Part shown: positions 1 to 64,000 of the stretch, piece after piece
How the letters are laid out: every line of letters starts with the position of its first letter
How positions within the stretch are numbered: the first letter of the stretch is position 1
Assembly: GCF_002929535.1 (NCBI RefSeq)
Contig: NZ_PJJO01000061.1
Location: 434,001 to 498,000 of the forward strand
Length of the DNA: 64,000 nt
Source: Cryobacterium sp. Y11
GTDB lineage: Bacteria; Actinomycetota; Actinomycetes; Actinomycetales; Microbacteriaceae
Reading direction: 5' to 3'
Translations under genes and position numbers: made by a program
The notes under the pieces: generated by a model
Databases searched by the model: none
The model's input: only the letters and a program-made list of their open reading frames with translations
Told to the model about the DNA's origin: nothing

Positions 1-848
1 TGCTACACCTGCTGGCTATCGCCCGCGAAGCCGAGGTCGAGCTCACCCTCGATGACTTCAACCGCATCGGCGACAAGGTTCCGCACATCGGTGACCTCAA
101 GCCGTTCGGCAAGTACGTCATGAACGACGTCGACCGCCAGGGCGGCGTTCCCGCCGTCATGCGCGCGCTGCTCGAAGCCGGTCTCATTCACGGTGACGCC
201 CTCACCGTGACCGGCAAGACCGTGGCCGAGAACCTCGCCGAGATCGACCCGCCCGCCCTCGACGGTGAGGTGCTGCGTACCCTCGACAACCCCATTCACC
301 AAAGCGGTGGCATCACCATCCTCAAGGGCACCTTCGCCCCGGAAGGCGCAGTCGTCAAGACCGCCGGATTCGACGCTGCCGTGTTCGAAGGACCGGCCCG
401 AGTGTTCGAGCGGGAACGCGCCGCGATGGACGCGCTCACCGAAGGCAAGATCTACAAGGGTGACGTTGTCATCATCCGCTACGAAGGCCCGAAGGGGGGG
501 CCTGGCATGCGCGAAATGCTCTCGATCACGGCCGCCATCAAGGGCGCAGGGCTCGGCTCCGATGTACTACTATTAACGGACGGTCGATTCTCAGGCGGCA
601 CAACCGGACTGTGTATCGGCCACATAGCACCCGAAGCGGTGGACGCAGGTCCAATCGCCTTCGTGCGCGATGGGGATCTGATACGGGTCGATATCGCAGC
701 TCGCACGCTGGACCTACTGGTCGCACCGGCTGAGCTGGCCGCCCGCCGAGATGGCTGGGCGCCCCTTCCCCCGCGCTATACCCGTGGCGTTCTCGCGAAG
801 TACGCCAAGCTCGTGCATTCCGCTGCTGAAGGCGCGATCACCGGCTAA
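1..848 (+). CDS. ilvD: Dihydroxy-acid dehydratase, C-terminal part (cut by window start)
   Basis: The reading frame is open from base 3 and the gene begins before the window, so only the C-terminal ~281 residues are seen. Dihydroxy-acid dehydratase removes water from 2,3-dihydroxy-isovalerate and 2,3-dihydroxy-3-methylvalerate in valine, isoleucine and leucine synthesis, using an Fe-S cluster and Mg2+. Recognisable family segments are [34 protein letters not shown] and the ending [18 protein letters not shown]. It lies 85 nt upstream of ilvB in the same direction and fits the ilv cluster. No damage is visible in the part present. An ATG inside the frame at 120 is internal and is not the true start. 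Confidence 0.96.
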
Positions 849-896
849 CGACGTACCGGTTAGCTAGCGTGCCCCGAGTGGGCATGCTCTTAGATG

Positions 897-915
897 TCGA
901 AATGACCGATTTCGA
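897..915 (+). promoter_or_regulatory. Small hairpin just before the ilvB ribosome binding site
   Basis: TCGAAAT (897-903) and ATTTCGA (909-915) form a 7-bp stem with a 5-nt loop. AGGGA follows at about 918-922 and the ilvB ATG is at 934. The stem could affect access to the ribosome binding site, but this is inference from position only. Confidence 0.35.
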
Positions 916-933
916 AGTAGGGATTCAACCACC

Positions 934-2727
934 ATGACCACGGAACCCACTCCCGTGCCCTCGGCTCCCGCATCAGCGGAGCCGGAGATGCTCACCGGCT
1001 CAGGGGCGATCATTCGCACCCTTGAGCTGCTCGGCGTCACCGACGTCTTCGGAATCCCCGGTGGCGCCGTCATTCCGCTCTACGACGAGCTCATGACGCA
1101 AAACAAGATCCGCCACATCCTGGTGCGCCACGAACAGGGCGCCGGCCACGCGGCCGAGGGATACGCCTCAGCCACCGGCCGGGTCGGCGTCGCGATCGCC
1201 ACCAGCGGTCCGGGCGCGACCAACCTCGTCACCGCCATAGCGGATGCCTACATGGACTCGGTTCCGTTGCTCGCGATCACCGGCCAGGTGTTCTCGACCT
1301 CGATGGGAACGGATGCCTTTCAGGAGGCCGACATCATCGGCATCACCATGCCGATCACCAAGCACTCCTTCCTCGCCCGTACCGCTGCCGAGATTCCCGC
1401 CGCGATCGCCTCGGCCTATCACATCGCCTCCACCGGCCGCCCAGGCCCGGTGCTGGTGGACATCACCAAGGACGCGCAGCAGAACCTGGCGCCGTTCATC
1501 TGGCCGCCCAAACTCGACCTGCCCGGCTACCGACCGATCGTCAAGGCTCACGGCAAGCAGGTGCAGGCGGCAGCGCAGCTGCTGCTGGCCGCCAAGAAGC
1601 CCGTACTGTATGTGGGCGGCGGTGTTATTCGCGCCCACGCATCCGCTGAACTGCTCGCCCTGGCCGAGGCGACCGGTGCACCCGTCGTGACCACGCTCAT
1701 GGCACGCGGAGCCTTTCCCGACTCGCACCCCCAACACCTCGGTATGCCGGGCATGCACGGCACGGTTCCGGCCGTTCTCGCGCTGCAGGAAAGCGATCTC
1801 ATCATTTCGCTCGGGGCCCGCTTCGATGACCGGGTAACCGGAAAAATCAGCGAATTCGCGCCGAGCGCGAAGATCGTGCACGTTGACGTCGACCCGGCGG
1901 AGATTTCCAAGATTCGCTTCGCCGATGTACCCATCGTCGGTGACGCTAAGGACGTCATTGCCGACCTGATCATCGCCTGGGCGGAAGTCGCCCAGGCAGG
2001 CGCGTCCGACACAGCCGAGTGGTGGACCTACCTGCGCGGACTAAAAGAGGAGTTTCCGCTCGGTTTCACCGAGCCGACCGATGGTCTGCTCGCTCCGCAG
2101 TATGTGATCCAGCGCATCGGTGAGCTCACCGGACCCGAGGCGGTCTATGCGGCCGGCGTCGGTCAGCACCAGATGTGGGCCGCGCAGTTCATCAAGTACG
2201 AACGCCCCAACTCGTGGCTCAACTCCGGTGGCGCCGGAACCATGGGCTATTCCGTGCCGGCGGCGATGGGCGCCAAGGTGGCGGAGCCCGACCGGGTGGT
2301 CTGGTCGATCGACGGCGACGGCTGCTTCCAGATGACCAATCAGGAACTCGCCACCTGCACGATCAACCAGATCCCGATCAAGGTCGCGATCATCAACAAC
2401 TCCTCGCTCGGGATGGTGCGCCAGTGGCAGTCGCTGTTCTACGACGGGCGTCACTCCTTCACCGACCTCAACACCGGTCACGGTACCGCCATGGTTCCCG
2501 ACTTCGTCAAGATGGCGGATGCCTATGGCGCGCTCGGAATCCGGGTCACCAGCAAGGATCAGGTTGATGACGCCATCAAACTGGCCCTCGCCACCAACGA
2601 CCGACCGGTGGTGATCGACTTCATCGTGAGCCCCGGCGCCATGGTCTGGCCGATGGTTCCGCAGGGAGTCAGCAATAGTTTCGTTCAATACGCCAAAGAC
2701 CACGCACCGACCTGGGGAGACGAATAA
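934..2727 (+). CDS. ilvB: Acetolactate synthase, large catalytic subunit
   Basis: ThDP-dependent acetolactate/acetohydroxybutyrate synthase, the first common step of branched-chain amino acid synthesis; 597 residues, normal for the family. The N-terminal ThDP pyrimidine-binding domain carries [13 protein letters not shown] and the [14 protein letters not shown] motif with its catalytic Glu. A central FAD-type domain follows (about 210-340, [11 protein letters not shown]). The C-terminal ThDP domain has the [14 protein letters not shown]...IINN diphosphate/Mg motif (about 455-490). The preceding ~20 residues (Pro/Ser-rich) are a variable extension. ilvN follows after only 2 nt, so the two subunits are probably translationally coupled. 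Confidence 0.98.
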
Positions 2728-2729
2728 CC

Positions 2730-4333
<1,604 letters not shown>

Positions 4334-4349
4334 GCATCCGCTTAAATAC

Positions 4350-4383
4350 GGGAAGGGGTCCTCGCTCGCGAGGGCCCCTTCCC
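4350..4383 (+). terminator. Hairpin terminator after ilvC
   Basis: GGGAAGGGG (4350-4358) pairs with CCCCTTCCC (4375-4383), continued inward by CCTCG/CGAGG around a CTCG loop, giving a ~15-bp stem with one G-T pair. There is no T-tract, as is common in high-GC actinobacteria. Confidence 0.75.
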
Positions 4384-4506
4384 CTGTGCCGGGCATCAGT
4401 GGCCTCGCCGAGCGTGTGGTGCTGGTGGGAATTCTGGGCTGGATCGTCTCGGTGAGCGCCGGCATCCGTCGTCTGCCCTAACCGGGCACCGTGGGCGGCA
4501 ACGGGA

Positions 4507-4512
4507 TACTCT
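4507..4512 (+). promoter_or_regulatory. -10 box TACTCT of a leaderless promoter
   Basis: TACTCT ends 6 nt before ATG 4519 and no Shine-Dalgarno sequence is present, so transcription probably starts at or next to the start codon. No convincing -35 element was found. Confidence 0.5.
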
Positions 4513-4518
4513 AGAAAA

Positions 4519-5019
4519 ATGAACGCCACACGGGATGACGACGCACTGAACTGGGCCGGTGACGACGATCCGACCCTGCAGCAGGGAGGCGGCCCGGCAA
4601 CGCCCGAGCCAACCGGCCTGCCAGAGGGATGGACTAGCCCGAAGCCCACAGCTGCCGGCCCGGAGCGCACGGCCGAGACTGACACAACGCCGGATGCCGT
4701 CGTCACCGACTCCGCCGAAGCGCCGCAGAGCTCGCTTGCCCTGGTCGGCATGGGAATTCTGGCCGGAATGTATCTGCTCTACACGATCGGCTGGTTTATC
4801 GGAGTGTCCCGAATACGGCAGCCCGTCACCGACGACCCGGTCGCGGAATTCATGTTCTCCCTCGGCGCCTGGCTCGCCGTCGCTGCGCCACTGGTGTGGT
4901 TCGGCGCGACCTATTGGCTCACCACGGCGCGACCGCGTGCCCGCCTGGTCTGGCTCCTGGTCGGTGTGCTCGTGCTCGCGCCGATTCCCTTCATTATCGG
5001 ATCGGGAGCGGGCGCATGA
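4519..5019 (+). CDS. Hypothetical three-helix membrane protein with acidic N-terminal tail
   Basis: 166 residues. The first ~72 are hydrophilic and low-complexity, rich in Asp, Pro, Thr and Gly (NWAGDDDPTLQQGG, GLPEGWTSPKP), and should be cytoplasmic. Three hydrophobic segments follow at about 73-93 (LALVGMGILAGMYLLYTIGW), 115-135 (FSLGAWLAVAAPLVWFGA) and 145-163 (LVWLLVGVLVLAPIPFII). I do not recognise a named family. It overlaps the next small membrane protein gene by 4 nt (ATGA), so the two are co-translated and may act together. A leaderless -10 box lies just before the ATG. Confidence 0.8.
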   Translation: MNATRDDDALNWAGDDDPTLQQGGGPATPEPTGLPEGWTSPKPTAAGPERTAETDTTPDAVVTDSAEAPQSSLALVGMGILAGMYLLYTIGWFIGVSRIRQPVTDDPVAEFMFSLGAWLAVAAPLVWFGATYWLTTARPRARLVWLLVGVLVLAPIPFIIGSGAGA

Positions 5020-5384
5020 GCGACAACGCATCGACCCAGAGCGCCGGCGCAACGACCCGCCGCCGTCCGCCAAAATGGCTGATGCTCACCATCGCCGTCG
5101 TCTTTGGCCTGTTCTACGCTTACGATGTCTGGGAAGCCATCGGTAATCTGGTCGGACTCAACCTGCAGGCCCAGTCCCTCGACACGCAGCTGAGCGGTTT
5201 TGGATGGACGGTGCTGATTATTGGCGTGCTCCTGCCGGTTCTCGTCTACGCCCTGGCCTACTGGATCGGGCGTAACCGGGCCTTCGGTGTGCAAGCTCTG
5301 ACCCTGCTTGTGGGACTCTGCGCCAGTGCTGCCGTCTCGCTCGACATGTCGGCCGTGTTCGGCCTGGGCAGACTGATCGTGTAG
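5016..5384 (+). CDS. Hypothetical small membrane protein
   Basis: 122 residues, starting at the ATG of an ATGA overlap with the upstream gene. The first ~24 residues are polar (SDNASTQSAGATTRRRPPK). Hydrophobic segments lie at about 25-45 (WLMLTIAVVFGLFYAYDVWE), 65-85 (FGWTVLIIGVLLPVLVYALAYW) and 92-120 (GVQALTLLVGLCASAAVSLDM). No known motif is seen. The tight coupling suggests a two-component membrane unit with the preceding gene; function unknown. Confidence 0.78.
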   Translation: MSDNASTQSAGATTRRRPPKWLMLTIAVVFGLFYAYDVWEAIGNLVGLNLQAQSLDTQLSGFGWTVLIIGVLLPVLVYALAYWIGRNRAFGVQALTLLVGLCASAAVSLDMSAVFGLGRLIV

Positions 5385-5387
5385 GTC

Positions 5388-5783
5388 TTAGAGCACAGCA
5401 ACCACAAGTAATGCCATGAGTACCAGTTGGGCGATCAGCCGTGGAACCAGCGGTATAGCTATCCGTCCAAATCGTTTCTTGTGCCGGGCGGCATAGGCGT
5501 TGGCCGGAAATACCGCCGCGAGAAACACGACGAGCGCCCCGGCGGCCAGCATCATGGTCGGCGGGAACAGCAGTCCCAGGCCCCCCGCGATCTCGCACAC
5601 CCCGGTGAACACAACGAGATTGGTCGGATTAGCCAGCCCCGGGCTGCGCAGGCGCGGGGGAATCATCGCCGCCATCGTGCGCTGCACGGATGGTTGAAAA
5701 TGAGTCATCCCCGCGCCGATGAAGACGATCCCCAGCACGACGCGCAGGCCCAATTGGAGTCCGTCTATTACCTCGTTGCTCAT
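5388..5783 (-). CDS. DoxX-like membrane protein
   Basis: 131 residues and four predicted helices, matching the DoxX/DoxX-like fold: LGLRVVLGIVFIGAGMTHF at the N-terminus, GVCEIAGGLGLLFPPTMMLA in the middle and LIAQLVLMALLVVAVL at the end. Members of the family have been linked to redox and quinone chemistry, but no catalytic residue can be assigned here. The gene converges on the preceding membrane protein (3 nt gap) and diverges from serA. A CACAAT -10-like sequence lies 6 nt before its ATG, suggesting a leaderless message. Confidence 0.82.
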   Translation of the reverse strand: MSNEVIDGLQLGLRVVLGIVFIGAGMTHFQPSVQRTMAAMIPPRLRSPGLANPTNLVVFTGVCEIAGGLGLLFPPTMMLAAGALVVFLAAVFPANAYAARHKKRFGRIAIPLVPRLIAQLVLMALLVVAVL

Positions 5784-5802
5784 TGCTCAATTGTGCAGCC
5801 GG

Positions 5803-5808
5803 TAGGCT
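5803..5808 (+). promoter_or_regulatory. Possible -10 box (TAGGCT) for serA
   Basis: TAGGCT is identical to the -10 proposed for tRNA-Gln in this window. It lies about 60 nt before the serA TTG start, leaving a leader with AAGGA at 5855-5859. No good -35 is seen at 16-18 nt spacing, so this is tentative. Confidence 0.35.
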
Positions 5809-5869
5809 GGAAAGCGAGTAGCGCCCATTGTCGCGCCGCCAAGACTTGCAATCTAAGGATCCGATTTTA

Positions 5870-7462
5870 TTGTCGAAGCCCGTTGTCCTGATCGCCGAAG
5901 AACTGTCCCCCGCCACCGTCGATGCTCTCGGGCCCGACTTTGACATTCACCACGTCGACGGCACGGATCGGTCCGCGTTGTTCGCTGAGCTTGCCACCGC
6001 GCAGGCCGTTCTGGTGCGTTCCGCTACCAAAATGGATGCCGAAGCCATCCACGCGGCTCCCTTCTTGAAGGTTATTGCCCGTGCGGGCGTCGGCTTGGAC
6101 AACGTCGACATCAAGGCCGCTACAGCGGCCGGCGTCATGGTCGTCAATGCCCCAACGTCCAACATCATCTCGGCCGCCGAGCTGACCGTTGGGCACATTC
6201 TGAGCCTGGCCCGGCACATTCCGGCCGCTTCTGGCGCCCTCGCCGACGGAGCGTGGAAGCGCTCCAAGTACACCGGTGTCGAGCTGTACGAGAAGACCAT
6301 CGGCATCATCGGCCTCGGCCGTATCGGTGCGCTCATCACCGCCCGCATGCAGGCCTTCGGCACCAACGTCATCGCCTACGACCCCTACATCACCTCGGCC
6401 CGCGCCCAGCAGCTCGGCGTGACCCCGGTCACCCTCGACGAACTGCTCGCGCAGTCCGACTTCGTCACCATCCACATGCCGAAGACCCCGGAGACCACGG
6501 GAATGATCGGTGCAGCGCAGCTGAAGCTGATGAAGCCGACGGCGTTCGTCGTCAACGTCGCCCGCGGCGGACTCATCGACGAAGAAGCGCTGCACGAGGC
6601 ACTCGTGGCCGGCACCATTGCCGGCGCGGGCCTTGACGTGTTCGTCAGCGAACCGCCGACCGGGTCGCCGCTCCTGGGCCTCGACAACATCATCACGACC
6701 CCGCACCTCGGCGCCTCGACCGACGAAGCGCAGGAAAAGGCCGGCGTGTCCGTGGCCAAATCCGTGCGCCTTGCACTCTCCGGTGAGCTCGTGCCCGACG
6801 CGGTCAACGTGGCCGGCGGCGTCATTGACCCCTACGTGCGCCCCGGCATTCCGCTGGTCGAAAAGCTCGGCCAGGTATTCTCCGGCCTCGCCGCGCACAG
6901 CCCGCTCACCAGCGTCGACATTGAAGTACGCGGCGAACTGGTCGAGTACGACGTGAGTGTGCTCAAGCTCGCAGCGCTCAAGGGCATCTTCACCAACGTG
7001 GTCAGCGAAACCGTCTCGTACGTCAACGCTCCGCTGCTCGCCGAACAGCGCGGCGTCACCGTGCGTATGCTCACCGACGCCGAATCGCCCGAGTACCGCA
7101 ATGTCATCACGCTGCGCGGTGCCCTGGCGGACGGCTCGCAGGTCTCCGTCTCTGGCACCCTCACCGGCACCAAGCAGATCGAGAAGATCGTCGAGATCAA
7201 CGGGTATGACGTCGAGGTTCCGTTCGCCAAGAACCTCATCGTCATGCTCTACACCGACCGCCCCGGAATCGTCGCCGTCTACGGCCGCGAGTTCGGTGAG
7301 GCCAACATTAACATCGCCGGCATGCAGATCGCCCGCCACGTGGCTGGCGGCAAGGCGCTCAGCGTTCTCACCGTCGACTCCGAGGTTCCGGCCGGACTGC
7401 TCACCTCGGTGCGCGCCGCGATCGACGCCGACATCATGGTGGAGATCGACCTGACCGAGTAG
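5870..7462 (+). CDS. serA: D-3-phosphoglycerate dehydrogenase
   Basis: NAD-dependent oxidation of 3-phosphoglycerate, the first step of serine synthesis. I place the start at TTG 5870, giving SKPVVLIAEELSPATVDALG, the family N-terminus, with AAGGA 10 nt upstream; an in-frame ATG at 5828 would add 14 unrelated residues. The product has 530 residues, the long type 1 form also found in mycobacteria. It carries a substrate-binding domain, the NAD Rossmann motif GLGRIGALIT (about 143-152), catalytic Arg/Glu/His regions (NVARGGLIDE; TPHLGAST), then an intervening domain and a C-terminal ACT domain that usually mediates serine inhibition (about 455-530). Confidence 0.96.
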   Translation: MSKPVVLIAEELSPATVDALGPDFDIHHVDGTDRSALFAELATAQAVLVRSATKMDAEAIHAAPFLKVIARAGVGLDNVDIKAATAAGVMVVNAPTSNIISAAELTVGHILSLARHIPAASGALADGAWKRSKYTGVELYEKTIGIIGLGRIGALITARMQAFGTNVIAYDPYITSARAQQLGVTPVTLDELLAQSDFVTIHMPKTPETTGMIGAAQLKLMKPTAFVVNVARGGLIDEEALHEALVAGTIAGAGLDVFVSEPPTGSPLLGLDNIITTPHLGASTDEAQEKAGVSVAKSVRLALSGELVPDAVNVAGGVIDPYVRPGIPLVEKLGQVFSGLAAHSPLTSVDIEVRGELVEYDVSVLKLAALKGIFTNVVSETVSYVNAPLLAEQRGVTVRMLTDAESPEYRNVITLRGALADGSQVSVSGTLTGTKQIEKIVEINGYDVEVPFAKNLIVMLYTDRPGIVAVYGREFGEANINIAGMQIARHVAGGKALSVLTVDSEVPAGLLTSVRAAIDADIMVEIDLTE

Positions 7463-7473
7463 GTTCGTTCAGA

Positions 7474-7520
7474 ACGGATGCGGGTGGGCGCCTGCAGAGC
7501 CGGCGCCCACCCGCATCCGT
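7474..7520 (+). terminator. Terminator hairpin after serA
   Basis: A perfect 19-bp inverted repeat (7474-7492 and 7502-7520; arms begin ACGGATGCGGG) encloses a 9-nt loop, 11 nt after the serA stop. No T-tract follows. The GGATGC word frequent in this genome forms part of the arms. Confidence 0.8.
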
Positions 7521-7554
7521 CTTGAAGCTGCTGCAAATCCGTGAGAATTTCAAG

Positions 7555-7620
7555 AGTGAGGGGTTGGAAATCGACCGTGTTATGCGGGGTCGGTTTCCGG
7601 TCGATGTTCGACCCCTCACT
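7555..7620 (+). promoter_or_regulatory. Structured leader with alternative hairpins before the MFS gene
   Basis: Outer arms AGTGAGGGGT (7555-7564) and ACCCCTCACT (7611-7620) are perfect complements. Inside them, ATCGACCG (7570-7577) can pair with CGGTCGAT (7598-7605). Alternatively GGAAATCGACC (7566-7576) can pair with GGTCGGTTTCC (7588-7598), with one G-T pair. The last two pairings share bases and exclude each other. The element ends 11 nt before the MFS start, so it could be a cis-acting RNA switch, an attenuator or a dimeric operator. Confidence 0.5.
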
Positions 7621-7631
7621 GGACGGGTTGA

Positions 7632-9260
7632 TTGAGCGAGAAAGTGATTGAGATCGTGTCTGTCCCTGTTGTTCCCAAAGAACCCGCTGACTCGACCGGT
7701 GCCGACGTGACCAGCGCCGACTCGACCGGTGTTGCCGCGCAACAGACCGGGGGAGCGGCATCCGCTCTGCCAATCGTGCACGACCGCCGACGCTGGTGGG
7801 CGCTGGCGGTGCTCATGCTTCCGGTGCTGCTCGTGTCGATTGACAACACCGTGCTCAACTTTGCGCTGCCCGCCATCTCGGAGGCGACCCGGCCGAGCGG
7901 TGTACAGCTGCTCTGGATGGTCGACATTTACCCGCTCGTGCTCGCCGGCCTGCTCGTGGCCATGGGCAGCCTCGGTGACCGCATTGGGCGTCGTCGCCTG
8001 CTCCTGATCGGCTCGGCCGGTTTCGGCGTGGTCTCGGTGGCCGCGGCCTTCTCGCCGAGTATCGACTGGCTCATCGCGGCTCGCGCCGTGCTCGGCTTCT
8101 TCGGCGCCATGCTCATGCCATCGACCCTGTCGCTGCTGCGGTCGACCTTCGTGCACCGTGACCAACGCCGCCTGGCTATCGCGATCTGGGCCACCGGGTT
8201 TGCGGCCGGCAGCGCGCTCGGCCCGGTCGTCGGCGGTATTCTGCTCGAGCACTTCGCCTGGGGCTCGGTGTTTCTGCTCGCCGTTCCGCTGTTGCTGCCG
8301 CTGCTCGTGCTGGCGCCGCTGCTCGTGACCGAATCGCGCGACCCGAAGCCGGGTCGCATCGACTTTCTGAGCATCGTGCTCTCGCTGGCAACCATGCTGC
8401 CGATCGTCTACGGCATCAAGACCATCGCGCAGAACGGGCCGAGTGCGCTCACCGTCGCGCCGGTTGTGCTCGGCCTGGCCCTCGGCGCGCTGTTCGTGCG
8501 TCGGCAATTGCGCCTGCCCAGCCCCATGCTCGACATGAGCCTGTTTCGGCGTGGCTCGTTCAGCGGAGCCGTCGGCATCAACCTGCTGAGCGTCACCGCG
8601 CTCGTCGGATGCCTGTTTTTCATCTCGCAGCACCTGCAGCTCGTGCTGGGGCTGTCGCCGATGGTGGCCGGGCTGGTGCTTGTGCCGGGACTGGTTGCGA
8701 TGATCGTGGCCGGGCTGGTTATTGTGCCGATTGCGCGCCGCGTGCGCCCGTCGCGAGTCGTGCCGATCGCCCTGCTCTTCTCGGCGGTGGGCTTTGCCTC
8801 GATCGCCGTGCGCGGCGGCGAGATCGATGCCGCGTGGATCGGCGTGGCGTTCGTGCTGCTTGGCGTTGGCATCGGGGCGGCCGAGACTGTCTCGAACGAG
8901 CTGATCGTGGCGACGGCTCCGGCGGATAAGGCGGGGGCGGCATCCGCTGTGTCGGAAACCGCCTACGAACTGGGGGCGGTACTCGGAACGGCGATTCTCG
9001 GCACCATTCTCACGGCGTCGTACCGCGCGGCCGTGCTGCTGCCCGACGGGCTGACCGCTGCCGAGCGGCTGGCAGCGGGAGAAACCCTGGGCGGCGCGGT
9101 TGCGGTGTCCGGCCAGCTGCCCGCCGACACGGCCAGGCAACTGCTCGACTCGGCGCGGCACGCCTTCGACAGCGGCGTCGGGCTGAGCGCCTGGATCGGT
9201 GTAGCCCTCGTGTTAGGCGCGGCCATAGTGGCCGTGATAAGTCTGCGCCGAGCCCGCTAA
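7632..9260 (+). CDS. MFS transporter, DHA2 (14-helix, QacA/EmrB-like) family
   Basis: 542 residues, 14 predicted helices, the drug:H+ antiporter-2 type. The family motif after helix 2 is clear (GSLGDRIGRRRLLLIGSAGF, about residues 112-131), as is the antiporter motif C-like stretch ATGFAAGSALGPVVGGILLE in the fifth helix region. The N-terminal ~50 residues are polar and Val/Asp/Ser-rich. The start is uncertain: TTG 7632, GTG 7644 and GTG 7656 are all possible and none has a strong ribosome binding site. It is a single gene between two strong hairpins. The substrate cannot be told from sequence; export of a cationic or amphipathic drug is the usual role. Confidence 0.88.
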   Translation: MSEKVIEIVSVPVVPKEPADSTGADVTSADSTGVAAQQTGGAASALPIVHDRRRWWALAVLMLPVLLVSIDNTVLNFALPAISEATRPSGVQLLWMVDIYPLVLAGLLVAMGSLGDRIGRRRLLLIGSAGFGVVSVAAAFSPSIDWLIAARAVLGFFGAMLMPSTLSLLRSTFVHRDQRRLAIAIWATGFAAGSALGPVVGGILLEHFAWGSVFLLAVPLLLPLLVLAPLLVTESRDPKPGRIDFLSIVLSLATMLPIVYGIKTIAQNGPSALTVAPVVLGLALGALFVRRQLRLPSPMLDMSLFRRGSFSGAVGINLLSVTALVGCLFFISQHLQLVLGLSPMVAGLVLVPGLVAMIVAGLVIVPIARRVRPSRVVPIALLFSAVGFASIAVRGGEIDAAWIGVAFVLLGVGIGAAETVSNELIVATAPADKAGAASAVSETAYELGAVLGTAILGTILTASYRAAVLLPDGLTAAERLAAGETLGGAVAVSGQLPADTARQLLDSARHAFDSGVGLSAWIGVALVLGAAIVAVISLRRAR

Positions 9261-9272
9261 CCACCACTCGAA

Positions 9273-9321
9273 AGCGGGAAAAACGTTGCTTCAGCACTCG
9301 TGAAGCAACACTTTTTCCGCT
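9273..9321. terminator. Bidirectional terminator between MFS gene and minus-strand gene
   Basis: GTTGCTTCA (9285-9293) pairs with TGAAGCAAC (9301-9309), extended by AGCGGGAAAAA (9273-9283) against TTTTTCCGCT (9312-9321). The A-run and T-run allow U-tract termination in both directions for the two convergent genes. Confidence 0.88.
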
Positions 9322-9336
9322 CTCGCGAGCAGGTGC

Positions 9337-9591
9337 TTAGACGTCGTCGATCGAGTTCTCGCGGCGGGTGACCTGCTCGCCGTTCGCCGGGTCGGCGATC
9401 GTGCGAGTGGTACTCACACTGTTGCGGCGGCGCGTCATGAGCACGACGCCGAGGATCGTGACGAGCGCACCGGCGGCGAGCAAAATATAGCCCACGAGCT
9501 GCAGGTCGACTCCGGTGACGGTGATATCGAGGGCCCAGACCAAAATGGCGCCGACGACCAACAGAAAGATTCCCAGTCCGATACTCATCAT
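9337..9591 (-). CDS. Small two-helix membrane protein (DUF6458-like)
   Basis: 84 residues with hydrophobic segments at about 3-23 (IGLGIFLLVVGAILVWAL) and 33-53 (VGYILLAAGALVTILGVVLM), then a basic RRR and a polar tail containing Arg, Glu and Asp (VTRRENSIDDV). The size and layout match a small protein family common in Microbacteriaceae and relatives (I recall it as DUF6458). Two ATGs sit in tandem at the start, preceded by AAGGAAAG. Function unknown. Confidence 0.82.
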   Translation of the reverse strand: MMSIGLGIFLLVVGAILVWALDITVTGVDLQLVGYILLAAGALVTILGVVLMTRRRNSVSTTRTIADPANGEQVTRRENSIDDV

Positions 9592-9700
9592 TTCCCGCTT
9601 TCCTTTGATGGTGCGCTGGTGACCAGCCTAGGCACTTCAGTGAGAAAGGTAAGGTTTGACTATACGCAATTCAGGTGTTTGTTGACTGATTCGGAGCCGC

Positions 9701-10771
9701 ATGTCTCGTACTATCAAACTCGCAGTCATTCCCGGAGACGGGATTGGACCGGAAGTTGTCGCTGAAGCCGTGAAGGTGCTCGGCGCCGTCACCGCTCGCG
9801 ACGACGTCACGATAGAGACGAGCACGTTCCTGCTCGGGGCCGCCCGGTTCCTCGAAACCGGCGATGTGCTCACCGACGCCGACCTCGCGTCGATTCAGCA
9901 GCATGACGCCATCCTGCTTGGCGCCGTCGGCGGCGTTCCCGGCGATCCGCGCCTGAAAGACGCCAACATTGAACGCGGGCTGCTGCTCGGCCTGCGCTTC
10001 GCCCTCGATCACTACGTGAACCTGCGACCCTGCACCATTTACCCCGGCGTGACGAGTCCGCTTGCCGCCCCCGGCGTGGTCGATTTCATCGTCGTGCGCG
10101 AGGGGACAGAAGGCCCGTATGTCGGCAACGGCGGCGCCATCCGCCGCGGCACCGCGCAGGAAATCGCCAACGAAGTCTCCGTCAACACCGCTTACGGCGT
10201 GGAACGCGTCGTGCGCTACGCCTTCGAGGTGGCCAAGGGACGAGAACGCAAACGCCTCACCCTCGTGCACAAGACCAACGTGCTCGTCTTCGCCGGCAGC
10301 CTGTGGCAGCGCATCGTGAACGAGGTGGCTCTCGAATACCCCCAGGTCACGGTGGATTATCTGCACGTCGATGCTGCGACGATCTTCTTCGTCACGAATC
10401 CGAGTAGATTTGATGTACTCGTCACCGACAACCTCTTTGGCGATATTCTCACCGATTTGGCAGCGGCAATCAGCGGCGGCATCGGCCTGGCAGCCTCCGG
10501 AAATATCAACCCGACGGGTCGCTTTCCCAGCATGTTCGAGCCGGTGCACGGCTCGGCCCCCGATATCGCCGGCCAGCAAGTCGCCGACCCGACCGCGGCC
10601 ATCCTCTCAGTGGCGCTGCTGCTGGACCACCTCGGTCTGACGGATGCTGCGACTCGGGTCAACGAGGCGGTCACCGACGACCTGGCGCGCCGCACCGCCA
10701 CGGCACGACGCAGCACGGCTGAGGTGGGAGACGCCATCGTGACGCTTCTGACAGACAAGGTACTCAAATGA
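9701..10771 (+). CDS. leuB: 3-isopropylmalate dehydrogenase
   Basis: NAD-dependent oxidative decarboxylation of 3-isopropylmalate in leucine synthesis. It has 356 residues. The N-terminus [21 protein letters not shown] is split across the usual GDGIGPE motif, the substrate Arg/Tyr region is present ([19 protein letters not shown]), and the C-terminal Mg/NAD site has [20 protein letters not shown] and [17 protein letters not shown] lies 5-6 nt before the ATG. ilvE follows with a 4-nt overlap, so the two are translationally coupled. The leuB-ilvE-FAH-gltX order resembles that of mycobacteria. Confidence 0.97.
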
Positions 10772-11871
10772 GCAAGACCACCACTTTTCCCCTGAATTTC
10801 GCCGTGACGCCGTCGACCGAGGCTCGCGCCGAAACCGAACGTGCCGAGATTCTCGCCGACCCGGGATTCGGCAAGCACTTTACCGACCACATGGTCACGA
10901 TTGACTGGTCGGTCGATACCGGCTGGCACGATGCCCGCGTCACGCCTTACGGACCGTTACTGCTCGATCCAGCATCCTCGGTGCTGCATTACGGGCAGGA
11001 GATCTTCGAGGGGCTGAAGGCTTACCGGCACGCCGACAACTCAATCTGGACCTTCCGTCCGGAGAAGAATGCGCAGCGGTTGCAGCGTTCGGCCCAACGC
11101 CTCGCACTGCCCGAACTCTCGATCGACGACTTCATCGAATCGGTCAAGCAGATCGTCGCAATCGACGGCGACTGGGTGCCATCTGCGCCCGAGACCAGTC
11201 TGTACCTGCGCCCGTTCATGATCGCCAACGAGAGCTTTCTCGGTGTGCGCGCCGCCCACAAGGTGAGCTTCTACGTGATCGCCAGCCCAGCCGGCGCCTA
11301 CTTTGCCGACGGCGTCGCCCCGGTGAAGATCTGGTTGTCCACCGAATACTCGCGGGCTGGCCGCGGCGGAACCGGAGCCGCCAAGTGTGGTGGAAACTAC
11401 GCCGCCTCGCTGCTGCCCCAGATGGAAGCCTACGAAAACGGCTGCGCCCAGGTGCTCTTTCTCGACGGTGAGACCGGCAGCCACATCGACGAGCTCGGCG
11501 GCATGAACGTGTTCTTCGTGCACGGCACCGACACCCTTGTTACTCCTCGCCTGACCGGAACCATTCTCGAGGGAGTCACGCGCGATAGCATCATGCAGCT
11601 CGCCCGCGATCGCGGTATGACCGTTGAGGAGCGCGACGTGACGCTGGGGGAGTGGCGCGAGGGCGTCGCATCCGGTGACATCACCGAGGTCTTCGCCTGC
11701 GGAACCGCCGCAGTGGTCACCCCGATCGGCCAGCTCAAGGCGCGCGACTTCACGATCGGCGACGCGGATGCCCCGGCCGGCGAGATCACGTTGGCGCTTC
11801 GCCAGGAACTCACCGACATTCAGTACGGGCGCCTGCCCGACCGTCACGGCTGGCTCACCCGCCTCGACTAA
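10768..11871 (+). CDS. ilvE: Branched-chain amino acid aminotransferase
   Basis: PLP-dependent class IV aminotransferase that makes leucine, isoleucine and valine from their 2-oxo acids. It has 367 residues, the long bacterial/eukaryotic-type form. The PLP lysine lies in [16 protein letters not shown] (about residue 208), and [22 protein letters not shown] and [10 protein letters not shown] are family motifs. The ATG overlaps the leuB stop by 4 nt. No anomalies. Confidence 0.97.
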
Positions 11872-11900
11872 ACTGAACCTTTTGGCCTTTGCGGGCGGGA

Positions 11901-12629
11901 ATGAGATACGTGAAGATCGCACGCTACAGCTACCAGGGCGCCATCGCGTTTGGCATCGTTGACGACGACGAACTGGTCGTGCTTACCAGCGACCCGATGT
12001 TCGCCGGATTCGACACAACCGGCGACCGGGTCGCCCTGGCCGACGTGAAGCTGCTCGCGCCGGTGATTCCCCGCTCGAAAATCGTCGCGATGGTGTCGGC
12101 CGAGGCGTTCGTGCTGAGGCCAAACACCGCGGTCGTCGGGCCCGGCGACGCCATTGTGCTGCCTGCCGCGTCGGAGCGGGTCGAGGTCGACGGTCAGCTG
12201 GCGATCATCATCGGCAAGATCGCCAAGAACGTCTCAGCAGCGGATGCCCCCAGTCGCGTCTTCGGCTACACCGTCGCGACGGTCGTCACCGCGGCGGACC
12301 GCTCGTCGGGTTTAGCCGGCGCCTTCGACACGTTCCTGCCGCTCGGACCGGTCATCGAGACCGAGTTTGACGAGGCCTTGTCGCCCCTGCGCGGACTCAT
12401 CAACGATGAGGAATTTCAGGCCGTCGAACTCGGCGAGGACGACCGCACGACCGAGGACACCGTTGCGGCGCTCGTGTCGTTCGCCTCGAGCGTGTTCACC
12501 CTGCTGCCCGGCGACGTAATTCTGGCCGGACCGCTGGACACGCCAGCGACCGTCGTCGACGGCGACACGGTGTCGATGGCGATTGCCGGTATCGGGGCAC
12601 TCGTGAACCCCGTGGTGCGCCCGGCCTGA
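11901..12629 (+). CDS. Fumarylacetoacetate hydrolase family protein with degenerate active site
   Basis: 242 residues from ATG 11901; GTG 11910 has a better-spaced GGGA and is also plausible. The fold signature is clear: VVGPGDAIVLP, LAIIIGKIAKNVS, FDTFLPLGPVIET, LLPGDVILAG and IAGIGALVNPVV. The expected catalytic parts are altered. The NYxxHxxE lid segment after KIVA is missing, the ExE metal ligands read DGQ (VEVDGQLAII), and the later Asp ligand of the N-D-VTARD motif is Val (TVATVVTAAD). Mycobacteria carry an FAH-family gene at the same place before gltX, so the position is conserved, but this copy probably does not bind metal as a normal hydrolase or decarboxylase would. It may be a pseudoenzyme. 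Confidence 0.82.
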   Translation: MRYVKIARYSYQGAIAFGIVDDDELVVLTSDPMFAGFDTTGDRVALADVKLLAPVIPRSKIVAMVSAEAFVLRPNTAVVGPGDAIVLPAASERVEVDGQLAIIIGKIAKNVSAADAPSRVFGYTVATVVTAADRSSGLAGAFDTFLPLGPVIETEFDEALSPLRGLINDEEFQAVELGEDDRTTEDTVAALVSFASSVFTLLPGDVILAGPLDTPATVVDGDTVSMAIAGIGALVNPVVRPA

Positions 12630-12671
12630 CACGCGCGGTGCCTGGGGCGTGACCCGTGGGCGTCGCATCAC

Positions 12672-12738
12672 GGGCCCACCTTGTGACCGTGGGCCCAGTT
12701 TATAAACTGGGCCCTTGGACGGGGCCCGGGCCCCGTCC
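12672..12738. terminator. Cluster of perfect palindromes between convergent genes
   Basis: Three overlapping dyads lie here. GGGCCCAC (12672-12679) pairs with GTGGGCCC (12689-12696). 12691-12714 is a perfect 24-bp palindrome (half site GGGCCCAGTTTA). 12717-12738 is a second perfect palindrome of 22 bp (half site GGACGGGGCCC). They separate the FAH gene from the convergent aminotransferase and probably act as a bidirectional terminator, though the lack of a loop in the two palindromes is unusual. Confidence 0.7.
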
Positions 12739-12744
12739 GAGGGG

Positions 12745-13899
12745 TTAGGGGCGGAGCGCGGCCAGGGCTAGGGCCACGTCGTCCTCGTCGTTGAAGAGGT
12801 GGAACGCGACGCGGGCGCGGCCGGCCCGACCCGACGCCGTGAGGCCGGCGGCGGTGAGGCGCGCAAGGTCACGGCCATCGGCATCCGGCCAGCTGATGAT
12901 GGCCTGGCCGAGGCGAGGCAGGCTAAGTCCATCGCAGAGAGCATCACCCAGGGCCACATTATGGGCGCGCACCTCGGCCAGGTCGAGGCTGCGGAACAGG
13001 TCGATCGCCGGCTCGGCGCCGACCCAGGCTGGCCAGGCCGGAGACACGTCGAAGCGGCGGGCGTTCGGGGCCAGGGCCATTGCCGGGCCGTAACAGGACG
13101 CCCACACGTCGTCTCCCGCATACCATCCGGCGTTCACCGGGTGCAGCTCCGCGGCGAATGCGGAAGATACCGTGAAGAGGGCGACGCCGCGCGGGGCGCC
13201 GAGCCATTTGTAGCTGTGGCAGATCGTCGCGTCATAAGCGGATGCGTCGACCGGCATCCACCCTGTGGCTTGCGTCGTGTCGCACAGGGTGAAGGTGCCA
13301 GTTTTTCGGGCGGCAGCGCAAATGGCATCGCTGTCGGCGAGGATGCCCGTGGCGGACTGCACGAGAGAGAACGCCACGAGCCAGGTGTTCTGCGTCAGGC
13401 TTGCGGCCAGATCGGCAAGTTCCACCTGCCGCACGGTCACGCCGCGGTGGGCCTGGGCCAGAAAGGGAAACACCATCGAGCTAAAGTCGCCGATCGGGAG
13501 CACGACTTCGGCACCGTCGGGGACGCTCGCGGCTACCATTCCGGCCAAGACCGAGGTCTGTGAGCCAATCGCCACCCGGCTCGAGGTGACGCCCACAAGG
13601 TCGGCATATCCGGTGCGCACACGTTCGACGATATCGCCGTACTGTGCGGCGAAAGCTTCTCCCCGGGCCCAGGCCTCCGTATCTGCGCGCATCGCCGCGA
13701 TCGTGTCGATCGTCGGCAGCCCGAGCGTGCAGGCGGCGAGATAGCCGCGACCGGCGGTGTATTTGGTGCGGGCTTCGGCGAGAGTGACGGTGCTGGCGCT
13801 CGAGTCCGTGCGGATGATCGCACCAGTGTTCGTGCCGCTCTCCCCGGTGGTCTCGGTGTTGGCGGCGAGGCTATTGGTGCGAAGGGCTGCGGGACTCAT
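12745..13899 (-). CDS. Class V (PLP-dependent) aminotransferase / cysteine desulfurase-like enzyme
   Basis: 384 residues from ATG 13899. Fold type I PLP enzyme of the class V group: the Schiff-base lysine is in CHSYKWLGAPRG (about residue 231), with TLCDTTQATGW (PLP-binding Asp) before it and RVAIGSQTSVLAGMVAASV as the cofactor-loop region. The C-terminal small domain ends with RVAFHLFNDEDDVALAL, as in kynureninase- and IscS-like aminotransferases. The substrate is unknown. The gene diverges from a LysR-type regulator 70 nt away, which suggests that the regulator controls it. An upstream in-frame start at 14064 would run into the lysR gene and is rejected. Confidence 0.85.
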   Translation of the reverse strand: MSPAALRTNSLAANTETTGESGTNTGAIIRTDSSASTVTLAEARTKYTAGRGYLAACTLGLPTIDTIAAMRADTEAWARGEAFAAQYGDIVERVRTGYADLVGVTSSRVAIGSQTSVLAGMVAASVPDGAEVVLPIGDFSSMVFPFLAQAHRGVTVRQVELADLAASLTQNTWLVAFSLVQSATGILADSDAICAAARKTGTFTLCDTTQATGWMPVDASAYDATICHSYKWLGAPRGVALFTVSSAFAAELHPVNAGWYAGDDVWASCYGPAMALAPNARRFDVSPAWPAWVGAEPAIDLFRSLDLAEVRAHNVALGDALCDGLSLPRLGQAIISWPDADGRDLARLTAAGLTASGRAGRARVAFHLFNDEDDVALALAALRP

Positions 13900-13955
13900 G
13901 GTTCCAGTGTGCCCGTGGGGTATCCATACGACAACCGCCAGTATCCGATGCAATT

Positions 13956-13984
13956 CATAAGCCGGGATTATGATTATCCTTATG
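13956..13984. promoter_or_regulatory. Possible LysR operator at the lysR start
   Basis: CATAAG (13956-13961) and CTTATG (13979-13984) form an inverted repeat around an AT-rich core (GGATTATGATTATCC) in the 70-nt divergent gap. The low-GC island and dyad fit a LysR-type autoregulatory site overlapping the lysR start. This is inferred from position and symmetry only. Confidence 0.4.
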
Positions 13985-15034
13985 ATCCATCTGCTCGGTG
14001 ATAGCCCCGACCTCGACGCGCAGGCCCTGCAGGTCGTGAGCGCGGTGCACGACCACGGCTCCATTACGGCCGCAGCGGCTTCCCTGGGTTACAGCCAGCC
14101 GGCCGTGAGCCAGCAGCTCAAGCGCCTTGAGCAACGACTGGGGCTCGCCGTGGTTGAGCGGGTCGGCCGCGGCGTGCGACTGACCGAGGCTGGCCTCGTG
14201 CTGGCGCGGCACGCCGTAACCGTGGCCACGGCGCTCGATGCAGCACAGGGGGAGATCGCCGAGCTGAAGGGGCTGCGAGCTGGGCTCGTGCGTCTGGCGG
14301 CGTTCCCGTCGGCATCCGCTACGCTCGTGCCGAGCCTGCTTGCGCGCATGAAGCAGCAGCACGCCCAGATCAGCATCACCTATCTGGAGGCTGAACCGCC
14401 CGAGGCCGTTGCGGCTGTGCGCGAGAATCGCGCCGACCTGGCCATTACGTTCAGCTATCCGGGAGACCGGGTGGATCCGCATCGGAAAAGCGCGCAGGGG
14501 CTGCGGGTGGCGACCCTGCGCCGAGACGAGATGATGCTCGTGCTGCCGGTCGGGCATCCGCTCGCCGGCGCAACACGCAACACTGTACCCGCCATAGCCC
14601 CGCCCGGTGCCATCGCGCGGGCACGGGACACCGGCGCGCGCGATGCGCGCGGTATCGACCTCGGCGACCTCGCCGACGAGAACTGGGTGGCGGGCTGCCC
14701 CCGCTGCCGCGGTCACCTGCTCGAGCTCTGCGATCGCCGTGGATTTGCCCCGCGCATCTTCTACGAGACCGACAATGTTGCCGCAGTGTTCGGCCTAGTC
14801 GAGGCCGGTATCGGGGTGGCGCTTCTTCCGGCCCTGGCGATTGATTCGGTCGGCGCTCGCCCAGGCGTTGTGATTCGTGCCACGACCGGGCGTGACCACC
14901 GCACCCTGCACGCCGTGACGGCCGCCGGTGCCGAGCGCGTTCCTGCACTTGCCGCCGCGCTGCGCGCGTTGGTTGCGATTTCGTCGCCCGGTAAGACTGC
15001 GGGCGCCGCGCCCTTGTCCGGTCCCACCCTCTGA
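13970..15034 (+). CDS. LysR family transcriptional regulator
   Basis: 354 residues. The N-terminal winged helix-turn-helix is typical: LDAQALQVVSAVHDHGSITAAAASLGYSQPAVSQQLKRLE spans about residues 14-53 (family helices at GSITAAAASL and SQPAVSQQLK). A LysR substrate-binding domain follows (about 95-335). One insertion-like stretch (NTVPAIAPPGAIARARDTGARDA, about 203-225) is absent from most LysR proteins. The C-terminal domain contains CPRCRGHLLELC, an unusual Cys cluster. ATG 13970 or ATG 13982 could be the start. It probably regulates the divergent aminotransferase. Confidence 0.88.
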   Translation: MIILMIHLLGDSPDLDAQALQVVSAVHDHGSITAAAASLGYSQPAVSQQLKRLEQRLGLAVVERVGRGVRLTEAGLVLARHAVTVATALDAAQGEIAELKGLRAGLVRLAAFPSASATLVPSLLARMKQQHAQISITYLEAEPPEAVAAVRENRADLAITFSYPGDRVDPHRKSAQGLRVATLRRDEMMLVLPVGHPLAGATRNTVPAIAPPGAIARARDTGARDARGIDLGDLADENWVAGCPRCRGHLLELCDRRGFAPRIFYETDNVAAVFGLVEAGIGVALLPALAIDSVGARPGVVIRATTGRDHRTLHAVTAAGAERVPALAAALRALVAISSPGKTAGAAPLSGPTL

Positions 15035-15062
15035 ATCCGGGCCCAGGATAGATCATGGGCGC

Positions 15063-15088
15063 ACGTTCCTAGCCCGGGCCCGGAACGT
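15063..15088 (+). terminator. Hairpin between lysR and gltX
   Basis: ACGTTCC (15063-15069) pairs with GGAACGT (15082-15088) around a 12-nt GC-rich loop, 28 nt after the lysR stop. It is a plausible terminator without a T-tract. Confidence 0.5.
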
Positions 15089-15110
15089 GAGGGAGCACGC
15101 CCCGCGCAAC

Positions 15111-15116
15111 TAGAAT
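15111..15116 (+). promoter_or_regulatory. -10 box TAGAAT of a leaderless gltX promoter
   Basis: TAGAAT ends 8 nt before the gltX ATG (15125) and no ribosome binding site lies between, which fits a leaderless transcript. Confidence 0.6.
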
Positions 15117-15124
15117 CATGAGTA

Positions 15125-16648
15125 ATGTCTGACACCACTGCACACCCGTTTTCTACCGCCACCGGAACCGACGTTCGCGTGCGGTTCTGCCCCTCGCCGA
15201 CCGGAACGCCGCATGTCGGCCTCGTGCGCACCGCCATGTTTAACTGGGCCTACGCCCGGCACACCGGCGGCAAAATGATCTTCCGCATCGAGGATACGGA
15301 CGCCGCCCGTGACAGCGAAGAGAGCTTTCTGCAGCTCGTCGACGCCATGCGCTGGCTGGGGCTCAACTGGGACGAGGGCGTTGACGTTGGCGGGCCGCAG
15401 GCTCCGTACCGCCAGTCCGAGCGCTACGACATCTACCGTGGCGTCATCGAGCAGCTCCAGGCGAGCGGCCACATCTACGAGAGCTTCGTCACCGGTGAAG
15501 AGATCGAGAAGCGTAACCGCGACCTCGGCCGCGACCCGAAAATGGGCTACGACAACTTCGAGCGTGACCTCAGCGAGGAGCAGAAGGCCGCCTACCGCGC
15601 CGAGGGTCGTTCCCCGGCGCTCCGCCTGCGGGTGCCGGACACGGAGCTCTCCTTCGATGACCTGGTTCGGGGAGAGATCACTTTCCCGGCCGGCTCGTTT
15701 AGTGACTTTGTGGTGGTGCGCCCGAACGGGCATCCGCTCTACCCTTTCGTCAACCCGGTCGATGACGCACTGATGGGTGTCACACACGTGCTGCGCGGCG
15801 AGGACCTGCTCTCGTCGACCCCGCGTCAGATCGCGCTGTACCACGCGCTCATCGACATTGGCGTGACCACCTTCGTGCCGCGTTTCGGTCACCTGCCCTA
15901 CGTCATGGGTGACAAGAATAAGAAGCTTTCCAAGCGTGACGCCGAGGCGAGCTTGTTTCTGCACCGCGACCGTGGATTCATTCCGGAGGGCCTGCTCAAC
16001 TATCTCGCCCTGCTCGGCTGGTCGCTGTCCCACGACCGCGACGTATTCTCGATCGACGAGTTCACCGCCGCATTCGATGTCGTCAACGTCAACCCGAACC
16101 CGGCCCGGTTCGACCTCAAGAAGGCCGAATCGATTAATGGTGACCAGATCCGTCAGCTCGAGGCATCAGACTTCGCCGCCCGACTGGTTCCCTACCTGGT
16201 GACCGCCGGCGTGCTCGCAAAGACCCCCAGCGAGGCCGACCTGGCCCTGCTCGCCCAGGGCGCACCGCTCATCCAGGAGCGCATCGCCCTGCTCGGCGAA
16301 GCACCCGCCATGCTCGGTTTCCTCTTCGTGACCAGCACCGACCTGGTTCTTGAAGCGGATGCCCTCGCCTCCCTCCCGCAAAATGCCGCCGACATTCTCG
16401 GTGCGTCTCGCACCGCTCTTGCGAGTATTCCGTCAGCGGAATGGACCACCGACCGGGTGCACACGCTGCTGGCCGTGACGCTCGTCGAGGGACTGAGCCT
16501 CAAGCCGCGCGTCGCTTTCGGGCCGCTGCGGGTCGCGCTGTCTGGCCGCAAGATCTCGCCGCCGCTGTTTGAGTCGATGGAAATTCTCGGACAAGGCGAG
16601 ACTCTGGATCGCCTTGACCGGGCGTTGGCGGTCATCGTTTCCGAGTAG
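15125..16648 (+). CDS. gltX: Glutamyl-tRNA synthetase
   Basis: Charges tRNA-Glu, and probably tRNA-Gln as well in an organism that uses the amidotransferase route. 507 residues, class I synthetase. The HIGH-type motif reads [18 protein letters not shown] (HVGL, about residues 25-28 of the family numbering) and the KMSKS-type motif is KKLSKRD (about residue 265). The C-terminal helical anticodon-binding domain is complete and ends ALAVIVSE. It follows lysR with its own leaderless promoter. A tRNA-Gln gene lies 102 nt downstream. Confidence 0.97.
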
Positions 16649-16658
16649 GGCGCTGTCA

Positions 16659-16705
16659 GGCCGGAGAGACTCGCCGGGGGACACCCCGGTTTGGCCTCTC
16701 TGGCC
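16659..16705 (+). terminator. Branched hairpin after gltX
   Basis: GGCCGGAGAG (16659-16668) pairs with CTCTCTGGCC (16696-16705) with one mismatch, enclosing a second perfect stem CCGGGG/CCCCGG (16674-16679, 16684-16689). It starts 10 nt after the gltX stop. Confidence 0.6.
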
Positions 16706-16720
16706 CGAGTGGGCTAGGCT
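16691..16720 (+). promoter_or_regulatory. Promoter for tRNA-Gln (TTGGCC-N18-TAGGCT)
   Basis: The -35 TTGGCC (16691-16696) and the -10 TAGGCT (16715-16720) are 18 nt apart. Transcription would start near 16727, 24 nt before the tRNA. Confidence 0.55.
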
Positions 16721-16750
16721 ACTACTCGGCCCGATCTTCGGATTAGGCAT

Positions 16751-16822
16751 TGGGGTATGGTGTAATTGGCAACACGGATGATTCTGGTTCATTTGTTCTT
16801 GGTTCGAGTCCAGGTACCCCAG
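16751..16822 (+). tRNA. tRNA-Gln (anticodon CTG)
   Basis: A complete cloverleaf can be drawn. The acceptor stem is TGGGGTA/TACCCCA, the D arm GTG...CAC, and the anticodon stem GATGA/TCATT has loop TTCTGGT (anticodon CTG at positions 34-36). The T arm is CTTGG-TTCGAGT-CCAGG and the discriminator base is G. The CCA end is not encoded. A strong intrinsic terminator follows immediately. Confidence 0.95.
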
Positions 16823-16829
16823 CTTTTTC

Positions 16830-16868
16830 CCCTTGGTTTCCGCGGAAACCAAGGGAATTTCTTTTTTC
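16830..16868 (+). terminator. Intrinsic terminator of tRNA-Gln
   Basis: CCCTTGGTTTCC (16830-16841) and GGAAACCAAGGG (16844-16855) form a perfect 12-bp stem, followed by AATTTCTTTTTT. Confidence 0.9.
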
Positions 16869-17193
16869 TAGAGACGCGACTAGTGGGCAAAAAGCCGCCT
16901 CGCATTTTCACCGGCGACACCGGCGAGTAATGAGTGCCAGTGTGTAGTCGAATCAGAAAACGCGCTCTCGATAGGGCCATGTACTCGGTTCAGGTTCGTG
17001 CAACTGCATTGTCGATGTGGCCGTCATCAGAGAAATGCCCCGGCGATCAGTCTTGTAAAACCCAATGATTTCTCCCAAGGTTGAACAGGTCACTGTGATC
17101 GAACGGATGCTGGTTGATGAGGTGATAATCCGAGTCAACTTCTGATTTGCCATCTACGACGCCGTGCAGGAGGAAAGGTGGCACGGCCCAGTT
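16869..17193. other. 325-bp stretch with no supported gene
   Basis: This lies between the tRNA-Gln terminator and the end of the minus-strand response regulator gene. A 66-codon minus-strand frame (16953-17153, MANQKLTRIITSS...) has no ribosome binding site and no recognisable motif. A strong AGGAGGAAAG at 17166-17175 on the plus strand leads only to a short frame inside the response regulator gene. The composition is less GC-rich than the flanking gltX side, marking the border of the accessory block. No copy of the tRNA 3' end that could be an attachment site was seen. Confidence 0.5.
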
Positions 17194-17583
17194 TTAGCTG
17201 GTTTCTTTGTCAGTTCGTGGCATCAGCCATTTAATGGCATCGTGCACTTCCTGGACCTGCAATGGCTTGGTAATGAACGCGTCGCAGCCGGCGTTTCGCG
17301 CTCTGTCTTCATCACGTGTCGTGGCCATCGCCGTGAGGGCAATCACCGGGATAGAGGCTGTTATCGGGTCGTTTTTGAGCATGGTGGTCGCCTCGAATCC
17401 GTCCATACCGGGCAATTGCACATCCATTAGAATCAGATCGGGAAGCTCACTGTGTGCCAGTAGGAGGCCGCTCTCCGCATCGATGGCCTCTATGGCGATA
17501 TGCCCCGCGGCGCGCACAAGCAACGTGGCGAGCTTCATGTTGATGGCGTTGTCCTCGACGATCAATATTTTGCCCACAGTCAT
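17194..17583 (-). CDS. Single-domain (CheY-like) response regulator, paralogue A
   Basis: 129 residues, a receiver domain and nothing else. Acidic pocket VEDN (about residues 9-12), phosphoacceptor Asp in PDLILMDVQLPGMDG (about residue 54), conserved Thr in IALTAMA and Lys in FITKPLQ. No DNA-binding or other output domain exists, so it must act as a phosphate shuttle or by protein contact. Its ATG overlaps the stop of the upstream hybrid kinase gene by 4 nt, so the two are coupled and very likely partners. The closest homologue in the window is the regulator at 24161-24541. Confidence 0.93.
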   Translation of the reverse strand: MTVGKILIVEDNAINMKLATLLVRAAGHIAIEAIDAESGLLLAHSELPDLILMDVQLPGMDGFEATTMLKNDPITASIPVIALTAMATTRDEDRARNAGCDAFITKPLQVQEVHDAIKWLMPRTDKETS

Positions 17584-20570
17584 GACTCTGCTGCGCGTTG
17601 GGCGCTTGCTGACAGTGCGCGTCTAACCTCGTCCAAGAAGGCACGCCGATTGAACTTATCAGCTCCGATCACGCTGACCGGCTGTGACGGGTCGCTCTCG
17701 ACCGCTGCCGCTTCCTGATGGGTTAGCTTTTTGCCCGTCACGACGAGTACAGGAATATGTTCGGTTGTGGGGTCGTGTTGCAGGGTGTACACGATTTGAT
17801 AGCCGCTACAGTCTTCCATCATAAGGTTTAGCAGAATCAGATCGGGATGCAGGCGTCGTGCCATGTCAATTGACTCATCCTTGCTGGAGGCGCGTTCGAT
17901 GACGTACTCCGGTCTCGTCAGGAATCGTGCGATCACGTCGACTGTCTCGGGATCGTCGTCGGCGACGAGAACCCGACGGGTGCGGCGGGCATCCGGGCTG
18001 AGCCCGAGCGCCTCGAGCGCCTGCTGCAGCGCTTCTTCGCTGATTGGTTTTTCCAGCACGGCCGCCGCTCCGTGGGTCAGGGCGAGACTCACGTCGCCAT
18101 CACCAACGATAATGACGATGGGCACGGCAGCGAATTCCGAGTACTCATGCAGCCGGAGCAGAAAGCCCCAGCCGTTGACTCCGGGCAAACGAGCGTCGAG
18201 GGTGATGACGCTGAGCTGTTGAGTGTGTGAAATTTCCAAGCCTTTTTTGCCGGTACCGGCGACGATGACGCGGAAGCCTTCAGCCTCGAGCAGGACCTGA
18301 AGCATTTCGGCGCCCTTCGCGTCGTCGTCGATGACCAACGCGAGGTGGTGCTCAGAAGATGCGGCCCCTTCCGCGATTTCATGCAAAGCCTCAACGATTG
18401 GACGTGCTGGTTCATCGTCTGTGGCGTCCATTGGGTCTGCCTGTGTGTCGTCCGGAGGCGCGACGCCTGTGGAGTCTGAGGTCGCAACGTCTGTGGCGTC
18501 TGACAGCTTGACGTTCGCGTCGTTCATAGGCCGCTCCGAAGAAGAATTTCTAACCCCGACGGTACTGTCACTCGCGGTCTCGACCCGGAATTCGTTGTCT
18601 TGACCCTCCGAGGCTGTGCCCTCTGGCCGTACGACCTCACCGGCAACGACCGCGACGCCATTTTCCACTGCACTCGGTGGAGTAGTCGGCGCGGCGTTGG
18701 GGGTGCTGCCGATTTGCGGTGTGCTCCTGTCTTCGGGCCTGGTCGGTGCTGGGCTCCAACTCTCCGCGTCCGGAAGCACGGCGTCAGGCTTAATCACCTT
18801 CATTCCTGTGCCCGTCCATTCCGGAGCTTGAGTGTCGCTCGCGCCCAAGGGAAGCCAAGCGACGAAACTAGATCCGACACCTTCCTCGCTGGCAACGGCC
18901 ACGGTTCCGCCTTGAAGCTCCACTATCCGCTTGACCGTGGCGAGTCCCAACCCGGTTCCTTCGAATTTTCGTGCCAGGCTGCTGTCAATTTGACTAAAGG
19001 CAAGGAAAAGCTTCGATATGTTCTCAGCGGAGATTCCTATGCCTGTGTCGTCGACTCGTAGTTCCAAAAATTTGTCGACAGCACTTTTCGGTAGGGGAAA
19101 ATCATGAACCGACCATGTGCCGGGGATCTTTCCTACCGCGCTTCGGGTGACTCGTTTCGCCGAAAGCGTTATTGTTCCGTCGTCGGGGGTGAACTTCACT
19201 GCATTAGCCAGCAGGTTGTACACAATCTGCTTAATCTTGCGCCGGTCGAGGAGCGGAGTTCCTAAGTCGTCCCCGCCCCGATACATGAGGTGGAGGCTAT
19301 GCAGAGCGGCCTTTTCGCGAACTATCGTGAGGCTCTCCTCTAAAAGGGACCGCACATCGACTGATTCCAGCTCAATGTCCACCATTCCTGCTTCGATTTT
19401 GGACAGATCGAGGATGTCGTTTATGAGAGATAAGAGGTGGAGGCCGCTGGAATGAATATCCTCGATGTATTCACGCTGCGACTCGGTCAAGTTCCCTACG
19501 AGTCCTTCCTTGAGTACCTCGGAAAAGCCAATGACGGCGTTAAGCGGAGTACGCAGCTCATGAGACATCGTGGCTAAGAACTCTGTCTTCAAACGATTAG
19601 CGCGTTCCAACTCGAGATTCGTCTTCTGCAGAGCGCTCTCAAAACGCTTACGTTCTGTTACGTCGCGGGCCGAGGCGAAAACACCCTGCACCACCCGATC
19701 ACGATCGTAAAATGTGGCCGCATTGTATGACACATCCGTTTCATCACCGTTGAACGCCCGCACGGTGAGTTCATAATCGATGACCCTACTCTCGGCCAAT
19801 GCTCGCCTAATGGCCGTATCAGCCCGAACGGGATCGACGAAGAAATTACGGCACGGAGCACCAATGAGTTCATCCCTGGTGCGCCCGGTGAGTTCAATCA
19901 TCTGTTGATTTACATCGGAGATGACGCCAGTCGTGTCCGTCATCATTAGAGCATCAATGTTGGACTCGATAAGAGAACGGGTATAGAACTGCTGGTCACG
20001 AAGCCGTTGATCGAGAGCCGACTGCGTGACCGCAGCCTGATTGCGCGCCGTATTATCGGTACTGATCAGCAAATAACCGATAATTTCGGCGTCGCTGTCT
20101 CGCAACGCCGAAACGGACACTGTCGTAGGAAATCGACTGCCGTCTTTGCGAATCGCCGTCAGTTCGTAGACGTCTTCAATTCCCCGGCTCGCCTTGTAAA
20201 CCATCGCTTCAAAGCCAGGCTTGATGTTTTTACCGAATTCAGCGCTCAACGCTGCCGCCCGCGCATTGATCTCGTCAGGATCATGCATGAATCCCGGTAC
20301 AACCTTGTTCACCACATCATCAGCGGTATAGCCGAGCATACGCTGAGCTCCCACATTGAAAATCTGAATAACACCCTTGGCATCGGTGGCGACGCTGACA
20401 AAATTCGCGCTGTTAAAAATTGCATTCTGCAAGCTGACAGTCTGTTCCAACAAGTTTTTATCGGCAGCGTTCTTTTGTGCGTCTGAATACTCGTCATTCG
20501 TCAGCGTGGGCTCTTCCGAGTCCAGTTCCTCGTGCGGCGAAGTCTCGTTCTTGCTTTCAGCCTGTGTCAT
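17580..20570 (-). CDS. Soluble hybrid histidine kinase, PAS-PAS-HisKA-HATPase-REC-REC, paralogue A
   Basis: 996 residues from ATG 20570 (AGGAAGG 10 nt upstream; an in-frame TTG at 20615 lies before that site). Domains: acidic N-tail (1-40), PAS1 (about 41-175; FNVGAQRMLGYT), PAS2 (about 195-305), HisKA with phospho-His about 337 in ATMSHELRTPLNA, HATPase (about 435-590; N box NLLANAVKFTP, G boxes VDDTGIGIS and GTGLGLATVK), a long low-complexity linker rich in Asp, Thr, Ser and Pro, REC1 (about 740-860; Asp in ITLDARLPG) and REC2 (about 870-985). REC2 has Asn915 in LLNLMME where the phosphoacceptor Asp should be. No membrane segment, so a cytosolic sensor. Closely similar along its whole length to the kinase at 21274-24156, which runs the other way. 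Its DNA looks less GC-rich than the core genes. Confidence 0.92.
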   Translation of the reverse strand: MTQAESKNETSPHEELDSEEPTLTNDEYSDAQKNAADKNLLEQTVSLQNAIFNSANFVSVATDAKGVIQIFNVGAQRMLGYTADDVVNKVVPGFMHDPDEINARAAALSAEFGKNIKPGFEAMVYKASRGIEDVYELTAIRKDGSRFPTTVSVSALRDSDAEIIGYLLISTDNTARNQAAVTQSALDQRLRDQQFYTRSLIESNIDALMMTDTTGVISDVNQQMIELTGRTRDELIGAPCRNFFVDPVRADTAIRRALAESRVIDYELTVRAFNGDETDVSYNAATFYDRDRVVQGVFASARDVTERKRFESALQKTNLELERANRLKTEFLATMSHELRTPLNAVIGFSEVLKEGLVGNLTESQREYIEDIHSSGLHLLSLINDILDLSKIEAGMVDIELESVDVRSLLEESLTIVREKAALHSLHLMYRGGDDLGTPLLDRRKIKQIVYNLLANAVKFTPDDGTITLSAKRVTRSAVGKIPGTWSVHDFPLPKSAVDKFLELRVDDTGIGISAENISKLFLAFSQIDSSLARKFEGTGLGLATVKRIVELQGGTVAVASEEGVGSSFVAWLPLGASDTQAPEWTGTGMKVIKPDAVLPDAESWSPAPTRPEDRSTPQIGSTPNAAPTTPPSAVENGVAVVAGEVVRPEGTASEGQDNEFRVETASDSTVGVRNSSSERPMNDANVKLSDATDVATSDSTGVAPPDDTQADPMDATDDEPARPIVEALHEIAEGAASSEHHLALVIDDDAKGAEMLQVLLEAEGFRVIVAGTGKKGLEISHTQQLSVITLDARLPGVNGWGFLLRLHEYSEFAAVPIVIIVGDGDVSLALTHGAAAVLEKPISEEALQQALEALGLSPDARRTRRVLVADDDPETVDVIARFLTRPEYVIERASSKDESIDMARRLHPDLILLNLMMEDCSGYQIVYTLQHDPTTEHIPVLVVTGKKLTHQEAAAVESDPSQPVSVIGADKFNRRAFLDEVRRALSASAQRAAES

Positions 20571-21273
20571 GTCCAGCTCGCCTTCCTCGATCGACCAAAA
20601 GGAAATAGCGGTCAACTGTGAGGTTCACGGCAGATGAACCGCACGTTCGACGTGGTGCCGTGTCAAAGCGAATTGCTCGCCATTAAAAATTTTTCTACTA
20701 ATTTACATCATGCTGATCCTCCACGCACCCCTGTCGTGGGACTGATCACCGTTTTGGCTCGAGTCCTGTTACGCACGTTGCTGTCGTCGCGCTCGTCCGG
20801 GGCACGGTTCTTTTCATGGTCGAGGTGATCGGTCATTTCCTCGGTCAGCGCGGCATCAAGAAATGTTTTTGTGAACTGGCCTAGCAGCCTATTCGGACCG
20901 CCCAGGGCCAGGCCTTGCTCCTGAGCCAAGCGCAGTCATTCCTTCGCCGCCACCGCCTCACGGATCGGCTCAGATTTCGTTTTCTTCGTCACAGCATCAA
21001 GTGTCGTCACCACGGCACCTTTCCCGCCCGAACCATGTCCAGCACGTCAGGCCGGAAACACTGTTTAAGAGACAGTCCCGGCGGTGATATCGTCCCCCCG
21101 ATAGGGGTCATTTTCTGCTGCGTGCTATACCTTTGACTGAGGAAAATGTTCTCGTCGACGCGTAATTATCTAGTGAGGCGAAGCTGCCTACCGTGAGCCT
21201 CTTCCTCAGTACCGGCGAGCGATGCTGGCAGGCACGCCCGCACAGTCGATTGATCATGGAAGGCGTAACGACT
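20571..21273. other. 703-bp gap between the divergent kinases
   Basis: The gap holds the upstream regions of both kinases and a decayed IS256-type transposase (20708-21010, minus). Both kinase starts share a similar initiation context: a GGAAGGCG block about 10 nt before ATGACAC. AT-rich sequence at 20684-20716 (ATTAAAAATTTTTCTACTAATTTA in two parts) and a short CCCC/GGGG dyad near 21093-21107 are the other notable parts; the latter could be an insertion-sequence end. No confident promoter was found. Confidence 0.5.
20708..21010 (-). pseudogene. IS256-family transposase remnant (N-terminal fragment, in-frame stop)
   Basis: Read from GTG 21010 on the minus strand, the translation gives TTLDAVTKKTKSEPIREAVAAKE, then a TGA stop (20938-20936), then LRLAQEQGLALGGPNRLLGQ, FTKTFLDAALTEEMTDHL, and NVRNRTRAKTVIS. 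This is the N-terminal region of IS256/Mutator-type transposases. Similarity ends after about 90 codons, leaving no DDE catalytic domain, and the frame stops at 20708. It is a dead relic of an insertion between the two kinase genes. Confidence 0.85.
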
Positions 21274-24156
21274 ATGACACGCCACGGACGCAAAAATTAT
21301 CCCCACGCGTCGATAGTTGATCGGGGCCCCGTGGCAACCGAGACGGGGGCTGATGCGGGTGACTCGAACGAGCGCCAAAAGGTTTTGAAGAAGAAACTCT
21401 CGCGACAGACCGTCAGCCTGCAGGACGCGATCTTTAACAGCGTGAATTTTTCAAGTATTGCCACCGACGCCGATGGCGTCATTCAAATTTTCAATGTGGG
21501 TGCGCAGCGCATGCTGGGCTACACCGAGGAGGAAATCGTAAACAAGGTCGTGCCGGGGGACTTGCACGATCCAGAAGAAATCATCGCCCGGGCGGCTGAG
21601 CTGAGTGCTGCGGTCGGGGCGAAAGTTGAGCCTGGCTTTGAAGCACTCGTGTACAAGGCCAGCCGGGGCATAGAGGACATCTATGATTTGACGACGATTC
21701 GCAAGGATGGCAGTCGTTTTCCGACCACGATTTCGGTCACTGCCTTGCGCGACGCCGACAAGAAGATTATTGGCTATCTGTTGATCACTACCGACAATTC
21801 GGCGCGTAACCAGGCATCGATCGCCCAGTCTGTACTCGACCAACGACTGCGGGACCAACAGTTTTATACCCGGTCTCTCATCGAATCCAACATTGATGCG
21901 CTCATGATGACCGACACCAGGGGGATCATCTCTGACGTGAACCAGCAGATGATCGAATTGACCGGGCGTACCAGGGACGAGCTGATCGGCGCACCCTGCC
22001 GTAACTTCTTTACCAATCCAGCCCGGGCTGACACGGCGATAAAGCGTGCTCTGGTGGAGAGTACGGTGAGCGATTACGAACTCACGGTGCGTTCTATCGA
22101 CGGCAAAGAGACCGACGTCTCCTACAACGCCGCGACCTTCTATGATCGATATCGGGTGGTTCAGGGTGTTTTTGCTTCGGCCCGTGATGTAACCGAGCGC
22201 AAGCGTTTAGAGGGTGCGCTCCGTAAAACGAATATCGATTTGGAACACGCGAGCCGCATGAAGACGGAGTTTCTCGCGACGATGTCGCACGAATTACGCA
22301 CCCCGCTGAACGCCATCATCGGATTCTCTGAGGCGCTCAAGGACGGTCTCATGGGGGAGATGACCACTACCCAGCGTGAGTACATCGGGGACATCTACTC
22401 CAGTGGGCACCACCTCTTATCCCTGATCAATGACATCCTCGACCTATCCAAAGTTGAGGCTGGAATGATGGTCATCGAGTTGGAACCGGTGAATGTGCGT
22501 GCGCTACTAAACCAAAGTCTGTTGATCGTACGAGGTGATGCTTCGGCGCGTGGCCTGCACCTCGCCTTTGAGGGAGCGGAAAACCTGGGAGATCCGCTGC
22601 TTGACCGACGTAGAACCAAACAAATTGTTTATAACCTCTTGTCCAACGCCGTCAAGTTCACACCCGACAACGGGACGGTCACACTCAAAGCAAACCGGGT
22701 AGCCCGTGGCGCCGTAGGTACTATCGCCGGTACTCGGCCGGTGCATGATTTTCCGCTGCCCAAGAGCGACATTAAACACTTTTTAGAGATTCGTGTCGAC
22801 GATACGGGGATGGGGATTTCCGCCGAGAATATGTCCAAGCTTTTTCTCGCCTTCAGCCAGATCGATAGCACCTTGGCGCGAAAGTTTGAAGGCACTGGAC
22901 TCGGTCTCGCCACGGTCAAACGAATAGTGGAGCTTCAGGGGGGCACGGTGGCCGTGGCAAGTGAGACGGGTGAGGGTGCCAGTTTTGTCATCTGGATTCC
23001 GCTGGGCGCCACGGACGATGTCGCGCCAGCTTGGTCGGGCACGGAGGTGAAAATTTCGCGGGGTGGCGCCGAGCCCCGAGCAGCGAAAAGTAGAGGCGTA
23101 GCACCCAACCCGGTACACGACAAGCCCAAGCCGCATCCGTACCACGAACACCGCACAGCGGTCGGTGCAGGAGAGAACGGTTTCTTGTCTATCGACCCTG
23201 AACCGGCAGGCGCGGCACGGGGTGACGTTTCGAACCAAGAAGACGAGAGCACCCTGGGTGCCTCGGCATTGCCCTACCAGCCTGACCGAGAGGACAATGC
23301 CTCGGGGGTGTCGACGGAAAGGTCGCCGGGGGCGTCCGAGAACCCGCAAGGTCTACCCGCACACGATGGACAGGAGGAGAAACACGTTGCTCTCGTCATT
23401 GAGGACGACACCAAGGGCGCTGAAGTGCTTCGCCTCCTGCTGGAGGCCGAGGGATTTAAAGTCATTGTCGCTACCAGCGGCGAAGAAGGGCTGGAAATTG
23501 CTCCGCATCAGAATCTGAGTCTCATCACCCTGGACATCCGTCTGCCGGGGATTGACGGCTGGGGTTTTCTGTTGCGTTTGCACGAGTTTTCCGACCTCGC
23601 TGCGGTTCCGATCGTGATTATTGCGGGGAACACCGACGTGAGCCTGGCATTGACCCACGGCGCGGCCGCCGTGCTAGAGAAGCCGATCACCCGGGCTGCG
23701 CTGCAAGAGTCGTTGAAGGCGCTAGGCCTCAGCCCCGACGCGCTGCGCACCCGTCGCGTTCTGGTTGCCGATGACGATCCCGAAACTGTTGACGTGATCG
23801 CACGCTTCTTGACCCACCCAGAATATGTGGTTGAACGGGCCTTCACCAAGGATGACGCCATCGAGATGGCGCAGCGCTTGCATCCGGACCTCGTGCTGCT
23901 CAATCTCATGATGGAAGGGTTTAGTGGCTATGAAGTCGTGTTGGCACTACAAAGCGAAGAGCGGACCGAACATATTCCCGTGCTGATCGTGACCGGTAAG
24001 CCGCTGACCAGGCAGGAATCGGCAGCGGTGAACAGCGACCCGAGCCAGCCCGTGCGTGTGCTCGGCACCGAGAACTTTAACCGAACGTCATTCTTGGCCG
24101 AGGTCAAACGAGCTCTCAAGTCGGAAGGCCGTCGGAGCGGCCAGGCGGGCGGGTGA
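21274..24156 (+). CDS. Soluble hybrid histidine kinase, PAS-PAS-HisKA-HATPase-REC-REC, paralogue B
   Basis: 960 residues from ATG 21274, chosen because GGAAGG is 9 nt upstream and the context matches paralogue A; an in-frame GTG at 21193 would add 27 residues. Domains: N-tail (1-42), PAS1 (about 43-178), PAS2 (about 198-308), HisKA with phospho-His about 339 in ATMSHELRTPLNA, HATPase (about 440-595; NLLSNAVKFTP, VDDTGMGIS, GTGLGLATVK), a linker of ~110 residues that differs completely from paralogue A, REC1 (about 705-820; Asp in ITLDIRLPG) and REC2 (about 830-945). REC2 again has Asn (877) in LLNLMMEGFSG. No membrane helices. The response regulator gene follows after 4 nt. The input signal is unknown; two PAS domains suggest redox, light or small-ligand sensing. 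Confidence 0.92.
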   Translation: MTRHGRKNYPHASIVDRGPVATETGADAGDSNERQKVLKKKLSRQTVSLQDAIFNSVNFSSIATDADGVIQIFNVGAQRMLGYTEEEIVNKVVPGDLHDPEEIIARAAELSAAVGAKVEPGFEALVYKASRGIEDIYDLTTIRKDGSRFPTTISVTALRDADKKIIGYLLITTDNSARNQASIAQSVLDQRLRDQQFYTRSLIESNIDALMMTDTRGIISDVNQQMIELTGRTRDELIGAPCRNFFTNPARADTAIKRALVESTVSDYELTVRSIDGKETDVSYNAATFYDRYRVVQGVFASARDVTERKRLEGALRKTNIDLEHASRMKTEFLATMSHELRTPLNAIIGFSEALKDGLMGEMTTTQREYIGDIYSSGHHLLSLINDILDLSKVEAGMMVIELEPVNVRALLNQSLLIVRGDASARGLHLAFEGAENLGDPLLDRRRTKQIVYNLLSNAVKFTPDNGTVTLKANRVARGAVGTIAGTRPVHDFPLPKSDIKHFLEIRVDDTGMGISAENMSKLFLAFSQIDSTLARKFEGTGLGLATVKRIVELQGGTVAVASETGEGASFVIWIPLGATDDVAPAWSGTEVKISRGGAEPRAAKSRGVAPNPVHDKPKPHPYHEHRTAVGAGENGFLSIDPEPAGAARGDVSNQEDESTLGASALPYQPDREDNASGVSTERSPGASENPQGLPAHDGQEEKHVALVIEDDTKGAEVLRLLLEAEGFKVIVATSGEEGLEIAPHQNLSLITLDIRLPGIDGWGFLLRLHEFSDLAAVPIVIIAGNTDVSLALTHGAAAVLEKPITRAALQESLKALGLSPDALRTRRVLVADDDPETVDVIARFLTHPEYVVERAFTKDDAIEMAQRLHPDLVLLNLMMEGFSGYEVVLALQSEERTEHIPVLIVTGKPLTRQESAAVNSDPSQPVRVLGTENFNRTSFLAEVKRALKSEGRRSGQAGG

Positions 24157-24160
24157 TGCT

Positions 24161-24541
24161 GTGGCCAGAATTCGTATTATTGAAGACAATCCCCTCAATA
24201 TGAAGCTCGCCACTCTTCTCGTGAGCCGGGCGGGCCACTCGACTCTGGGAGCCGTTGACGCCGAAAGCGGATTGTTGCTCGCTCGGAACAAATTGCCGGA
24301 CCTGATTCTGATGGATATCCAGTTGCCGGGGATGAACGGCTTTGAACTGGCATCGGCCATTCGGGCGGCGGAACCACCAGGGACACGCATGCCGATTATG
24401 GCCATGACCGCCAGCGCTGGACCCGGCGACGCCGAGCATAGCCGCATAGCCGGCATGAACGAGTACCTCCTGCGCCCCCTGCACCTGGCCAAGTTGCGGA
24501 CAGCGCTGCTGAAATGGTTGCCGTTGGCGTCTGAACTCTAG
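24161..24541 (+). CDS. Single-domain (CheY-like) response regulator, paralogue B
   Basis: 126 residues from GTG 24161, 4 nt after the kinase stop, with GGCGGGCGGG just upstream. A receiver domain only: acidic IIEDN, phosphoacceptor in PDLILMDIQLPGMNG, Thr in MAMTASA. The usual Lys loop reads LLRPLHLA, so the conserved Lys before Pro is Arg here, unlike paralogue A (FITKPLQ). That change may alter its phosphorylation behaviour. No output domain. It converges on the ABC permease gene with a 7-nt gap. Confidence 0.9.
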   Translation: MARIRIIEDNPLNMKLATLLVSRAGHSTLGAVDAESGLLLARNKLPDLILMDIQLPGMNGFELASAIRAAEPPGTRMPIMAMTASAGPGDAEHSRIAGMNEYLLRPLHLAKLRTALLKWLPLASEL

Positions 24542-24548
24542 CCGGGTG

Positions 24549-25841
24549 CTACTCGTAGCGCAGGGACTCGATCGGGTTCTGCTTGGCCGCGCGCTGCGCC
24601 GGCAGGGTGCCGGAGAGGAACGCGATGAGCATGACCAGGCCGATAACGAGCGCGACGGAGGCCGGTTCGAAGAGCAGGATGTTCAGCCCGGGCAGACCGG
24701 ACAGCAAGCCTCGCGACAGCACGGCGCTCAGTGCCGAGCCGAGGCCGATGGCCACGCCAGCGCCGAGCGCACTGCCGAGGAATCCGATCACGATGGCCTC
24801 GAGGCTGAACAGCGTATAGACCTTGCCGCCGCTCATACCCATGGCCTTCATGAGACCGATTTCGCGGGTGCGTTCCTGCACGCTCATCAGCAGAGTATTA
24901 ATGATTCCGAATGCGGCAGCAATCAGGGCGATCACCGCGAAGGCGTTGAGCACACCCACGATGCCGGTGATCACGGTTTGCACGGCACCGAGCTGGTCTG
25001 CGATCGTGCTCGCGGTGTAGCCCTCACTAGCAAGATCGGCTTTGAGGGCTGTGATGCCATCGGCCGACAGCGCGGTGTCGAAGTGAGCTACGGCCACACC
25101 GTAGCTGGTCACAGCGGTATCGATTCCGCCGGACTGCGCATCGGCCAATTCGGCGATCAGAGCATCATTGGCTCCGGCCCCCGAGGCGAGCAGACTCTCC
25201 AGTGAGACGCCGACGATGGTGGCAGCGACCACGTGCTTCGCACCAAGAATGTCGGTAATACCGATCGAAACGGATGTCCCCACCGCGTCGGCCGCCGACG
25301 CAAAACCTAGCGGAGTCACAAAAGTATCTGGCAGCACGAGCTGCGCCGCGCTGGCGCTGCCGTCGAGCTGAGCGCCCGCCGTCAGGTCGGCTGTGGTCAC
25401 CGCCGAGGTGGCATTGATGCTGAACTCGTACGGGGTTCCTGACTCGGATTCAATGTAGTCGGCCTGCACGGCACGGATGGGGTCGACCGACTCGATACCG
25501 GCGACGTTGGCGATCGACGCGAGGTCGGCATCCGTTAGCGCCTTGGTCGTTGTTCCAGGGGGACCTTGCTGGCTCGCCACCGACGCGGAACTGGCTGCGT
25601 CATACTTCACGGGGCCATCGCCGGCCGTGCTGGCGTCGCTGGCCTGCGTGATGATGAACACGTCGGGGGAGCCGAGGGCGCCAACCTGGGCGTCGACGTA
25701 CTGGCTGACCCCGGCACCGACGGCATTAGTCAGGGTGAGGGTGAACGCTCCAACGAAGATCGCCAGAACGGTCAGGGTCGTGCGCAGCTTGCTGCGAAAG
25801 GTGTTGGAGATCGCGGAGATGATGAGGTCTTTGGTTCTCAT
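24549..25841 (-). CDS. ABC transporter permease, MacB/FtsX type
   Basis: 430 residues with the MacB-like layout: a signal-anchor helix near residues 15-40 (TTLTVLAIFVGAFTLTLTNA), a large extracytoplasmic domain (about 45-290), and three C-terminal helices of the FtsX domain (GVLNAFAVIALIAAAFGIIN, AIVIGFLGSALGAGVAIG, VALVIGLVMLIAFLSG). QERTREIGLMKAMGMS is the conserved cytoplasmic loop that meets the ATPase. It is coupled to the upstream ATPase gene by a 4-nt overlap. Such pairs usually export peptides, drugs or lipoprotein-related molecules; the substrate here is unknown. Confidence 0.9.
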   Translation of the reverse strand: MRTKDLIISAISNTFRSKLRTTLTVLAIFVGAFTLTLTNAVGAGVSQYVDAQVGALGSPDVFIITQASDASTAGDGPVKYDAASSASVASQQGPPGTTTKALTDADLASIANVAGIESVDPIRAVQADYIESESGTPYEFSINATSAVTTADLTAGAQLDGSASAAQLVLPDTFVTPLGFASAADAVGTSVSIGITDILGAKHVVAATIVGVSLESLLASGAGANDALIAELADAQSGGIDTAVTSYGVAVAHFDTALSADGITALKADLASEGYTASTIADQLGAVQTVITGIVGVLNAFAVIALIAAAFGIINTLLMSVQERTREIGLMKAMGMSGGKVYTLFSLEAIVIGFLGSALGAGVAIGLGSALSAVLSRGLLSGLPGLNILLFEPASVALVIGLVMLIAFLSGTLPAQRAAKQNPIESLRYE

Positions 25842-26632
25842 GCTGCGCCTCCGGCGGTGCTGTGGGCTTCTGCGTTCGTGGGTGCGGCCGCACTGTGGGC
25901 TTCTGTGTTCGTGGGTGCGGCCGCGCTGTGGGCGGCCGAGCGGGCGGCCGTGTGCTGCACGACGAGTCCGTCGCGAATGTAGATCTGGCGGTCACAGCGG
26001 GCGGCGAGTTCCTCGTCGTGGGTGACGATGACGAGCGTGATGCCCTGGCTGCGATTGAGTTCAAAGAGGATGTCTTCGACCACGGCTCCGGTGGCGGTGT
26101 CGAGGTTTCCGGTCGGTTCATCCGCAAAGATCACGCGCGGAGCGTTCACCAAGGCCCGACCGATCACGACGCGCTGCTTCTGCCCGCCCGAGAGGGTGGT
26201 CGCTTTGTTGCCGGCCTTGTCGGCGAGCTCGAGTTGCGTAAGAACCTCCATGCCGCGGCGTCGTCGTTCCTTGCCGCCCATGCCAGCGATCTTCAGCGGC
26301 AAAATGACGTTGTCGAGCACGCTCACATTGGGGGTGAGGAAGAACTGCTGAAAGACAAAGCCGAACTCCTTATTGCGCAGCTCATTGACGGCGCGCTTGG
26401 ACAGCGACTTCGCAGTCTGGCCAGCTACCTCGAGTGTGCCCTGGTCGGGCTCGTCGAGCAGCGCCAGCAGGTGCATCAGGGTCGACTTGCCCGAGCCGCT
26501 CTTGCCGACGATGGCCACGGTTTCACCGGCTGCGATCTGTACCGACACGCCCTTCAGCGCGTCGAAACGGCTCGTGCCAGACCCATAGGATTTCTCCAGG
26601 CCGTGCGCATCAATTACCCACTCAGAGCTCAT
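25838..26632 (-). CDS. ABC transporter ATP-binding protein, MacB/LolD type, with repeat-bearing tail
   Basis: 264 residues. Walker A GKSGSGKST (about 40-48), Q loop FGFVFQQFF, signature TTLSGGQKQRV (about 144-154), Walker B VIFADEPTGNLD (about 163-174) and the H loop VIVTHDEELA. The catalytic domain ends near residue 225. The last ~35 residues are an Ala/His/Thr-rich tail made of 11-residue repeats (HSAAAPTNTEA, HSAAAPTNAEA), an addition not expected in this family. It powers the permease encoded by the overlapping downstream gene. Confidence 0.93.
   Translation of the reverse strand: MSSEWVIDAHGLEKSYGSGTSRFDALKGVSVQIAAGETVAIVGKSGSGKSTLMHLLALLDEPDQGTLEVAGQTAKSLSKRAVNELRNKEFGFVFQQFFLTPNVSVLDNVILPLKIAGMGGKERRRRGMEVLTQLELADKAGNKATTLSGGQKQRVVIGRALVNAPRVIFADEPTGNLDTATGAVVEDILFELNRSQGITLVIVTHDEELAARCDRQIYIRDGLVVQHTAARSAAHSAAAPTNTEAHSAAAPTNAEAHSTAGGAA
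25860..25925. repeat. Tandem 33-bp repeat in the ATPase gene tail
   Basis: Two almost identical 33-bp units (25860-25892 and 25893-25925) start CTGTGGGCTTCTG and differ at two bases; a partial third unit (CTGTGGGC) follows at 25926. Each unit adds 11 residues to the C-terminus of the ABC ATPase, so copy number can change without a frameshift. Confidence 0.85.
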
Positions 26633-26755
26633 CGGACTACCTCAGTTCTGTGCCACCCACACGGGTGCGCATTGTGTCGTAACTGCACTCTAAAAGGCAG
26701 TTGCTGCACGTTACCTGAAGGGGCACCTCCGAGCGTTGCGCCAGCGTCGGCGTGC

Positions 26756-27409
26756 TTACATGTCGAGGCTCTCGCCCGGCTCGAGCGCGAAGAAATCCCC
26801 GCCGCCCTGCTCTGTCACACCCCGAATTCGTGCATTCGACAGTTCTTTTCCCGCGCGGGAAAGCAGCATCTCGTGGGTCGTGAAGCTGCGCCTGGGCTTC
26901 ACGGCGAGAACGAAGTCCATTGCTTCACTCATTTTCATCCAGGGTGCTGCTGCCGGTACGGCGAGCGTGCCTACATCGACACCTTCGGGAATCGTGAAGG
27001 CGTCACCGGCGTAGTAGAACTCGTCGTTGACCAACACTCCAACGTTGCCGATGACCGGGATCGACTCGTGAATGACCGCGTGCGTCGCGCCGTAGAAGCG
27101 CAGGGTGAACGGGGCGACCTCGATGATATCTCCGGCCATGACCGTGGTAACGGCAATACCGTTGAGAGCGGATGCTGCAATGGCGTCAACCACGCCGGCC
27201 GGAGCGAAAATGCAGAGGTCAGGATTCATCTCGATGATGCGCACGAGCTGTTCGGGAGTCCAATGATCGGCGTGTTCGTGAGTGATGACCACGGCCACGG
27301 CACCCGCCGTCCCGGTGAGCGCCGTGGTGAACGACCCGGGGTCGATGTAGAGCTTCTTGCCCGAGAGCTCAATGATCAGGGCCGCGTGCTCCAGCTTGGT
27401 CAGTTTCAT
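26756..27409 (-). CDS. Metallo-beta-lactamase fold metal-dependent hydrolase
   Basis: 217 residues from ATG 27409. The metal-binding motif is THEHADHW (about residues 43-50), preceded by the beta-sandwich start LTKLEHAALIIELSGKKLYIDPG. Further ligands are likely in GATHAVIHE (about 113) and YYAGDAF (about 137), and the last His in FTTHEML (about 180). The size and order match the small UlaG-like/YfiX-type MBL hydrolases. Substrate unknown. It is a single gene between the ABC exporter and tRNA-Glu. Earlier in-frame starts up to 27886 run through the tRNA and are rejected. Confidence 0.88.
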   Translation of the reverse strand: MKLTKLEHAALIIELSGKKLYIDPGSFTTALTGTAGAVAVVITHEHADHWTPEQLVRIIEMNPDLCIFAPAGVVDAIAASALNGIAVTTVMAGDIIEVAPFTLRFYGATHAVIHESIPVIGNVGVLVNDEFYYAGDAFTIPEGVDVGTLAVPAAAPWMKMSEAMDFVLAVKPRRSFTTHEMLLSRAGKELSNARIRGVTEQGGGDFFALEPGESLDM

Positions 27410-27527
27410 TCCCCGAGCTAACCGCGATTGGAGCCCTGGCGCAACAGCATCCGCTTTCTGGATGGTGTTTCTGCAAGCACGAGCGACGGCTGTACCAACC
27501 CGTCGCGACGCGCCGCGTGTGCTCAGT

Positions 27528-27557
27528 TTGGAAGTGCGCTCCTCCGTGTGGCATACT
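27528..27557 (+). promoter_or_regulatory. Promoter for tRNA-Glu (TTGGAA-N18-CATACT)
   Basis: The -35 TTGGAA (27528-27533) and the -10 CATACT (27552-27557) are 18 nt apart, placing the start about 10 nt before the tRNA. Confidence 0.6.
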
Positions 27558-27574
27558 CGGTAAGTTGCAAAAAC

Positions 27575-27647
27575 GGCCCCATCGTTTAGCGGCCTAGGAC
27601 ATCGCCCTCTCACGGCGGTAACGCGGGTTCGAATCCCGCTGGGGTCA
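27575..27647 (+). tRNA. tRNA-Glu (anticodon CTC)
   Basis: The acceptor stem is GGCCCCA/TGGGGTC. The anticodon stem TCGCC/GGCGG has loop CTCTCAC (anticodon CTC). The T arm GCGGG-TTCGAAT-CCCGC is complete and the discriminator is A. CCA is not encoded. An intrinsic terminator follows. Confidence 0.95.
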
Positions 27648-27652
27648 CACTT

Positions 27653-27695
27653 GCCCGGTTCCCTTCTTCCGAAGGGTGCCGGGCTTTCGTTTTTT
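27653..27695 (+). terminator. Intrinsic terminator of tRNA-Glu
   Basis: GCCCGG (27653-27658) and CCCTTC (27661-27666) pair with GAAGGG (27671-27676) and CCGGGC (27679-27684), with a TT/TG internal mismatch, followed by TTTCGTTTTTT. Confidence 0.9.
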
Positions 27696-27720
27696 AAAGC
27701 GAGCCGTGCTGTCGGGAATG

Positions 27721-27769
27721 ACATTGGCGCCTGCCGCTGACCGTGAAGGCCGGCGGCAGGCGCCAGTGT
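27721..27769. terminator. Hairpin downstream of the symporter gene
   Basis: TGGCGCCTGCCGC (27725-27737) pairs perfectly with GCGGCAGGCGCCA (27753-27765), extended by ACA/TGT. It sits 17 nt past the stop of the minus-strand symporter gene and can terminate it. Confidence 0.7.
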
Positions 27770-27785
27770 TATGACGGGTGCTGTG

Positions 27786-29291
27786 TTACACGGACACAGA
27801 CTCCGGCGCCTTGTAATCGGCGTGGCCCTGTTCTGCCGCTGCATCGAATTCGGCATCGATCTCGGCGTTGGGCTTGTAGGTAGCAAGCGACACCACGACG
27901 GCGACGATCAGGCTAGCCGCGAAGCCGGGCACGATTTCGTACAGCGTGTCGCCCAACGGGGAGTTGCCCCAGATGAAGACGACGACGGCGCCGGTCACCA
28001 TCGAGGCCAGCGTGCCCCAGGTCGAGAGCTTCTTCCAGTACAGGGAGAGCAGCACTACCGGGCCAAAGGCTGCACCGAAACCGGCCCAGGCGAAGCCGAC
28101 CAGGTCCAGGATGGTCGAGTCGCGGTTGAGCGCGATGAGTCCAGCGACAATCGCGACCAGCAGTACTCCGATGCGTCCGAGCATGACCAGCTGCTTGCTC
28201 GAGGCATCCTTCTTGCCGATGATCTTGTACAGATCCTCGACCAGGGCCGAGGAGGAGACGATCAGCTGCGAGGAGATGGTGCTCATGATGGCGGCCAGCA
28301 CGGCGGCGAGCACGAGGCCGGCAATGAACGGGTGGAACAGCGTCTGCGCGAGCATCAGGAACACCGTTTCGGGGTCAGCCAACGACAGATCCGGGTTCTG
28401 CTGGAAGTACGCAATGCCGATCAGGGCCACGGCGACGGCGCCGAGGGCGGTGAGGATCATCCAGCCAATGCCGATGCGGCGACCGGCCGTGGCGTCCTGC
28501 GGGCTGCGCAGAGCCATGAAACGCACGATGATGTGCGGCTGCCCGACGTAACCGAGGCCCCACGCCGCCGCCGAGATGATTCCCAGCGCTGTTCCGCCAG
28601 CGGTGATGGAGAGCAGGTTCGGGTCCACCTCGCGAATGGAGTCGAGCGTTGCTGTGATGCCGCCGGTCGCGTTGAGCGCGACGATCGGCACAGCGATGAG
28701 CGCGACGAGCATGAGAATGCCCTGGGCGACGTCGGTGAGAGTGGCGCCGAGAAAGCCGCCGAACAGCGTGTACAGCAGGGTGACGCCGGCGACGATGAGC
28801 ATGCCGGTTAAGAAGGTGGAGCCGAAGGAGCTCTCGAAGAACACACCGCCGGCGACCATGCCGGAAGCGACATAGAACGTGAAGAACACCAGAATAATGA
28901 CACCGGAGACAACACGCAGCAGGCGCGAGGAGTCCTTGAGTCGGTTCTCGAAGAAGCTCGGGATGGTGATCGAGTTATTGGATACCTTGGTGTACGAGCG
29001 CAGCCGCGGGGCCACGAACTTCCAGTTCAGCCAGGCGCCGATGGTGAGGCCGATAGCCATCCAGGCCTCAACCAGACCACCAATATAGATGGCGCCCGGC
29101 AAGCCAAGCAGAAGCCAGCCGGACATGTCGGAGGCGCCGGCACTGAGTGCTGCTGTGCCCGGTTTCAGCCGTCGTCCGGCCAGCATATAGTCGTCAAGAT
29201 CTTTGGTTTGCCGATATGCAAACCACCCGATGGCCACCATGCCAGCGAGGTATAAAACGATCGCAATTAATTGAAAAGTCTGATCCGTCAT
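27786..29291 (-). CDS. putP: Sodium:solute (proline-type) symporter
   Basis: 501 residues from ATG 29291 (AAAGGAA about 8 nt upstream); an upstream in-frame ATG at 29357 is less likely. Thirteen or so hydrophobic segments in the order of the SSS family. Diagnostic PutP-like segments: GRRLKPGTAALSAGASDMSGWLLLGLPG across the first core helix (in two overlapping motifs), AAAWGLGYVGQPHIIVRFMA, AAVLAAIMSTISSQLIVSSS and FAWAGFGAAFGPVVLLSLYW. These include the Na+-site Ser/Thr residues. The tail is acidic. It imports proline with Na+ for nutrition or osmoprotection; the substrate is inferred from similarity. Confidence 0.9.
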   Translation of the reverse strand: MTDQTFQLIAIVLYLAGMVAIGWFAYRQTKDLDDYMLAGRRLKPGTAALSAGASDMSGWLLLGLPGAIYIGGLVEAWMAIGLTIGAWLNWKFVAPRLRSYTKVSNNSITIPSFFENRLKDSSRLLRVVSGVIILVFFTFYVASGMVAGGVFFESSFGSTFLTGMLIVAGVTLLYTLFGGFLGATLTDVAQGILMLVALIAVPIVALNATGGITATLDSIREVDPNLLSITAGGTALGIISAAAWGLGYVGQPHIIVRFMALRSPQDATAGRRIGIGWMILTALGAVAVALIGIAYFQQNPDLSLADPETVFLMLAQTLFHPFIAGLVLAAVLAAIMSTISSQLIVSSSALVEDLYKIIGKKDASSKQLVMLGRIGVLLVAIVAGLIALNRDSTILDLVGFAWAGFGAAFGPVVLLSLYWKKLSTWGTLASMVTGAVVVFIWGNSPLGDTLYEIVPGFAASLIVAVVVSLATYKPNAEIDAEFDAAAEQGHADYKAPESVSV

Positions 29292-29459
29292 TTGGGATTC
29301 CTTTGTTGGGATGCCCGGCTTACAGGACGTTTTTACCCGAGAAATGGGCAAGGTCAAAGTTCCATTGTTGCAGAAATACGGGCCCGCTGCGCTGGCGAGT
29401 GCCCATTTTTCCCCGAAAATGGCCTCTCCAGTGCGCCGGGTGGCACCGATGCGAGGGGC

Positions 29460-30638
29460 TTATTCGACGAGGCAGAGACGCCAGAGCGAGGTGACTTCAG
29501 CGGCCCGCACGGCGTGTAGCGGATCGCTCAAATCGGCAGCGCGCGTGTGCACTGCTGGCGCGTTCAGCGACCCGATCACGCGCAGTCCGGCCGCAGCAAT
29601 GATGGCCATCAGATCGTCGCGGGAGCGCAGTCCGACCAGCTCGGCAAAGTCGGAGAGCACCAGCCACACCTCGCCACCAGGCTCGAGGTGTGCCCTCACG
29701 CCGGCCAGAAAACCCTTGAGCATGCGCGAGCCTGGATCATAGACGGCAGCGTCGAGCAACGAGTGTGCTGTGGCCGGAATCCACGGCGGGTTGCAGACGA
29801 TCAGATCGGCACGTCCCTCGGGAAAAAGATCGGCCAGTCGAACCTCGACCCGGTCACCCAGGTTCAACCGTGACATTGTTTCCTCAGCGGATGCGATGGC
29901 TCGCGGTTCGATATCCGTTGCGATCACCCGGGGCACTCCGCGGGTTGCGAGCACCGCGGCAAGTACGCCGGTGCCGGTACCGATGTCGAAGGCGACCTTC
30001 GGCGCGGCGAGCGGGGCCGTCGCCACGAGGTCGACGTATTCGCTGCGCACCGGAAAAAACGTGCCGTAGTGCGGGTAAATAAAGGCGTTCAGCGCCGCCA
30101 CCGGAATGCCCTTAGTGCGCCACTGATGGGCGCCGATACTGCCCAGTACCTCGTGCAGTGATACCACGGAGCCCTCAGTGATGAGTCCGTAGGCCTCGAT
30201 CGTCGCCGCACGCAGATCGGGCGCCCGACGCAGCGCGATGACGTTGCCGGGACCGAGCGGAACGAGCAGCAGCCCGAGAATTCGGGCTCGGTGTGAACGG
30301 TTCTGGCGATAGCGGTAAAACAGCTCACCGGTCGTGCGCTCGGTGCTATCGGTGCGGGGGCGCGTGCGGTGCTCGAGGGCCGTCAGAATCTGGCGGGCGT
30401 TCTGGAAGTCTCCGGTCCAGAGCATCGCGACGCCCTGTGAGGCCATGCGGTAGGCGGCATCTGCTGTGATCGTATCGTCGACCGGCACAACGCGCTTCGG
30501 TGCCGGTGCGCTGTTGGCCGATCGCCAGGGCGCATGGGCCGGCTGACCGTTCTGAGACCAGTCGATGTTGCCACTCGAAATGTCGGCGGCCGTCATCGTG
30601 AGCGGTCCATAGTCATAGCGTCCAACTATAGGCTCCAC
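29460..30638 (-). CDS. SAM-dependent methyltransferase, HemK/PrmC-like N-methyltransferase fold
   Basis: 392 residues from GTG 30638; ATG 30596 would remove 14 residues and neither has a clear ribosome binding site. The C-terminal half is a Rossmann methyltransferase: motif I FDIGTGTGVLAAVLA (about 217-231), an acidic second strand (VIATDIEPRA), and motif IV LIVCNPPWIPA (NPPW), which marks methylation of an amide or exocyclic nitrogen. The N-terminal ~200 residues are a separate domain (TADAAYRMASQGVAMLWTGD). The layout resembles an actinobacterial methyltransferase family without known substrate. Confidence 0.82.
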   Translation of the reverse strand: MEPIVGRYDYGPLTMTAADISSGNIDWSQNGQPAHAPWRSANSAPAPKRVVPVDDTITADAAYRMASQGVAMLWTGDFQNARQILTALEHRTRPRTDSTERTTGELFYRYRQNRSHRARILGLLLVPLGPGNVIALRRAPDLRAATIEAYGLITEGSVVSLHEVLGSIGAHQWRTKGIPVAALNAFIYPHYGTFFPVRSEYVDLVATAPLAAPKVAFDIGTGTGVLAAVLATRGVPRVIATDIEPRAIASAEETMSRLNLGDRVEVRLADLFPEGRADLIVCNPPWIPATAHSLLDAAVYDPGSRMLKGFLAGVRAHLEPGGEVWLVLSDFAELVGLRSRDDLMAIIAAAGLRVIGSLNAPAVHTRAADLSDPLHAVRAAEVTSLWRLCLVE

Positions 30639-30753
30639 GGCGCACGCGTGGGTGCGGCACTGGCGGTGCGGCTACTGGCTGATCTGGGGCGTAGATGGGC
30701 TTGAGTTGTGTGGCGTTCGGGCGCCCATGCGCGAGAGAGCATGACAAGCACTG

Positions 30754-30759
30754 TAGAAT
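30754..30759 (+). promoter_or_regulatory. -10 box TAGAAT upstream of the Mn riboswitch
   Basis: TAGAAT lies about 7-10 nt before the first riboswitch stem, as expected for the promoter of the riboswitch-TerC transcript. No clear -35 was found. Confidence 0.5.
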
Positions 30760-30765
30760 TTTGCT

Positions 30766-30903
30766 AGCGAAGGGGAGTATCCCTCTGGGCCCCATCGGGT
30801 TCTATGTCGCGATCGTCAATACGGGCCGCAGTGACGGGGCCCCGGTCGCGGTGGCACCGGTTGGTTCCGTTTTGGTCCTACTGCTGCGGGAGAGACTTTC
30901 GGG
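30766..30903 (+). ncRNA. yybP-ykoY-type (Mn2+) riboswitch
   Basis: The 5' conserved block GCGAAGGGGAGTA (about 30767-30779) and the 3' block GCGGGAGAGACTTTCG (about 30886-30901) match the two ends of the yybP-ykoY class, whose terminal stem pairs the CGAA and TTCG segments. Between them, a multi-arm GC-rich region includes GGGCCCC (30788-30794) and GGGGCCCC (30837-30844), which can pair. It lies directly upstream of a TerC-family gene, a usual target of this class. Mn2+ binding would switch on downstream expression. There are 37 nt from the 3' block to the ATG. Identification is by recalled consensus, not by a covariance search. Confidence 0.85.
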
Positions 30904-30940
30904 TTTTGTAACACCGACTCCTTCACCCTTGAAAGGCCCC

Positions 30941-31966
30941 ATGGAACTCGCTCTCCCGCTCTGGTTCGAAGCTGGATCACTTGTCGTTCTGACCCTTATT
31001 CTGGTCGCTGACCTGCTCATCGTCTATAAACGTCCGCACGTTCCGAGCATGCGCGAGGCTGGCCTGTGGGTGGCGTTTTATGTCGGGCTTGCCCTCGTCT
31101 TCGCGCTGCTCATGCTAGTGCTCGGTGATGCCGAGCACGCCGGGCAGTTCCTGGCTGGCTGGCTGACCGAGTACAGCCTGTCGATCGACAACTTATTTGT
31201 CTTCGTCATCATCATGGCCCGGTTCTCGGTGCCGAGAAAATACCAGCAGGAAGTGCTGATGGTAGGCATTATTATCGCCCTCCTACTCCGTGGAATCTTC
31301 ATTCTGCTTGGCGCCCAGCTGATCGAAAGCTATAGCTGGATTTTCTATATCTTTGGCGCGTTCTTGTTCTACACCGCGGTCAAGCAGGCGTTCTCGTCGG
31401 AGGAGGAGACCGAAGATAAAGAAAACGGTGTCATTCGTTTGCTGCGCCGCCGCATTCGCATCTCGTCGGAATTCGACGGTTCCAAGGTGCGCACCGTGAT
31501 TGACGGCAAGAAGGTCTTCACCCCGATGCTGATCGTGTTCATCGCGATCGGCACCACCGACCTGATTTTTGCCCTCGACTCCATTCCGGCAATTTTCGGA
31601 ATTACGACGAGTCCGTTCATCGTGTTCACGGCCAATATTTTCGCGCTGATGGGCCTACGCCAGCTCTACTTCCTGCTCGGTGGGCTGCTCGAACGTCTGG
31701 AGTACCTCAAGTACGGCATCGCGGTCATTCTCGCCTTCATCGGTGTCAAGCTCGTGCTGCACGCCTTGCATACCAATGAGGTGTTCTTCATCAACGGTGG
31801 GCACGGCGTTGAATGGGCCCCGGAAATCGACACCTGGACCTCGCTCGGCGTCATCATCGGTAGCATGGCTGTGGCTACCATCGCAAGCCTGATCAAGGCA
31901 CGCCATGACGCCACGAAGCGTGGGCACACGCTCGCCGAAGAGATTTCGGTAAACGCCAAGGAATGA
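30941..31966 (+). CDS. TerC family integral membrane protein (putative metal exporter)
   Basis: 341 residues from ATG 30941. Longer in-frame versions starting at 30695 would translate the riboswitch and are rejected. About nine helices, with the TerC signature regions EYSLSIDNLFVFVIIMARF (acidic, SxDN) and GTTDLIFALDSIPAIFGIT (DLxFALDSIPA), whose Asp residues are thought to coordinate metal. A basic cytoplasmic loop lies at about 165-195. The combination of TerC and the Mn2+ riboswitch implies Mn2+ efflux or metal loading of secreted proteins. The C-terminus is polar (KRGHTLAEEIS). Confidence 0.92.
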   Translation: MELALPLWFEAGSLVVLTLILVADLLIVYKRPHVPSMREAGLWVAFYVGLALVFALLMLVLGDAEHAGQFLAGWLTEYSLSIDNLFVFVIIMARFSVPRKYQQEVLMVGIIIALLLRGIFILLGAQLIESYSWIFYIFGAFLFYTAVKQAFSSEEETEDKENGVIRLLRRRIRISSEFDGSKVRTVIDGKKVFTPMLIVFIAIGTTDLIFALDSIPAIFGITTSPFIVFTANIFALMGLRQLYFLLGGLLERLEYLKYGIAVILAFIGVKLVLHALHTNEVFFINGGHGVEWAPEIDTWTSLGVIIGSMAVATIASLIKARHDATKRGHTLAEEISVNAKE

Positions 31967-32003
31967 TTGATCGAAGCCGGGCGTCGGCGAATGGGGGATT
32001 TTT

Positions 32004-32795
32004 ATGACTCTGAATCAGCAGAGCACGATTGAACTTTTCACCGCCACCGCACGACTTCGCTACAGCGCACGCACCGACGTCGGTAGCGTGCGCAAGATTA
32101 ACGAAGACAGCATTCTTGCTCAGTCACCGGTCTTTCTCGTGGCTGACGGTATGGGCGGGCACGCGCAGGGTGACGTCGCCAGCCAGACCGTGTTGCGCGT
32201 GTTCGACGAGCATATCGCCAGGGATCTGCCGTCGACGCCGGAACGTATCCTCGATGCCATCCACTCCTCCAACGATGCCGTGCGTGATCTGAGCGCGGTC
32301 GAAGATTCCGGTACGGCGGTATCGGGAACGACTCTGGCCGGCATCGCCCTGGTCGATGCCGGAGACGAAGTCGGCTATCACTGGATGGCCTTCAACGTCG
32401 GTGACTCCCGCGTATATACCTACACCAACGGCGTTCTTCAACAGTTGTCTGTCGACCACTCCGCCGTGCAAGAAATGGTGGATGCCGGCCTGATCTCGAC
32501 CGCGGAGGCCGAGAAGCATCCGGAACGGAACGTCATCACGCGAGCGATCGGAGGCGACGAATTTGTCGACGCCGACGTCTGGCTGCTGCCGGCCACCGGC
32601 GAAAGCTCCTTCCTGATCTGTTCTGACGGTTTAACGAAGGAACTTGATAACGCGGATATTGCGCGGGTGCTGGCCCTGGATCTCCGCTTGGATGCTGCCG
32701 GGCGCACGCGCGCTGACATTCTCGTCGACGAGGCCATCGCGCGCGGAGGTCGGGACAATGTGAGTGTTGTCTACGTGGAGTCGACCGTCGTCTGA
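32004..32795 (+). CDS. PP2C-type serine/threonine protein phosphatase
   Basis: 263 residues, a catalytic domain only; no membrane helix or extracellular domain as in PstP. Metal-binding motifs: SVRKINEDS (about 27-35), FLVADGMGGHAQGDVAS (about 43-59), GTTLAGIAL, FNVGDSRVY (about 133-141), ERNVITRAIGG, SFLICSDGLT (about 203-212) and GGRDNVSVV (about 248-256). All Asp ligands (DG, DG, DN) are present, so it should be active with Mn2+ or Mg2+. It lies 37 nt after the TerC gene with no terminator between; a link to manganese supply is possible but unproven. Confidence 0.93.
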   Translation: MTLNQQSTIELFTATARLRYSARTDVGSVRKINEDSILAQSPVFLVADGMGGHAQGDVASQTVLRVFDEHIARDLPSTPERILDAIHSSNDAVRDLSAVEDSGTAVSGTTLAGIALVDAGDEVGYHWMAFNVGDSRVYTYTNGVLQQLSVDHSAVQEMVDAGLISTAEAEKHPERNVITRAIGGDEFVDADVWLLPATGESSFLICSDGLTKELDNADIARVLALDLRLDAAGRTRADILVDEAIARGGRDNVSVVYVESTVV

Positions 32796-32828
32796 GGCGC
32801 TCGTGCCGCACGGTGTTGGGCGAGGTGT

Positions 32829-32834
32829 TACCCT
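32829..32834 (+). promoter_or_regulatory. -10 box TACCCT before the leucine leader peptide
   Basis: TACCCT ends 6 nt before ATG 32841, the spacing seen at other leaderless starts in this window, so the leader peptide would be translated from the 5' end of the transcript. Confidence 0.45.
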
Positions 32835-32840
32835 GATGCC

Positions 32841-32888
32841 ATGGTGCTGAACCGACTTCTTCTGTGCCGCGACGAGTCCCTGTACTGA
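32841..32888 (+). CDS. Leucine-rich leader peptide of leuCD (15 residues)
   Basis: ATG-initiated frame encoding MVLNRLLLCRDESLY and a TGA stop. Five of 15 residues are Leu, three of them consecutive (codons CTT CTT CTG, 32856-32864). The three-Leu run ends 1 nt before the left arm of an 11-bp hairpin. This is the layout of a classical amino-acid attenuator leader, directly upstream of two leucine biosynthesis genes. When Leu-tRNA is scarce a ribosome paused on the Leu codons would mask the left arm and stop the hairpin forming. The peptide itself should have no other function. Confidence 0.72.
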   Translation: MVLNRLLLCRDESLY

Positions 32889-32906
32889 GGCCTCCCTCGT
32901 CGCGGC
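32866..32906 (+). promoter_or_regulatory. Attenuator hairpin in the leuC leader
   Basis: GCCGCGACGAG (32866-32876) and CTCGTCGCGGC (32896-32906) form a perfect 11-bp stem around a 19-nt loop that contains the leader peptide stop codon. No T-tract follows, so the stem may act through Rho, by pausing, or by blocking translation of leuC, whose ribosome binding site is at 32934-32937. Confidence 0.68.
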
Positions 32907-32948
32907 GTTCGGCGTGGCTGCCATCGATTCGTGAGGAAGACGCTCAAA

Positions 32949-34409
32949 ATGACCAACGTAATACCCACATTTGCCGTAGGTTCCGACACCGGACTACGCA
33001 CCTTGGCCGAGAAAGTCTGGGACAAGCACCTTGTCACCAAGGGTGAAGACGGCGCCCCTGACCTGATCTACATCGACCTACACCTGCTGCACGAGGTCAC
33101 CAGCCCGCAGGCCTTTGACGGCTTGCATCTAGCTAACCGGCCGCTGCGTCGGCCCGATTTGACCATCGCGACCGAGGACCACAACACTCCGACCCTCGCG
33201 ATCGACAAGCCCATCGCCGACCGGACCAGCCGCACCCAGATCGAGACTTTGCGTCGTAACTGCGCCGAGTACGGCGTTCGCCTGCACTCACTGGGGGACA
33301 TCGAACAGGGCATCGTGCACGTCGTCGGCCCCCAGCTCGGCCTGACGCAGCCCGGCATTACCGTGGTCTGCGGTGACTCGCACACGTCGACTCACGGCGC
33401 GTTTGGCGCGATGGCCCTCGGCATTGGCACGAGCGAGGTCGAACACGTCATGGCTACCCAGACGCTGCCGCTCAACCCGTTCAAGACGATGGCCATCACC
33501 GTCAACGGCGCCCTGCGCACCGGCGTGACCGCGAAAGACATCATTCTCGCCGTGATCGCCAAGATCGGCACCGGCGGGGGAGCCGGCTACGTGCTCGAAT
33601 ACCGTGGTGAGGCCATTCGCGCGCTCTCCATGGAGGGGCGCATGACCATCTGCAACATGTCGATCGAGGCCGGCGCCCGCGCCGGAATGGTCGCGCCAGA
33701 CCAGGTCACCTACGACTACCTCGAGGGTCGGGCACACGCCCCGCGCGGCGCCGACTGGAACGCTGCGGTCGCTTACTGGCAGACTCTGGCCACCGATGAG
33801 GGCGCAACCTTCGACGCTGAGGTCATCATCGATGCCAACGAACTCGAACCCTTCGTAACCTGGGGCACCAACCCCGGCCAGGGCGTGTCTCTGAGTGGCT
33901 CGGTGCCGAACCCGGCTGAGATCGTTGACGCCAACGAGCGTTCGGCGGCCGAGCGGGCGCTGGAATACATGGACTTGAAGGCCGGAACGCCGATGAAGGA
34001 GATACGGGTCGACACTGTTTTTCTCGGCTCCTGCACGAACAGCCGGATCGAAGACCTGCGGGCCGCCGCCGAGATCATCACGGGCAAAACCAAGGCCGAA
34101 GGGCTGCGCATGATGGTCGTTCCCGGTTCGGCCCGGGTGCGCATCGAAGCCGAAGCCGAGGGACTCGACAAGATCTTCCTGGAGTTCGGCGCCGAATGGC
34201 GCTTCGCCGGCTGTTCAATGTGCCTCGGCATGAACCCCGACCAGCTCGAACCCGGCGAACGCTGCGCCTCGACCAGCAACCGCAACTTCGAAGGCCGTCA
34301 GGGCAAGGGGGGCCGCACCCATCTGGTGTCGCCACTCGTCGCGGCCGCCACGGCTATCCGCGGCACACTCAGCGGCCCGTGGGACCTCGTTCAGGATGGA
34401 GACCAGTAA
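32949..34409 (+). CDS. leuC: 3-isopropylmalate dehydratase, large subunit
   Basis: Fe-S isomerase that converts 2- to 3-isopropylmalate with LeuD. 486 residues from ATG 32949 (AGGA at 32934-32937); a GTG at 32931 inside the same frame overlaps that site. Family segments: [19 protein letters not shown] (two overlapping motifs), [21 protein letters not shown], and the three cluster cysteines in [13 protein letters not shown] and [10 protein letters not shown]. leuD follows after 1 nt. Expression is probably controlled by the leucine leader upstream. Confidence 0.97.
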
Positions 34410-34410
34410 C

Positions 34411-35037
34411 ATGCAGAAATTCACCACCGTCACCGGCATCGCTGTACCGCTGCGCCGTTCCAACGTCGACACCGACCAGATCATCCCGGCCGTGCACCTC
34501 AAGCGGGTTACGCGCACCGGTTTTGAAGATGCCTTGTTTGCGGCTTGGCGCCTCGACCCGGAATTCGTGATCAATAAGAAGGAGTATCAGGGCGGAAGGG
34601 TGCTCATCGCCGGGGCCGACTTCGGCGTCGGCTCCTCGCGTGAGCACGCGGTGTGGGCGTTGCGCGACTACGGTTTCGACGTGGTATTGAGCCCCCGTTT
34701 TGGCGACATTTTTCGCGGCAACTCTGGCAAACAGGGTCTGCTTGCCGGTCAGATCAGCGAAGCGGATGCCGAGACGCTCTGGAACCTCGTCGAGTCAGCC
34801 CCCGGCATCGAGTTGACCGTGGATTTGGTGAGTAAAACGGTGAGTGTCGGCGATCTAACCGTGAATTTTGAAATCGACGATTACACTAAATGGCGGCTAC
34901 TCGAAGGTCTGGATGACATCGGGTTGACCCTGCGTGATGAAGCGCGAATCAGTGAATTCGAAGCGAAACGGGAATCATGGTTGCCACGCACCCTTCCCGC
35001 ACTTTCCCCCGAATCATCTCCTAATAGTTTGCAGTAA
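34411..35037 (+). CDS. leuD: 3-isopropylmalate dehydratase, small subunit
   Basis: 208 residues from ATG 34411, with GGAG 9 nt upstream and only 1 nt after the leuC stop; an in-frame ATG at 34396 lies inside leuC. Swivelling aconitase-type domain: [16 protein letters not shown] at the N-terminus, [17 protein letters not shown] in the middle (about 68-84) and [18 protein letters not shown] after it. It assembles with LeuC to form the active isomerase. Confidence 0.97.
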
Positions 35038-35074
35038 TTTGCACGGCACTAACTTGTACCAGGACGGGTAATTT

Positions 35075-36511
35075 GTGAGCACTCTCAGCGACACCGACGT
35101 GACCAAGGCAAAGAATTTGAACGATGCGCCGGACCACGGCGAGGCGAACGAGCGGGGCAGCGCTCAAAACCACGGAGCATCCGTTGGTTTGACCGCTGAC
35201 AAGATCACCATCCGCGGCGGGAGCCCGCTGGTCGGCCGGATCGAGGTGAAGGGGGCGAAAAACCTCGTCACCAAGGCCATGGTCGCGGCTCTTCTCGGCG
35301 AGACCCCGAGCGTGCTCAAGGACGTTCCGAACATCAGCGATGTTCGCATCGTTCGCGGTCTGCTCGAGGTGCACGGCGTCAAGGTCACCGAGGGCGACGA
35401 GCCAGGAACGCTCCTTCTCGACCCGGTCAATGTGGAGAGCGCGCACTTCGCCGCCATCGATGCCCACGCCGGTTCCAGCCGCATCCCCATCTTGTTCTGC
35501 GGACCGCTGCTGCACCGGCTCGGCGAGGCGTTCATTCCCGACCTCGGCGGCTGCCGCATCGGCGACCGCCCGATCGACTTTCACCTCGAGGTGCTGCGCA
35601 AATTTGGCGCCGTCGTCGACAAACAGCCCAACGGCATTCGGATGTCGGCGCCGAACGGTCTCAAGGGCGCCAAACTCGAGCTGCCGTACCCGAGCGTCGG
35701 CGCTACCGAGCAGGTGCTGCTCACCGCGGTGCGGGCCGAGGGCCTCACCGAGCTCAAGGGTGCGGCGATCGAGCCCGAGATCATGGACCTCATTAACATT
35801 CTGCAGAAGATGGGCGCCATCATCACGGTCGATACCGACCGGGTGATCCGCATCGAGGGCGTCGAACGCCTGGTGGGTTACAACCACCGCGCACTGTTCG
35901 ACCGCAACGAGGCCGCCAGCTGGGCGGCCGCAGCCCTCGCCACCGACGGTGACATCTTCGTCGGTGGCGCAAGGCAGGCCGAGATGATCACCTTTCTCAA
36001 CGTCTTCCGCAAGGTCGGTGGCGCGTTCGACATCCACGATGACGGCATCCGTTTTTATCACCCCGGCGGCGATCTCAAGCCCGTCATTATCGAAACGGGC
36101 GTTCACCCCGGTTTCATGACGGACTGGCAGCAGCCGCTCGTTATCGCGCTGACCAAGGCACACGGCACGTCCATCGTGCACGAAACGGTGTACGAGCAGC
36201 GGTTCGGCTTCGTTGACGCGCTCGTCGAGATGGGCGCCACCATTCAAATTCACAAGGAATGCCTCGGCGGCCATACGTGCCGATTTGGCCAGCGCAATTT
36301 CAATCACTCCGCCGTCATTACCGGACCGACGAAGCTGCACGGCGCAGACGTCGTCGTGCCAGACTTGCGCGGCGGTTTCAGCCACCTAATCGCGGCGCTT
36401 TCGGCGGATGGCACCTCTACGGTCAGCAATGTGGGAATCATCAGCCGCGGCTACGAGAACTTCATCGGCAAGCTGCGGCTTTTGGGGGCGGACTTCGATC
36501 TCGAAGGATAA
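35075..36511 (+). CDS. murA: UDP-N-acetylglucosamine 1-carboxyvinyltransferase
   Basis: First committed step of peptidoglycan synthesis, transferring enolpyruvate from PEP to UDP-GlcNAc. 478 residues from GTG 35075. The first ~42 residues are a polar extension, then the family start KITIRGGSPLVGRIEVKGAKN (split over the usual KGAKN motif). The active-site loop reads PDLGGCRIGDRP, keeping the catalytic Cys, so fosfomycin sensitivity is expected, unlike mycobacteria where this Cys is Asp. The C-terminal Arg region (VVVPDLRGGFSHLIAALSA) is intact. plsC and gpsA follow closely, joining cell wall and lipid genes. Confidence 0.95.
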   Translation: MSTLSDTDVTKAKNLNDAPDHGEANERGSAQNHGASVGLTADKITIRGGSPLVGRIEVKGAKNLVTKAMVAALLGETPSVLKDVPNISDVRIVRGLLEVHGVKVTEGDEPGTLLLDPVNVESAHFAAIDAHAGSSRIPILFCGPLLHRLGEAFIPDLGGCRIGDRPIDFHLEVLRKFGAVVDKQPNGIRMSAPNGLKGAKLELPYPSVGATEQVLLTAVRAEGLTELKGAAIEPEIMDLINILQKMGAIITVDTDRVIRIEGVERLVGYNHRALFDRNEAASWAAAALATDGDIFVGGARQAEMITFLNVFRKVGGAFDIHDDGIRFYHPGGDLKPVIIETGVHPGFMTDWQQPLVIALTKAHGTSIVHETVYEQRFGFVDALVEMGATIQIHKECLGGHTCRFGQRNFNHSAVITGPTKLHGADVVVPDLRGGFSHLIAALSADGTSTVSNVGIISRGYENFIGKLRLLGADFDLEG

Positions 36512-36518
36512 TAGGCGC

Positions 36519-37307
36519 GTGCCTGATAATAACGACGTTCCCGCCGCCTTCAAGACACCGACCCGAACCCGTTCGGAGAAGAGCCGTCCGAGCGCGTTCT
36601 GGATTCTCGCTGGGCTGATTCTGCCGGTGATGAACGTCGCCGCGCGGTATGAGATCATCGACGCGGACAAGTTTCCCCGCACCGGCGCGTTTGTGTTCGC
36701 GCCAAACCACTACAGCGAAATTGACCCGGTGGTCATGGGCGTCGTGGCTTGGAAATTGGGGCGGATGCCGCGGTTTTTAGCGAAGGAATCAATTTTCACT
36801 ATTCCCGTCATCGGCGCTGTACTGCGCAAATCGGGTCAGATTCCGGTGCAGCGCGGCGGTTCTGTGCGCGGAAGCGAACCGGTGAAAGCCGCCCAGCGCC
36901 TCGTCGACCAGGGCCAGATGGTCGTCGTCTACCCGGAAGGTTCGCTCACCCGTGATCCAGACCTGTGGCCGATGCGCGGCAAGACCGGTGCCGTGCGTAT
37001 CGCGCTCGAGCAGGGGATTCCCATCGTGCCGGCCGCCCACTGGGGTACCCAGCACCTGATGGAACGATATTCCAAGAAGATTCACCCTTTTCCCCGCAAA
37101 ACCATCACCGTGAAAATTGGCGACCCGGTTGATCTCTCGCAATTTCGGGGGCGCAGCCTCGACATGGCAACGCTGAACGAAGCGACAGCGGTTGTGATGG
37201 TGGCTATCACCTCGCTGCTCGAAGATCTGCGCGGCGAAAAAGCGCCGGTCAAGCGCTGGAATCCGGCGGAGCACAACCAGAAAGAGACCGGTCGTTTTGA
37301 AGCCTAG
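36519..37307 (+). CDS. plsC: 1-acyl-sn-glycerol-3-phosphate acyltransferase
   Basis: 262 residues from GTG 36519, with AAGGA about 10 nt upstream; earlier in-frame starts lie in murA. Acyltransferase motifs in order: block I NHYSEID (H-x4-D, about residues 63-68), block II near RFLAKESIF, block III VYPEGSLTRDP (about 142-152) and block IV VPAAHWG. It makes phosphatidic acid from lysophosphatidic acid at the membrane. It overlaps gpsA by 11 nt; GpsA makes the glycerol-3-phosphate backbone used in the same pathway. Confidence 0.94.
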   Translation: MPDNNDVPAAFKTPTRTRSEKSRPSAFWILAGLILPVMNVAARYEIIDADKFPRTGAFVFAPNHYSEIDPVVMGVVAWKLGRMPRFLAKESIFTIPVIGAVLRKSGQIPVQRGGSVRGSEPVKAAQRLVDQGQMVVVYPEGSLTRDPDLWPMRGKTGAVRIALEQGIPIVPAAHWGTQHLMERYSKKIHPFPRKTITVKIGDPVDLSQFRGRSLDMATLNEATAVVMVAITSLLEDLRGEKAPVKRWNPAEHNQKETGRFEA

Positions 37308-38448
37308 AACCCCCCAGCAGCCCAAGATTCAACCAGGCACCCGGGTGGCCGTTTTAGGTGCGGGCAGTTGGGGAACGACATTCGCTAAAATTCTGACGGA
37401 TGGCGGTGCTGACGTCGTTCTGTGGGCTCGCCGCCCCGAATTGGCCAGGGAGATTGCTGAGGCCCGTCGCAACAGCGACTATCTGCCCGGCGTGAACCTG
37501 CCGGTGGGTCTGCGCGCCACGAGCCGCCTCGACCTCGCCCTGGCCGACGCCGAGATGGTGTTCGTCTCGGTGCCGAGCCAGTCCCTGCGGGAGAATTTGA
37601 AGCAGGTCGAAGAGTATCTGGCAGCGAACGCGATTGTCATCTCGCTCATGAAGGGCGTTGAACGCGCGACCGGCATGCGCATGAGCACGGTGATCGAAGA
37701 GGTGCTGCGCATCGACCCCGATCGCATCGCCGCGATCAGCGGTCCCAACCTCGCCCTCGAAATCGCCAAGGAACAGCCCACCGGCGCCGTCGTATCCTCG
37801 TCGAGTCTGGAGACCGCGCAGGCCGTGGCCAAACTCGCCACAAACCGCTACTTTCGCTCCTATGTCAACACCGACGTCATCGGTACCGAGTTCGGTGGCG
37901 TGCTGAAGAACCTTATAGCGGTCGCCATCGGCATCGTCGACGGTGTCGGCTACGGCGAGAACACCAAGGCGTCGATTATTACGCGCGGCCTGGTGGAAAT
38001 GACCGACTTTGCCGTTGCTTATGGTGCCCAGGCAGAGACGTTGGCCGGTTTGGCCGGACTCGGCGACCTCATCGCCACCTGCCAGTCGCCTCTATCGCGC
38101 AACAACACGGCTGGACGGCTGCTCGGCCAGGGCTACAGCATCAACGATGTCGTCACGCAGATGCAGCAGACCACTGAAGGCCTCGCGTCGGTCAAGCCCA
38201 TTCTCGAACTCGCCCGCGCCAAGGGCGTCGAGATGCCCATCGTCGAACAAGTACGTCAGGTTCTCGACGGCACACTCAACCCCCGCGACATTGCGCCGCA
38301 CCTCACAACTGACTCCGGCGAACCGCAGGGCGAAAGGACACTTGACGATGGACAAGCTCACGGTGGTGCTTCTCTTTGGGGGGCGTTCCAGCGAACACTC
38401 GATCAGCTGCGCCACGGCGGGCGGGGTGCTGGCAGCCCTCGACCCTGA
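37297..38448 (+). CDS. gpsA: Glycerol-3-phosphate dehydrogenase [NAD(P)+]
   Basis: 383 residues from TTG 37297, which overlaps the plsC end by 11 nt. The NAD motif VAVLGAGSWGTTFAK is at about residues 17-31, and EFGGVLKNLIAVAIGI and GLAGLGDLIATCQSPLSRN mark the catalytic C-terminal domain. The normal family end comes near IAPHLTTDSGEPQGE. The last ~34 residues are encoded where the frame runs 101 nt into the ddl gene, and they look like out-of-frame translation (TLDQLRHGGRGAGSPRP). Supplies sn-glycerol-3-phosphate for phospholipids. Confidence 0.94.
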   Translation: MKPRTPQQPKIQPGTRVAVLGAGSWGTTFAKILTDGGADVVLWARRPELAREIAEARRNSDYLPGVNLPVGLRATSRLDLALADAEMVFVSVPSQSLRENLKQVEEYLAANAIVISLMKGVERATGMRMSTVIEEVLRIDPDRIAAISGPNLALEIAKEQPTGAVVSSSSLETAQAVAKLATNRYFRSYVNTDVIGTEFGGVLKNLIAVAIGIVDGVGYGENTKASIITRGLVEMTDFAVAYGAQAETLAGLAGLGDLIATCQSPLSRNNTAGRLLGQGYSINDVVTQMQQTTEGLASVKPILELARAKGVEMPIVEQVRQVLDGTLNPRDIAPHLTTDSGEPQGERTLDDGQAHGGASLWGAFQRTLDQLRHGGRGAGSPRP

Positions 38449-39445
38449 AGCGTACACCGTCATTCCGGTCGGAATCACCCATGAGGGCGCGTTCGTACTC
38501 GAAGACAACGACCCGGCCAAGTTCGCCCTCAACTCTTCTGCGTTGCCCGTTGTCGCTGACAACGGCAGCAGGGTGCGCTGGCCGCAGAGTGCGTCGAGCC
38601 GGGAAATGACCGTCGTCGATGCAGCGGGTGAGCGCTCGCTCGGCCCGGTCGACCTCATATTCCCAATTTTGCATGGACCGTTCGGTGAGGACGGCACCAT
38701 TCAGGGCATGCTCGACCTCCTCGGCCTGCCCTATGTCGGGTCGGGAGTGCTCGCATCCGCTTTGGGCATGGATAAGCACTTTGCCAAGAGCGTCTTTCAG
38801 CAGGCGGGACTGCCGGTAGCGCCGTGGCGTACCCTGAGCGCTAGTGACTGGGCGGAAGCCCCGGGAACGGCTTACGCTGCCCTGGAGGAGCTGGGGCTGC
38901 CCGCCTTCGTCAAGCCGGCGCGTGCTGGGTCGAGCGTTGGCGTTAGTCGAGTCTCAACGCCGGATCAGCTGGCCGAGGCGATGACCGTTGGACTCGCCGA
39001 AGACAACAAGGTGTTGATCGAATCCGGGCTCATCGGTCGCGAACTCGAGATTGCCGTGCTACAGGGGCGCCCTGGCGATCCGACGCGCGCCTCCGTGGCC
39101 GGCGAGGTCGTCGTGACCGGCCGCGACTTCTACGATTTTGCCGCGAAGTACCTCGATGCACCCGGTGTCGATTTGGTCTGCCCTGCGCCACTGACTGCCG
39201 AGGAATTAGCCGAGGTTCAGCACTTAGCGATTCGTGCGTTCGAGGCCATTGGCGGAGCCGGACTTGCCCGGGTGGACTTTTTTCTCACGGCGACCGGCTG
39301 GGTCATCAACGAGATCAACACCATGCCCGGTTTCACGAGCATCTCGATGTTCCCGAGCTGCTGGCTGGCCAGCGGCTATACCTATCCGGAGCTGATCGAC
39401 GAACTCATCGCTGTAGCCATGGCCCACGCCCGCCACGGCTCCTGA
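38348..39445 (+). CDS. ddl: D-alanine--D-alanine ligase
   Basis: 365 residues from ATG 38348, with AAAGGA 9 nt upstream; the start is fixed by the family N-terminus KLTVVLLFGGRSSEHSISC. ATP-grasp enzyme that makes D-Ala-D-Ala for peptidoglycan. Motifs: FPILHGPFGEDGTIQGML, VKPARAGSSVGVSRV, and the Mg/ATP site ARVDFFLTATGWVINEINTMPG (in two parts). The 5' end overlaps gpsA by 101 nt in another frame. A repeat element follows the stop. Confidence 0.95.
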   Translation: MDKLTVVLLFGGRSSEHSISCATAGGVLAALDPEAYTVIPVGITHEGAFVLEDNDPAKFALNSSALPVVADNGSRVRWPQSASSREMTVVDAAGERSLGPVDLIFPILHGPFGEDGTIQGMLDLLGLPYVGSGVLASALGMDKHFAKSVFQQAGLPVAPWRTLSASDWAEAPGTAYAALEELGLPAFVKPARAGSSVGVSRVSTPDQLAEAMTVGLAEDNKVLIESGLIGRELEIAVLQGRPGDPTRASVAGEVVVTGRDFYDFAAKYLDAPGVDLVCPAPLTAEELAEVQHLAIRAFEAIGGAGLARVDFFLTATGWVINEINTMPGFTSISMFPSCWLASGYTYPELIDELIAVAMAHARHGS

Positions 39446-39481
39446 GCGCCGAGTCCGCCGGTATGCGTTGGCTTGGACTTC

Positions 39482-39613
39482 GTTACGCGGGAGTTACGCC
39501 AGTGCGCGGGAGCTGTAGCCGGGCCGTAGCTCCCGCGCCACGCGTTTCGCGGGACCTGCGCAGCTACGCGGGGGTTTGGCCTCCCGCGCAGTGGCGTATC
39601 TCCCGCGTAGCGC
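39482..39613. repeat. Composite GC-rich palindromic repeat, copy 1
   Basis: A cluster of CGCGGGA/TCCCGCG half-sites. It contains the shared core TACGCCAGTGCGC (39495-39507), an 11-bp stem GCGCGGGAGCT/AGCTCCCGCGC (39504-39514, 39528-39538) and a second CGCGGG/CCCGCG dyad near 39567-39588. The same elements recur at 52380-52510 and, in reverse, at 59145-59290. It occupies most of the 375-bp gap after ddl, which has no gene. Confidence 0.8.
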
Positions 39614-39738
39614 AAAGTAGAGGCAACCGACCCGTTGCCGCGCTCGGAACCGTGTCATCGCGACGACGTATTGAGGCGTTTTTGCGCTAAAGCTGGCCAT
39701 CGATCGTCGTGATCCAGCCTCGGGGACGCTCCCATTCC

Positions 39739-39790
39739 CGTTGGTCGAGCGTGCCGAGACCCCATCGACCAACGCGACTCGGTCTGCGGA
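39739..39790. repeat. REP-like inverted repeat plus conserved tail, copy 1
   Basis: CGTTGGTCGA (39739-39748) and TCGACCAACG (39765-39774) form a 10-bp dyad related to the one at 3246-3284. The overlapping 39770-39790 (CAACGCGACTC then GGTCTGCGGA) matches 52544-52564 at 19 of 21 positions, so the palindrome cluster, dyad and tail form one composite unit. Confidence 0.72.
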
Positions 39791-39820
39791 ACGCGCCTAC
39801 ACGAGAAACCAGACCAGAGG

Positions 39821-40348
39821 CTACGGAGCGGTCGTGGCCCCGTCGGCAGGCAGCTGCACGTCTTCGGCGCCGATGCACGCTCCGGTCACCGGCACATAAC
39901 CGACCGCGTTGGACACGTCGACGAGCGCCGTTGAACCACTCACGACTTCGGAGTCGATCACGATCTCGATGGCCGGATCGCGACCGTACGTGGTGTATCG
40001 GTACGTCGGAGCCGCGGAGTCGTCTTCGATCCAATCGACTCCGTTGATATTCAGGCACGGCAGCGTCGTTGGTGCCGGTACCGTGACGCCGCAGTGCAAC
40101 AGTACGGCGGCAGGGTCCCCCCAGGCTCCGGTGCTTTGCGCGTTCGTCTCCCGTGACTCCTGATCGGCGACCGTAGACGGCAGATGCACGATGACGTCGG
40201 CGCAGGTCACGTTGGTGGCATCCGGGGCGGCGGTCAGCGGCACGGCGGCGGCGCAGCCGGCGAGCAGCAGCGCACTCGCCAGAACGGTCAGGGCGGCCAC
40301 GGCTGCGCGTCGCGGCACGGAGTATGGGAGCAGGAATCGGTGAGACAT
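39821..40348 (-). CDS. DUF3515-type secreted lipoprotein
   Basis: 175 residues. A signal peptide at about residues 1-32 (basic VPRRAA, hydrophobic LTVLASALLLAG) ends in the lipobox LLAGC, so it should be a lipoprotein anchored to the outer face of the membrane. The mature part is short, with three further Cys residues in CADVIV, LLHCG and PCLNI, and one in GACIG. The mycobacterial counterpart also sits between ddl and thiL, and the order is kept here. Function unknown; the neighbourhood does not decide it. Leaderless start shared with thiL (see promoter). Confidence 0.88.
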   Translation of the reverse strand: MSHRFLLPYSVPRRAAVAALTVLASALLLAGCAAAVPLTAAPDATNVTCADVIVHLPSTVADQESRETNAQSTGAWGDPAAVLLHCGVTVPAPTTLPCLNINGVDWIEDDSAAPTYRYTTYGRDPAIEIVIDSEVVSGSTALVDVSNAVGYVPVTGACIGAEDVQLPADGATTAP

Positions 40349-40355
40349 CGTATTC

Positions 40356-40365
40356 AGGTTACCGT
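40356..40365. promoter_or_regulatory. Overlapping divergent -10 boxes for DUF3515 gene and thiL
   Basis: In a 24-bp gap, TAACCT on the minus strand (40361-40356) lies 7 nt before the DUF3515 ATG, and TACCGT on the plus strand (40360-40365) lies 7 nt before the thiL ATG. The two hexamers share 2 bp. Both messages would be leaderless. Confidence 0.6.
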
Positions 40366-40372
40366 TTCTTAC

Positions 40373-41503
40373 ATGACTACTGCTGCGGATGCCCCGCGTT
40401 CAGACCGCACGCCGTCGCCCACTCCGGAGTCCTCGCTGCGACTGGCCGCGATTGAACTGACGGATACGCCGACGGCTGCGGACACCGCCACGTCCGAACC
40501 AACGACTTCGCCAAGCGAGACTCTCGCAGACCTCAGCGAGGGCGCCGTTCTGGCGCGGATCTTTCCGCGACTGCCGGTGGCAGCCGCCCAACTACTGGGC
40601 CCCGGCGACGACGCAGCCGTCATCGCCGCGCCCGACGGCCGTTTCGTCGTCACGACCGACATGATGATTCAGGGCCCCGACTTTCGCATGGCCTGGTCGA
40701 CACCGCACGATCTGGGTTGGAAGGCTGCCGCGACCAACCTGTCCGATGTGGCCGCTATGGGCGCACGCCCGACCGCCTTGGTCGTCGCGATCGCTGCTCC
40801 GCCGTCGACACCGGTCTCGGTCTTGGAAGGCATCGTGGACGGATTGCGCGATTGCTGTGAGGCCCTAGCTCCCGGCTGCGGAGTAGTCGGCGGCGACCTG
40901 TCGGCTTCCGACGCCCTGACCCTCGCCGTGACGGCGTTCGGCGACCTTGAGGGCCGAGCCCCTGTTGTGCGCTCTGGTGCGCGCGTCGGGGACACTGTGG
41001 CCCTCTCTGGGCGCCTCGGCGATGCCGGAGTCGGCCTTGAGCTGCTGTTTCGCCTCGGCGTCGACGCCAACGGAGTACCCGACATTGACCGTGCCAATGC
41101 TCTCAAGCTCACCCACCCGCGCGAGGTGGCCGCCCAGCTCACCCCCGAGCCGCCGATCGAGAGCGGTCCGATCGCTGCCCTCGCCGGAGCCACAGCCATG
41201 CTCGATGTCTCGGACGGGCTGGCCATCGACGCCGGTCGTATCGCCAGGGCTAGCGGCGTCGCCATCGACTTCGACTCCGCCCGCCTGGGCGATCGCATCG
41301 AGGTGGCTCTCGGCGGCGGCGAAGACCACGGGCTGCTGGCTACCTTTGCGTCCGACGCCGTTCTCCCGGCGAGCTTCCGCCGTCTCGGCACTGTCACCGA
41401 GGCATCCGCTTCTCTCCCGGCCGGATCGATCACGCTCGACGGCGTGCTACACGCTCACGGCGGCTGGGACCCTTACCGTGGCTGGGACGGTGCGGCGGGC
41501 TAG
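40373..41503 (+). CDS. thiL: Thiamine-monophosphate kinase
   Basis: Phosphorylates thiamine monophosphate to thiamine diphosphate, the cofactor used by IlvB among others. 376 residues from ATG 40373, about 50 more than usual: residues 1-55 are Thr/Ser/Pro/Ala-rich without motifs, so a later start is possible, but the -10 box 7 nt before this ATG supports it. Motifs: GPGDDAAVI (about 79-87), VTTDMMIQGPDF, NLSDVAAMGARP, GGDLSASD, MLDVSDGLAID (about 279-289) and GGGEDHGLLA. The stop overlaps the convergent rsmD gene by 4 bp. Confidence 0.93.
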   Translation: MTTAADAPRSDRTPSPTPESSLRLAAIELTDTPTAADTATSEPTTSPSETLADLSEGAVLARIFPRLPVAAAQLLGPGDDAAVIAAPDGRFVVTTDMMIQGPDFRMAWSTPHDLGWKAAATNLSDVAAMGARPTALVVAIAAPPSTPVSVLEGIVDGLRDCCEALAPGCGVVGGDLSASDALTLAVTAFGDLEGRAPVVRSGARVGDTVALSGRLGDAGVGLELLFRLGVDANGVPDIDRANALKLTHPREVAAQLTPEPPIESGPIAALAGATAMLDVSDGLAIDAGRIARASGVAIDFDSARLGDRIEVALGGGEDHGLLATFASDAVLPASFRRLGTVTEASASLPAGSITLDGVLHAHGGWDPYRGWDGAAG

Positions 41504-42075
41504 TTTTGTTCGATGGGGGAGGCGTACCAGACGGTCGTGTCGCCGTACTCCTTGCGACGTTCGAGCGCGAGCTGCGCGCCCCAGTCCGGCTCGGGTGAGC
41601 GCGAGTTGCGCTCAAGCACCACGAGCGCGTCTTCGGCCAGCAGTGGAGCGAGCGCGCTCAAATTGTGCCCGAGCTCGACTTCGCTGAGGTCATAGGGCGG
41701 ATCGATGAACACAACGTCGAAGCCGTCCTTAGTAGCGGCCAAAAACGACTGGACCGCCTGCGATGACACCGCAATCTTCAGTTCGGTGCCTGTCGGCGCT
41801 GAGCGCTGCACGGCTTCGGCGTTCTTACGGCACATGGCCGCGGCTCCATAGCTGTTCTCGACGAGCGTCACCACCCGCGCCCCGCGACTGGCAGCCTCGA
41901 GGCCCAATGCGCCGGAGCCAGCATACAAATCCAACACGCGCATGCCGTACACGGCGTCCCGTGAGTCGAGTGCCGAAAAAATGGCTTCGCGCACCCGGTC
42001 GCTCGTCGGCCGCGTTCCCGATTTTGGAACGGCCAGGGTCACAGAGCCGGCAAACCCGGAAATAATTCGCGTCAT
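41500..42075 (-). CDS. rsmD: 16S rRNA (guanine966-N2)-methyltransferase
   Basis: 191 residues. The N-terminus MTRIISGFAGSVTLAVPKSGTRPTSDRVREAIFS is characteristic (motifs ISG.AG and GTRPTSDRVREA). SAM motif I is VLDLYAGSGALGLEAASRG (about 48-66) and motif IV is VFIDPPYDLSE (DPPY, about 125-135), the amino-group methyltransferase signature. Its start faces recG across 50 bp; TAGGCT lies 9 nt before the ATG. Converges on thiL with a 4-bp overlap of the ends. Confidence 0.94.
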   Translation of the reverse strand: MTRIISGFAGSVTLAVPKSGTRPTSDRVREAIFSALDSRDAVYGMRVLDLYAGSGALGLEAASRGARVVTLVENSYGAAAMCRKNAEAVQRSAPTGTELKIAVSSQAVQSFLAATKDGFDVVFIDPPYDLSEVELGHNLSALAPLLAEDALVVLERNSRSPEPDWGAQLALERRKEYGDTTVWYASPIEQN

Positions 42076-42084
42076 AACTCTTTG

Positions 42085-42119
42085 AGCCTAGCTGCCCTGT
42101 CGGAGGCTCGGTTTACGAT
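42085..42119. promoter_or_regulatory. Divergent leaderless -10 boxes for rsmD and recG
   Basis: Minus strand: TAGGCT (42090-42085) lies 9 nt before the rsmD ATG. Plus strand: TACGAT (42114-42119) lies 6 nt before the recG ATG. The gap between the genes is 50 bp, and neither start has a ribosome binding site. Confidence 0.55.
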
Positions 42120-42125
42120 GGAATT

Positions 42126-44375
42126 ATGACCGGTTCGAGCGCTACCCATGGCCCCGAATTCGATGGTGTTGCATTGCCAGTTCCCCAGCGTGAACCGCTG
42201 ACGCTTGACACTCCCCTGAAAAAAGCCCTCAGCGCGCCTCAGGCCACGGCGTTGTTGAAGGCCTTCGCCATGCATACCGTCAACGATCTGCTCAGCCACT
42301 ACCCCCGTGATTACGCCGACCGCGAGGTGCTCCGGCCCCTGAATCAAGTCACGCCCGGCGCCAACATCACGGTCATCGCAGACATTGTTTCTGTACATGA
42401 AAAACGCATGTCGTCGCGGCCGGGCACAATCGTTGAAGTGGTGATCTCCGACGGTGGAGGCGAGTTCACCCTCACATTTTTCGGTAAAAATAGCCAGGAG
42501 TGGCGCCTCAAACAATTACGACCAGGCCTGCGCGGCAGTTTCTCCGGCAAAGTGCGCGTGTACAGGGGCGAGAGTCAATTGACGAATCCGTCGTATAAAA
42601 CCTTTGAGAGCGAAGAAGAAGAGGAGCGCGACGACCCGGCGGTGCGGCTCCGGCGCAAGCCGCTCATTCCGATTTACGCGGCAACGGCGGCCGAACCCAG
42701 CTGGAACTTGCAAATGATGATCGACCAGGTCCTGCGGCGCATTGGTACTCTGCCGGACCCTGTTCCCGACGATCTCCGGGCCGAACACGGCCTGCTCAGC
42801 CACACCCAGGCCATCCGTTGGATTCACAGCCCGGATGATGAAAAACAGTGGATGGCCGCACAGAACACCCTGCGATTTACCGAGGCTTGGGTGCTGCAGT
42901 GCGCGCTGATGCAGCGGCACAGCCTGGCAAGGGAGCGTCGCACCCGGCCGCGTGTTCCAACGCCCGGCGGGTACCTGGAACGCTTTGACGCCGCGTTGCC
43001 CTTCGTGCTCACGGTCGACCAAGAGATCTGCGCGGTCGAAATTGCTACCGACATGTCCCAGTCCGGCCCGATGAACCGTTTGTTGCAGGGCGAGGTCGGT
43101 TCCGGCAAGACCGTCGTGGCACTGCGGGCTATGCTGGCCGTGGCCGATAGCGGCGGCCAGACGGCGCTACTGGCGCCGACCGAGGTGCTGGCCGGGCAAC
43201 ACCTGCGGTCGATTACGACCTTGCTCGGCCCCGATCTCGCGGCTGAACTCATGCCAACCCTGCTCACCGGCAAACTTCCGGTAGCGCAGAAGCGCAAGGC
43301 CCTGCTGCGCACGGTATCTGGCCAGTCACGCATTGTGATCGGCACCCACGCCCTGCTCAGTGACACCGTGACCTTCTTCGATCTTGGTCTGATCGTGATT
43401 GACGAGCAACATCGGTTCGGCGTCGAGCAGCGGGAATCTCTACGGCTCAAGGGCGCAGAGCCACCGCATGTGCTCGTCATGACGGCTACCCCGATTCCCC
43501 GCACCATTGCCATGACCGTATTCGGCGACCTGGACGTGAGCACCATCCGCATGCTGCCGGCCGGACGTCAGGGCATCACCAGCATTGTCGTGCCGCTGTC
43601 AGATCACCCGAGCTGGTTTCAACGCATCTGGACCAAATTGGCCGAGGAACTCGCTCTCGGACGGCAAGGTTTTGTGGTCTGCCCGGCAATTTCGCCAGCC
43701 GAGATTGAAGAAGGCTCAGAGGCCGCGACAGAACCAGTGTCCGAGGACGACAAGAAGATTCCGCTCGCCAACGTCGAGACCGTGCACGAGAAGCTGCGCG
43801 GATTCGCGCCGCTGGCCGAATATCGTATAGAAGCCCTACACGGACGCATGACGAGCGACGAAAAAGATCGCATCATGCGCGCGTTCGCCGACGGTGAGAT
43901 CGACGTTCTCGTCGCAACGACCGTTATTGAGGTCGGTGTGGACGTGCCCAACGCTTCGGCCATGGTGGTGCTGGACGCTGAACGCTTCGGCGTTTCTCAG
44001 TTGCATCAGTTGCGTGGTCGAGTTGGACGTGGCGGTGTGCCGGGGCTGTGTCTGTTGGTCACCAACTCCCGCACCGGGTCGCCTGCCCGCCAGCGCATCG
44101 GTGATGTCGCCGCGACCCTCGACGGTTTCCGGCTCGCCGAACTCGACCTGGCGCTGCGTCGCGAGGGCAATGTGCTCGGCGACATGCAATCCGGCGAGGG
44201 AACGTCGCTGCGTTTTCTGCGGGTAGCTGTGGACGGCGATCTAATTGCCGAGGCGCGACAAGCCGCGTACCACCTCGTTTCGGGGGATCCGGGCATCCGC
44301 ACCAACCCGGCCCTGCGCGACGCGATCGCGCGTCGGCTGAACGAATCCGAGCGCACCTGGCTCGTGAAAGGTTGA
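42126..44375 (+). CDS. recG: ATP-dependent DNA helicase RecG
   Basis: 749 residues. Superfamily 2 helicase that reverses stalled forks and processes recombination intermediates. N-terminal wedge/OB domain (about 20-200; AMHTVNDLLSHYPRDYADR). Motif I is LLQGEVGSGKTVVALRAM (about 318-335), motif Ia LLAPTEVLAGQH, motif II VIDEQHRFGVEQR (DEQH), motif III MTATPIPRTIAMT, and motif VI HQLRGRVGRGG (about 623-633). The TRG-like C-terminal region is present. Acidic insertion (about 520-540, EEGSEAATEPVSEDDK) within helicase domain 2. Leaderless promoter upstream. Confidence 0.97.
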   Translation: MTGSSATHGPEFDGVALPVPQREPLTLDTPLKKALSAPQATALLKAFAMHTVNDLLSHYPRDYADREVLRPLNQVTPGANITVIADIVSVHEKRMSSRPGTIVEVVISDGGGEFTLTFFGKNSQEWRLKQLRPGLRGSFSGKVRVYRGESQLTNPSYKTFESEEEEERDDPAVRLRRKPLIPIYAATAAEPSWNLQMMIDQVLRRIGTLPDPVPDDLRAEHGLLSHTQAIRWIHSPDDEKQWMAAQNTLRFTEAWVLQCALMQRHSLARERRTRPRVPTPGGYLERFDAALPFVLTVDQEICAVEIATDMSQSGPMNRLLQGEVGSGKTVVALRAMLAVADSGGQTALLAPTEVLAGQHLRSITTLLGPDLAAELMPTLLTGKLPVAQKRKALLRTVSGQSRIVIGTHALLSDTVTFFDLGLIVIDEQHRFGVEQRESLRLKGAEPPHVLVMTATPIPRTIAMTVFGDLDVSTIRMLPAGRQGITSIVVPLSDHPSWFQRIWTKLAEELALGRQGFVVCPAISPAEIEEGSEAATEPVSEDDKKIPLANVETVHEKLRGFAPLAEYRIEALHGRMTSDEKDRIMRAFADGEIDVLVATTVIEVGVDVPNASAMVVLDAERFGVSQLHQLRGRVGRGGVPGLCLLVTNSRTGSPARQRIGDVAATLDGFRLAELDLALRREGNVLGDMQSGEGTSLRFLRVAVDGDLIAEARQAAYHLVSGDPGIRTNPALRDAIARRLNESERTWLVKG

Positions 44376-44439
44376 ATATGCTCACTCGTCGCCCGCTACC
44401 GGGCAGCGCACCGTCAGTCTGTGGCAGTAGGGTGTGACC

Positions 44440-44928
44440 ATGCGCAGGATCGCCGTCGTCCCTGGATCATTTGACCCCGTCACACTGGGCCACTTGGACG
44501 TGATCAATCGCGCGGCCGGCTTGTTCGACGAACTTCACGTTCTTGTCGTGCACAACCCCGACAAATCGGCCCTGCTGCCGATCAGCCAGCGCGTGTCGCT
44601 GCTGGAACAAGCCATCAAAGACGCCGGGCTGCCGACAAACATCGTCGTCGCCAGCTGGAGCATGGGCCTGCTCGTTGACTACTGCATGGATGTCGGCGCG
44701 AGCGTGCTGGTGAAGGGCATCCGCTCGCAGGTTGACGTCGCCTACGAGACTCCGATGGCCATCGTCAATCGCAACCTGGCTGCCGTCGAAACGGTCTTTC
44801 TGCTGCCGGATCCCGCCAACGCCCACGTCTCCAGCTCGCTGGTGCGTCAGGTGGCCGGCCTCGGTGGCGACGTCTCGCCGTACGTGCCACGAGCCGTCGC
44901 TGAATATCTGGAGCGGTCGCGAGTATGA
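44440..44928 (+). CDS. coaD: Phosphopantetheine adenylyltransferase
   Basis: 162 residues from ATG 44440; an in-frame GTG lies at 44434. The penultimate step of coenzyme A synthesis. The nucleotidyltransferase motif [14 protein letters not shown] (T/HxGH) is at about residues 8-21, and [15 protein letters not shown] and [20 protein letters not shown] are typical CoaD segments. TAGGGT (44428-44433) is 6 nt before the ATG, suggesting a leaderless start. The stop overlaps the moxR ATG by 4 nt. Confidence 0.96.
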
Positions 44929-46052
44929 ATCAGCCGGCGCGCGCCTCGGCATTTGATCAGTCGCCTCGCGCTTCAGAGCCGTCGGTCGACACAGTGCGGG
45001 TCACGGACGTGTCAGCCGGTGATCTGCCCGAGCTGGTAGACCTGTCCGAATTGCAAGCCGCGGGTCGGGCCATCATGCGCAACATCGAGACGGTCATTGA
45101 CGGCAAACACGAGGCGGTGCAGATCGCGCTGACCGTGCTGCTCGCCGAAGGCCACCTGTTAATCGAAGATGTTCCCGGCGTGGGCAAGACCATGCTCGCC
45201 AAGGCACTCGCTCGATCCGTGGACTGCACCGTCGGACGCATCCAGTTCACCCCCGACCTGCTGCCCTCCGATGTGACCGGCGTATCGGTCTTCAACCAGG
45301 GGGAGCGCCGCTTTGAATTCAAGCCAGGGCCGGTCTTTGCGAATATTGTCATCGGTGATGAAATCAACCGCGCCAGCCCGAAAACCCAGTCGGCGCTGCT
45401 GGAATCGATGGAAGAGCGCCAGGTTACCGTCGACGGCATTACCTACCCGTTGGCACTGCCTTTCACCGTTATTGCCACCCAGAATCCGATCGAGATGGAA
45501 GGCACCTATGCCCTTCCTGAGGCGCAACGGGACCGGTTCATGGCCCGCATCTCGATGGGGTATCCCGACTCCCGGTCGGAACTGGCCATGCTCGACTCAC
45601 GCGACACGAACAGCCCGCTCGCGCTGATCGCGGCCGTCGTGTCGGGCGAGACTCTGCGGGCGATGATGCACACGGCCCGCACAATTTTCGCCTCGGCCGC
45701 GGTCAAAGAATATGCCGTGAATATTAGTCGGGCCACCCGCGATGATCGCGATCTGCGCCTCGGCGCCAGCCCGCGCGCGACGCTGCAGCTGATCCGCGCT
45801 GCGAAAGCACAAGCGGCCCTGAACGGCCGAGAATACGTACTTCCCGACGACATCGATTCACTCGCCGTTGCCGTGCTCGGACACCGACTGGTTCCCACCA
45901 GCCGCGCGCTCGGGCATCACCATCAGGACAGCGGGCCGGTGATCGACGATATCGTGCGCCGCATTCTGGCCGATACTCCCGTGCCAGTGGGGGAGACGCC
46001 GGCGGTGCACGCCGTTCCGGTTCGGCCGGTTGGATCAGCAGGACAGCCGTAG
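44925..46052 (+). CDS. MoxR-family AAA+ ATPase
   Basis: 375 residues. AAA+ core: Walker [19 protein letters not shown] (about 83-100), MoxR-specific [15 protein letters not shown], Walker [19 protein letters not shown] (about 141-158), sensor [20 protein letters not shown]-terminal AAA lid with [17 protein letters not shown]. The first ~40 residues are polar. It overlaps coaD by 4 nt and precedes a DUF58 gene and a transglutaminase gene, the standard MoxR-DUF58-TGase operon. The ATPase is thought to act as a chaperone with a von Willebrand-like DUF58 partner. Confidence 0.94.
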
Positions 46053-46055
46053 CGG

Positions 46056-47459
46056 ATGGACGCGCGCGCTGTCGGTGATTCGGGACGGGTGACCCGTCCG
46101 GCCTGGCTCGTGCATCTGGCAGTGCGATTGCGCGCACGATTTACCCTGCGCGGCGGACTGTGTTTCGCATCCGGCATTGTTTTGCTCATCACCGCCGTGG
46201 TGGTGAACAGCCGGGACCTCATTTTCGTGGCCGGGCTGCTCACCATGGCCCCGCTCGTGGCGATCGGCTACGTATCGCTACGCCCAGCCCGCGTTGAGGT
46301 GATCCGTACCTTTCGCCCATCGGTCGTACCCGCTGGGGGAGAAAGTGTCGTCTCGTTGCAGCTGCGCAACCTCTCGGCGACACCGCTGAGCGGTGCCAGC
46401 TGGTCAGACACTCCCGAACCCGGAATCAACGTGGCTGCGGCAAGCCCGCTGTTGCTCGTGGACAAATTTGGCGCGACCGGCGACAGCGTGCGGCTCGAAT
46501 ACACGGTGACGCCGCGGGAGCGTGGGGTGTACGAGATTGGTCCGCTACTGGTCTCCCGGCATGACCCGTTTGGATTCGCCCACAGCACGCGTGTGGCGGG
46601 TGAACCGCATGACCTGATCGTGACGCCGCGGGTCATACCCCTGCCGGGCAGTGCACTGGGCCAGACCGGCAATGACGGTTCGATCCGCGAGTTATTGCGT
46701 CAGGCGAGTGTGACCTCGGACGAACTCATCGCTCGCGAATACCGCCCGGGTGACCCGATGCGGCGCGTGAACTGGCCGGCCACGGCTCGGCACGGCGAAA
46801 TCATGGTGCGGCAGGAGGAGTCGCGCAGCAACCCAGAGGCCCGTATCGTGCTTGACACCACCCTGGCTGGAAGCGCTGCGATGGGTGCCGGTCGGGTGCC
46901 GCCGCATCTCGTGGCCGCATTCGAACTCGTGGTCGAGCTGGCGGCATCCGTTGGTGTGCACCTGCTCGATGCCGGCTACCGCGTCGAGGTGAGCGAACTC
47001 GGTGCGAGCCAGCTCCTGCCCGGGGGGGAGCAGACTCGTGGCGCTGAGCAGGCTCTGGGCGGGCTGCACGGTGACGTGCCGGCCGTCTACCGCGCTCCCG
47101 GCGGTGACCGAATGCTGCTGGAGAGCCTGGCGAGCGTGGTTCCGGTTCCGTGGCCCAGTCGCAGCGAGCGCATCGCCGCGGCGCGCCGCGCTCCGGTGCG
47201 GGCAGCGCTCCGCGGGGCGCAACTCTCTCTGCCGACGTTTGCGATGCTCGCCAGTGTCTCTGAAGCGGATGTCGATGACCTCGTCGCGCTCGCCCGTCAC
47301 TGCGAGCCCGCCGTCGCGTTGGTGGCACGCACCGTAGTCGCGCGTGCCCGCGAGCGGCTGCAGGAGGCCGGCTGGCGCTGCGTCGAGCTTCAGACGGCCG
47401 AAGACCTGCCCGGCGCCTGGGAGGGCGTATTTCAGGAGCAAGGCTCCGTTCATGACTAG
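46056..47459 (+). CDS. DUF58 domain protein
   Basis: 467 residues. Two adjacent N-terminal helices (GGLCFASGIVLLITAVVVNS and LIFVAGLLTMAPLVAIGYVSL), an Ig-like extracytoplasmic-type domain (about 75-190), then the DUF58 core with the diagnostic REYRPGDPMRRVNWPATARHG (in two overlapping motifs, about 228-248) and a vWA-like fold with a missing metal-binding site. Separated by 3 nt from the moxR gene and overlapping the next gene by 8 nt, so it is an operon member. It probably links the ATPase to a membrane or envelope complex. Confidence 0.92.
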   Translation: MDARAVGDSGRVTRPAWLVHLAVRLRARFTLRGGLCFASGIVLLITAVVVNSRDLIFVAGLLTMAPLVAIGYVSLRPARVEVIRTFRPSVVPAGGESVVSLQLRNLSATPLSGASWSDTPEPGINVAAASPLLLVDKFGATGDSVRLEYTVTPRERGVYEIGPLLVSRHDPFGFAHSTRVAGEPHDLIVTPRVIPLPGSALGQTGNDGSIRELLRQASVTSDELIAREYRPGDPMRRVNWPATARHGEIMVRQEESRSNPEARIVLDTTLAGSAAMGAGRVPPHLVAAFELVVELAASVGVHLLDAGYRVEVSELGASQLLPGGEQTRGAEQALGGLHGDVPAVYRAPGGDRMLLESLASVVPVPWPSRSERIAAARRAPVRAALRGAQLSLPTFAMLASVSEADVDDLVALARHCEPAVALVARTVVARARERLQEAGWRCVELQTAEDLPGAWEGVFQEQGSVHD

Positions 47460-49854
47460 CCCGGCGACCAAGCCGGCTCCAGCGGTCGGTTTTGCACAGC
47501 ACCCGACCGTGCCCATACCGCCGCGACCGGTGAGGCGCCGGCGCGGCGGCCCGGATGCCGCACTCTGGCCTCTCGCCCTCACCATGCTGCTGTTGCTCCT
47601 GATCTCCTGTGCGGCCCTCGGACCGTTGTTGCGGGGTAGCGCGTGGTGGTGGGTGTGTGCGGCCGTGGCAACGGCCGTGCTGCTTGGCGCTGCGGTGCTT
47701 CGACGTCTGGGAGTGCCTCGCCGGGTCGTTCCATTCGCGAACACCGCGGTGCTCGTCGGAACACTGACGCTGCTGTTCGGCGCGGGAACCGGGCTGTTCT
47801 GGCTCCTTCCGACGCCAAAAACGGTGCAGACTTTCAGCGGCCTGGTCGACGCAGGGGTGGCCTCCATCGCCCAGCAGAGCACGCCAGCAGAGGTGACCAT
47901 CGGCATCCTCTTCTTGTTGGCCAGCGGTACCGGGCTCATCGCCGTTGTGATGGACCTGTTGGCCATCACTTTTCGCTGGCCAGCCCTCGGTGCGGTTCCC
48001 GTGCTGGTGCCGCTGCTGGCGCCTAGTTTTGTTATCGAGGACGGAGCAGACCTCCCCGCGCTTATTGTGGCTGCCATCGCGTTTTTGCTGCTGCTGCGCG
48101 TGGACGTTTACGTGCATCGAGCGCAGGAGACGCGGCATCCGCCGGTCGGACCGCTCGCTCCCCGGTCGTACCGTGCCGCGCAGCCGCGCGGCCCCGGGCC
48201 AATGTGGGGAACGTTGGCGGTGGGATCGATCGCCATTGTCAGTGCACTGGTGCTCGGTGCGATTGCGCCAGCGCTGACGGCGGGCGGGTTGGTCTCGCCC
48301 CGAACCGGCGGGTTATTGTTTGGAAGCGGGGTCAGCCCCATGATCAGCCTGGGCCAGGACCTGCGTCGTCCCAAGGCCGGGCCAGCGTTTCACTACACGT
48401 CCACCGGCACGGAGCGGCCATATTTCACCCTGCTGACCCTCGACGAGGTGATCGGACTGAACTGGACGGCGCGCACAGATCGAACAGACACCCGCAACAC
48501 CGTCGATGACATCCAGCGTCCGTTCGGGCTCGCCGCCAACGTGGAGACCACCCAATCGTCGACCGCGGTCGTGATCGACGGCGTCAACAGTCATTGGCTG
48601 CCAGCACCGGCCCGCGCGACCAGCGTCGAGGGGCTCACCGGCCGCTGGTACTGGGATAGCCGCACCCGGGCAATCGCAAGCGTTACAGCGAACACCTTCG
48701 GCCAGAAGTACACGGTGTCGGCGCTTGAACTTGAACCGACCGCCGCGCAGCTGCGCAGCTCGAGCACAAACTTTCCAGCGAGCGTGCAAGAAAATCTTCA
48801 ACTGCCGGTGGAACCGCCGCTCATTATCGAGGAGACGGCCCGGCAGGTCACGGCCGGAACGGCGTCGAACTATGACGCCGCCGTTGCCATCCAGAACTAC
48901 CTGCGTAGCAGCGTCTTCACCTACGACACCGAAGCGCCCGTCGAAGATGGCTATGACGGTGGCGGCGTCGACGTGATCGGCGTGTTTCTGCAAACCCAGC
49001 GCGGGTACTGCGTGCACTTCGCTGCGACCATGGCTGCCATGGCGCGCACGCTCGGCATTCCCTCTCGGGTGTCGCTCGGCTATCTACCCGGCGTGAAATC
49101 GCAGGACCAAGAGACGGGCGCTGTGCGGTACGACGTTGATTCGCACGACCTGCACGCCTGGCCGGAGCTGTACTTCGTCGGCATCGGCTGGGTGCGATTT
49201 GAGCCGACGCCGGGCCGCGGCACGGTACCCAACTACGAGACGATAGTGGATTCCGGCACATCGTCGGCGCTGCCAGGTGGAGCCGCCGCCACGAGCGCTC
49301 CCGGTCTGAGCCCCGACCGGCTCGCCGACGATACGGCCCTCGAAGGCGGCGCCGCCGCGCAGACGGCCTCCGGCGCCAGCAACCTGTCGTCCGTCGTCGG
49401 CTTCAGCGCGCTCGGGCTCGTGCTGCTCCTCCTGCCGGCAGCGGGCAGACGGATGCTGCGGCGCCGGCGGCTGCGCCGCATCCGTTCCGGAGAGGCCGGC
49501 GCAACCACCGCGTGGACCGAGTTGCAGCACACCTGTCGCGATCAGTGGATTCCCGTGCCAGACACCGAGACTCCGCGTGCCTTCGCGGCACGGTTGGAGC
49601 GGCTCGGCACCCTCGACGCCGCCACAGCGGAGGCGCTGGAACGGGTGCTGCTCGCGGTCGAGCGGTCTCGGTTCGATCGCGCCGGTGCGCCGGCACCGAC
49701 CCTGGCCGAGGACCTTACCCGGGTCGTGCGCGCGCTGACCCGGTGCGCGAGTGTCGGCATCCGTTTGCGGGCTGTTGTTTTGCCTGCCTCGCTGTTCACC
49801 GCGCTCGGTGCGTTGCTGGGCGGCGAGCGTCGGGCCAGCACGATCGCCTCCTGA
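47452..49854 (+). CDS. TgpA-like transmembrane transglutaminase-domain protein
   Basis: 800 residues from ATG 47452, with AGGAG about 14 nt upstream; earlier in-frame starts lie in the DUF58 gene. The N-terminal part has about six or seven helices (residues 40-280; DUF3488/TgpA-type). The extracytoplasmic transglutaminase core (about 490-610) has the catalytic Cys in QRGYCVHFAATMAAMARTLG, His in HDLHAWPELYF and the Asp-bearing segment GWVRFEPTPGRG. One more helix (VVGFSALGLVLLLLPAAG, about 646-663) leads to a cytoplasmic DUF4129-like tail. The third gene of the MoxR-DUF58-TGase operon. The substrate protein is unknown. Confidence 0.9.
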   Translation: MTSPATKPAPAVGFAQHPTVPIPPRPVRRRRGGPDAALWPLALTMLLLLLISCAALGPLLRGSAWWWVCAAVATAVLLGAAVLRRLGVPRRVVPFANTAVLVGTLTLLFGAGTGLFWLLPTPKTVQTFSGLVDAGVASIAQQSTPAEVTIGILFLLASGTGLIAVVMDLLAITFRWPALGAVPVLVPLLAPSFVIEDGADLPALIVAAIAFLLLLRVDVYVHRAQETRHPPVGPLAPRSYRAAQPRGPGPMWGTLAVGSIAIVSALVLGAIAPALTAGGLVSPRTGGLLFGSGVSPMISLGQDLRRPKAGPAFHYTSTGTERPYFTLLTLDEVIGLNWTARTDRTDTRNTVDDIQRPFGLAANVETTQSSTAVVIDGVNSHWLPAPARATSVEGLTGRWYWDSRTRAIASVTANTFGQKYTVSALELEPTAAQLRSSSTNFPASVQENLQLPVEPPLIIEETARQVTAGTASNYDAAVAIQNYLRSSVFTYDTEAPVEDGYDGGGVDVIGVFLQTQRGYCVHFAATMAAMARTLGIPSRVSLGYLPGVKSQDQETGAVRYDVDSHDLHAWPELYFVGIGWVRFEPTPGRGTVPNYETIVDSGTSSALPGGAAATSAPGLSPDRLADDTALEGGAAAQTASGASNLSSVVGFSALGLVLLLLPAAGRRMLRRRRLRRIRSGEAGATTAWTELQHTCRDQWIPVPDTETPRAFAARLERLGTLDAATAEALERVLLAVERSRFDRAGAPAPTLAEDLTRVVRALTRCASVGIRLRAVVLPASLFTALGALLGGERRASTIAS

Positions 49855-49877
49855 ACGGAGCACCCACGCAGAAAGCG

Positions 49878-49883
49878 TACAAT
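49878..49883 (+). promoter_or_regulatory. -10 box TACAAT of the yceD-rpmF operon
   Basis: TACAAT lies 8 nt before GTG 49892 and no ribosome binding site intervenes. It is a near-consensus -10 and implies a leaderless transcript. Confidence 0.65.
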
Positions 49884-49891
49884 TTACGACC

Positions 49892-50461
49892 GTGACTAAG
49901 TTCAAGAAGACGCCGTACACGGTCGATGTGCGTGACCTCATTAACCGCCCAGGCACCATGCACGAACGCCACCTCGACATTGCAGTGCCCGACGACCTCG
50001 GCGCCGGCCTCGTAGCCGTGAAAGCCGGGTCGATTCTGTCGACTGAGCTGCGGCTTGAGGCGATGCACGAGGGAATTTTGGTGAGCGTCGAGGTGTATGC
50101 GCGGGCGCTTGGCGAGTGCGGCCGCTGCCTGAAAGACATCGACCTGCCGGTTCGAGTTCATTTTGCGGAGCTTTTCGGTTATCCTCAGGAGGAAGCCTTC
50201 GAGTTTGAGATTTTGGACGACCATGTCGATTTGGAATCTTTGATCCGGGACGCGGTAGTGTTATCACTTCCGTTCCAGCCGGTATGTCGGCGGGATTGCC
50301 CTGGTCTTGACAGTGAGACCGGACAGCCGCTTGACGAATTGCCCGAACTCGTTTCCGACGATGCGCTCGATCCCCGGTGGTCAGCGCTGGCGGGGTTCAC
50401 GGCTTCCACAGACAACGACATGGGTGCGGACACCCATGTTTCAGACAGAGAAGAGAAGTAG
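49892..50461 (+). CDS. DUF177 (YceD) family protein
   Basis: 189 residues from GTG 49892; earlier in-frame starts overlap the transglutaminase gene. The family layout is an N-terminal [15 protein letters not shown] region, then [16 protein letters not shown] (about residues 74-89) and [16 protein letters not shown] near residue 133; the CxxC and C-x3-C pairs may bind zinc. YceD proteins are encoded immediately before rpmF in most bacteria and are linked to 23S rRNA and ribosome assembly in some. The spacing of 2 nt to rpmF shows coupling. Confidence 0.9.
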
Positions 50462-50463
50462 TC

Positions 50464-50667
50464 ATGGCAGTTCCGAAGCGCAAGATGTCGCGTTCCAACA
50501 CCCACTCGCGTCGCGCGCAGTGGAAGGCCACGCCTCCCACCCTCGTGAAGACCATGGAGGGCGGCAAGGTTGTCTACAGCCTGCCTCACCGCGCCAAGGT
50601 CGTCACCGACTCCACCGGCACCCCGTTGTTCATGGAATACAAGGGCCGTAAAGTCGCCGACATTTAA
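50464..50667 (+). CDS. rpmF: 50S ribosomal protein L32
   Basis: 67 residues from ATG 50464. The N-terminus [20 protein letters not shown] is highly typical. The zinc-binding cysteines of the C+ form are absent, as in other actinobacterial L32 paralogues (C- form). GAAGAGAAG gives the ribosome binding site inside the yceD end. Basic, cytoplasmic, part of the large ribosomal subunit. Confidence 0.97.
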
Positions 50668-50700
50668 GTCGTCGCTGCTCCATAGACCAGAACTCGGTCA

Positions 50701-51393
50701 ATGAAAAGCGTGAAGACCGAGCGGTCGCCCCTGTTGGCGACCCTCGGCGTGCAGATTGAACCGGTGATTCTGGAGCTTGCTCTGACCCACCGGTCTTTTG
50801 CGTACGAAAATGGCGGCATTCCCACCAACGAGCGTCTGGAATTTCTCGGCGACTCGATTCTGGGTCAAGCCGTCACGGTCATGCTCTACCGCAGCTACCC
50901 TCACCTCGACGAGGGGCACCTCGCCAAGCGCCGGGCCAGTCTGGTGTCGACGGCAGCCCTCGCGCAGATCGCTCGCGGCCTTGATCTGGGCGAGTACATT
51001 CTGCTCGGTCGGGGCGAGATTCTCACCGGGGGACGCGACAAGGCCTCCATTTTGGCCGACACCGTTGAGGCGCTTATCGGCGCGACGTTCTTGGATGCTG
51101 GTGGCGCAGTCGCCACCGCGTTTGTGCTGCGCCTGATCGAGCCGCTTCTGGCCGAGCCCGGCCACTTCGGCGTGTCGATGGACCCGAAGACGAGCCTGCA
51201 GGAGCTCGCCGCGAGCAGGGGGGTCGGCGTTCCTGTCTACACCCTCGAGGACAGCGGACCCGATCACTCCAAGGTGTTCGTCGCGACGGTCGTTATCGGC
51301 TCGGCCGTGACCGCCCAGGGCGTTGGCCCGAGCAAGAAGTTCGCCGAGATGGCCGCGGCCCGCGACGCCATCGACCGGCTCAACGCACTCTAA
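50701..51393 (+). CDS. rnc: Ribonuclease III
   Basis: 230 residues. Processes double-stranded rRNA and other RNA precursors. The catalytic domain carries the signature NERLEFLGDSILG (about 41-53) with the essential Glu/Asp residues and DTVEALIGATFLDAG with the second acidic pair (about 120-134). The C-terminal double-stranded RNA-binding domain is at about 158-228 (DPKTSLQELAASRG; KKFAEMAAARDAI). mutM follows 11 nt later, the usual rnc-mutM-smc order, though here other genes lie between mutM and smc. Confidence 0.97.
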   Translation: MKSVKTERSPLLATLGVQIEPVILELALTHRSFAYENGGIPTNERLEFLGDSILGQAVTVMLYRSYPHLDEGHLAKRRASLVSTAALAQIARGLDLGEYILLGRGEILTGGRDKASILADTVEALIGATFLDAGGAVATAFVLRLIEPLLAEPGHFGVSMDPKTSLQELAASRGVGVPVYTLEDSGPDHSKVFVATVVIGSAVTAQGVGPSKKFAEMAAARDAIDRLNAL

Positions 51394-51404
51394 CTTTTCT
51401 GCCT

Positions 51405-52316
51405 ATGCCGGAACTGCCCGAAGTTGAAGTCGTGCGCGCCGGCCTACAGCCGGCCGTGACCGACGCCCTGGTTACCGGGGTCGAAATCTTCGACGAGCGT
51501 TCCTTGCGCCGGCACGCGCCGGCGGCCGGATCGTTCGCCGAGCGGCTTGTTGGGCGACGAATTCTCGCGGCCGTGCGCCGCGGCAAGTTTCTGTGGCTGC
51601 CGCTCGACAGCGGCCGCGCGGTGGTCATTCACCTCGGGATGAGTGGCCAGGTGCTGCTGCGCGCACCGGGAGCGGCGCCCGATCGTATGTTGCGCATCCG
51701 TTTGACGCTGGAACACCCGACCCACGGCGAACTGTGGGTCAATTTCGTCGACCAGCGCATCTTCGGCAGCATGGCCGTCGATACCATGGGCCCGACCGCT
51801 GACGGGTTTTCCGGTGGCTATTCGGCAACCAGCGAAGCGGATGCCGCCTGGCAGCACCGCATTCCGTCGCAGGTCGCGCATATCGCTCGCGACCCGATCG
51901 ACCCGTCGTTTTCTGCGAGCGCTTTCTTCGCGGCCCTGGCGCGCAAGAAGACCGGTATCAAACGGGCCCTGCTCGACCAGAACCTGATCAGCGGTATCGG
52001 CAATATCTACGCCGACGAAGCGCTGTTCGCCGCGCGCATCCACTACGAGCAGCCGGCTGCATCGCTGTCACACGCGAAAGCCACGACCTTGCTCGCGGCC
52101 GTGCGCACCATTTTGCAACGCGCCCTGGCCGAGGGCGGCACCAGCTTCGACGCCCAATACGTGAATGTGAACGGTCAGTCCGGCTATTTCGCGCACAGCC
52201 TCGAGGCCTACGGCCGGCAGGGCACGCCGTGCTCCCGCTGCGGCACCCTTCTCGTGCGTGAGCAATTCATGAACCGGGGCTCGCACTTCTGCCCGCGCTG
52301 CCAGCGGCTGCGGTAG
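51405..52316 (+). CDS. mutM: Formamidopyrimidine-DNA glycosylase
   Basis: 303 residues. Removes 8-oxoguanine and formamidopyrimidines. The catalytic N-terminal Pro and Glu are in MPELPEVEVVRAGL; the Lys of the beta-strand loop is in GKFLWLPLD; the helix-two-turn-helix has DQNLISGIGNIYADEALF (about 194-211); the C-terminal zinc finger is CSRCGTLLVRE...HFCPRCQR with all four Cys. Intact. Confidence 0.97.
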   Translation: MPELPEVEVVRAGLQPAVTDALVTGVEIFDERSLRRHAPAAGSFAERLVGRRILAAVRRGKFLWLPLDSGRAVVIHLGMSGQVLLRAPGAAPDRMLRIRLTLEHPTHGELWVNFVDQRIFGSMAVDTMGPTADGFSGGYSATSEADAAWQHRIPSQVAHIARDPIDPSFSASAFFAALARKKTGIKRALLDQNLISGIGNIYADEALFAARIHYEQPAASLSHAKATTLLAAVRTILQRALAEGGTSFDAQYVNVNGQSGYFAHSLEAYGRQGTPCSRCGTLLVREQFMNRGSHFCPRCQRLR

Positions 52317-52379
52317 CCGCGTTGCGCTGGGCGTTGGCTGCGCTGGCGTTGGTGCATCGAGGCCGATGCGGTCCTGCAC

Positions 52380-52564
52380 GCTGCGCGGGAGGTGCGCCAG
52401 TGCGCGGGGGTTCGGGTCTGGCCATTACTCCCGCGCCATGCGCCGCGCGGGAGCTGCGCCAGTGCGCCGGAGTTCGGCCTCCCGCGTAGCGGCGCAGTTC
52501 CCGCGTAACGCGCCCATCCCGGTGGTCGAGACCACTATGCGCCCAACGCAACCCGGTCTGCGGA
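52380..52564. repeat. Composite GC-rich palindromic repeat, copy 2 (double core plus tail)
   Basis: The core TGCGCCAGTGCGC occurs twice (52393-52405 and 52455-52467), each preceded by GCGGGAG and followed by CCCGCG half-sites. A GTGGTC-GA-GACCAC dyad (52522-52535) and the conserved tail at 52544-52564, ending CGGTCTGCGGA, follow in the same order as in copy 1. It fills most of the 322-bp gap between mutM and the toxin-antitoxin relic; no gene is present. Confidence 0.8.
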
Positions 52565-52638
52565 CTGCCAGCCACCAGGCGCAGACGGGGAGGAGCCAAT
52601 CTGTACCAATCTGGAACTGTCAGTTGTACGGTCGCGAC

Positions 52639-52894
52639 ATGGAAGTAGCGATCGGCACCTTACGCGCAGAGCTGTCGAGTTGGATCGAACGGGTGCGAAG
52701 TGGTGAAGAGGTCGTCGTGACGGATCGGGGTGTTCCGGTGGCTCGCCTGACCCAAGTGGACACCACCTCAATTTTGGAGCGGCTCGTTTGGGAGGGGGTA
52801 TTGAGGGCCTGCGTGGCACCCCGCGGCCCGCGGCATTCTGAGGGCCCATGCCAGCGGCCCGGTGGCCGGTCTCGTCACCGAACAGCGCCGCTAA
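52639..52894 (+). pseudogene. VapB/Phd-type antitoxin, frameshifted
   Basis: ATG 52639 opens a Phd/prevent-host-death-type antitoxin: EVAIGTLRAELSSWIERVR, SGEEVVVTDRGVPVARL, ILERLVWEGVL. After about codon 60 the frame no longer looks like the family. In the frame one base further along, the end GPVAGLVTEQRR and a TAA (52892-52894) appear, the usual C-terminus of these antitoxins. A one-base net shift between about 52810 and 52855 therefore broke the gene. The shifted message reads on in frame into the toxin gene, so a fusion product is possible. Confidence 0.78.
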
Positions 52895-52899
52895 AGCGC

Positions 52900-53319
52900 A
52901 TGACGATCGTCTACTTCGACAGCAGCGCATTCGTCAAGCTGATCGTCGAGGAGGAGGGCAGCGATTTCGCTGCCGATCTGTGGGACGGTTGCGACGCGGC
53001 TGTGTCGAGCAAACTTGCCTATCCCGAAGTACGTGCCGCTCTGGCCGCAGCGGGGCGAGCGCATCGACTTACCCCGGATCAACAGGCGCGCGCTGAGACG
53101 GGATGGGAACACGTGTGGATGACCGTCAGGGCGATTGAACTTACTGACACCGTCACCGCACGTGTGGGACAACTCGCCAGCAGTTACGCGCTTCGAGGTG
53201 CCGACGCAGTGCACCTGGCAAGTTTTCGCGCGATCGGAGGCGCCGACAGTGTGTGTGCAGTGTAAGGCCAGCGACTCCGAACCGGGGCGCAGCAGTTGGG
53301 CGTACGCGTTGCACCATGA
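52900..53319 (+). pseudogene. VapC-type PIN-domain toxin, truncated by a stop codon
   Basis: From ATG 52900: TIVYFDSSAFVKLIVEEEGS (first Asp), KLAYPEVRAALAAA (Glu), LRGADAVHLASFRA (Asp). The frame then stops at TAA 53263-53265. Past that stop the same frame continues GQRLRTGAQQLGVRVAP and ends at TGA 53319, the normal family length. The usual WD that supplies the fourth acidic residue is replaced by stop-Gly. The 121-residue product therefore lacks the last catalytic Asp. Together with the frameshifted antitoxin, this is a decaying module. Confidence 0.78.
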
Positions 53320-53331
53320 ATCGCGAGCGAC

Positions 53332-54432
53332 CTAGTGTTTTTCGGCGAGGCCAGCGATCGTTTCGACGCGTTTCCAGGCACCCTCATAGCCCATCGGCAC
53401 GAAACCGAGCGCCTCGTTGACGTCGAGCATGTGCCGGTTCTCTTCCGCGTTGAAGGTTGTCACCGACGGATGCCCGGGGCTCGCCTGCGCAAGATACTCC
53501 AGATTCGCACTTTTCAGCAGCATGCCGAGGCGGTGGCCGCGGTGCTCCCGAAGCACGAGGGTATCTTCCTGACCAACGGACCGATTGGATTCGGCCGGAA
53601 CTGACAGCTGAGTGAAGGCGACGAGATGACCGCTCGGCTCGAACAGTGCGGCCGCGGTGAGCATACGCCGCGGGCTGGCAGCGCGGGAGGCCTCTGCGCT
53701 CACCAACCGCTCGGCGGTCCAGACGTCTTCTGGCTCCTGGAGACCGGCCGTCGGGGCATCGGTGCTCATGCGGGTAAAAAGGAGTGCGAGGTCGTCGCGC
53801 CACCGCGGGGGAGTTTCCCCGCTCCAACAGTGCACGGTGTAATCGCGACCGGCCCGCGCCGCAGCATCCGCTCGAAAGCGGCGGATTACGCTGTCGTCGG
53901 CGGGCAGGGCGAGTCGGCTGCCGCGCTCCACCTGCTCGAGGCGATAACCATGGGCGAGAAGAAAACGCACCTCGGGGTTATCGCGCGGAACCGAACCGAA
54001 GCCGGTCGGGGCGGCCAGACGTTCGCCAGTGGCCTCGGCGGACACCGTGTAGGCGATGAGTTCGCGCCGGTTCTCGGTCGCGGCTAGGGCCTCGACCCGG
54101 TCGGCGAGGGCAGCACCGATGCCACGGCGGCGCCAAGCCGGCAGCACCTGCACGCCCAGCCAGGCATGGTTGTCATTCGGTTCGAGCAGGGTTTCGTAGG
54201 TGGCGCGGGCCACGACGGTGCTGTTGACCCGGGCCACGAACATGCGCTTGGGATCATATGTGGTGTTGAGCCACCCCGGCAGCAGCTCGTCCGCCGAGTA
54301 CTGCAGGTCGTCCGTGCCAAAACCCTCAGCTTCGACGATGTTGCGGAGCGCGGCGACTGCCTCCCAGGAAGGCCAGCCGGGCGCATTCGGGGACGCAGGA
54401 ATGACGAGTTCCTCGATCGAGAAGTTGCTCAT
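53332..54432 (-). CDS. Tandem GNAT-domain acetyltransferase
   Basis: 366 residues from ATG 54432; an in-frame start at 54549 adds a sequence without motifs. Two GNAT-type halves: the first has the acetyl-CoA motif LGVQVLPAWRRRGIGAALADRV (in two parts, about 98-120); the second has TLVLREHRGHRLGMLLKSANL (about 296-316) with NAEENRHMLDVNEALGFVPMG as the end motif. Double-GNAT proteins are common in actinobacteria and include mycothiol synthase; the first half here is not close enough to MshD for me to name it. TACTGT lies 8 nt before the ATG (leaderless). Confidence 0.87.
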   Translation of the reverse strand: MSNFSIEELVIPASPNAPGWPSWEAVAALRNIVEAEGFGTDDLQYSADELLPGWLNTTYDPKRMFVARVNSTVVARATYETLLEPNDNHAWLGVQVLPAWRRRGIGAALADRVEALAATENRRELIAYTVSAEATGERLAAPTGFGSVPRDNPEVRFLLAHGYRLEQVERGSRLALPADDSVIRRFRADAAARAGRDYTVHCWSGETPPRWRDDLALLFTRMSTDAPTAGLQEPEDVWTAERLVSAEASRAASPRRMLTAAALFEPSGHLVAFTQLSVPAESNRSVGQEDTLVLREHRGHRLGMLLKSANLEYLAQASPGHPSVTTFNAEENRHMLDVNEALGFVPMGYEGAWKRVETIAGLAEKH

Positions 54433-54440
54433 GCTGCGCC

Positions 54441-54446
54441 ACAGTA
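54441..54446 (-). promoter_or_regulatory. -10 box TACTGT of the GNAT gene
   Basis: On the minus strand TACTGT ends 8 nt before the GNAT ATG (54432), with no ribosome binding site between. Confidence 0.45.
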
Positions 54447-54658
54447 GTCCGTGCGCCTGGCTCCGTACAGAACAGCGGACAATTTCACCCCCGCCCCCGG
54501 CACCGCCTCGAAAGCCGTCGACATCACGGTGATCTTCGCAGTTCTGCACGCCACTCCTGTGCAGAAACGGATGTCCCGGTCAGTGTCGGTGGGGCAAGGT
54601 AGCGTTGAATCAACCCCGCGACCACTGCTTCACGGGTAAGCGACCGAAAGGGTGACCG

Positions 54659-57600
54659 ATGTATCTGAAGAGCCTCACCCTCAAGGGGTTCAAATCGTTC
54701 GCGCAGTCGACGACGTTCGCGTTCGAGCCCGGCGTCACCTGTGTTGTCGGTCCGAATGGGTCGGGCAAGTCCAATGTGGTCGACGCGCTCGCCTGGGTGA
54801 TGGGCGAACAGGGCGTGAAAACCCTGCGCGGCGGCAAGATGGAGGACGTCATTTTTGCGGGCACGTCGACCCGAGGACCGCTCGGCCGGGCAGAGGTTAC
54901 CCTCACCATCGATAACGCCGACGGCGCGCTTTCGATCGAATACTCCGAAGTCACCATCTCGCGCACCCTGTTTCGCAACGGCGCGAGCGAATACGCCATC
55001 AACGGGCGCACCTGTCGGCTGCTCGATGTGCAAGAACTGCTCAGCGATTCCGGGCTTGGCCGCGAGATGCACGTCATCGTCGGGCAGGGCCAGCTCGACG
55101 CGGTGCTGCGCGCCACCCCCGAGGAACGCCGCGGTTTCATCGAAGAGGCCGCCGGTATTCTCAAACACCGACGTCGCAAAGAGAAGACCTTGCGCAAGCT
55201 CGACGCCATGCAGACCAACCTCACCCGGCTCAGCGACCTTGCCGGAGAGATTCGCCGGCAACTCAAACCACTCGGCCACCAGGCCGAAATTGCTCGGGAG
55301 GCGCAGACCATCGCGGCCGTCGTGCGTGACGCCCGTGCCCGACTCCTCGCCGACGACGTCATTACCCTGCGCACGGCACTCGACTCCCATAATCGCGTCG
55401 AGAGCGAACGGCACACTGAACGCGTCGTTCTACAGGAGCAGCTCACGCAGAAACAAGGGCGCGTGCAACGGCTCGAACTCGCCCAGACTGGCGATGCCGT
55501 TGACCGGGACCGCCGCACCAGTTATGGCCTCGAATCGGTACAGGAACGTCTACGTAGCCTGTTCACCCTCGCCAACCAGCGGCTGGCCCTGCTGGGTTCG
55601 CAGGCCGAGTCTTCTGCTCCCGCCTCCAGCGTCACGCCGGCCATGCTGACGGATGCTGCGGACGAGGTCGAGCAGTTGCGGGCGAGCATCGGGGTGGCTG
55701 AGGCAGCCTGGGGCAGCGCCCGGGAACAGAGCGCGGCCGCACGGTTGCAGCTCGACGCTGTCGACGAAGACATCGCCGCGCAGGCCGTGCTCGTGACCAG
55801 GCACGACCTTGAAATTTCGCAGTTGAGGGGCCAATCCGAGACTGCGGCGTCTCGGCTTGCGGCCGTGCGCGGCGAACAATTACGGCAGCAAAACGCCCTC
55901 GACGCGGCAACCGATCGCAGCCGGAAGGCGCAGCAGCAGCTCGACGAGCTTGACACCACAGTGCTCGCCGACGAACCCGACTCGGGCGACCTTTCCGAGG
56001 TGTTCGAGCTGGCGCAAGCCGCGGTGCAGCGCATCGAGGCCGAGGTGGAGCGGCTGCGCGACCAGCTGCACCGGCACGAGCGAGAACGCGACGCCCAGGC
56101 GGCCCGTCAGGGTGCATTTTCCCTCGCCCTTGACCAAAAAGACGGCTCCACCGCGCTCCTCGGCGCGCAGCTGGCCGGTATCCGCGGCTTGGTGGCCGAC
56201 CATGTGCAAGTCCAGCCGGGCTTCGAGGCAGCGATCGCCGCCGCGCTCGGGTCGCTGGCCGACGCGGTGCTGGCCGAGAACCGCGAGGCGGCTCTAGATG
56301 CCATCGGGCACGCGCACACCGATGATCTTGGGAGGGTAGAGCTCCTCATCGCTGACGGTGGCGACACCACTGCTCCAGCTGTCGATCCTGGCGTTACTCC
56401 TACTGTTTTTCCCACCAGCTTTCCCAGTGCTGATCCCAGTGCTGATCTCGGTGCTGATCCCGGTGCCGATCCCGGTGCTTATCCCGCCGTCGATGTTGAT
56501 GCGAAGGCCGGCATCCGCTGGGCGAGGTCCGTCGTCGACGGGCCGGCCGGAGTACACGCGCTGCTCGCTCAGACCGTGATCGCCGACGATCTCGACCTGG
56601 CCCGTGCCGCCCAACTGCCCGACTCGCTGACGATCATCACGCTCGCCGGCGAGGTGCTGAGCCCCTGGGTCGTGCGCGGTGGCTCCGGCGCCAGGCCGAG
56701 CAAGCTCGAACTCGTTGCCGAACGCGACACCGCCGCCGAGAAGCTGGCAATCGTCACGTCGGTCATCGAGCAGGTACGGTTCGACCTCGGCGAACAGCGC
56801 AGCCTGCTGCAGGTGCACCAAGAGCAGTCGGTGAACGCGCGGGTGGCCGTGCGCGCACTCGAATCCCAGCTCGCCACTCAGACGGAACGCCGCGGACGCC
56901 TCACGGTGCAGGCCGATGCTGCTGCCGCCGACCTCGAGCGGGTCGCCGCCGCACTCAAGCTCGCCAGCAGCGCCGTTGTCGAGGTCGAAGCGGTCGTAGC
57001 TCAGGCGGCCGCCACCCTGGTGACCGCAGAGTCCCGGCCGCGACCTCTCCTCGATGCGACCGTGCGAGACGCGCTATACCGTGAGCTTGAGGCCGACCGC
57101 GAGACCGAGGTCGAGGCGCGCCTCCGGGTCGAAACGGCTCGCGAACGGGTGCGTGCGGCCGAGGCGCGCGTCGTGTCCCTGCGTGAGCAGCTCGTGGCTG
57201 ACCGCACGGTGGCCGAGGCCGCAGCTCGTCGCGCTGTTATTCGCCGCCGGCAAGTGGATGCCGCTTCCCGCGTCGCCGAAGCGCTTCCGGCCGTGCTCGC
57301 CGCGGCCGACCGCTCGGTCGCCGAGGCACGGTTGCGCTTAGTCAACGCTGAGGCTGAACGCACCAGCCAGAACGCCGAGTTGCAGCAGCTGCGGCAGGGC
57401 GAGAACGCCCTGCGTGAGCGCCTGGCGTCGATCACCGATAACGTGCACGGCCTCGAACTCGAGATCTACGAGAAGAAGTTGCACCTCTCGGCCCTGCTCG
57501 AACGCGCCGGCAGTGAACTGGGACTGACCGAAGATGTGCTCGTCGGTGAATATGGGCCAGACCAACTGATTCCGCCCGATGGCACGATCACCTCTGAGCG

Positions 57601-58423
57601 CACCGACGTCGGTACAGCCGATGGAAGCAACGCGCGCCGCAGCGGGGCGAGCGACACCGACGACCACGACTGGAGCGACCATGGCGCCTGGGGTGATGGC
57701 GCGACGTCCGCGGGCAGCGCGGCCGGCGGCATCCGCTTTAACCGAGCTGAACAGCAGAAACGGTTCGCTGCCGCGGAACGCAAGCTCGGCCAGCTGGGCC
57801 GGGTCAACCCGCTCGCGCTGGAAGAATTCGCGGCGCTCGAACAGCGGCACCGCTTTCTCACCGAGCAGCTCACCGACCTCACCTCGACCCGGAGCGACCT
57901 GCTGACCATCATTGCCGACATCGACATCAAGATGCAGACCATCTTCTCGGCCGCGTTCGACGATACCCAGGCGGCGTTCGCCGAGGTATTCCCGGTACTG
58001 TTTCCCGGCGGAAGCGGCAGCATCTGGCTGACCGACCCCGACAACCTGCTCACCACGGGCATCGAGGTGTCGGTTAAGCCGGCCGGCAAGAAGATCGAAC
58101 GGCTGTCGCTACTCTCCGGCGGCGAACGCTCGCTCGCTGCCGTAGCCCTGTTGATCGCCATTTTCAAGGCCCGACCGAGCCCGTTCTACATCATGGACGA
58201 GGTCGAAGCGGCCCTCGATGACGCCAACCTCGGCCGGCTGCTGACCATCTTCGAAGACCTGCGCGAGACCAGCCAGCTCATCGTCATCACCCACCAGAAA
58301 CGCACTATGGAAATAGCGGATGCCCTCTACGGCGTCAGCATGCGGCAAGACGGGGTCTCCGCCGTGGTCGGCCAACGCGTCGGAACGCGTGCCGACTCGC
58401 GGGAACCCGCTGCCGCGAGCTAA
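54659..58423 (+). CDS. smc: Chromosome segregation protein SMC
   Basis: 1254 residues. Condensin core ATPase. Walker A GPNGSGKSNVVDALAWVMG (about 32-50), Q loop near GTSTRGPLGRAEV, long coiled coils (about 165-500 and 670-1020), a hinge domain in the middle (about 505-665; LLGAQLAGIRGLVADHVQV), signature LSLLSGGERSLAAVALL (about 1145-1161), Walker B PFYIMDEVEAALDDANLG and D loop. The hinge contains an extra low-complexity stretch at about 575-612 made of four-residue repeats. ScpA/ScpB partners are outside the window. A low-complexity acidic insert (about 980-1020, SGASDTDDHDWSDHGAWG) precedes the C-terminal head. Confidence 0.96.
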   Translation: MYLKSLTLKGFKSFAQSTTFAFEPGVTCVVGPNGSGKSNVVDALAWVMGEQGVKTLRGGKMEDVIFAGTSTRGPLGRAEVTLTIDNADGALSIEYSEVTISRTLFRNGASEYAINGRTCRLLDVQELLSDSGLGREMHVIVGQGQLDAVLRATPEERRGFIEEAAGILKHRRRKEKTLRKLDAMQTNLTRLSDLAGEIRRQLKPLGHQAEIAREAQTIAAVVRDARARLLADDVITLRTALDSHNRVESERHTERVVLQEQLTQKQGRVQRLELAQTGDAVDRDRRTSYGLESVQERLRSLFTLANQRLALLGSQAESSAPASSVTPAMLTDAADEVEQLRASIGVAEAAWGSAREQSAAARLQLDAVDEDIAAQAVLVTRHDLEISQLRGQSETAASRLAAVRGEQLRQQNALDAATDRSRKAQQQLDELDTTVLADEPDSGDLSEVFELAQAAVQRIEAEVERLRDQLHRHERERDAQAARQGAFSLALDQKDGSTALLGAQLAGIRGLVADHVQVQPGFEAAIAAALGSLADAVLAENREAALDAIGHAHTDDLGRVELLIADGGDTTAPAVDPGVTPTVFPTSFPSADPSADLGADPGADPGAYPAVDVDAKAGIRWARSVVDGPAGVHALLAQTVIADDLDLARAAQLPDSLTIITLAGEVLSPWVVRGGSGARPSKLELVAERDTAAEKLAIVTSVIEQVRFDLGEQRSLLQVHQEQSVNARVAVRALESQLATQTERRGRLTVQADAAAADLERVAAALKLASSAVVEVEAVVAQAAATLVTAESRPRPLLDATVRDALYRELEADRETEVEARLRVETARERVRAAEARVVSLREQLVADRTVAEAAARRAVIRRRQVDAASRVAEALPAVLAAADRSVAEARLRLVNAEAERTSQNAELQQLRQGENALRERLASITDNVHGLELEIYEKKLHLSALLERAGSELGLTEDVLVGEYGPDQLIPPDGTITSERTDVGTADGSNARRSGASDTDDHDWSDHGAWGDGATSAGSAAGGIRFNRAEQQKRFAAAERKLGQLGRVNPLALEEFAALEQRHRFLTEQLTDLTSTRSDLLTIIADIDIKMQTIFSAAFDDTQAAFAEVFPVLFPGGSGSIWLTDPDNLLTTGIEVSVKPAGKKIERLSLLSGGERSLAAVALLIAIFKARPSPFYIMDEVEAALDDANLGRLLTIFEDLRETSQLIVITHQKRTMEIADALYGVSMRQDGVSAVVGQRVGTRADSREPAAAS
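56424..56483 (+). repeat. 12-bp tandem repeat inside the SMC hinge
   Basis: Five consecutive 12-bp units of CCAGTGCTGATC type (56424-56435, 56436-56447, 56448-56459, 56460-56471, 56472-56483) encode SADP, SADL, GADP, GADP, GAYP. The flanking VTPTVFPTSFP is also low-complexity. Copy number can change in frame. Confidence 0.88.
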
Positions 58424-58432
58424 ACCTGCGGC

Positions 58433-58463
58433 GTCTCGCGCACCTGGCCAGCGCGCGCGAGAC
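58433..58463 (+). terminator. Hairpin after smc
   Basis: GTCTCGCGC (58433-58441) pairs with GCGCGAGAC (58455-58463) around a 13-nt loop, 10 nt after the smc stop, followed by ATTTG. Confidence 0.65.
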
Positions 58464-58596
58464 ATTTGCCTGGCACGCTGCCTGACACGTTGGCCTGGCC
58501 GCGATTGGCTACGGCGGGCCGAACGGCGCTTGACTTATTTGCGCAGCGGTGACTGCTACCGATGGCGGACGAGTTCAGGCTCGCTCCGCATCCCGG

Positions 58597-58902
58597 TCAC
58601 GCGACCAGTTCACGCAGCCGTTGTCTGTCTGCTGTGACTCGATCGAGGGCCGTTGCGACGGACTCCTCGCGCTTGGCGGCGAGTCCATCAAGGATCCAGC
58701 CGCGTAACAGAGCCGACATCCGTATGTCGAGTTTGCCGGCCAGAGCCTCGATCGCTGCGACGTCGTCGGTTGCGAGTCGGACTGCCACTGGTACCGACGT
58801 ATTCGGACGAGTGCTGGCGATGCCAGCGGGCATCGGGTCGTCGCGGGTCGCTTCGGCCTGGGCAGTGACCTGCGCTACCAATTTCTCAGCGTCAGGGCTC
58901 AT
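58597..58902 (-). CDS. Small ribbon-helix-helix-like protein (possible orphan antitoxin)
   Basis: 101 residues from ATG 58902, with a strong AGGAAGGAAG 7-8 nt upstream. The central part VPVAVRLATDDVAAIEALAG followed by KLDIRMSALLRGWILDGLAAK (about residues 37-76) has the strand-helix-helix pattern of CopG/RHH DNA-binding proteins. The C-terminus is a charged helix (ALDRVTADRQRLRELVA). Such proteins are usually antitoxins or plasmid-type repressors. No full-length toxin gene is adjacent, so it may be an orphan. Assignment is by pattern only. Confidence 0.65.
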   Translation of the reverse strand: MSPDAEKLVAQVTAQAEATRDDPMPAGIASTRPNTSVPVAVRLATDDVAAIEALAGKLDIRMSALLRGWILDGLAAKREESVATALDRVTADRQRLRELVA

Positions 58903-58918
58903 TGTTGACTTCCTTCCT

Positions 58919-59059
58919 CTATGAATTGGTCAGTGCGTCGACAGCGTTCAAGGATTGAGGTGTTTCAACAACCGACACTTGGTGATTCGTCCACAATCGT
59001 CTAGCGTCGTGCATCCCGACGACGTCATATACCCTGTTGAAGTTGACACTTGTAGACAT
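58919..59059 (-). CDS. Small unidentified ORF upstream of the RHH-like gene
   Basis: 46 codons from ATG 59059 (STSVNFNRVYDVVGMHDARR...SLNAVDALTNS), ending just before the ribosome binding site of the RHH-like gene. No motif is recognised. It may be a truncated toxin-like relic, a short co-transcribed gene, or plain promoter DNA (it contains a TATAT stretch). Confidence 0.3.
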   Translation of the reverse strand: MSTSVNFNRVYDVVGMHDARRLWTNHQVSVVETPQSLNAVDALTNS

Positions 59060-59144
59060 GAGACTGTAGTTGGTCTGCAGGGTGTCATGGCCGCCGCTGG
59101 TTGCCGGCAGCCGGGTTCTGCGGGCATCCGTTTCACGCTGCGCG

Positions 59145-59290
59145 CGTGTTACGCCGCTGCGCGGGAGGCCCAACTCCGGCGCACTGGCGCAGCTCTCGCG
59201 TATCGCGCTGCGCGGGAGGTGCGGTCAGGCTCGAGGTCCCGCGCAGTGGCGTACCTCCCGCGCAGGGCCGTAAGTCCCGCGCAGCGCCTG
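59145..59290. repeat. Composite GC-rich palindromic repeat, copy 3 (reverse orientation)
   Basis: GCGCACTGGCGCA (59179-59191) is the reverse complement of the core seen in copies 1 and 2, flanked by GCGCGGGAG and CTCCCGCG half-sites (for example 59159-59167, 59209-59218, 59255-59262). It fills most of the 287-bp gap before fdxA. No GGTCGA dyad or CGGTCTGCGGA tail was recognised in this copy. Confidence 0.75.
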
Positions 59291-59346
59291 GTCCTTGACT
59301 CGGAACGGCAATGGTTCAACCCCTGATCGAGAGTCTGACCTACCCG

Positions 59347-59664
59347 CTAGACCTGCCGGGGCAGGGCGGAGATCACCGCATGGTCCTTGGCGAGCACGCC
59401 GACCTTGGCCGCGCCTCCCGGGGAGCCGATGTCGTCGAAGAATTCAACGTTGGCCTTGTAGTACTCGGCCCATTGCTCGGGCAGGTCGTCTTCGTAGTAG
59501 ATGGCCTCGACCGGGCAGACCGGTTCGCAGGCTCCGCAGTCCACGCACTCGTCCGGGTGGATATAGAGGGAGCGTTCCCCCTCATAAATGCAGTCCACCG
59601 GGCATTCGTCGATGCAGGCACGATCTTTCACGTCAACGCAAGGCAACGCGATCACATAGGTCAC
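59347..59664 (-). CDS. fdxA: Seven-iron ferredoxin
   Basis: 105 residues. Cysteine pattern of the 3Fe-4S/4Fe-4S type: ALPCVDVKDRACIDECPVDC (about 5-24) and CVDCGACEPVCPVEAIYYED (about 39-58), followed by the C-terminal extension PEQWAEYYKANVEFFDDIGS typical of actinobacterial FdxA. Small, acidic, cytosolic electron carrier. The ATG overlaps the reductase gene stop by 4 nt, so it is very likely the redox partner of that reductase, possibly feeding electrons to sulfite reduction in the same operon region. Confidence 0.95.
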   Translation of the reverse strand: MTYVIALPCVDVKDRACIDECPVDCIYEGERSLYIHPDECVDCGACEPVCPVEAIYYEDDLPEQWAEYYKANVEFFDDIGSPGGAAKVGVLAKDHAVISALPRQV

Positions 59665-61061
59665 AGCGTCGCCAACGCTTCCGCGCGAGAGATCGCGACC
59701 TGTTCAGCTCGGGAGATGACCTTCACGCGCTCACGACCGGGATTAAAGAGGTCCTGCGAGCCGAGCATTTGCTCGTGCGCGTCCAGGGTGCGCCAGCCCG
59801 CCCAAGTCGTGAACTCGACCCCGCGCTCCGCGAGTAACTCCAGAATCGTGTCGGACGACACATCAGCGCTGTTGCCGGCCACGAGCGCCGGCAGGTCGAC
59901 CACGAGTCGGGTCACGGTTTCCAGGGCATCGCCCTTGGTGTGCCCGATCAGGCCGACCGGGCCGCGCTTGATCCACCCGGTGGCGTAGAGGCCGAAAAGA
60001 GGCTCGCCTGCCGCGTCAAGCACCCGCCCGCCGTCGTTCGGAATCACACCGCGCACCGCGTCGAATGGCACCTCGGTCAGGGCGCTGCCCCGGTAGCCGA
60101 CCGCGCGATAGACGGCCTGCACGGGGTAGTCGACGATCTGCCCGGTCGCGCGCACCCCGCCATCTCCGGTGTGTTCGGTGCGTTCAAAACGGATGCCCTC
60201 CACCCGCTCGTCACCGTAGACCTCAAGCGGCGCATGCAGAAAGTGTAGGTGTAGGCGGCGGGAGGCGCCCTGCAGGGGCCGGGTCAGCCATCCGTTGAGC
60301 GTACGGGTCATGATCTTGACCTGGTTGTTGCTGGCGATGAGCGCTTCGCTGTGCGGATCGGACGTGAAATCCTCGGCATAGACAACGAGGTCGACGCCCG
60401 GAATGTCGGCAAGTTCGCGCAGCTCGATCGGGGTGAACTTCACCTTCGACGGCCCGCGACGACCGAACACGTGCACGTCGGTCACCGGCGAACCGGCCAG
60501 CCCGGCATAGACCGAGGCGGGAATGTCGGTCGTGAGTAGATCGTCGGCGTGCTTGGCCAAAATGCGGGCCACGTCGAGGGCGACGTTGCCGTTGCCGATC
60601 ACGGCGACGTCGGTCGCGTCGAGCGGCCAGTCCAGGGGCACGTCGGGGTGGCCGTCATACCAGGAGACGAAGTCGGCGGCGCCGAACGAGCCGGGCAGGT
60701 CGATGCCGGGAATAGCCAACGGGGCATCGAGAATGGCGCCGGTCGCGAAGATCACCGCGTGATAGCGCTCGCGCAGGTCGGCGAGGTTTAGGTCGGTGCC
60801 GTAAGTGACGTTGCCGATGAAGCGTATGGTGCCGGCGTCGAGCATCTCCTGCAACGACTTCACGATGCCCTTGATGCGTGGGTGGTCGGGGGCGACGCCG
60901 TAGCGAATGAGTCCGTACGGCGCCGGCAGAGCATCGAACAGGTCGATGGCCACCTCGTGGCCGGCCTCAAGCACGAGGCGGCTCAGAATATTTCCGGCGT
61001 AGATGCCGGCCGGACCGGCACCAATGATAGCGACGCGAAGGGCAGAGGGAGCGGGAATCAT
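59661..61061 (-). CDS. fprA: Ferredoxin-NADP+ reductase (FprA/adrenodoxin reductase type)
   Basis: 466 residues from ATG 61061, with AAAGG about 8 nt upstream. FAD motif VAIIGAGPAGIYAGNIL (about 9-25), the family segment PYGLIRYGVAPDHPRIKGI (about 48-66), NADP motif VAVIGNGNVALDVARIL (about 152-168) and the C-terminal FAD segment GLYATGWIKRGPVGLIG (in two parts). The C-terminal ~80 residues are a helical extension (LLAERGVEFTTWAGW). It is coupled to fdxA by a 4-nt overlap and lies 60 bp downstream of the ABC permease with its own promoter. Confidence 0.93.
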   Translation of the reverse strand: MIPAPSALRVAIIGAGPAGIYAGNILSRLVLEAGHEVAIDLFDALPAPYGLIRYGVAPDHPRIKGIVKSLQEMLDAGTIRFIGNVTYGTDLNLADLRERYHAVIFATGAILDAPLAIPGIDLPGSFGAADFVSWYDGHPDVPLDWPLDATDVAVIGNGNVALDVARILAKHADDLLTTDIPASVYAGLAGSPVTDVHVFGRRGPSKVKFTPIELRELADIPGVDLVVYAEDFTSDPHSEALIASNNQVKIMTRTLNGWLTRPLQGASRRLHLHFLHAPLEVYGDERVEGIRFERTEHTGDGGVRATGQIVDYPVQAVYRAVGYRGSALTEVPFDAVRGVIPNDGGRVLDAAGEPLFGLYATGWIKRGPVGLIGHTKGDALETVTRLVVDLPALVAGNSADVSSDTILELLAERGVEFTTWAGWRTLDAHEQMLGSQDLFNPGRERVKVISRAEQVAISRAEALATL

Positions 61062-61097
61062 AGTGTGCCTTTCAATGGCGCAAGCCTTTCAACAGCG

Positions 61098-61125
61098 AAT
61101 ATAAGAGAGTGGATGCGCGAGTCAG
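61098..61125 (-). promoter_or_regulatory. Promoter for fprA-fdxA (CTGACT-N16-TATATT)
   Basis: On the minus strand, CTGACT (61125-61120) and TATATT (61103-61098) are 16 nt apart, with a transcript start about 30 nt before the fprA ATG. The -35 overlaps the permease gene stop, so reductase and ferredoxin can be expressed apart from the transporter. Confidence 0.55.
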
Positions 61126-62042
61126 CGCAGACCGGCGGCCATCAGTCCGCGGCGGCGCAGCAGACGACGCTCGATCGGAGCGAAGATCACGAGCTCAACC
61201 AGGATGCCGACGAAGAGAATCGCCAGGATCGTCGCGAGCACGCCGGAGAGGTCCGCGAGCTCGCGGTTCTGGTCGAGCATCGTACCGAGGCCGAAGCCAA
61301 TGTTCCCGCCGATCACGATGATCTCCGCCGCCATCAGCGAACGCCAGGCGAAGGCCCAGCCCTGCTTGAGACCCGAAAAATAACCCGGCAGCGCGGCCGG
61401 CAGCACGACCAGGGTGGCCATTTCAAAGCGCGAGGCACCGAGTACCGTGCCGACCCGGCGTAGCTGCGGCGGAATCTGGTCGACGCCGGAGACGAGTCCG
61501 TTGGCTATCGAGGGCACAGCGCCCATCAGGATGACGAAGTAGACGGTGGCGTCGGAGATGCCGAACCAGATGATCGCGGCGGGAACCCAGGCGACGGAGG
61601 GCAACACCTGCAAACCGGACAGTAGCGGGCCGAGAGCGCGGCGCACCGGGCGGCACTCGGCTAGCAGTAGCCCGATCGGCGTGCCAATGACGACCGCGAT
61701 GATAAAGCCGAGCCCGCCGCGCTCGAGGCTGGTGGCAACCGCGAGCTGCAAGCGGTCGCTCGACCAGGCGCTGGCTAACGCGCCGAATACGTCGAGGGGG
61801 CCGGGAATCAGGTCGGGGCGGGGCTTGGCGATGAGGATGTAGACCTGCCAGGCCGCGACGAGGGCAATGAGCAGCAGAATCGGCGGCAGGACACCGTCGA
61901 GGGTGCGGCGAAAGGCTCCGTGGGGCGTGTCGGGAACGGCCTGCAGCGAGTCAAGGCCCGATTCGAGTCGGCGCAATTCGTCGTGGCTGGGGTCGTTGGT
62001 CGGTGCGATGCGAATGGTGTCGATTCGAGCGTCAGGTGGCAT
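61122..62042 (-). CDS. ssuC: ABC transporter permease, SsuC/TauC type
   Basis: 306 residues from ATG 62042; earlier in-frame starts overlap the ATPase gene. Six helices in the BPD-type inner-membrane domain (about 50-300): PPILLLIALVAAWQVYILIA, GLGFIIAVVIGTPIGLLLAE, and the EAA-like loop GASRFEMATLVVLPAALPGYFSGLKQGWAFAWRS (in parts). Close to sulfonate, taurine and nitrate permeases; the operon with cysN points to sulfonate or sulfate-ester uptake. Overlaps the ATPase gene by 11 nt. No substrate-binding protein gene is adjacent. Confidence 0.88.
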   Translation of the reverse strand: MPPDARIDTIRIAPTNDPSHDELRRLESGLDSLQAVPDTPHGAFRRTLDGVLPPILLLIALVAAWQVYILIAKPRPDLIPGPLDVFGALASAWSSDRLQLAVATSLERGGLGFIIAVVIGTPIGLLLAECRPVRRALGPLLSGLQVLPSVAWVPAAIIWFGISDATVYFVILMGAVPSIANGLVSGVDQIPPQLRRVGTVLGASRFEMATLVVLPAALPGYFSGLKQGWAFAWRSLMAAEIIVIGGNIGFGLGTMLDQNRELADLSGVLATILAILFVGILVELVIFAPIERRLLRRRGLMAAGLR

Positions 62043-62817
62043 TACGGCGAATCTCCTCTCGCAGTTGGTCGGTGATCTCGTCGCCCAATCGGGCAACTTC
62101 GGGGGATTCAATCCGGCGGGTTTGGGTGTCGGAGATGGTCCATTCGTTGGCGATGCGCCCGGGGCGCGACGACATCAGCAGAATACGCTGCCCGAGCCGG
62201 GCGGCCTCCCGCACGTTGTGCGTGACGAAGACGATGGTGCGGCCGGTCTGACGCCAGACCCGTTCGAGTTCTTCGTGTAGCAGGTCGCGGGTGATGGCAT
62301 CGAGGGCGGCGAAGGGTTCGTCCATGAGCAGAACTTTGCGGTCCTGCGCGAGCGAGCGGGCCAGCGCTACCCGCTGCCGCATGCCGCCGGAGAGTTCGTG
62401 CGGGCGTTTGTCGGCGGCATCGGCCAGGTTGACCAGATCGAGCAGTTCGAGCGCGTCGCCCCAGCGGTCCTTGCGCCGGACCCCGCGCAGTTTTAGGGCC
62501 AGCTCCACGTTGCGGCCGGCGGTCAGCCAGGGAAAAAGTGCAGCGTCTTGAAACATGACGGCGGCCTTGCCGCTGGCCACGGTGACGGCGCCCTCGGTCG
62601 GCTTCTCCAGTCCGGCAATGATGTTCAGCAGGGTGGACTTGCCGCATCCGCTCGCCCCGAGCAGGCAGACGAACTGGCCAGCCGGAATAGACAGGTTGAT
62701 GTTATCGAGCACGAGCGGCCCGGTGCCGTAGCGCTTGCCGAGGGCCTCGATCGTGATCGCGGCCGGTTCCAACGCGGTCGGGGATACGGCGACAGAAGCG
62801 TCGGTGAGAATGGTCAC
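62032..62817 (-). CDS. ssuB: ABC transporter ATP-binding protein, SsuB/TauB type
   Basis: 261 residues. Walker A LLGASGCGKSTLLNIIAG (about 52-69), Q loop VMFQDAALFPWLTAGRNVEL (about 88-107), signature ELSGGMRQRVALARSLAQ (about 140-157), Walker B KVLLMDEPFAALDAITRD (about 160-177) and H loop VTHNVREA. The FQDAALFPW motif is typical of sulfonate/nitrate/taurine transport ATPases. It overlaps cysN by 4 nt and the permease by 11 nt, so all three are translationally coupled. Confidence 0.92.
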   Translation of the reverse strand: MTILTDASVAVSPTALEPAAITIEALGKRYGTGPLVLDNINLSIPAGQFVCLLGASGCGKSTLLNIIAGLEKPTEGAVTVASGKAAVMFQDAALFPWLTAGRNVELALKLRGVRRKDRWGDALELLDLVNLADAADKRPHELSGGMRQRVALARSLAQDRKVLLMDEPFAALDAITRDLLHEELERVWRQTGRTIVFVTHNVREAARLGQRILLMSSRPGRIANEWTISDTQTRRIESPEVARLGDEITDQLREEIRRNAT

Positions 62818-64000
62818 GGTGACACTTCCGAGCCAGCACCGGAGCCGTCACCGGCGGGAGTGGCCTCGCCCGGCGCCGTGACGATGCCGGCGGCGAGCGT
62901 CGCGCCGTCCTGCGGGTGAATCACCAGGAACGCGCCGGAGCGGCGGTTCTGCCGGTAGCGTTCCACCGGCAGATCACGCGATAAGCGGATGCTGGCCTGC
63001 CCGATATCGTTCACGGCCAGGCCGGTCGCCGGTTCCGCGCCGAGCGTCGCGAGATTGAGCCTGCCGGTGACGGCACTGATCAGGGCCTGAACGACGGTCG
63101 TGCCGAACTTGACGAGAACGCGCGCTCCCGGTGCGAGCGGGCGCGGATCGAGCCAAAACAGGTCGGCTTCGAGGGTGCGGGTGACCGGCGGAAGGGTACC
63201 CGCTGCTGCAATCACGGCGCCACGGGCGATGTCGAGGTCGTCGGCCAGACGCAGGGCGATCGACTGCGGCGCGAAGGCTTCGTCAAGGGCAACTCCGGCG
63301 AAGTCGATGCCGGTGACCGTGCTGGTTCCGCCGCCGGGTTCGACGCTGACCGTGTCGCCAACCTTGATGCTGCCGCTCGCGACCTGCCCGGCATAGGCCC
63401 GGTAATCGCGGTAGGAGTCGGCGAGTTCGGGGGCGACGACGACCGCTCCCTGCGGGCGCAGCACGAGCTGTACGGGAAGACGAAACGCCTCGATGGCCCG
63501 GCCGGTGGAATCACGATCGTCGATCACGGTGAGGGTTTCGAGCAGTTCGAGCAAGCTCGGTCCGGCATACCAGGGGGTACGCGCCGAACGGTCGACGACG
63601 TTGTCACCGACCAGGGCTGACACGGGAATGACGTGTACCTCACTGGGCAAGCCAGAACCGAGGCCGAGTTCGGCCGTGACCTGGCGAACGCTTGCCTCCA
63701 CCTCGCGGTACGCGGCCTCGTCGTAATCCAAGAGGTCGATCTTGTTGACCGCGATGATCACGTGCGGCACACGCAGCAGGGCGACCACGCTCAGATGCCG
63801 GCGAGTCTGCTCGAGTACCCCCTTACGGGCGTCGATGAGCATGATGACGGCATCCGCTGTGGTGGCGCCGGTGACCATGTTGCGGGTGTATTGCACGTGG
63901 CCGGGGCAGTCGGCGAGTATGAACGATCGGGCGGGCGTCGCGAAGTAGCGGTAGGCCACGTCGATGGTGATGCCCTGTTCGCGCTCGGCGCGCAGGCCGT
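62814..64000 (-). CDS. cysN: Sulfate adenylyltransferase, large GTPase subunit (cut by window end)
   Basis: The C-terminal ~395 residues are present; the frame is open to the window edge. GTPase motifs seen: EREQGITIDVAYRYF (switch I region), DCPGHVQYTRNMVTGA (G3), VNKIDLLDYDE (G4, NKID), and the EF-Tu-like domains II and III (FRLPVQLVLRPQ; VLVKFGTTVVQALI). CysN with CysD activates sulfate to APS using GTP hydrolysis. The Walker A motif lies beyond the window. cysD and a reductase gene are expected upstream (higher coordinates). Confidence 0.95.
   Translation of the reverse strand, partial: GLRAEREQGITIDVAYRYFATPARSFILADCPGHVQYTRNMVTGATTADAVIMLIDARKGVLEQTRRHLSVVALLRVPHVIIAVNKIDLLDYDEAAYREVEASVRQVTAELGLGSGLPSEVHVIPVSALVGDNVVDRSARTPWYAGPSLLELLETLTVIDDRDSTGRAIEAFRLPVQLVLRPQGAVVVAPELADSYRDYRAYAGQVASGSIKVGDTVSVEPGGGTSTVTGIDFAGVALDEAFAPQSIALRLADDLDIARGAVIAAAGTLPPVTRTLEADLFWLDPRPLAPGARVLVKFGTTVVQALISAVTGRLNLATLGAEPATGLAVNDIGQASIRLSRDLPVERYRQNRRSGAFLVIHPQDGATLAAGIVTAPGEATPAGDGSGAGSEVSP

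What the first reader, a model, noticed from the sequence alone, without database searches (positions are those of the whole stretch)
32829..32948. Leucine attenuator before leuCD: leader peptide MVLNRLLLCRDESLY and an 11-bp hairpin
The short ORF has three consecutive Leu codons that end 1 nt before the left arm of a perfect 11-bp stem. It lies directly before leuC, with a leaderless -10 box 6 nt before its ATG. Ribosome stalling at Leu would mask the arm. No U-tract follows, so the readout may be Rho-dependent or translational, unlike the enterobacterial leu operon. Attenuation of amino-acid genes has been predicted in actinobacteria, but I do not know of this leuC leader being described.
Basis: partly seen in the sequence, partly recalled or inferred. 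Interest (0 to 1): 0.75.

Follow-up and report, generated by a model that had tools for sequence, protein, structure and literature searches.

The report
Leucine-sensing RNA switch before leuC
The short leader in front of the leucine-synthesis genes leuCD is a relocated copy of a known but little-studied RNA control element, in which the leucine codons of a tiny leader peptide seem also to hide the start signal of the enzyme gene until the ribosome stalls for lack of leucine.

Summary
A covariance model trained only on 28 leuA elements from outside the family finds two convincing copies in the 4-Mb genome: leuA and leuC. A leuC copy is present in 64 of 97 Microbacteriaceae genomes with leuC. 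In 59 further leuC leaders three helices are supported in permutation tests (0 of 5000 each): the hairpin, a loop-3' pseudoknot, and a stem in which the Leu codons pair with the leuC Shine-Dalgarno. The readout is therefore most likely translational: a ribosome stalled on Leu codons frees the start site. Other Actinobacteria have an IclR-family gene beside leuC (52 of 53 loci). Microbacteriaceae do not (0 of 28 loci; 0 of 60 genomes; control 23 of 24). A sister version with mixed Val/Ile/Leu codons precedes leuB in 18 of 89 leuB regions, which supports the codons as sensor. Mutant data cited in the 2005 paper speak against simple attenuation. Nothing here is an experiment.

The parts
32829..32834 (+). 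-10 box TACCCT of a putative leaderless promoter
   Evidence: TANNNT 5-7 nt before the leader start in 20 of 20 leuC leaders and 6-8 nt before it in 59 of 60 more
32841..32888 (+). leader ORF MVLNRLLLCRDESLY, stop TGA 32886-32888 in the hairpin loop
   Evidence: direct reading; frame, Leu run and stop in the loop kept in 20 of 20
32856..32864 (+). sensor Leu codons CTT CTT CTG
   Evidence: leuC leader runs use CTT 40 of 65 against 3.3% of 761 Leu codons in the leuC genes
32856..32862 (+). 5' strand of base stem P0 (CTTCTTC), within the Leu codons
   Evidence: pairs with 32933-32939 in the minimum-free-energy fold; covariation by permutation 44/5000, 0/5000 in 59 further leaders
32866..32876 (+). 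left arm of hairpin P1 (conserved part 32867-32876)
32889..32892 (+). pseudoknot 5' strand GGCC in the loop, directly after the stop codon
   Evidence: covariation across leuC leaders 93/5000, 0/5000 in 59 others; only 4 bp in the window itself
32896..32906 (+). right arm of hairpin P1 (conserved part 32896-32905)
   Evidence: A-U to G-C changes on both sides in 6 cells at two pairs, A-U to G-U in 3 cells
32916..32919 (+). pseudoknot 3' strand GGCT
32933..32939 (+). leuC Shine-Dalgarno GAGGAAG = 3' strand of base stem P0
32949..34409 (+). leuC, 3-isopropylmalate dehydratase large subunit
   Evidence: TIGR00170 727.7 bits, cut-off 560.25
34396..35037 (+). leuD, small subunit, overlapping leuC
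   Evidence: TIGR00171 187.9 bits, cut-off 116.25

Best explanation
It is a LEU element, a translational attenuator, copied from leuA to leuC within Microbacteriaceae. By default (leucine plentiful) ribosomes start on the leaderless ATG, pass the Leu codons and stop in the hairpin loop; the RNA then closes into hairpin P1, pseudoknot and base stem P0, in which the Leu codons pair with the leuC Shine-Dalgarno, so leuCD is little translated. When charged leucine tRNA is scarce the ribosome stalls on the Leu codons; its body covers the 5' strand of P0 and the left arm of P1, the Shine-Dalgarno is freed and leuCD is translated. Shown here: homology to leuA LEU elements, the conserved leader, and covariation of the three helices. 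Inferred: ribosome stalling, its effect on leuC translation, the direction of the response, and the duplication. Possible and untested: Rho-dependent polarity as a consequence of untranslated leuC.
For: Model R1 from 28 leuA elements outside the family: window hit 37.6 bits, E 3.8e-7; genome-wide leuA 48.7 bits and leuC 37.6 bits, third hit E 0.886; 19 of 27 Microbacteriaceae leuC loci; 64 of 97 genomes with leuC. P1, pseudoknot and P0 permutation tests 0/5000 each in 59 further leuC leaders, controls 3342/5000 (pseudoknot) and 686/5000 (P0); family leuA P0 0/5000. The unconstrained fold pairs the Leu codons with the Shine-Dalgarno. Pyrimidine-ended Leu codons 58 of 65, CTT 40 of 65 against 3.3% in genes. 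A leuB version with Val/Ile/Leu codons on the same scaffold. S. lividans leuA leader is transcribed leaderless and lacks a typical Rho-independent terminator (passages of PMC8079986).
Against: The 2005 paper reports from its ref. 22 that leucine-codon mutations in S. coelicolor did not influence regulation, or had effects not consistent with classical attenuation, and proposed a binding protein instead. The permutation tests do not correct for relatedness (two controls with the same relatedness are not significant, which helps but is no proof). For P1 not every measure stands out: pairs changed on both sides reached in 78/500 shuffles, further pair types in 418/500, and sliding the partner by -3 gives as many double changes (6) and a higher covariation score (0.144 against 0.122) though only 73% paired. 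The first, wider pseudoknot test failed for the family. In the window the pseudoknot is 4 bp with a G-U pair. P0 is not supported in the leuB version (1260/5000; a downstream start was placed in only 12 of 20). Downstream starts were chosen by script as the in-frame start with the best Shine-Dalgarno and may be wrong in places (L017 looks so). Fold energy is ordinary (z -1.13). 33 of 97 genomes show no copy at leuC at the thresholds used.
Confidence: 0.72

Rival explanations
1. Transcription attenuation with Rho: a ribosome stalled on the Leu codons changes the fold or keeps a Rho site covered, and Rho ends transcription when leucine is plentiful.
For: No intrinsic terminator. Leader peptides without terminators before actinobacterial cys/cbs operons were tentatively ascribed to Rho in the 2005 paper.
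Against: It does not explain why the Leu codons covary with the leuC Shine-Dalgarno. No Rho site was looked for.
Confidence: 0.15
2. Protein-binding RNA element: the compact pseudoknot is bound by a regulator, as proposed in 2005 for orthologues of ML1624, and the leader peptide is incidental.
For: Reported insensitivity to leucine-codon mutations in S. coelicolor; compact conserved fold.
Against: Leader frame, -10 box and Leu run are kept in 20 of 20; the leuB version changes the codons to Val/Ile/Leu on the same scaffold, which a binding site would not need. The candidate protein was not examined here.
Confidence: 0.1
3. DNA operator: the inverted repeat binds a transcription factor.
For: It is a perfect 11-bp inverted repeat just downstream of the promoter.
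Against: G-U pairs in the conserved stem (3 cells at one pair, 1 at another) and loop/3' and Leu/Shine-Dalgarno covariation mark RNA. The Leu run and its frame would be unexplained.
Confidence: 0.02

Closest known systems
LEU element upstream of leuA in Actinobacteria (Seliverstov et al. 2005, PMC1262725; abstract and parts 1-2 of 3 of the text read)
   Same: Leader ORF with Leu run, pseudoknot, base stem of Leu codons with the Shine-Dalgarno; the window copy is found by a model trained on leuA copies alone
   Different: Sits at leuC, not leuA; seen at leuC only in Microbacteriaceae among the loci examined; 4-bp pseudoknot in the window; the parts of the 2005 paper read name leuA and one transposase copy, not leuC
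Enterobacterial leu operon attenuator (Rfam RF00512)
   Same: Leucine codons in a leader peptide before a leucine operon (recalled)
   Different: No terminator-like site or U-tract; no Rfam match up to E 5
Leaderless poly-cysteine short ORF attenuators of mycobacteria (Canestrari et al. 2020; only the title, seen in a reference list; paper not held)
   Same: Leaderless short ORF with a run of the sensed codon before an operon
   Different: Cysteine, not leucine; no sequence relation tested here
NdgR/LtbR (IclR family) control of leuCD (PMC4340878 passages)
   Same: Regulates the same genes in other Actinobacteria
   Different: A DNA-binding protein encoded beside leuCD; no such gene in the Microbacteriaceae examined

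Membership tests
[quoted passage not shown]
   32841-32888; also in 19 of 19 aligned relatives
LEU element | Pseudoknot: hairpin with its loop paired to the 3' side | tested here: met
   Hairpin and loop-3' pairing 0/5000 each in 59 leuC leaders; only 4 bp in the window itself; a wider first test was not significant (519/2000)
LEU element | Base stem between Leu codons and the Shine-Dalgarno of the gene | tested here: met
   7 bp in the window, in the MFE fold; covariation
LEU element | Sequence and structure similarity to leuA copies | tested here: met
   Model of 28 leuA copies from other families, 37.6 bits, E 2.4e-5 genome-wide
[quoted passage not shown] 6 of the 2005 paper) | not tested
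   Figure not held
LEU element | Lies before leuA (original context, not a defining one: the authors give the name also to a copy inside a transposase gene) | tested here: not met
   This copy lies before leuC; a separate copy lies before leuA in the same genome
Enterobacterial leu leader (RF00512) | Terminator hairpin with U-tract | tested here: not met
   0 terminator-like sites; no Rfam hit
T-box | Match to a T-box model in Rfam | tested here: not met
   no Rfam match up to E 5 in 32700-33100

The most novel reading that the evidence does not exclude
LEU scaffolds are a modular family of ribosome-stalling translational switches whose sensor codons double as the anti-Shine-Dalgarno and can be exchanged: Leu runs at leuA, second leuA copies and leuC, mixed Val/Ile/Leu runs at leuB(-ilvE). 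[quoted passage not shown]
Probability: 0.5. Interest if true: 0.75.

Novelty: new member of a known kind. Interest (0 to 1): 0.58.

Why it matters
How the LEU element works was left open in 2005, when its authors judged codon-sensing attenuation unlikely. The copies at leuC, the absence of the IclR-family neighbour in the same family, the covarying Leu-codon:Shine-Dalgarno stem and the codon-exchanged leuB version give a specific, testable mechanism and natural experiments. It would also show a protein-based control being replaced by a duplicated RNA leader. Rfam 15 gave no match at the window leader nor at the leuA and leuB copies tried, so annotation that relies on it would miss these leaders.

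Tried and rejected
Intrinsic terminator: none found. Rfam: no hit on the window leader up to E 5; seven loci with leuA or leuB copies gave one sub-threshold hit elsewhere in L205. A first, wide pseudoknot test (whole loop against 38 nt) was not significant for leuC (519/2000) or the family's leuA (609/2000), only for other leuA (2/2000). I then restricted it to the zone where GGCC/GGCY pairing was seen by eye, giving 93/5000, 152/5000 and 1/5000. That restriction was made after seeing these data; the 59 leaders are the separate test (none identical to the first 20, but from the same bacterial family).

R1 hits judged spurious by eye: L063 (32.6 bits, E 5e-5), L048 and L073 on repetitive sequence downstream of leuCD, so scores near 32 bits in repeats are not safe; L187, L188, L190, L191, L203 and L204 show no convincing leader. 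A tree of the short elements did not resolve one leuC origin: 17 of 20 leuC copies group with all 30 family leuA copies (support 0.28; 16 with 30 at 0.92), 3 fall outside, and the largest pure leuC clade holds 6. P0 could not be shown for the leuB version. L272 was hit by R1 but has no clear leader. Formal pair counting was done only for P1, because MAFFT misplaces the pseudoknot strands.

Rows dropped: 2 of 60 leuA loci without a stem found by script (L133, L138); 4 of 64 leuC regions not resolved (G107, G020, G015, G146) and 1 duplicate; L269 (41 bases, contig end) left out, while the short L294 (90 bases) and L282 (412 bases) stayed in. leuB regions: 90 of the 127 genomes with a match, mostly the best-scoring, were looked at. 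The family scan list was cut at 150 matches and completed for 55 genomes, among them all 43 without a listed leuC element; weak hits away from leuC in the other 45 are not listed.

Full report
The window lies in a genome of 4.03 Mb in 61 contigs, close to Cryobacterium: its LeuC is 94% identical to that of Cryobacterium sp. Y57. The described features are at the stated places: -10 box TACCCT 32829-32834, ATG 32841, leader MVLNRLLLCRDESLY, Leu codons 32856-32864, stem arms 32866-32876 and 32896-32906, leuC ATG 32949. There is no terminator-like site, and the two-hexamer promoter scan found none either. leuC and leuD are confirmed.

Conservation. Of 80 leuC loci from named genomes, 27 are Microbacteriaceae by title (that the genera belong there is recalled), and 19 of these carry the element; the 8 without are L011, L014, L016, L019, L022, L024, L030 and L032. 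None of the other 53 has one before leuC. The 20 leuC leaders (window included, picked for their stem) all have an in-frame leader with successive Leu codons, a stop inside the loop and a TANNNT box 5-7 nt before the start. Of 60 leuA loci (30 from the family, 30 from other families of the class) a stem was found by script in 58, and all 58 have such a leader, 57 with the box 4-10 nt before it.

Identity. Seliverstov et al. 2005 (PMC1262725; abstract and parts 1-2 of 3 of the text) describe the LEU element before leuA: leader with Leu run, pseudoknot, and a base stem of Leu codons with the Shine-Dalgarno. A covariance model, R1, from 28 leuA elements outside Microbacteriaceae scores the window leader at 37.6 bits. 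Across the genome it finds leuA (48.7 bits, E 4.9e-8) and leuC (E 2.4e-5); the next hit has E 0.886. On the 80 leuC loci the 19 best hits are the 19 leuC leaders; the twentieth (L063, 32.6 bits) lies in repetitive sequence and is judged false. The leuC copies are nearer to leuA copies of their own family (mean core identity 0.65) than to those of others (0.54), which suggests duplication within the family; the tree of these short sequences does not resolve it.

Distribution. Of 100 Microbacteriaceae genomes, 97 have leuC. R1 hits lie 11-261 nt before the leuC match in 54 (list cut at 150 matches). One search, which listed all 43 genomes without such a hit, added ten: 64 of 97 (worst E 2.7e-4), with G015 as a weak further case (E 0.013). 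In the first 40 genomes, where leuA places were known, all hits of the cut list lay at leuC, leuA or a second leuA. Exceptions seen later: an element with three Leu codons before an MFS transporter in G157 (47.3 bits) and a poorer one (36.9 bits) before another MFS transporter in G016.

Structure. On the 20 leuC leaders the stem has 10 conserved pairs, with changes on both sides at two pairs (6 cells; 0 of 500 shuffles reach 6) and G-U pairs; other measures of that call are weaker (pairs changed on both sides 78/500, further pair types 418/500, and a slide of -3 columns gives as many double changes and a higher covariation score at 73% paired). The 11th pair of the window is unpaired in 17 of 20. 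The free fold of 32841-32960 pairs 32856-32862 (CTTCTTC, Leu codons) with 32933-32939 (GAGGAAG, Shine-Dalgarno) unprompted, though overall stability is not exceptional. Permuting partners among sequences: P1, pseudoknot and Leu-codon:Shine-Dalgarno each 0/5000 in 59 distinct leuC leaders not used before; controls 3342/5000 (pseudoknot) and 686/5000 (P0). Earlier sets for the Leu:Shine-Dalgarno stem: leuC 44/5000, family leuA 0/5000, other leuA 100/5000. For the pseudoknot, in a zone chosen after a wider test failed for the family (519/2000 and 609/2000): 93/5000, 152/5000 and 1/5000. These counts are not probabilities, because relatedness is not modelled.

Codons. The leuC leader runs hold CTT 40, CTC 18, CTG 7 of 65, against 3.3% CTT in 761 Leu codons of the leuC genes; the 60 resolved further leaders hold CTT 108, CTC 61, CTG 23, TTG 1 of 193. 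Pairing with a purine-rich Shine-Dalgarno explains pyrimidine-ended codons. Rarity alone would also favour CTA or TTA, which are absent from these leuC runs (leuA runs hold 4 CTA and 2 TTG of 191). That CTT and CTC share one tRNA (recalled) is a further possible reason, but does not explain the excess of CTT.

Regulator exchange. An IclR-family gene (Pfam) lies divergently beside leuC in 52 of the 53 other loci (not L057) and in 0 of 28 Microbacteriaceae loci, window included (L008 holds only 639 bases upstream). At E 1e-35 its relatives are found in 0 of 60 Microbacteriaceae genomes and in 23 of 24 genomes of other families, chosen from those, as positive control. NdgR and its orthologues are described as located beside leuCD and regulating it (passages of PMC4340878); that this gene is their orthologue rests on position and family. 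The gene is missing also from genomes without a leuC element, so loss and gain need not be one event.

Sister version. R1 on 50 genomes of other families also hit seven leuB regions whose leaders have mixed branched-chain codons: MRFVLILRCRDGA, MRHALILRCRGGA, MRQVLVLITCRGGA, MTRIFVLPSRGGAR, MARQLVILSSRGEFR, MRSVYVLIDCRGGA, MQWSVRILSCRGGAR. Of 89 leuB upstream regions scanned, 19 were hit at E below 1e-3, and 18 of these have such Val/Ile/Leu leaders (whose filter required three such residues; none has three successive Leu). leuB identity was checked by NCBIfam for four, the rest by similarity; in L205 ilvE follows, in L213 it was not seen. In 20 such elements the pseudoknot is 4-11 bp, 0/5000 by permutation, control 2569/5000. 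Pairing with a Shine-Dalgarno is not supported there (1260/5000; starts placed in 12 of 20), and the stems lie 239-730 bases before the leuB match in the 18, so the readout may differ. Exchange of the codons on one scaffold is what a codon sensor predicts. The window's own leuB (9701-10741) has no such leader by eye in the sequence before it, and R1 gave no hit there.

Mechanism. The stop codon begins 22 nt after the last Leu codon, so a terminating ribosome would leave the 5' strand of P0 free, while one stalled on the Leu codons would cover both it and part of the left arm of P1 (ribosome footprint recalled). Hence masking in plenty and release in want. This is inference. Against it stands the statement in the 2005 paper, from its ref. 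22, that leucine-codon mutations in S. coelicolor did not influence regulation or had effects not consistent with classical attenuation (the primary paper was not seen). Such mutations might also break P0, so their outcome is hard to read without compensation. RNA-seq of S. lividans found the leuA leader transcribed leaderless and without a typical Rho-independent terminator (PMC8079986 passages).

Print status. Searches naming leuA/leuC leaders, LEU element, Microbacteriaceae, NdgR and leuB/ilvE leaders listed no paper that I recognised from title and abstract start as describing a leuC or leuB LEU element. Besides the 2005 paper I read one third of PMC4833913 and passages of it, and passages of PMC4340878, PMC8222616, PMC4046766, PMC13236596, PMC8079986, PMC5784534 and PMC3766115. 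The library holds open-licence papers only, so absence from print is not shown. Rfam 15 gave no match at the leuC, leuA or leuB copies tried.

Noticed in passing
L196, L205, L207, L210, L213, L214, L217, L218, L219, L226, L229, L230, L231, L235, L237, L241, L250, L267, L287: LEU-like scaffold before leuB with mixed Val/Ile/Leu leader codons in several other actinobacterial families
   Followed up: partly
L183 (G157:C1:759700-761800): A LEU-like element with leader MRQLLLRRDGS directly before an MFS transporter whose best NCBIfam match is MdtG (below cut-off); L184 (G016) has a poorer element before another MFS transporter
   Followed up: partly
L153, L154, L156, L158, L175, L186: Second leuA-like genes in some Microbacteriaceae also carry LEU elements (54-56% identical to the window genome's LeuA in the first five; L186 judged by eye)
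   Followed up: partly
L025-L084 (52 of the 53 loci outside Microbacteriaceae): Divergent IclR-family gene beside leuC; a TCTCA-TGAGA type motif recurs in the gap by eye
   Followed up: partly
window 9701-10741 +: leuB of the same genome, some 22 kb from leuCD, without a LEU-like leader
   Followed up: yes
window 32931: An ORF caller would start leuC at GTG 32931, upstream of the Shine-Dalgarno; ATG 32949 is the likelier start
   Followed up: yes
L063 5888-5968 -, L048, L073: Covariance-model hits in repetitive sequence downstream of leuCD, judged false by eye
   Followed up: yes
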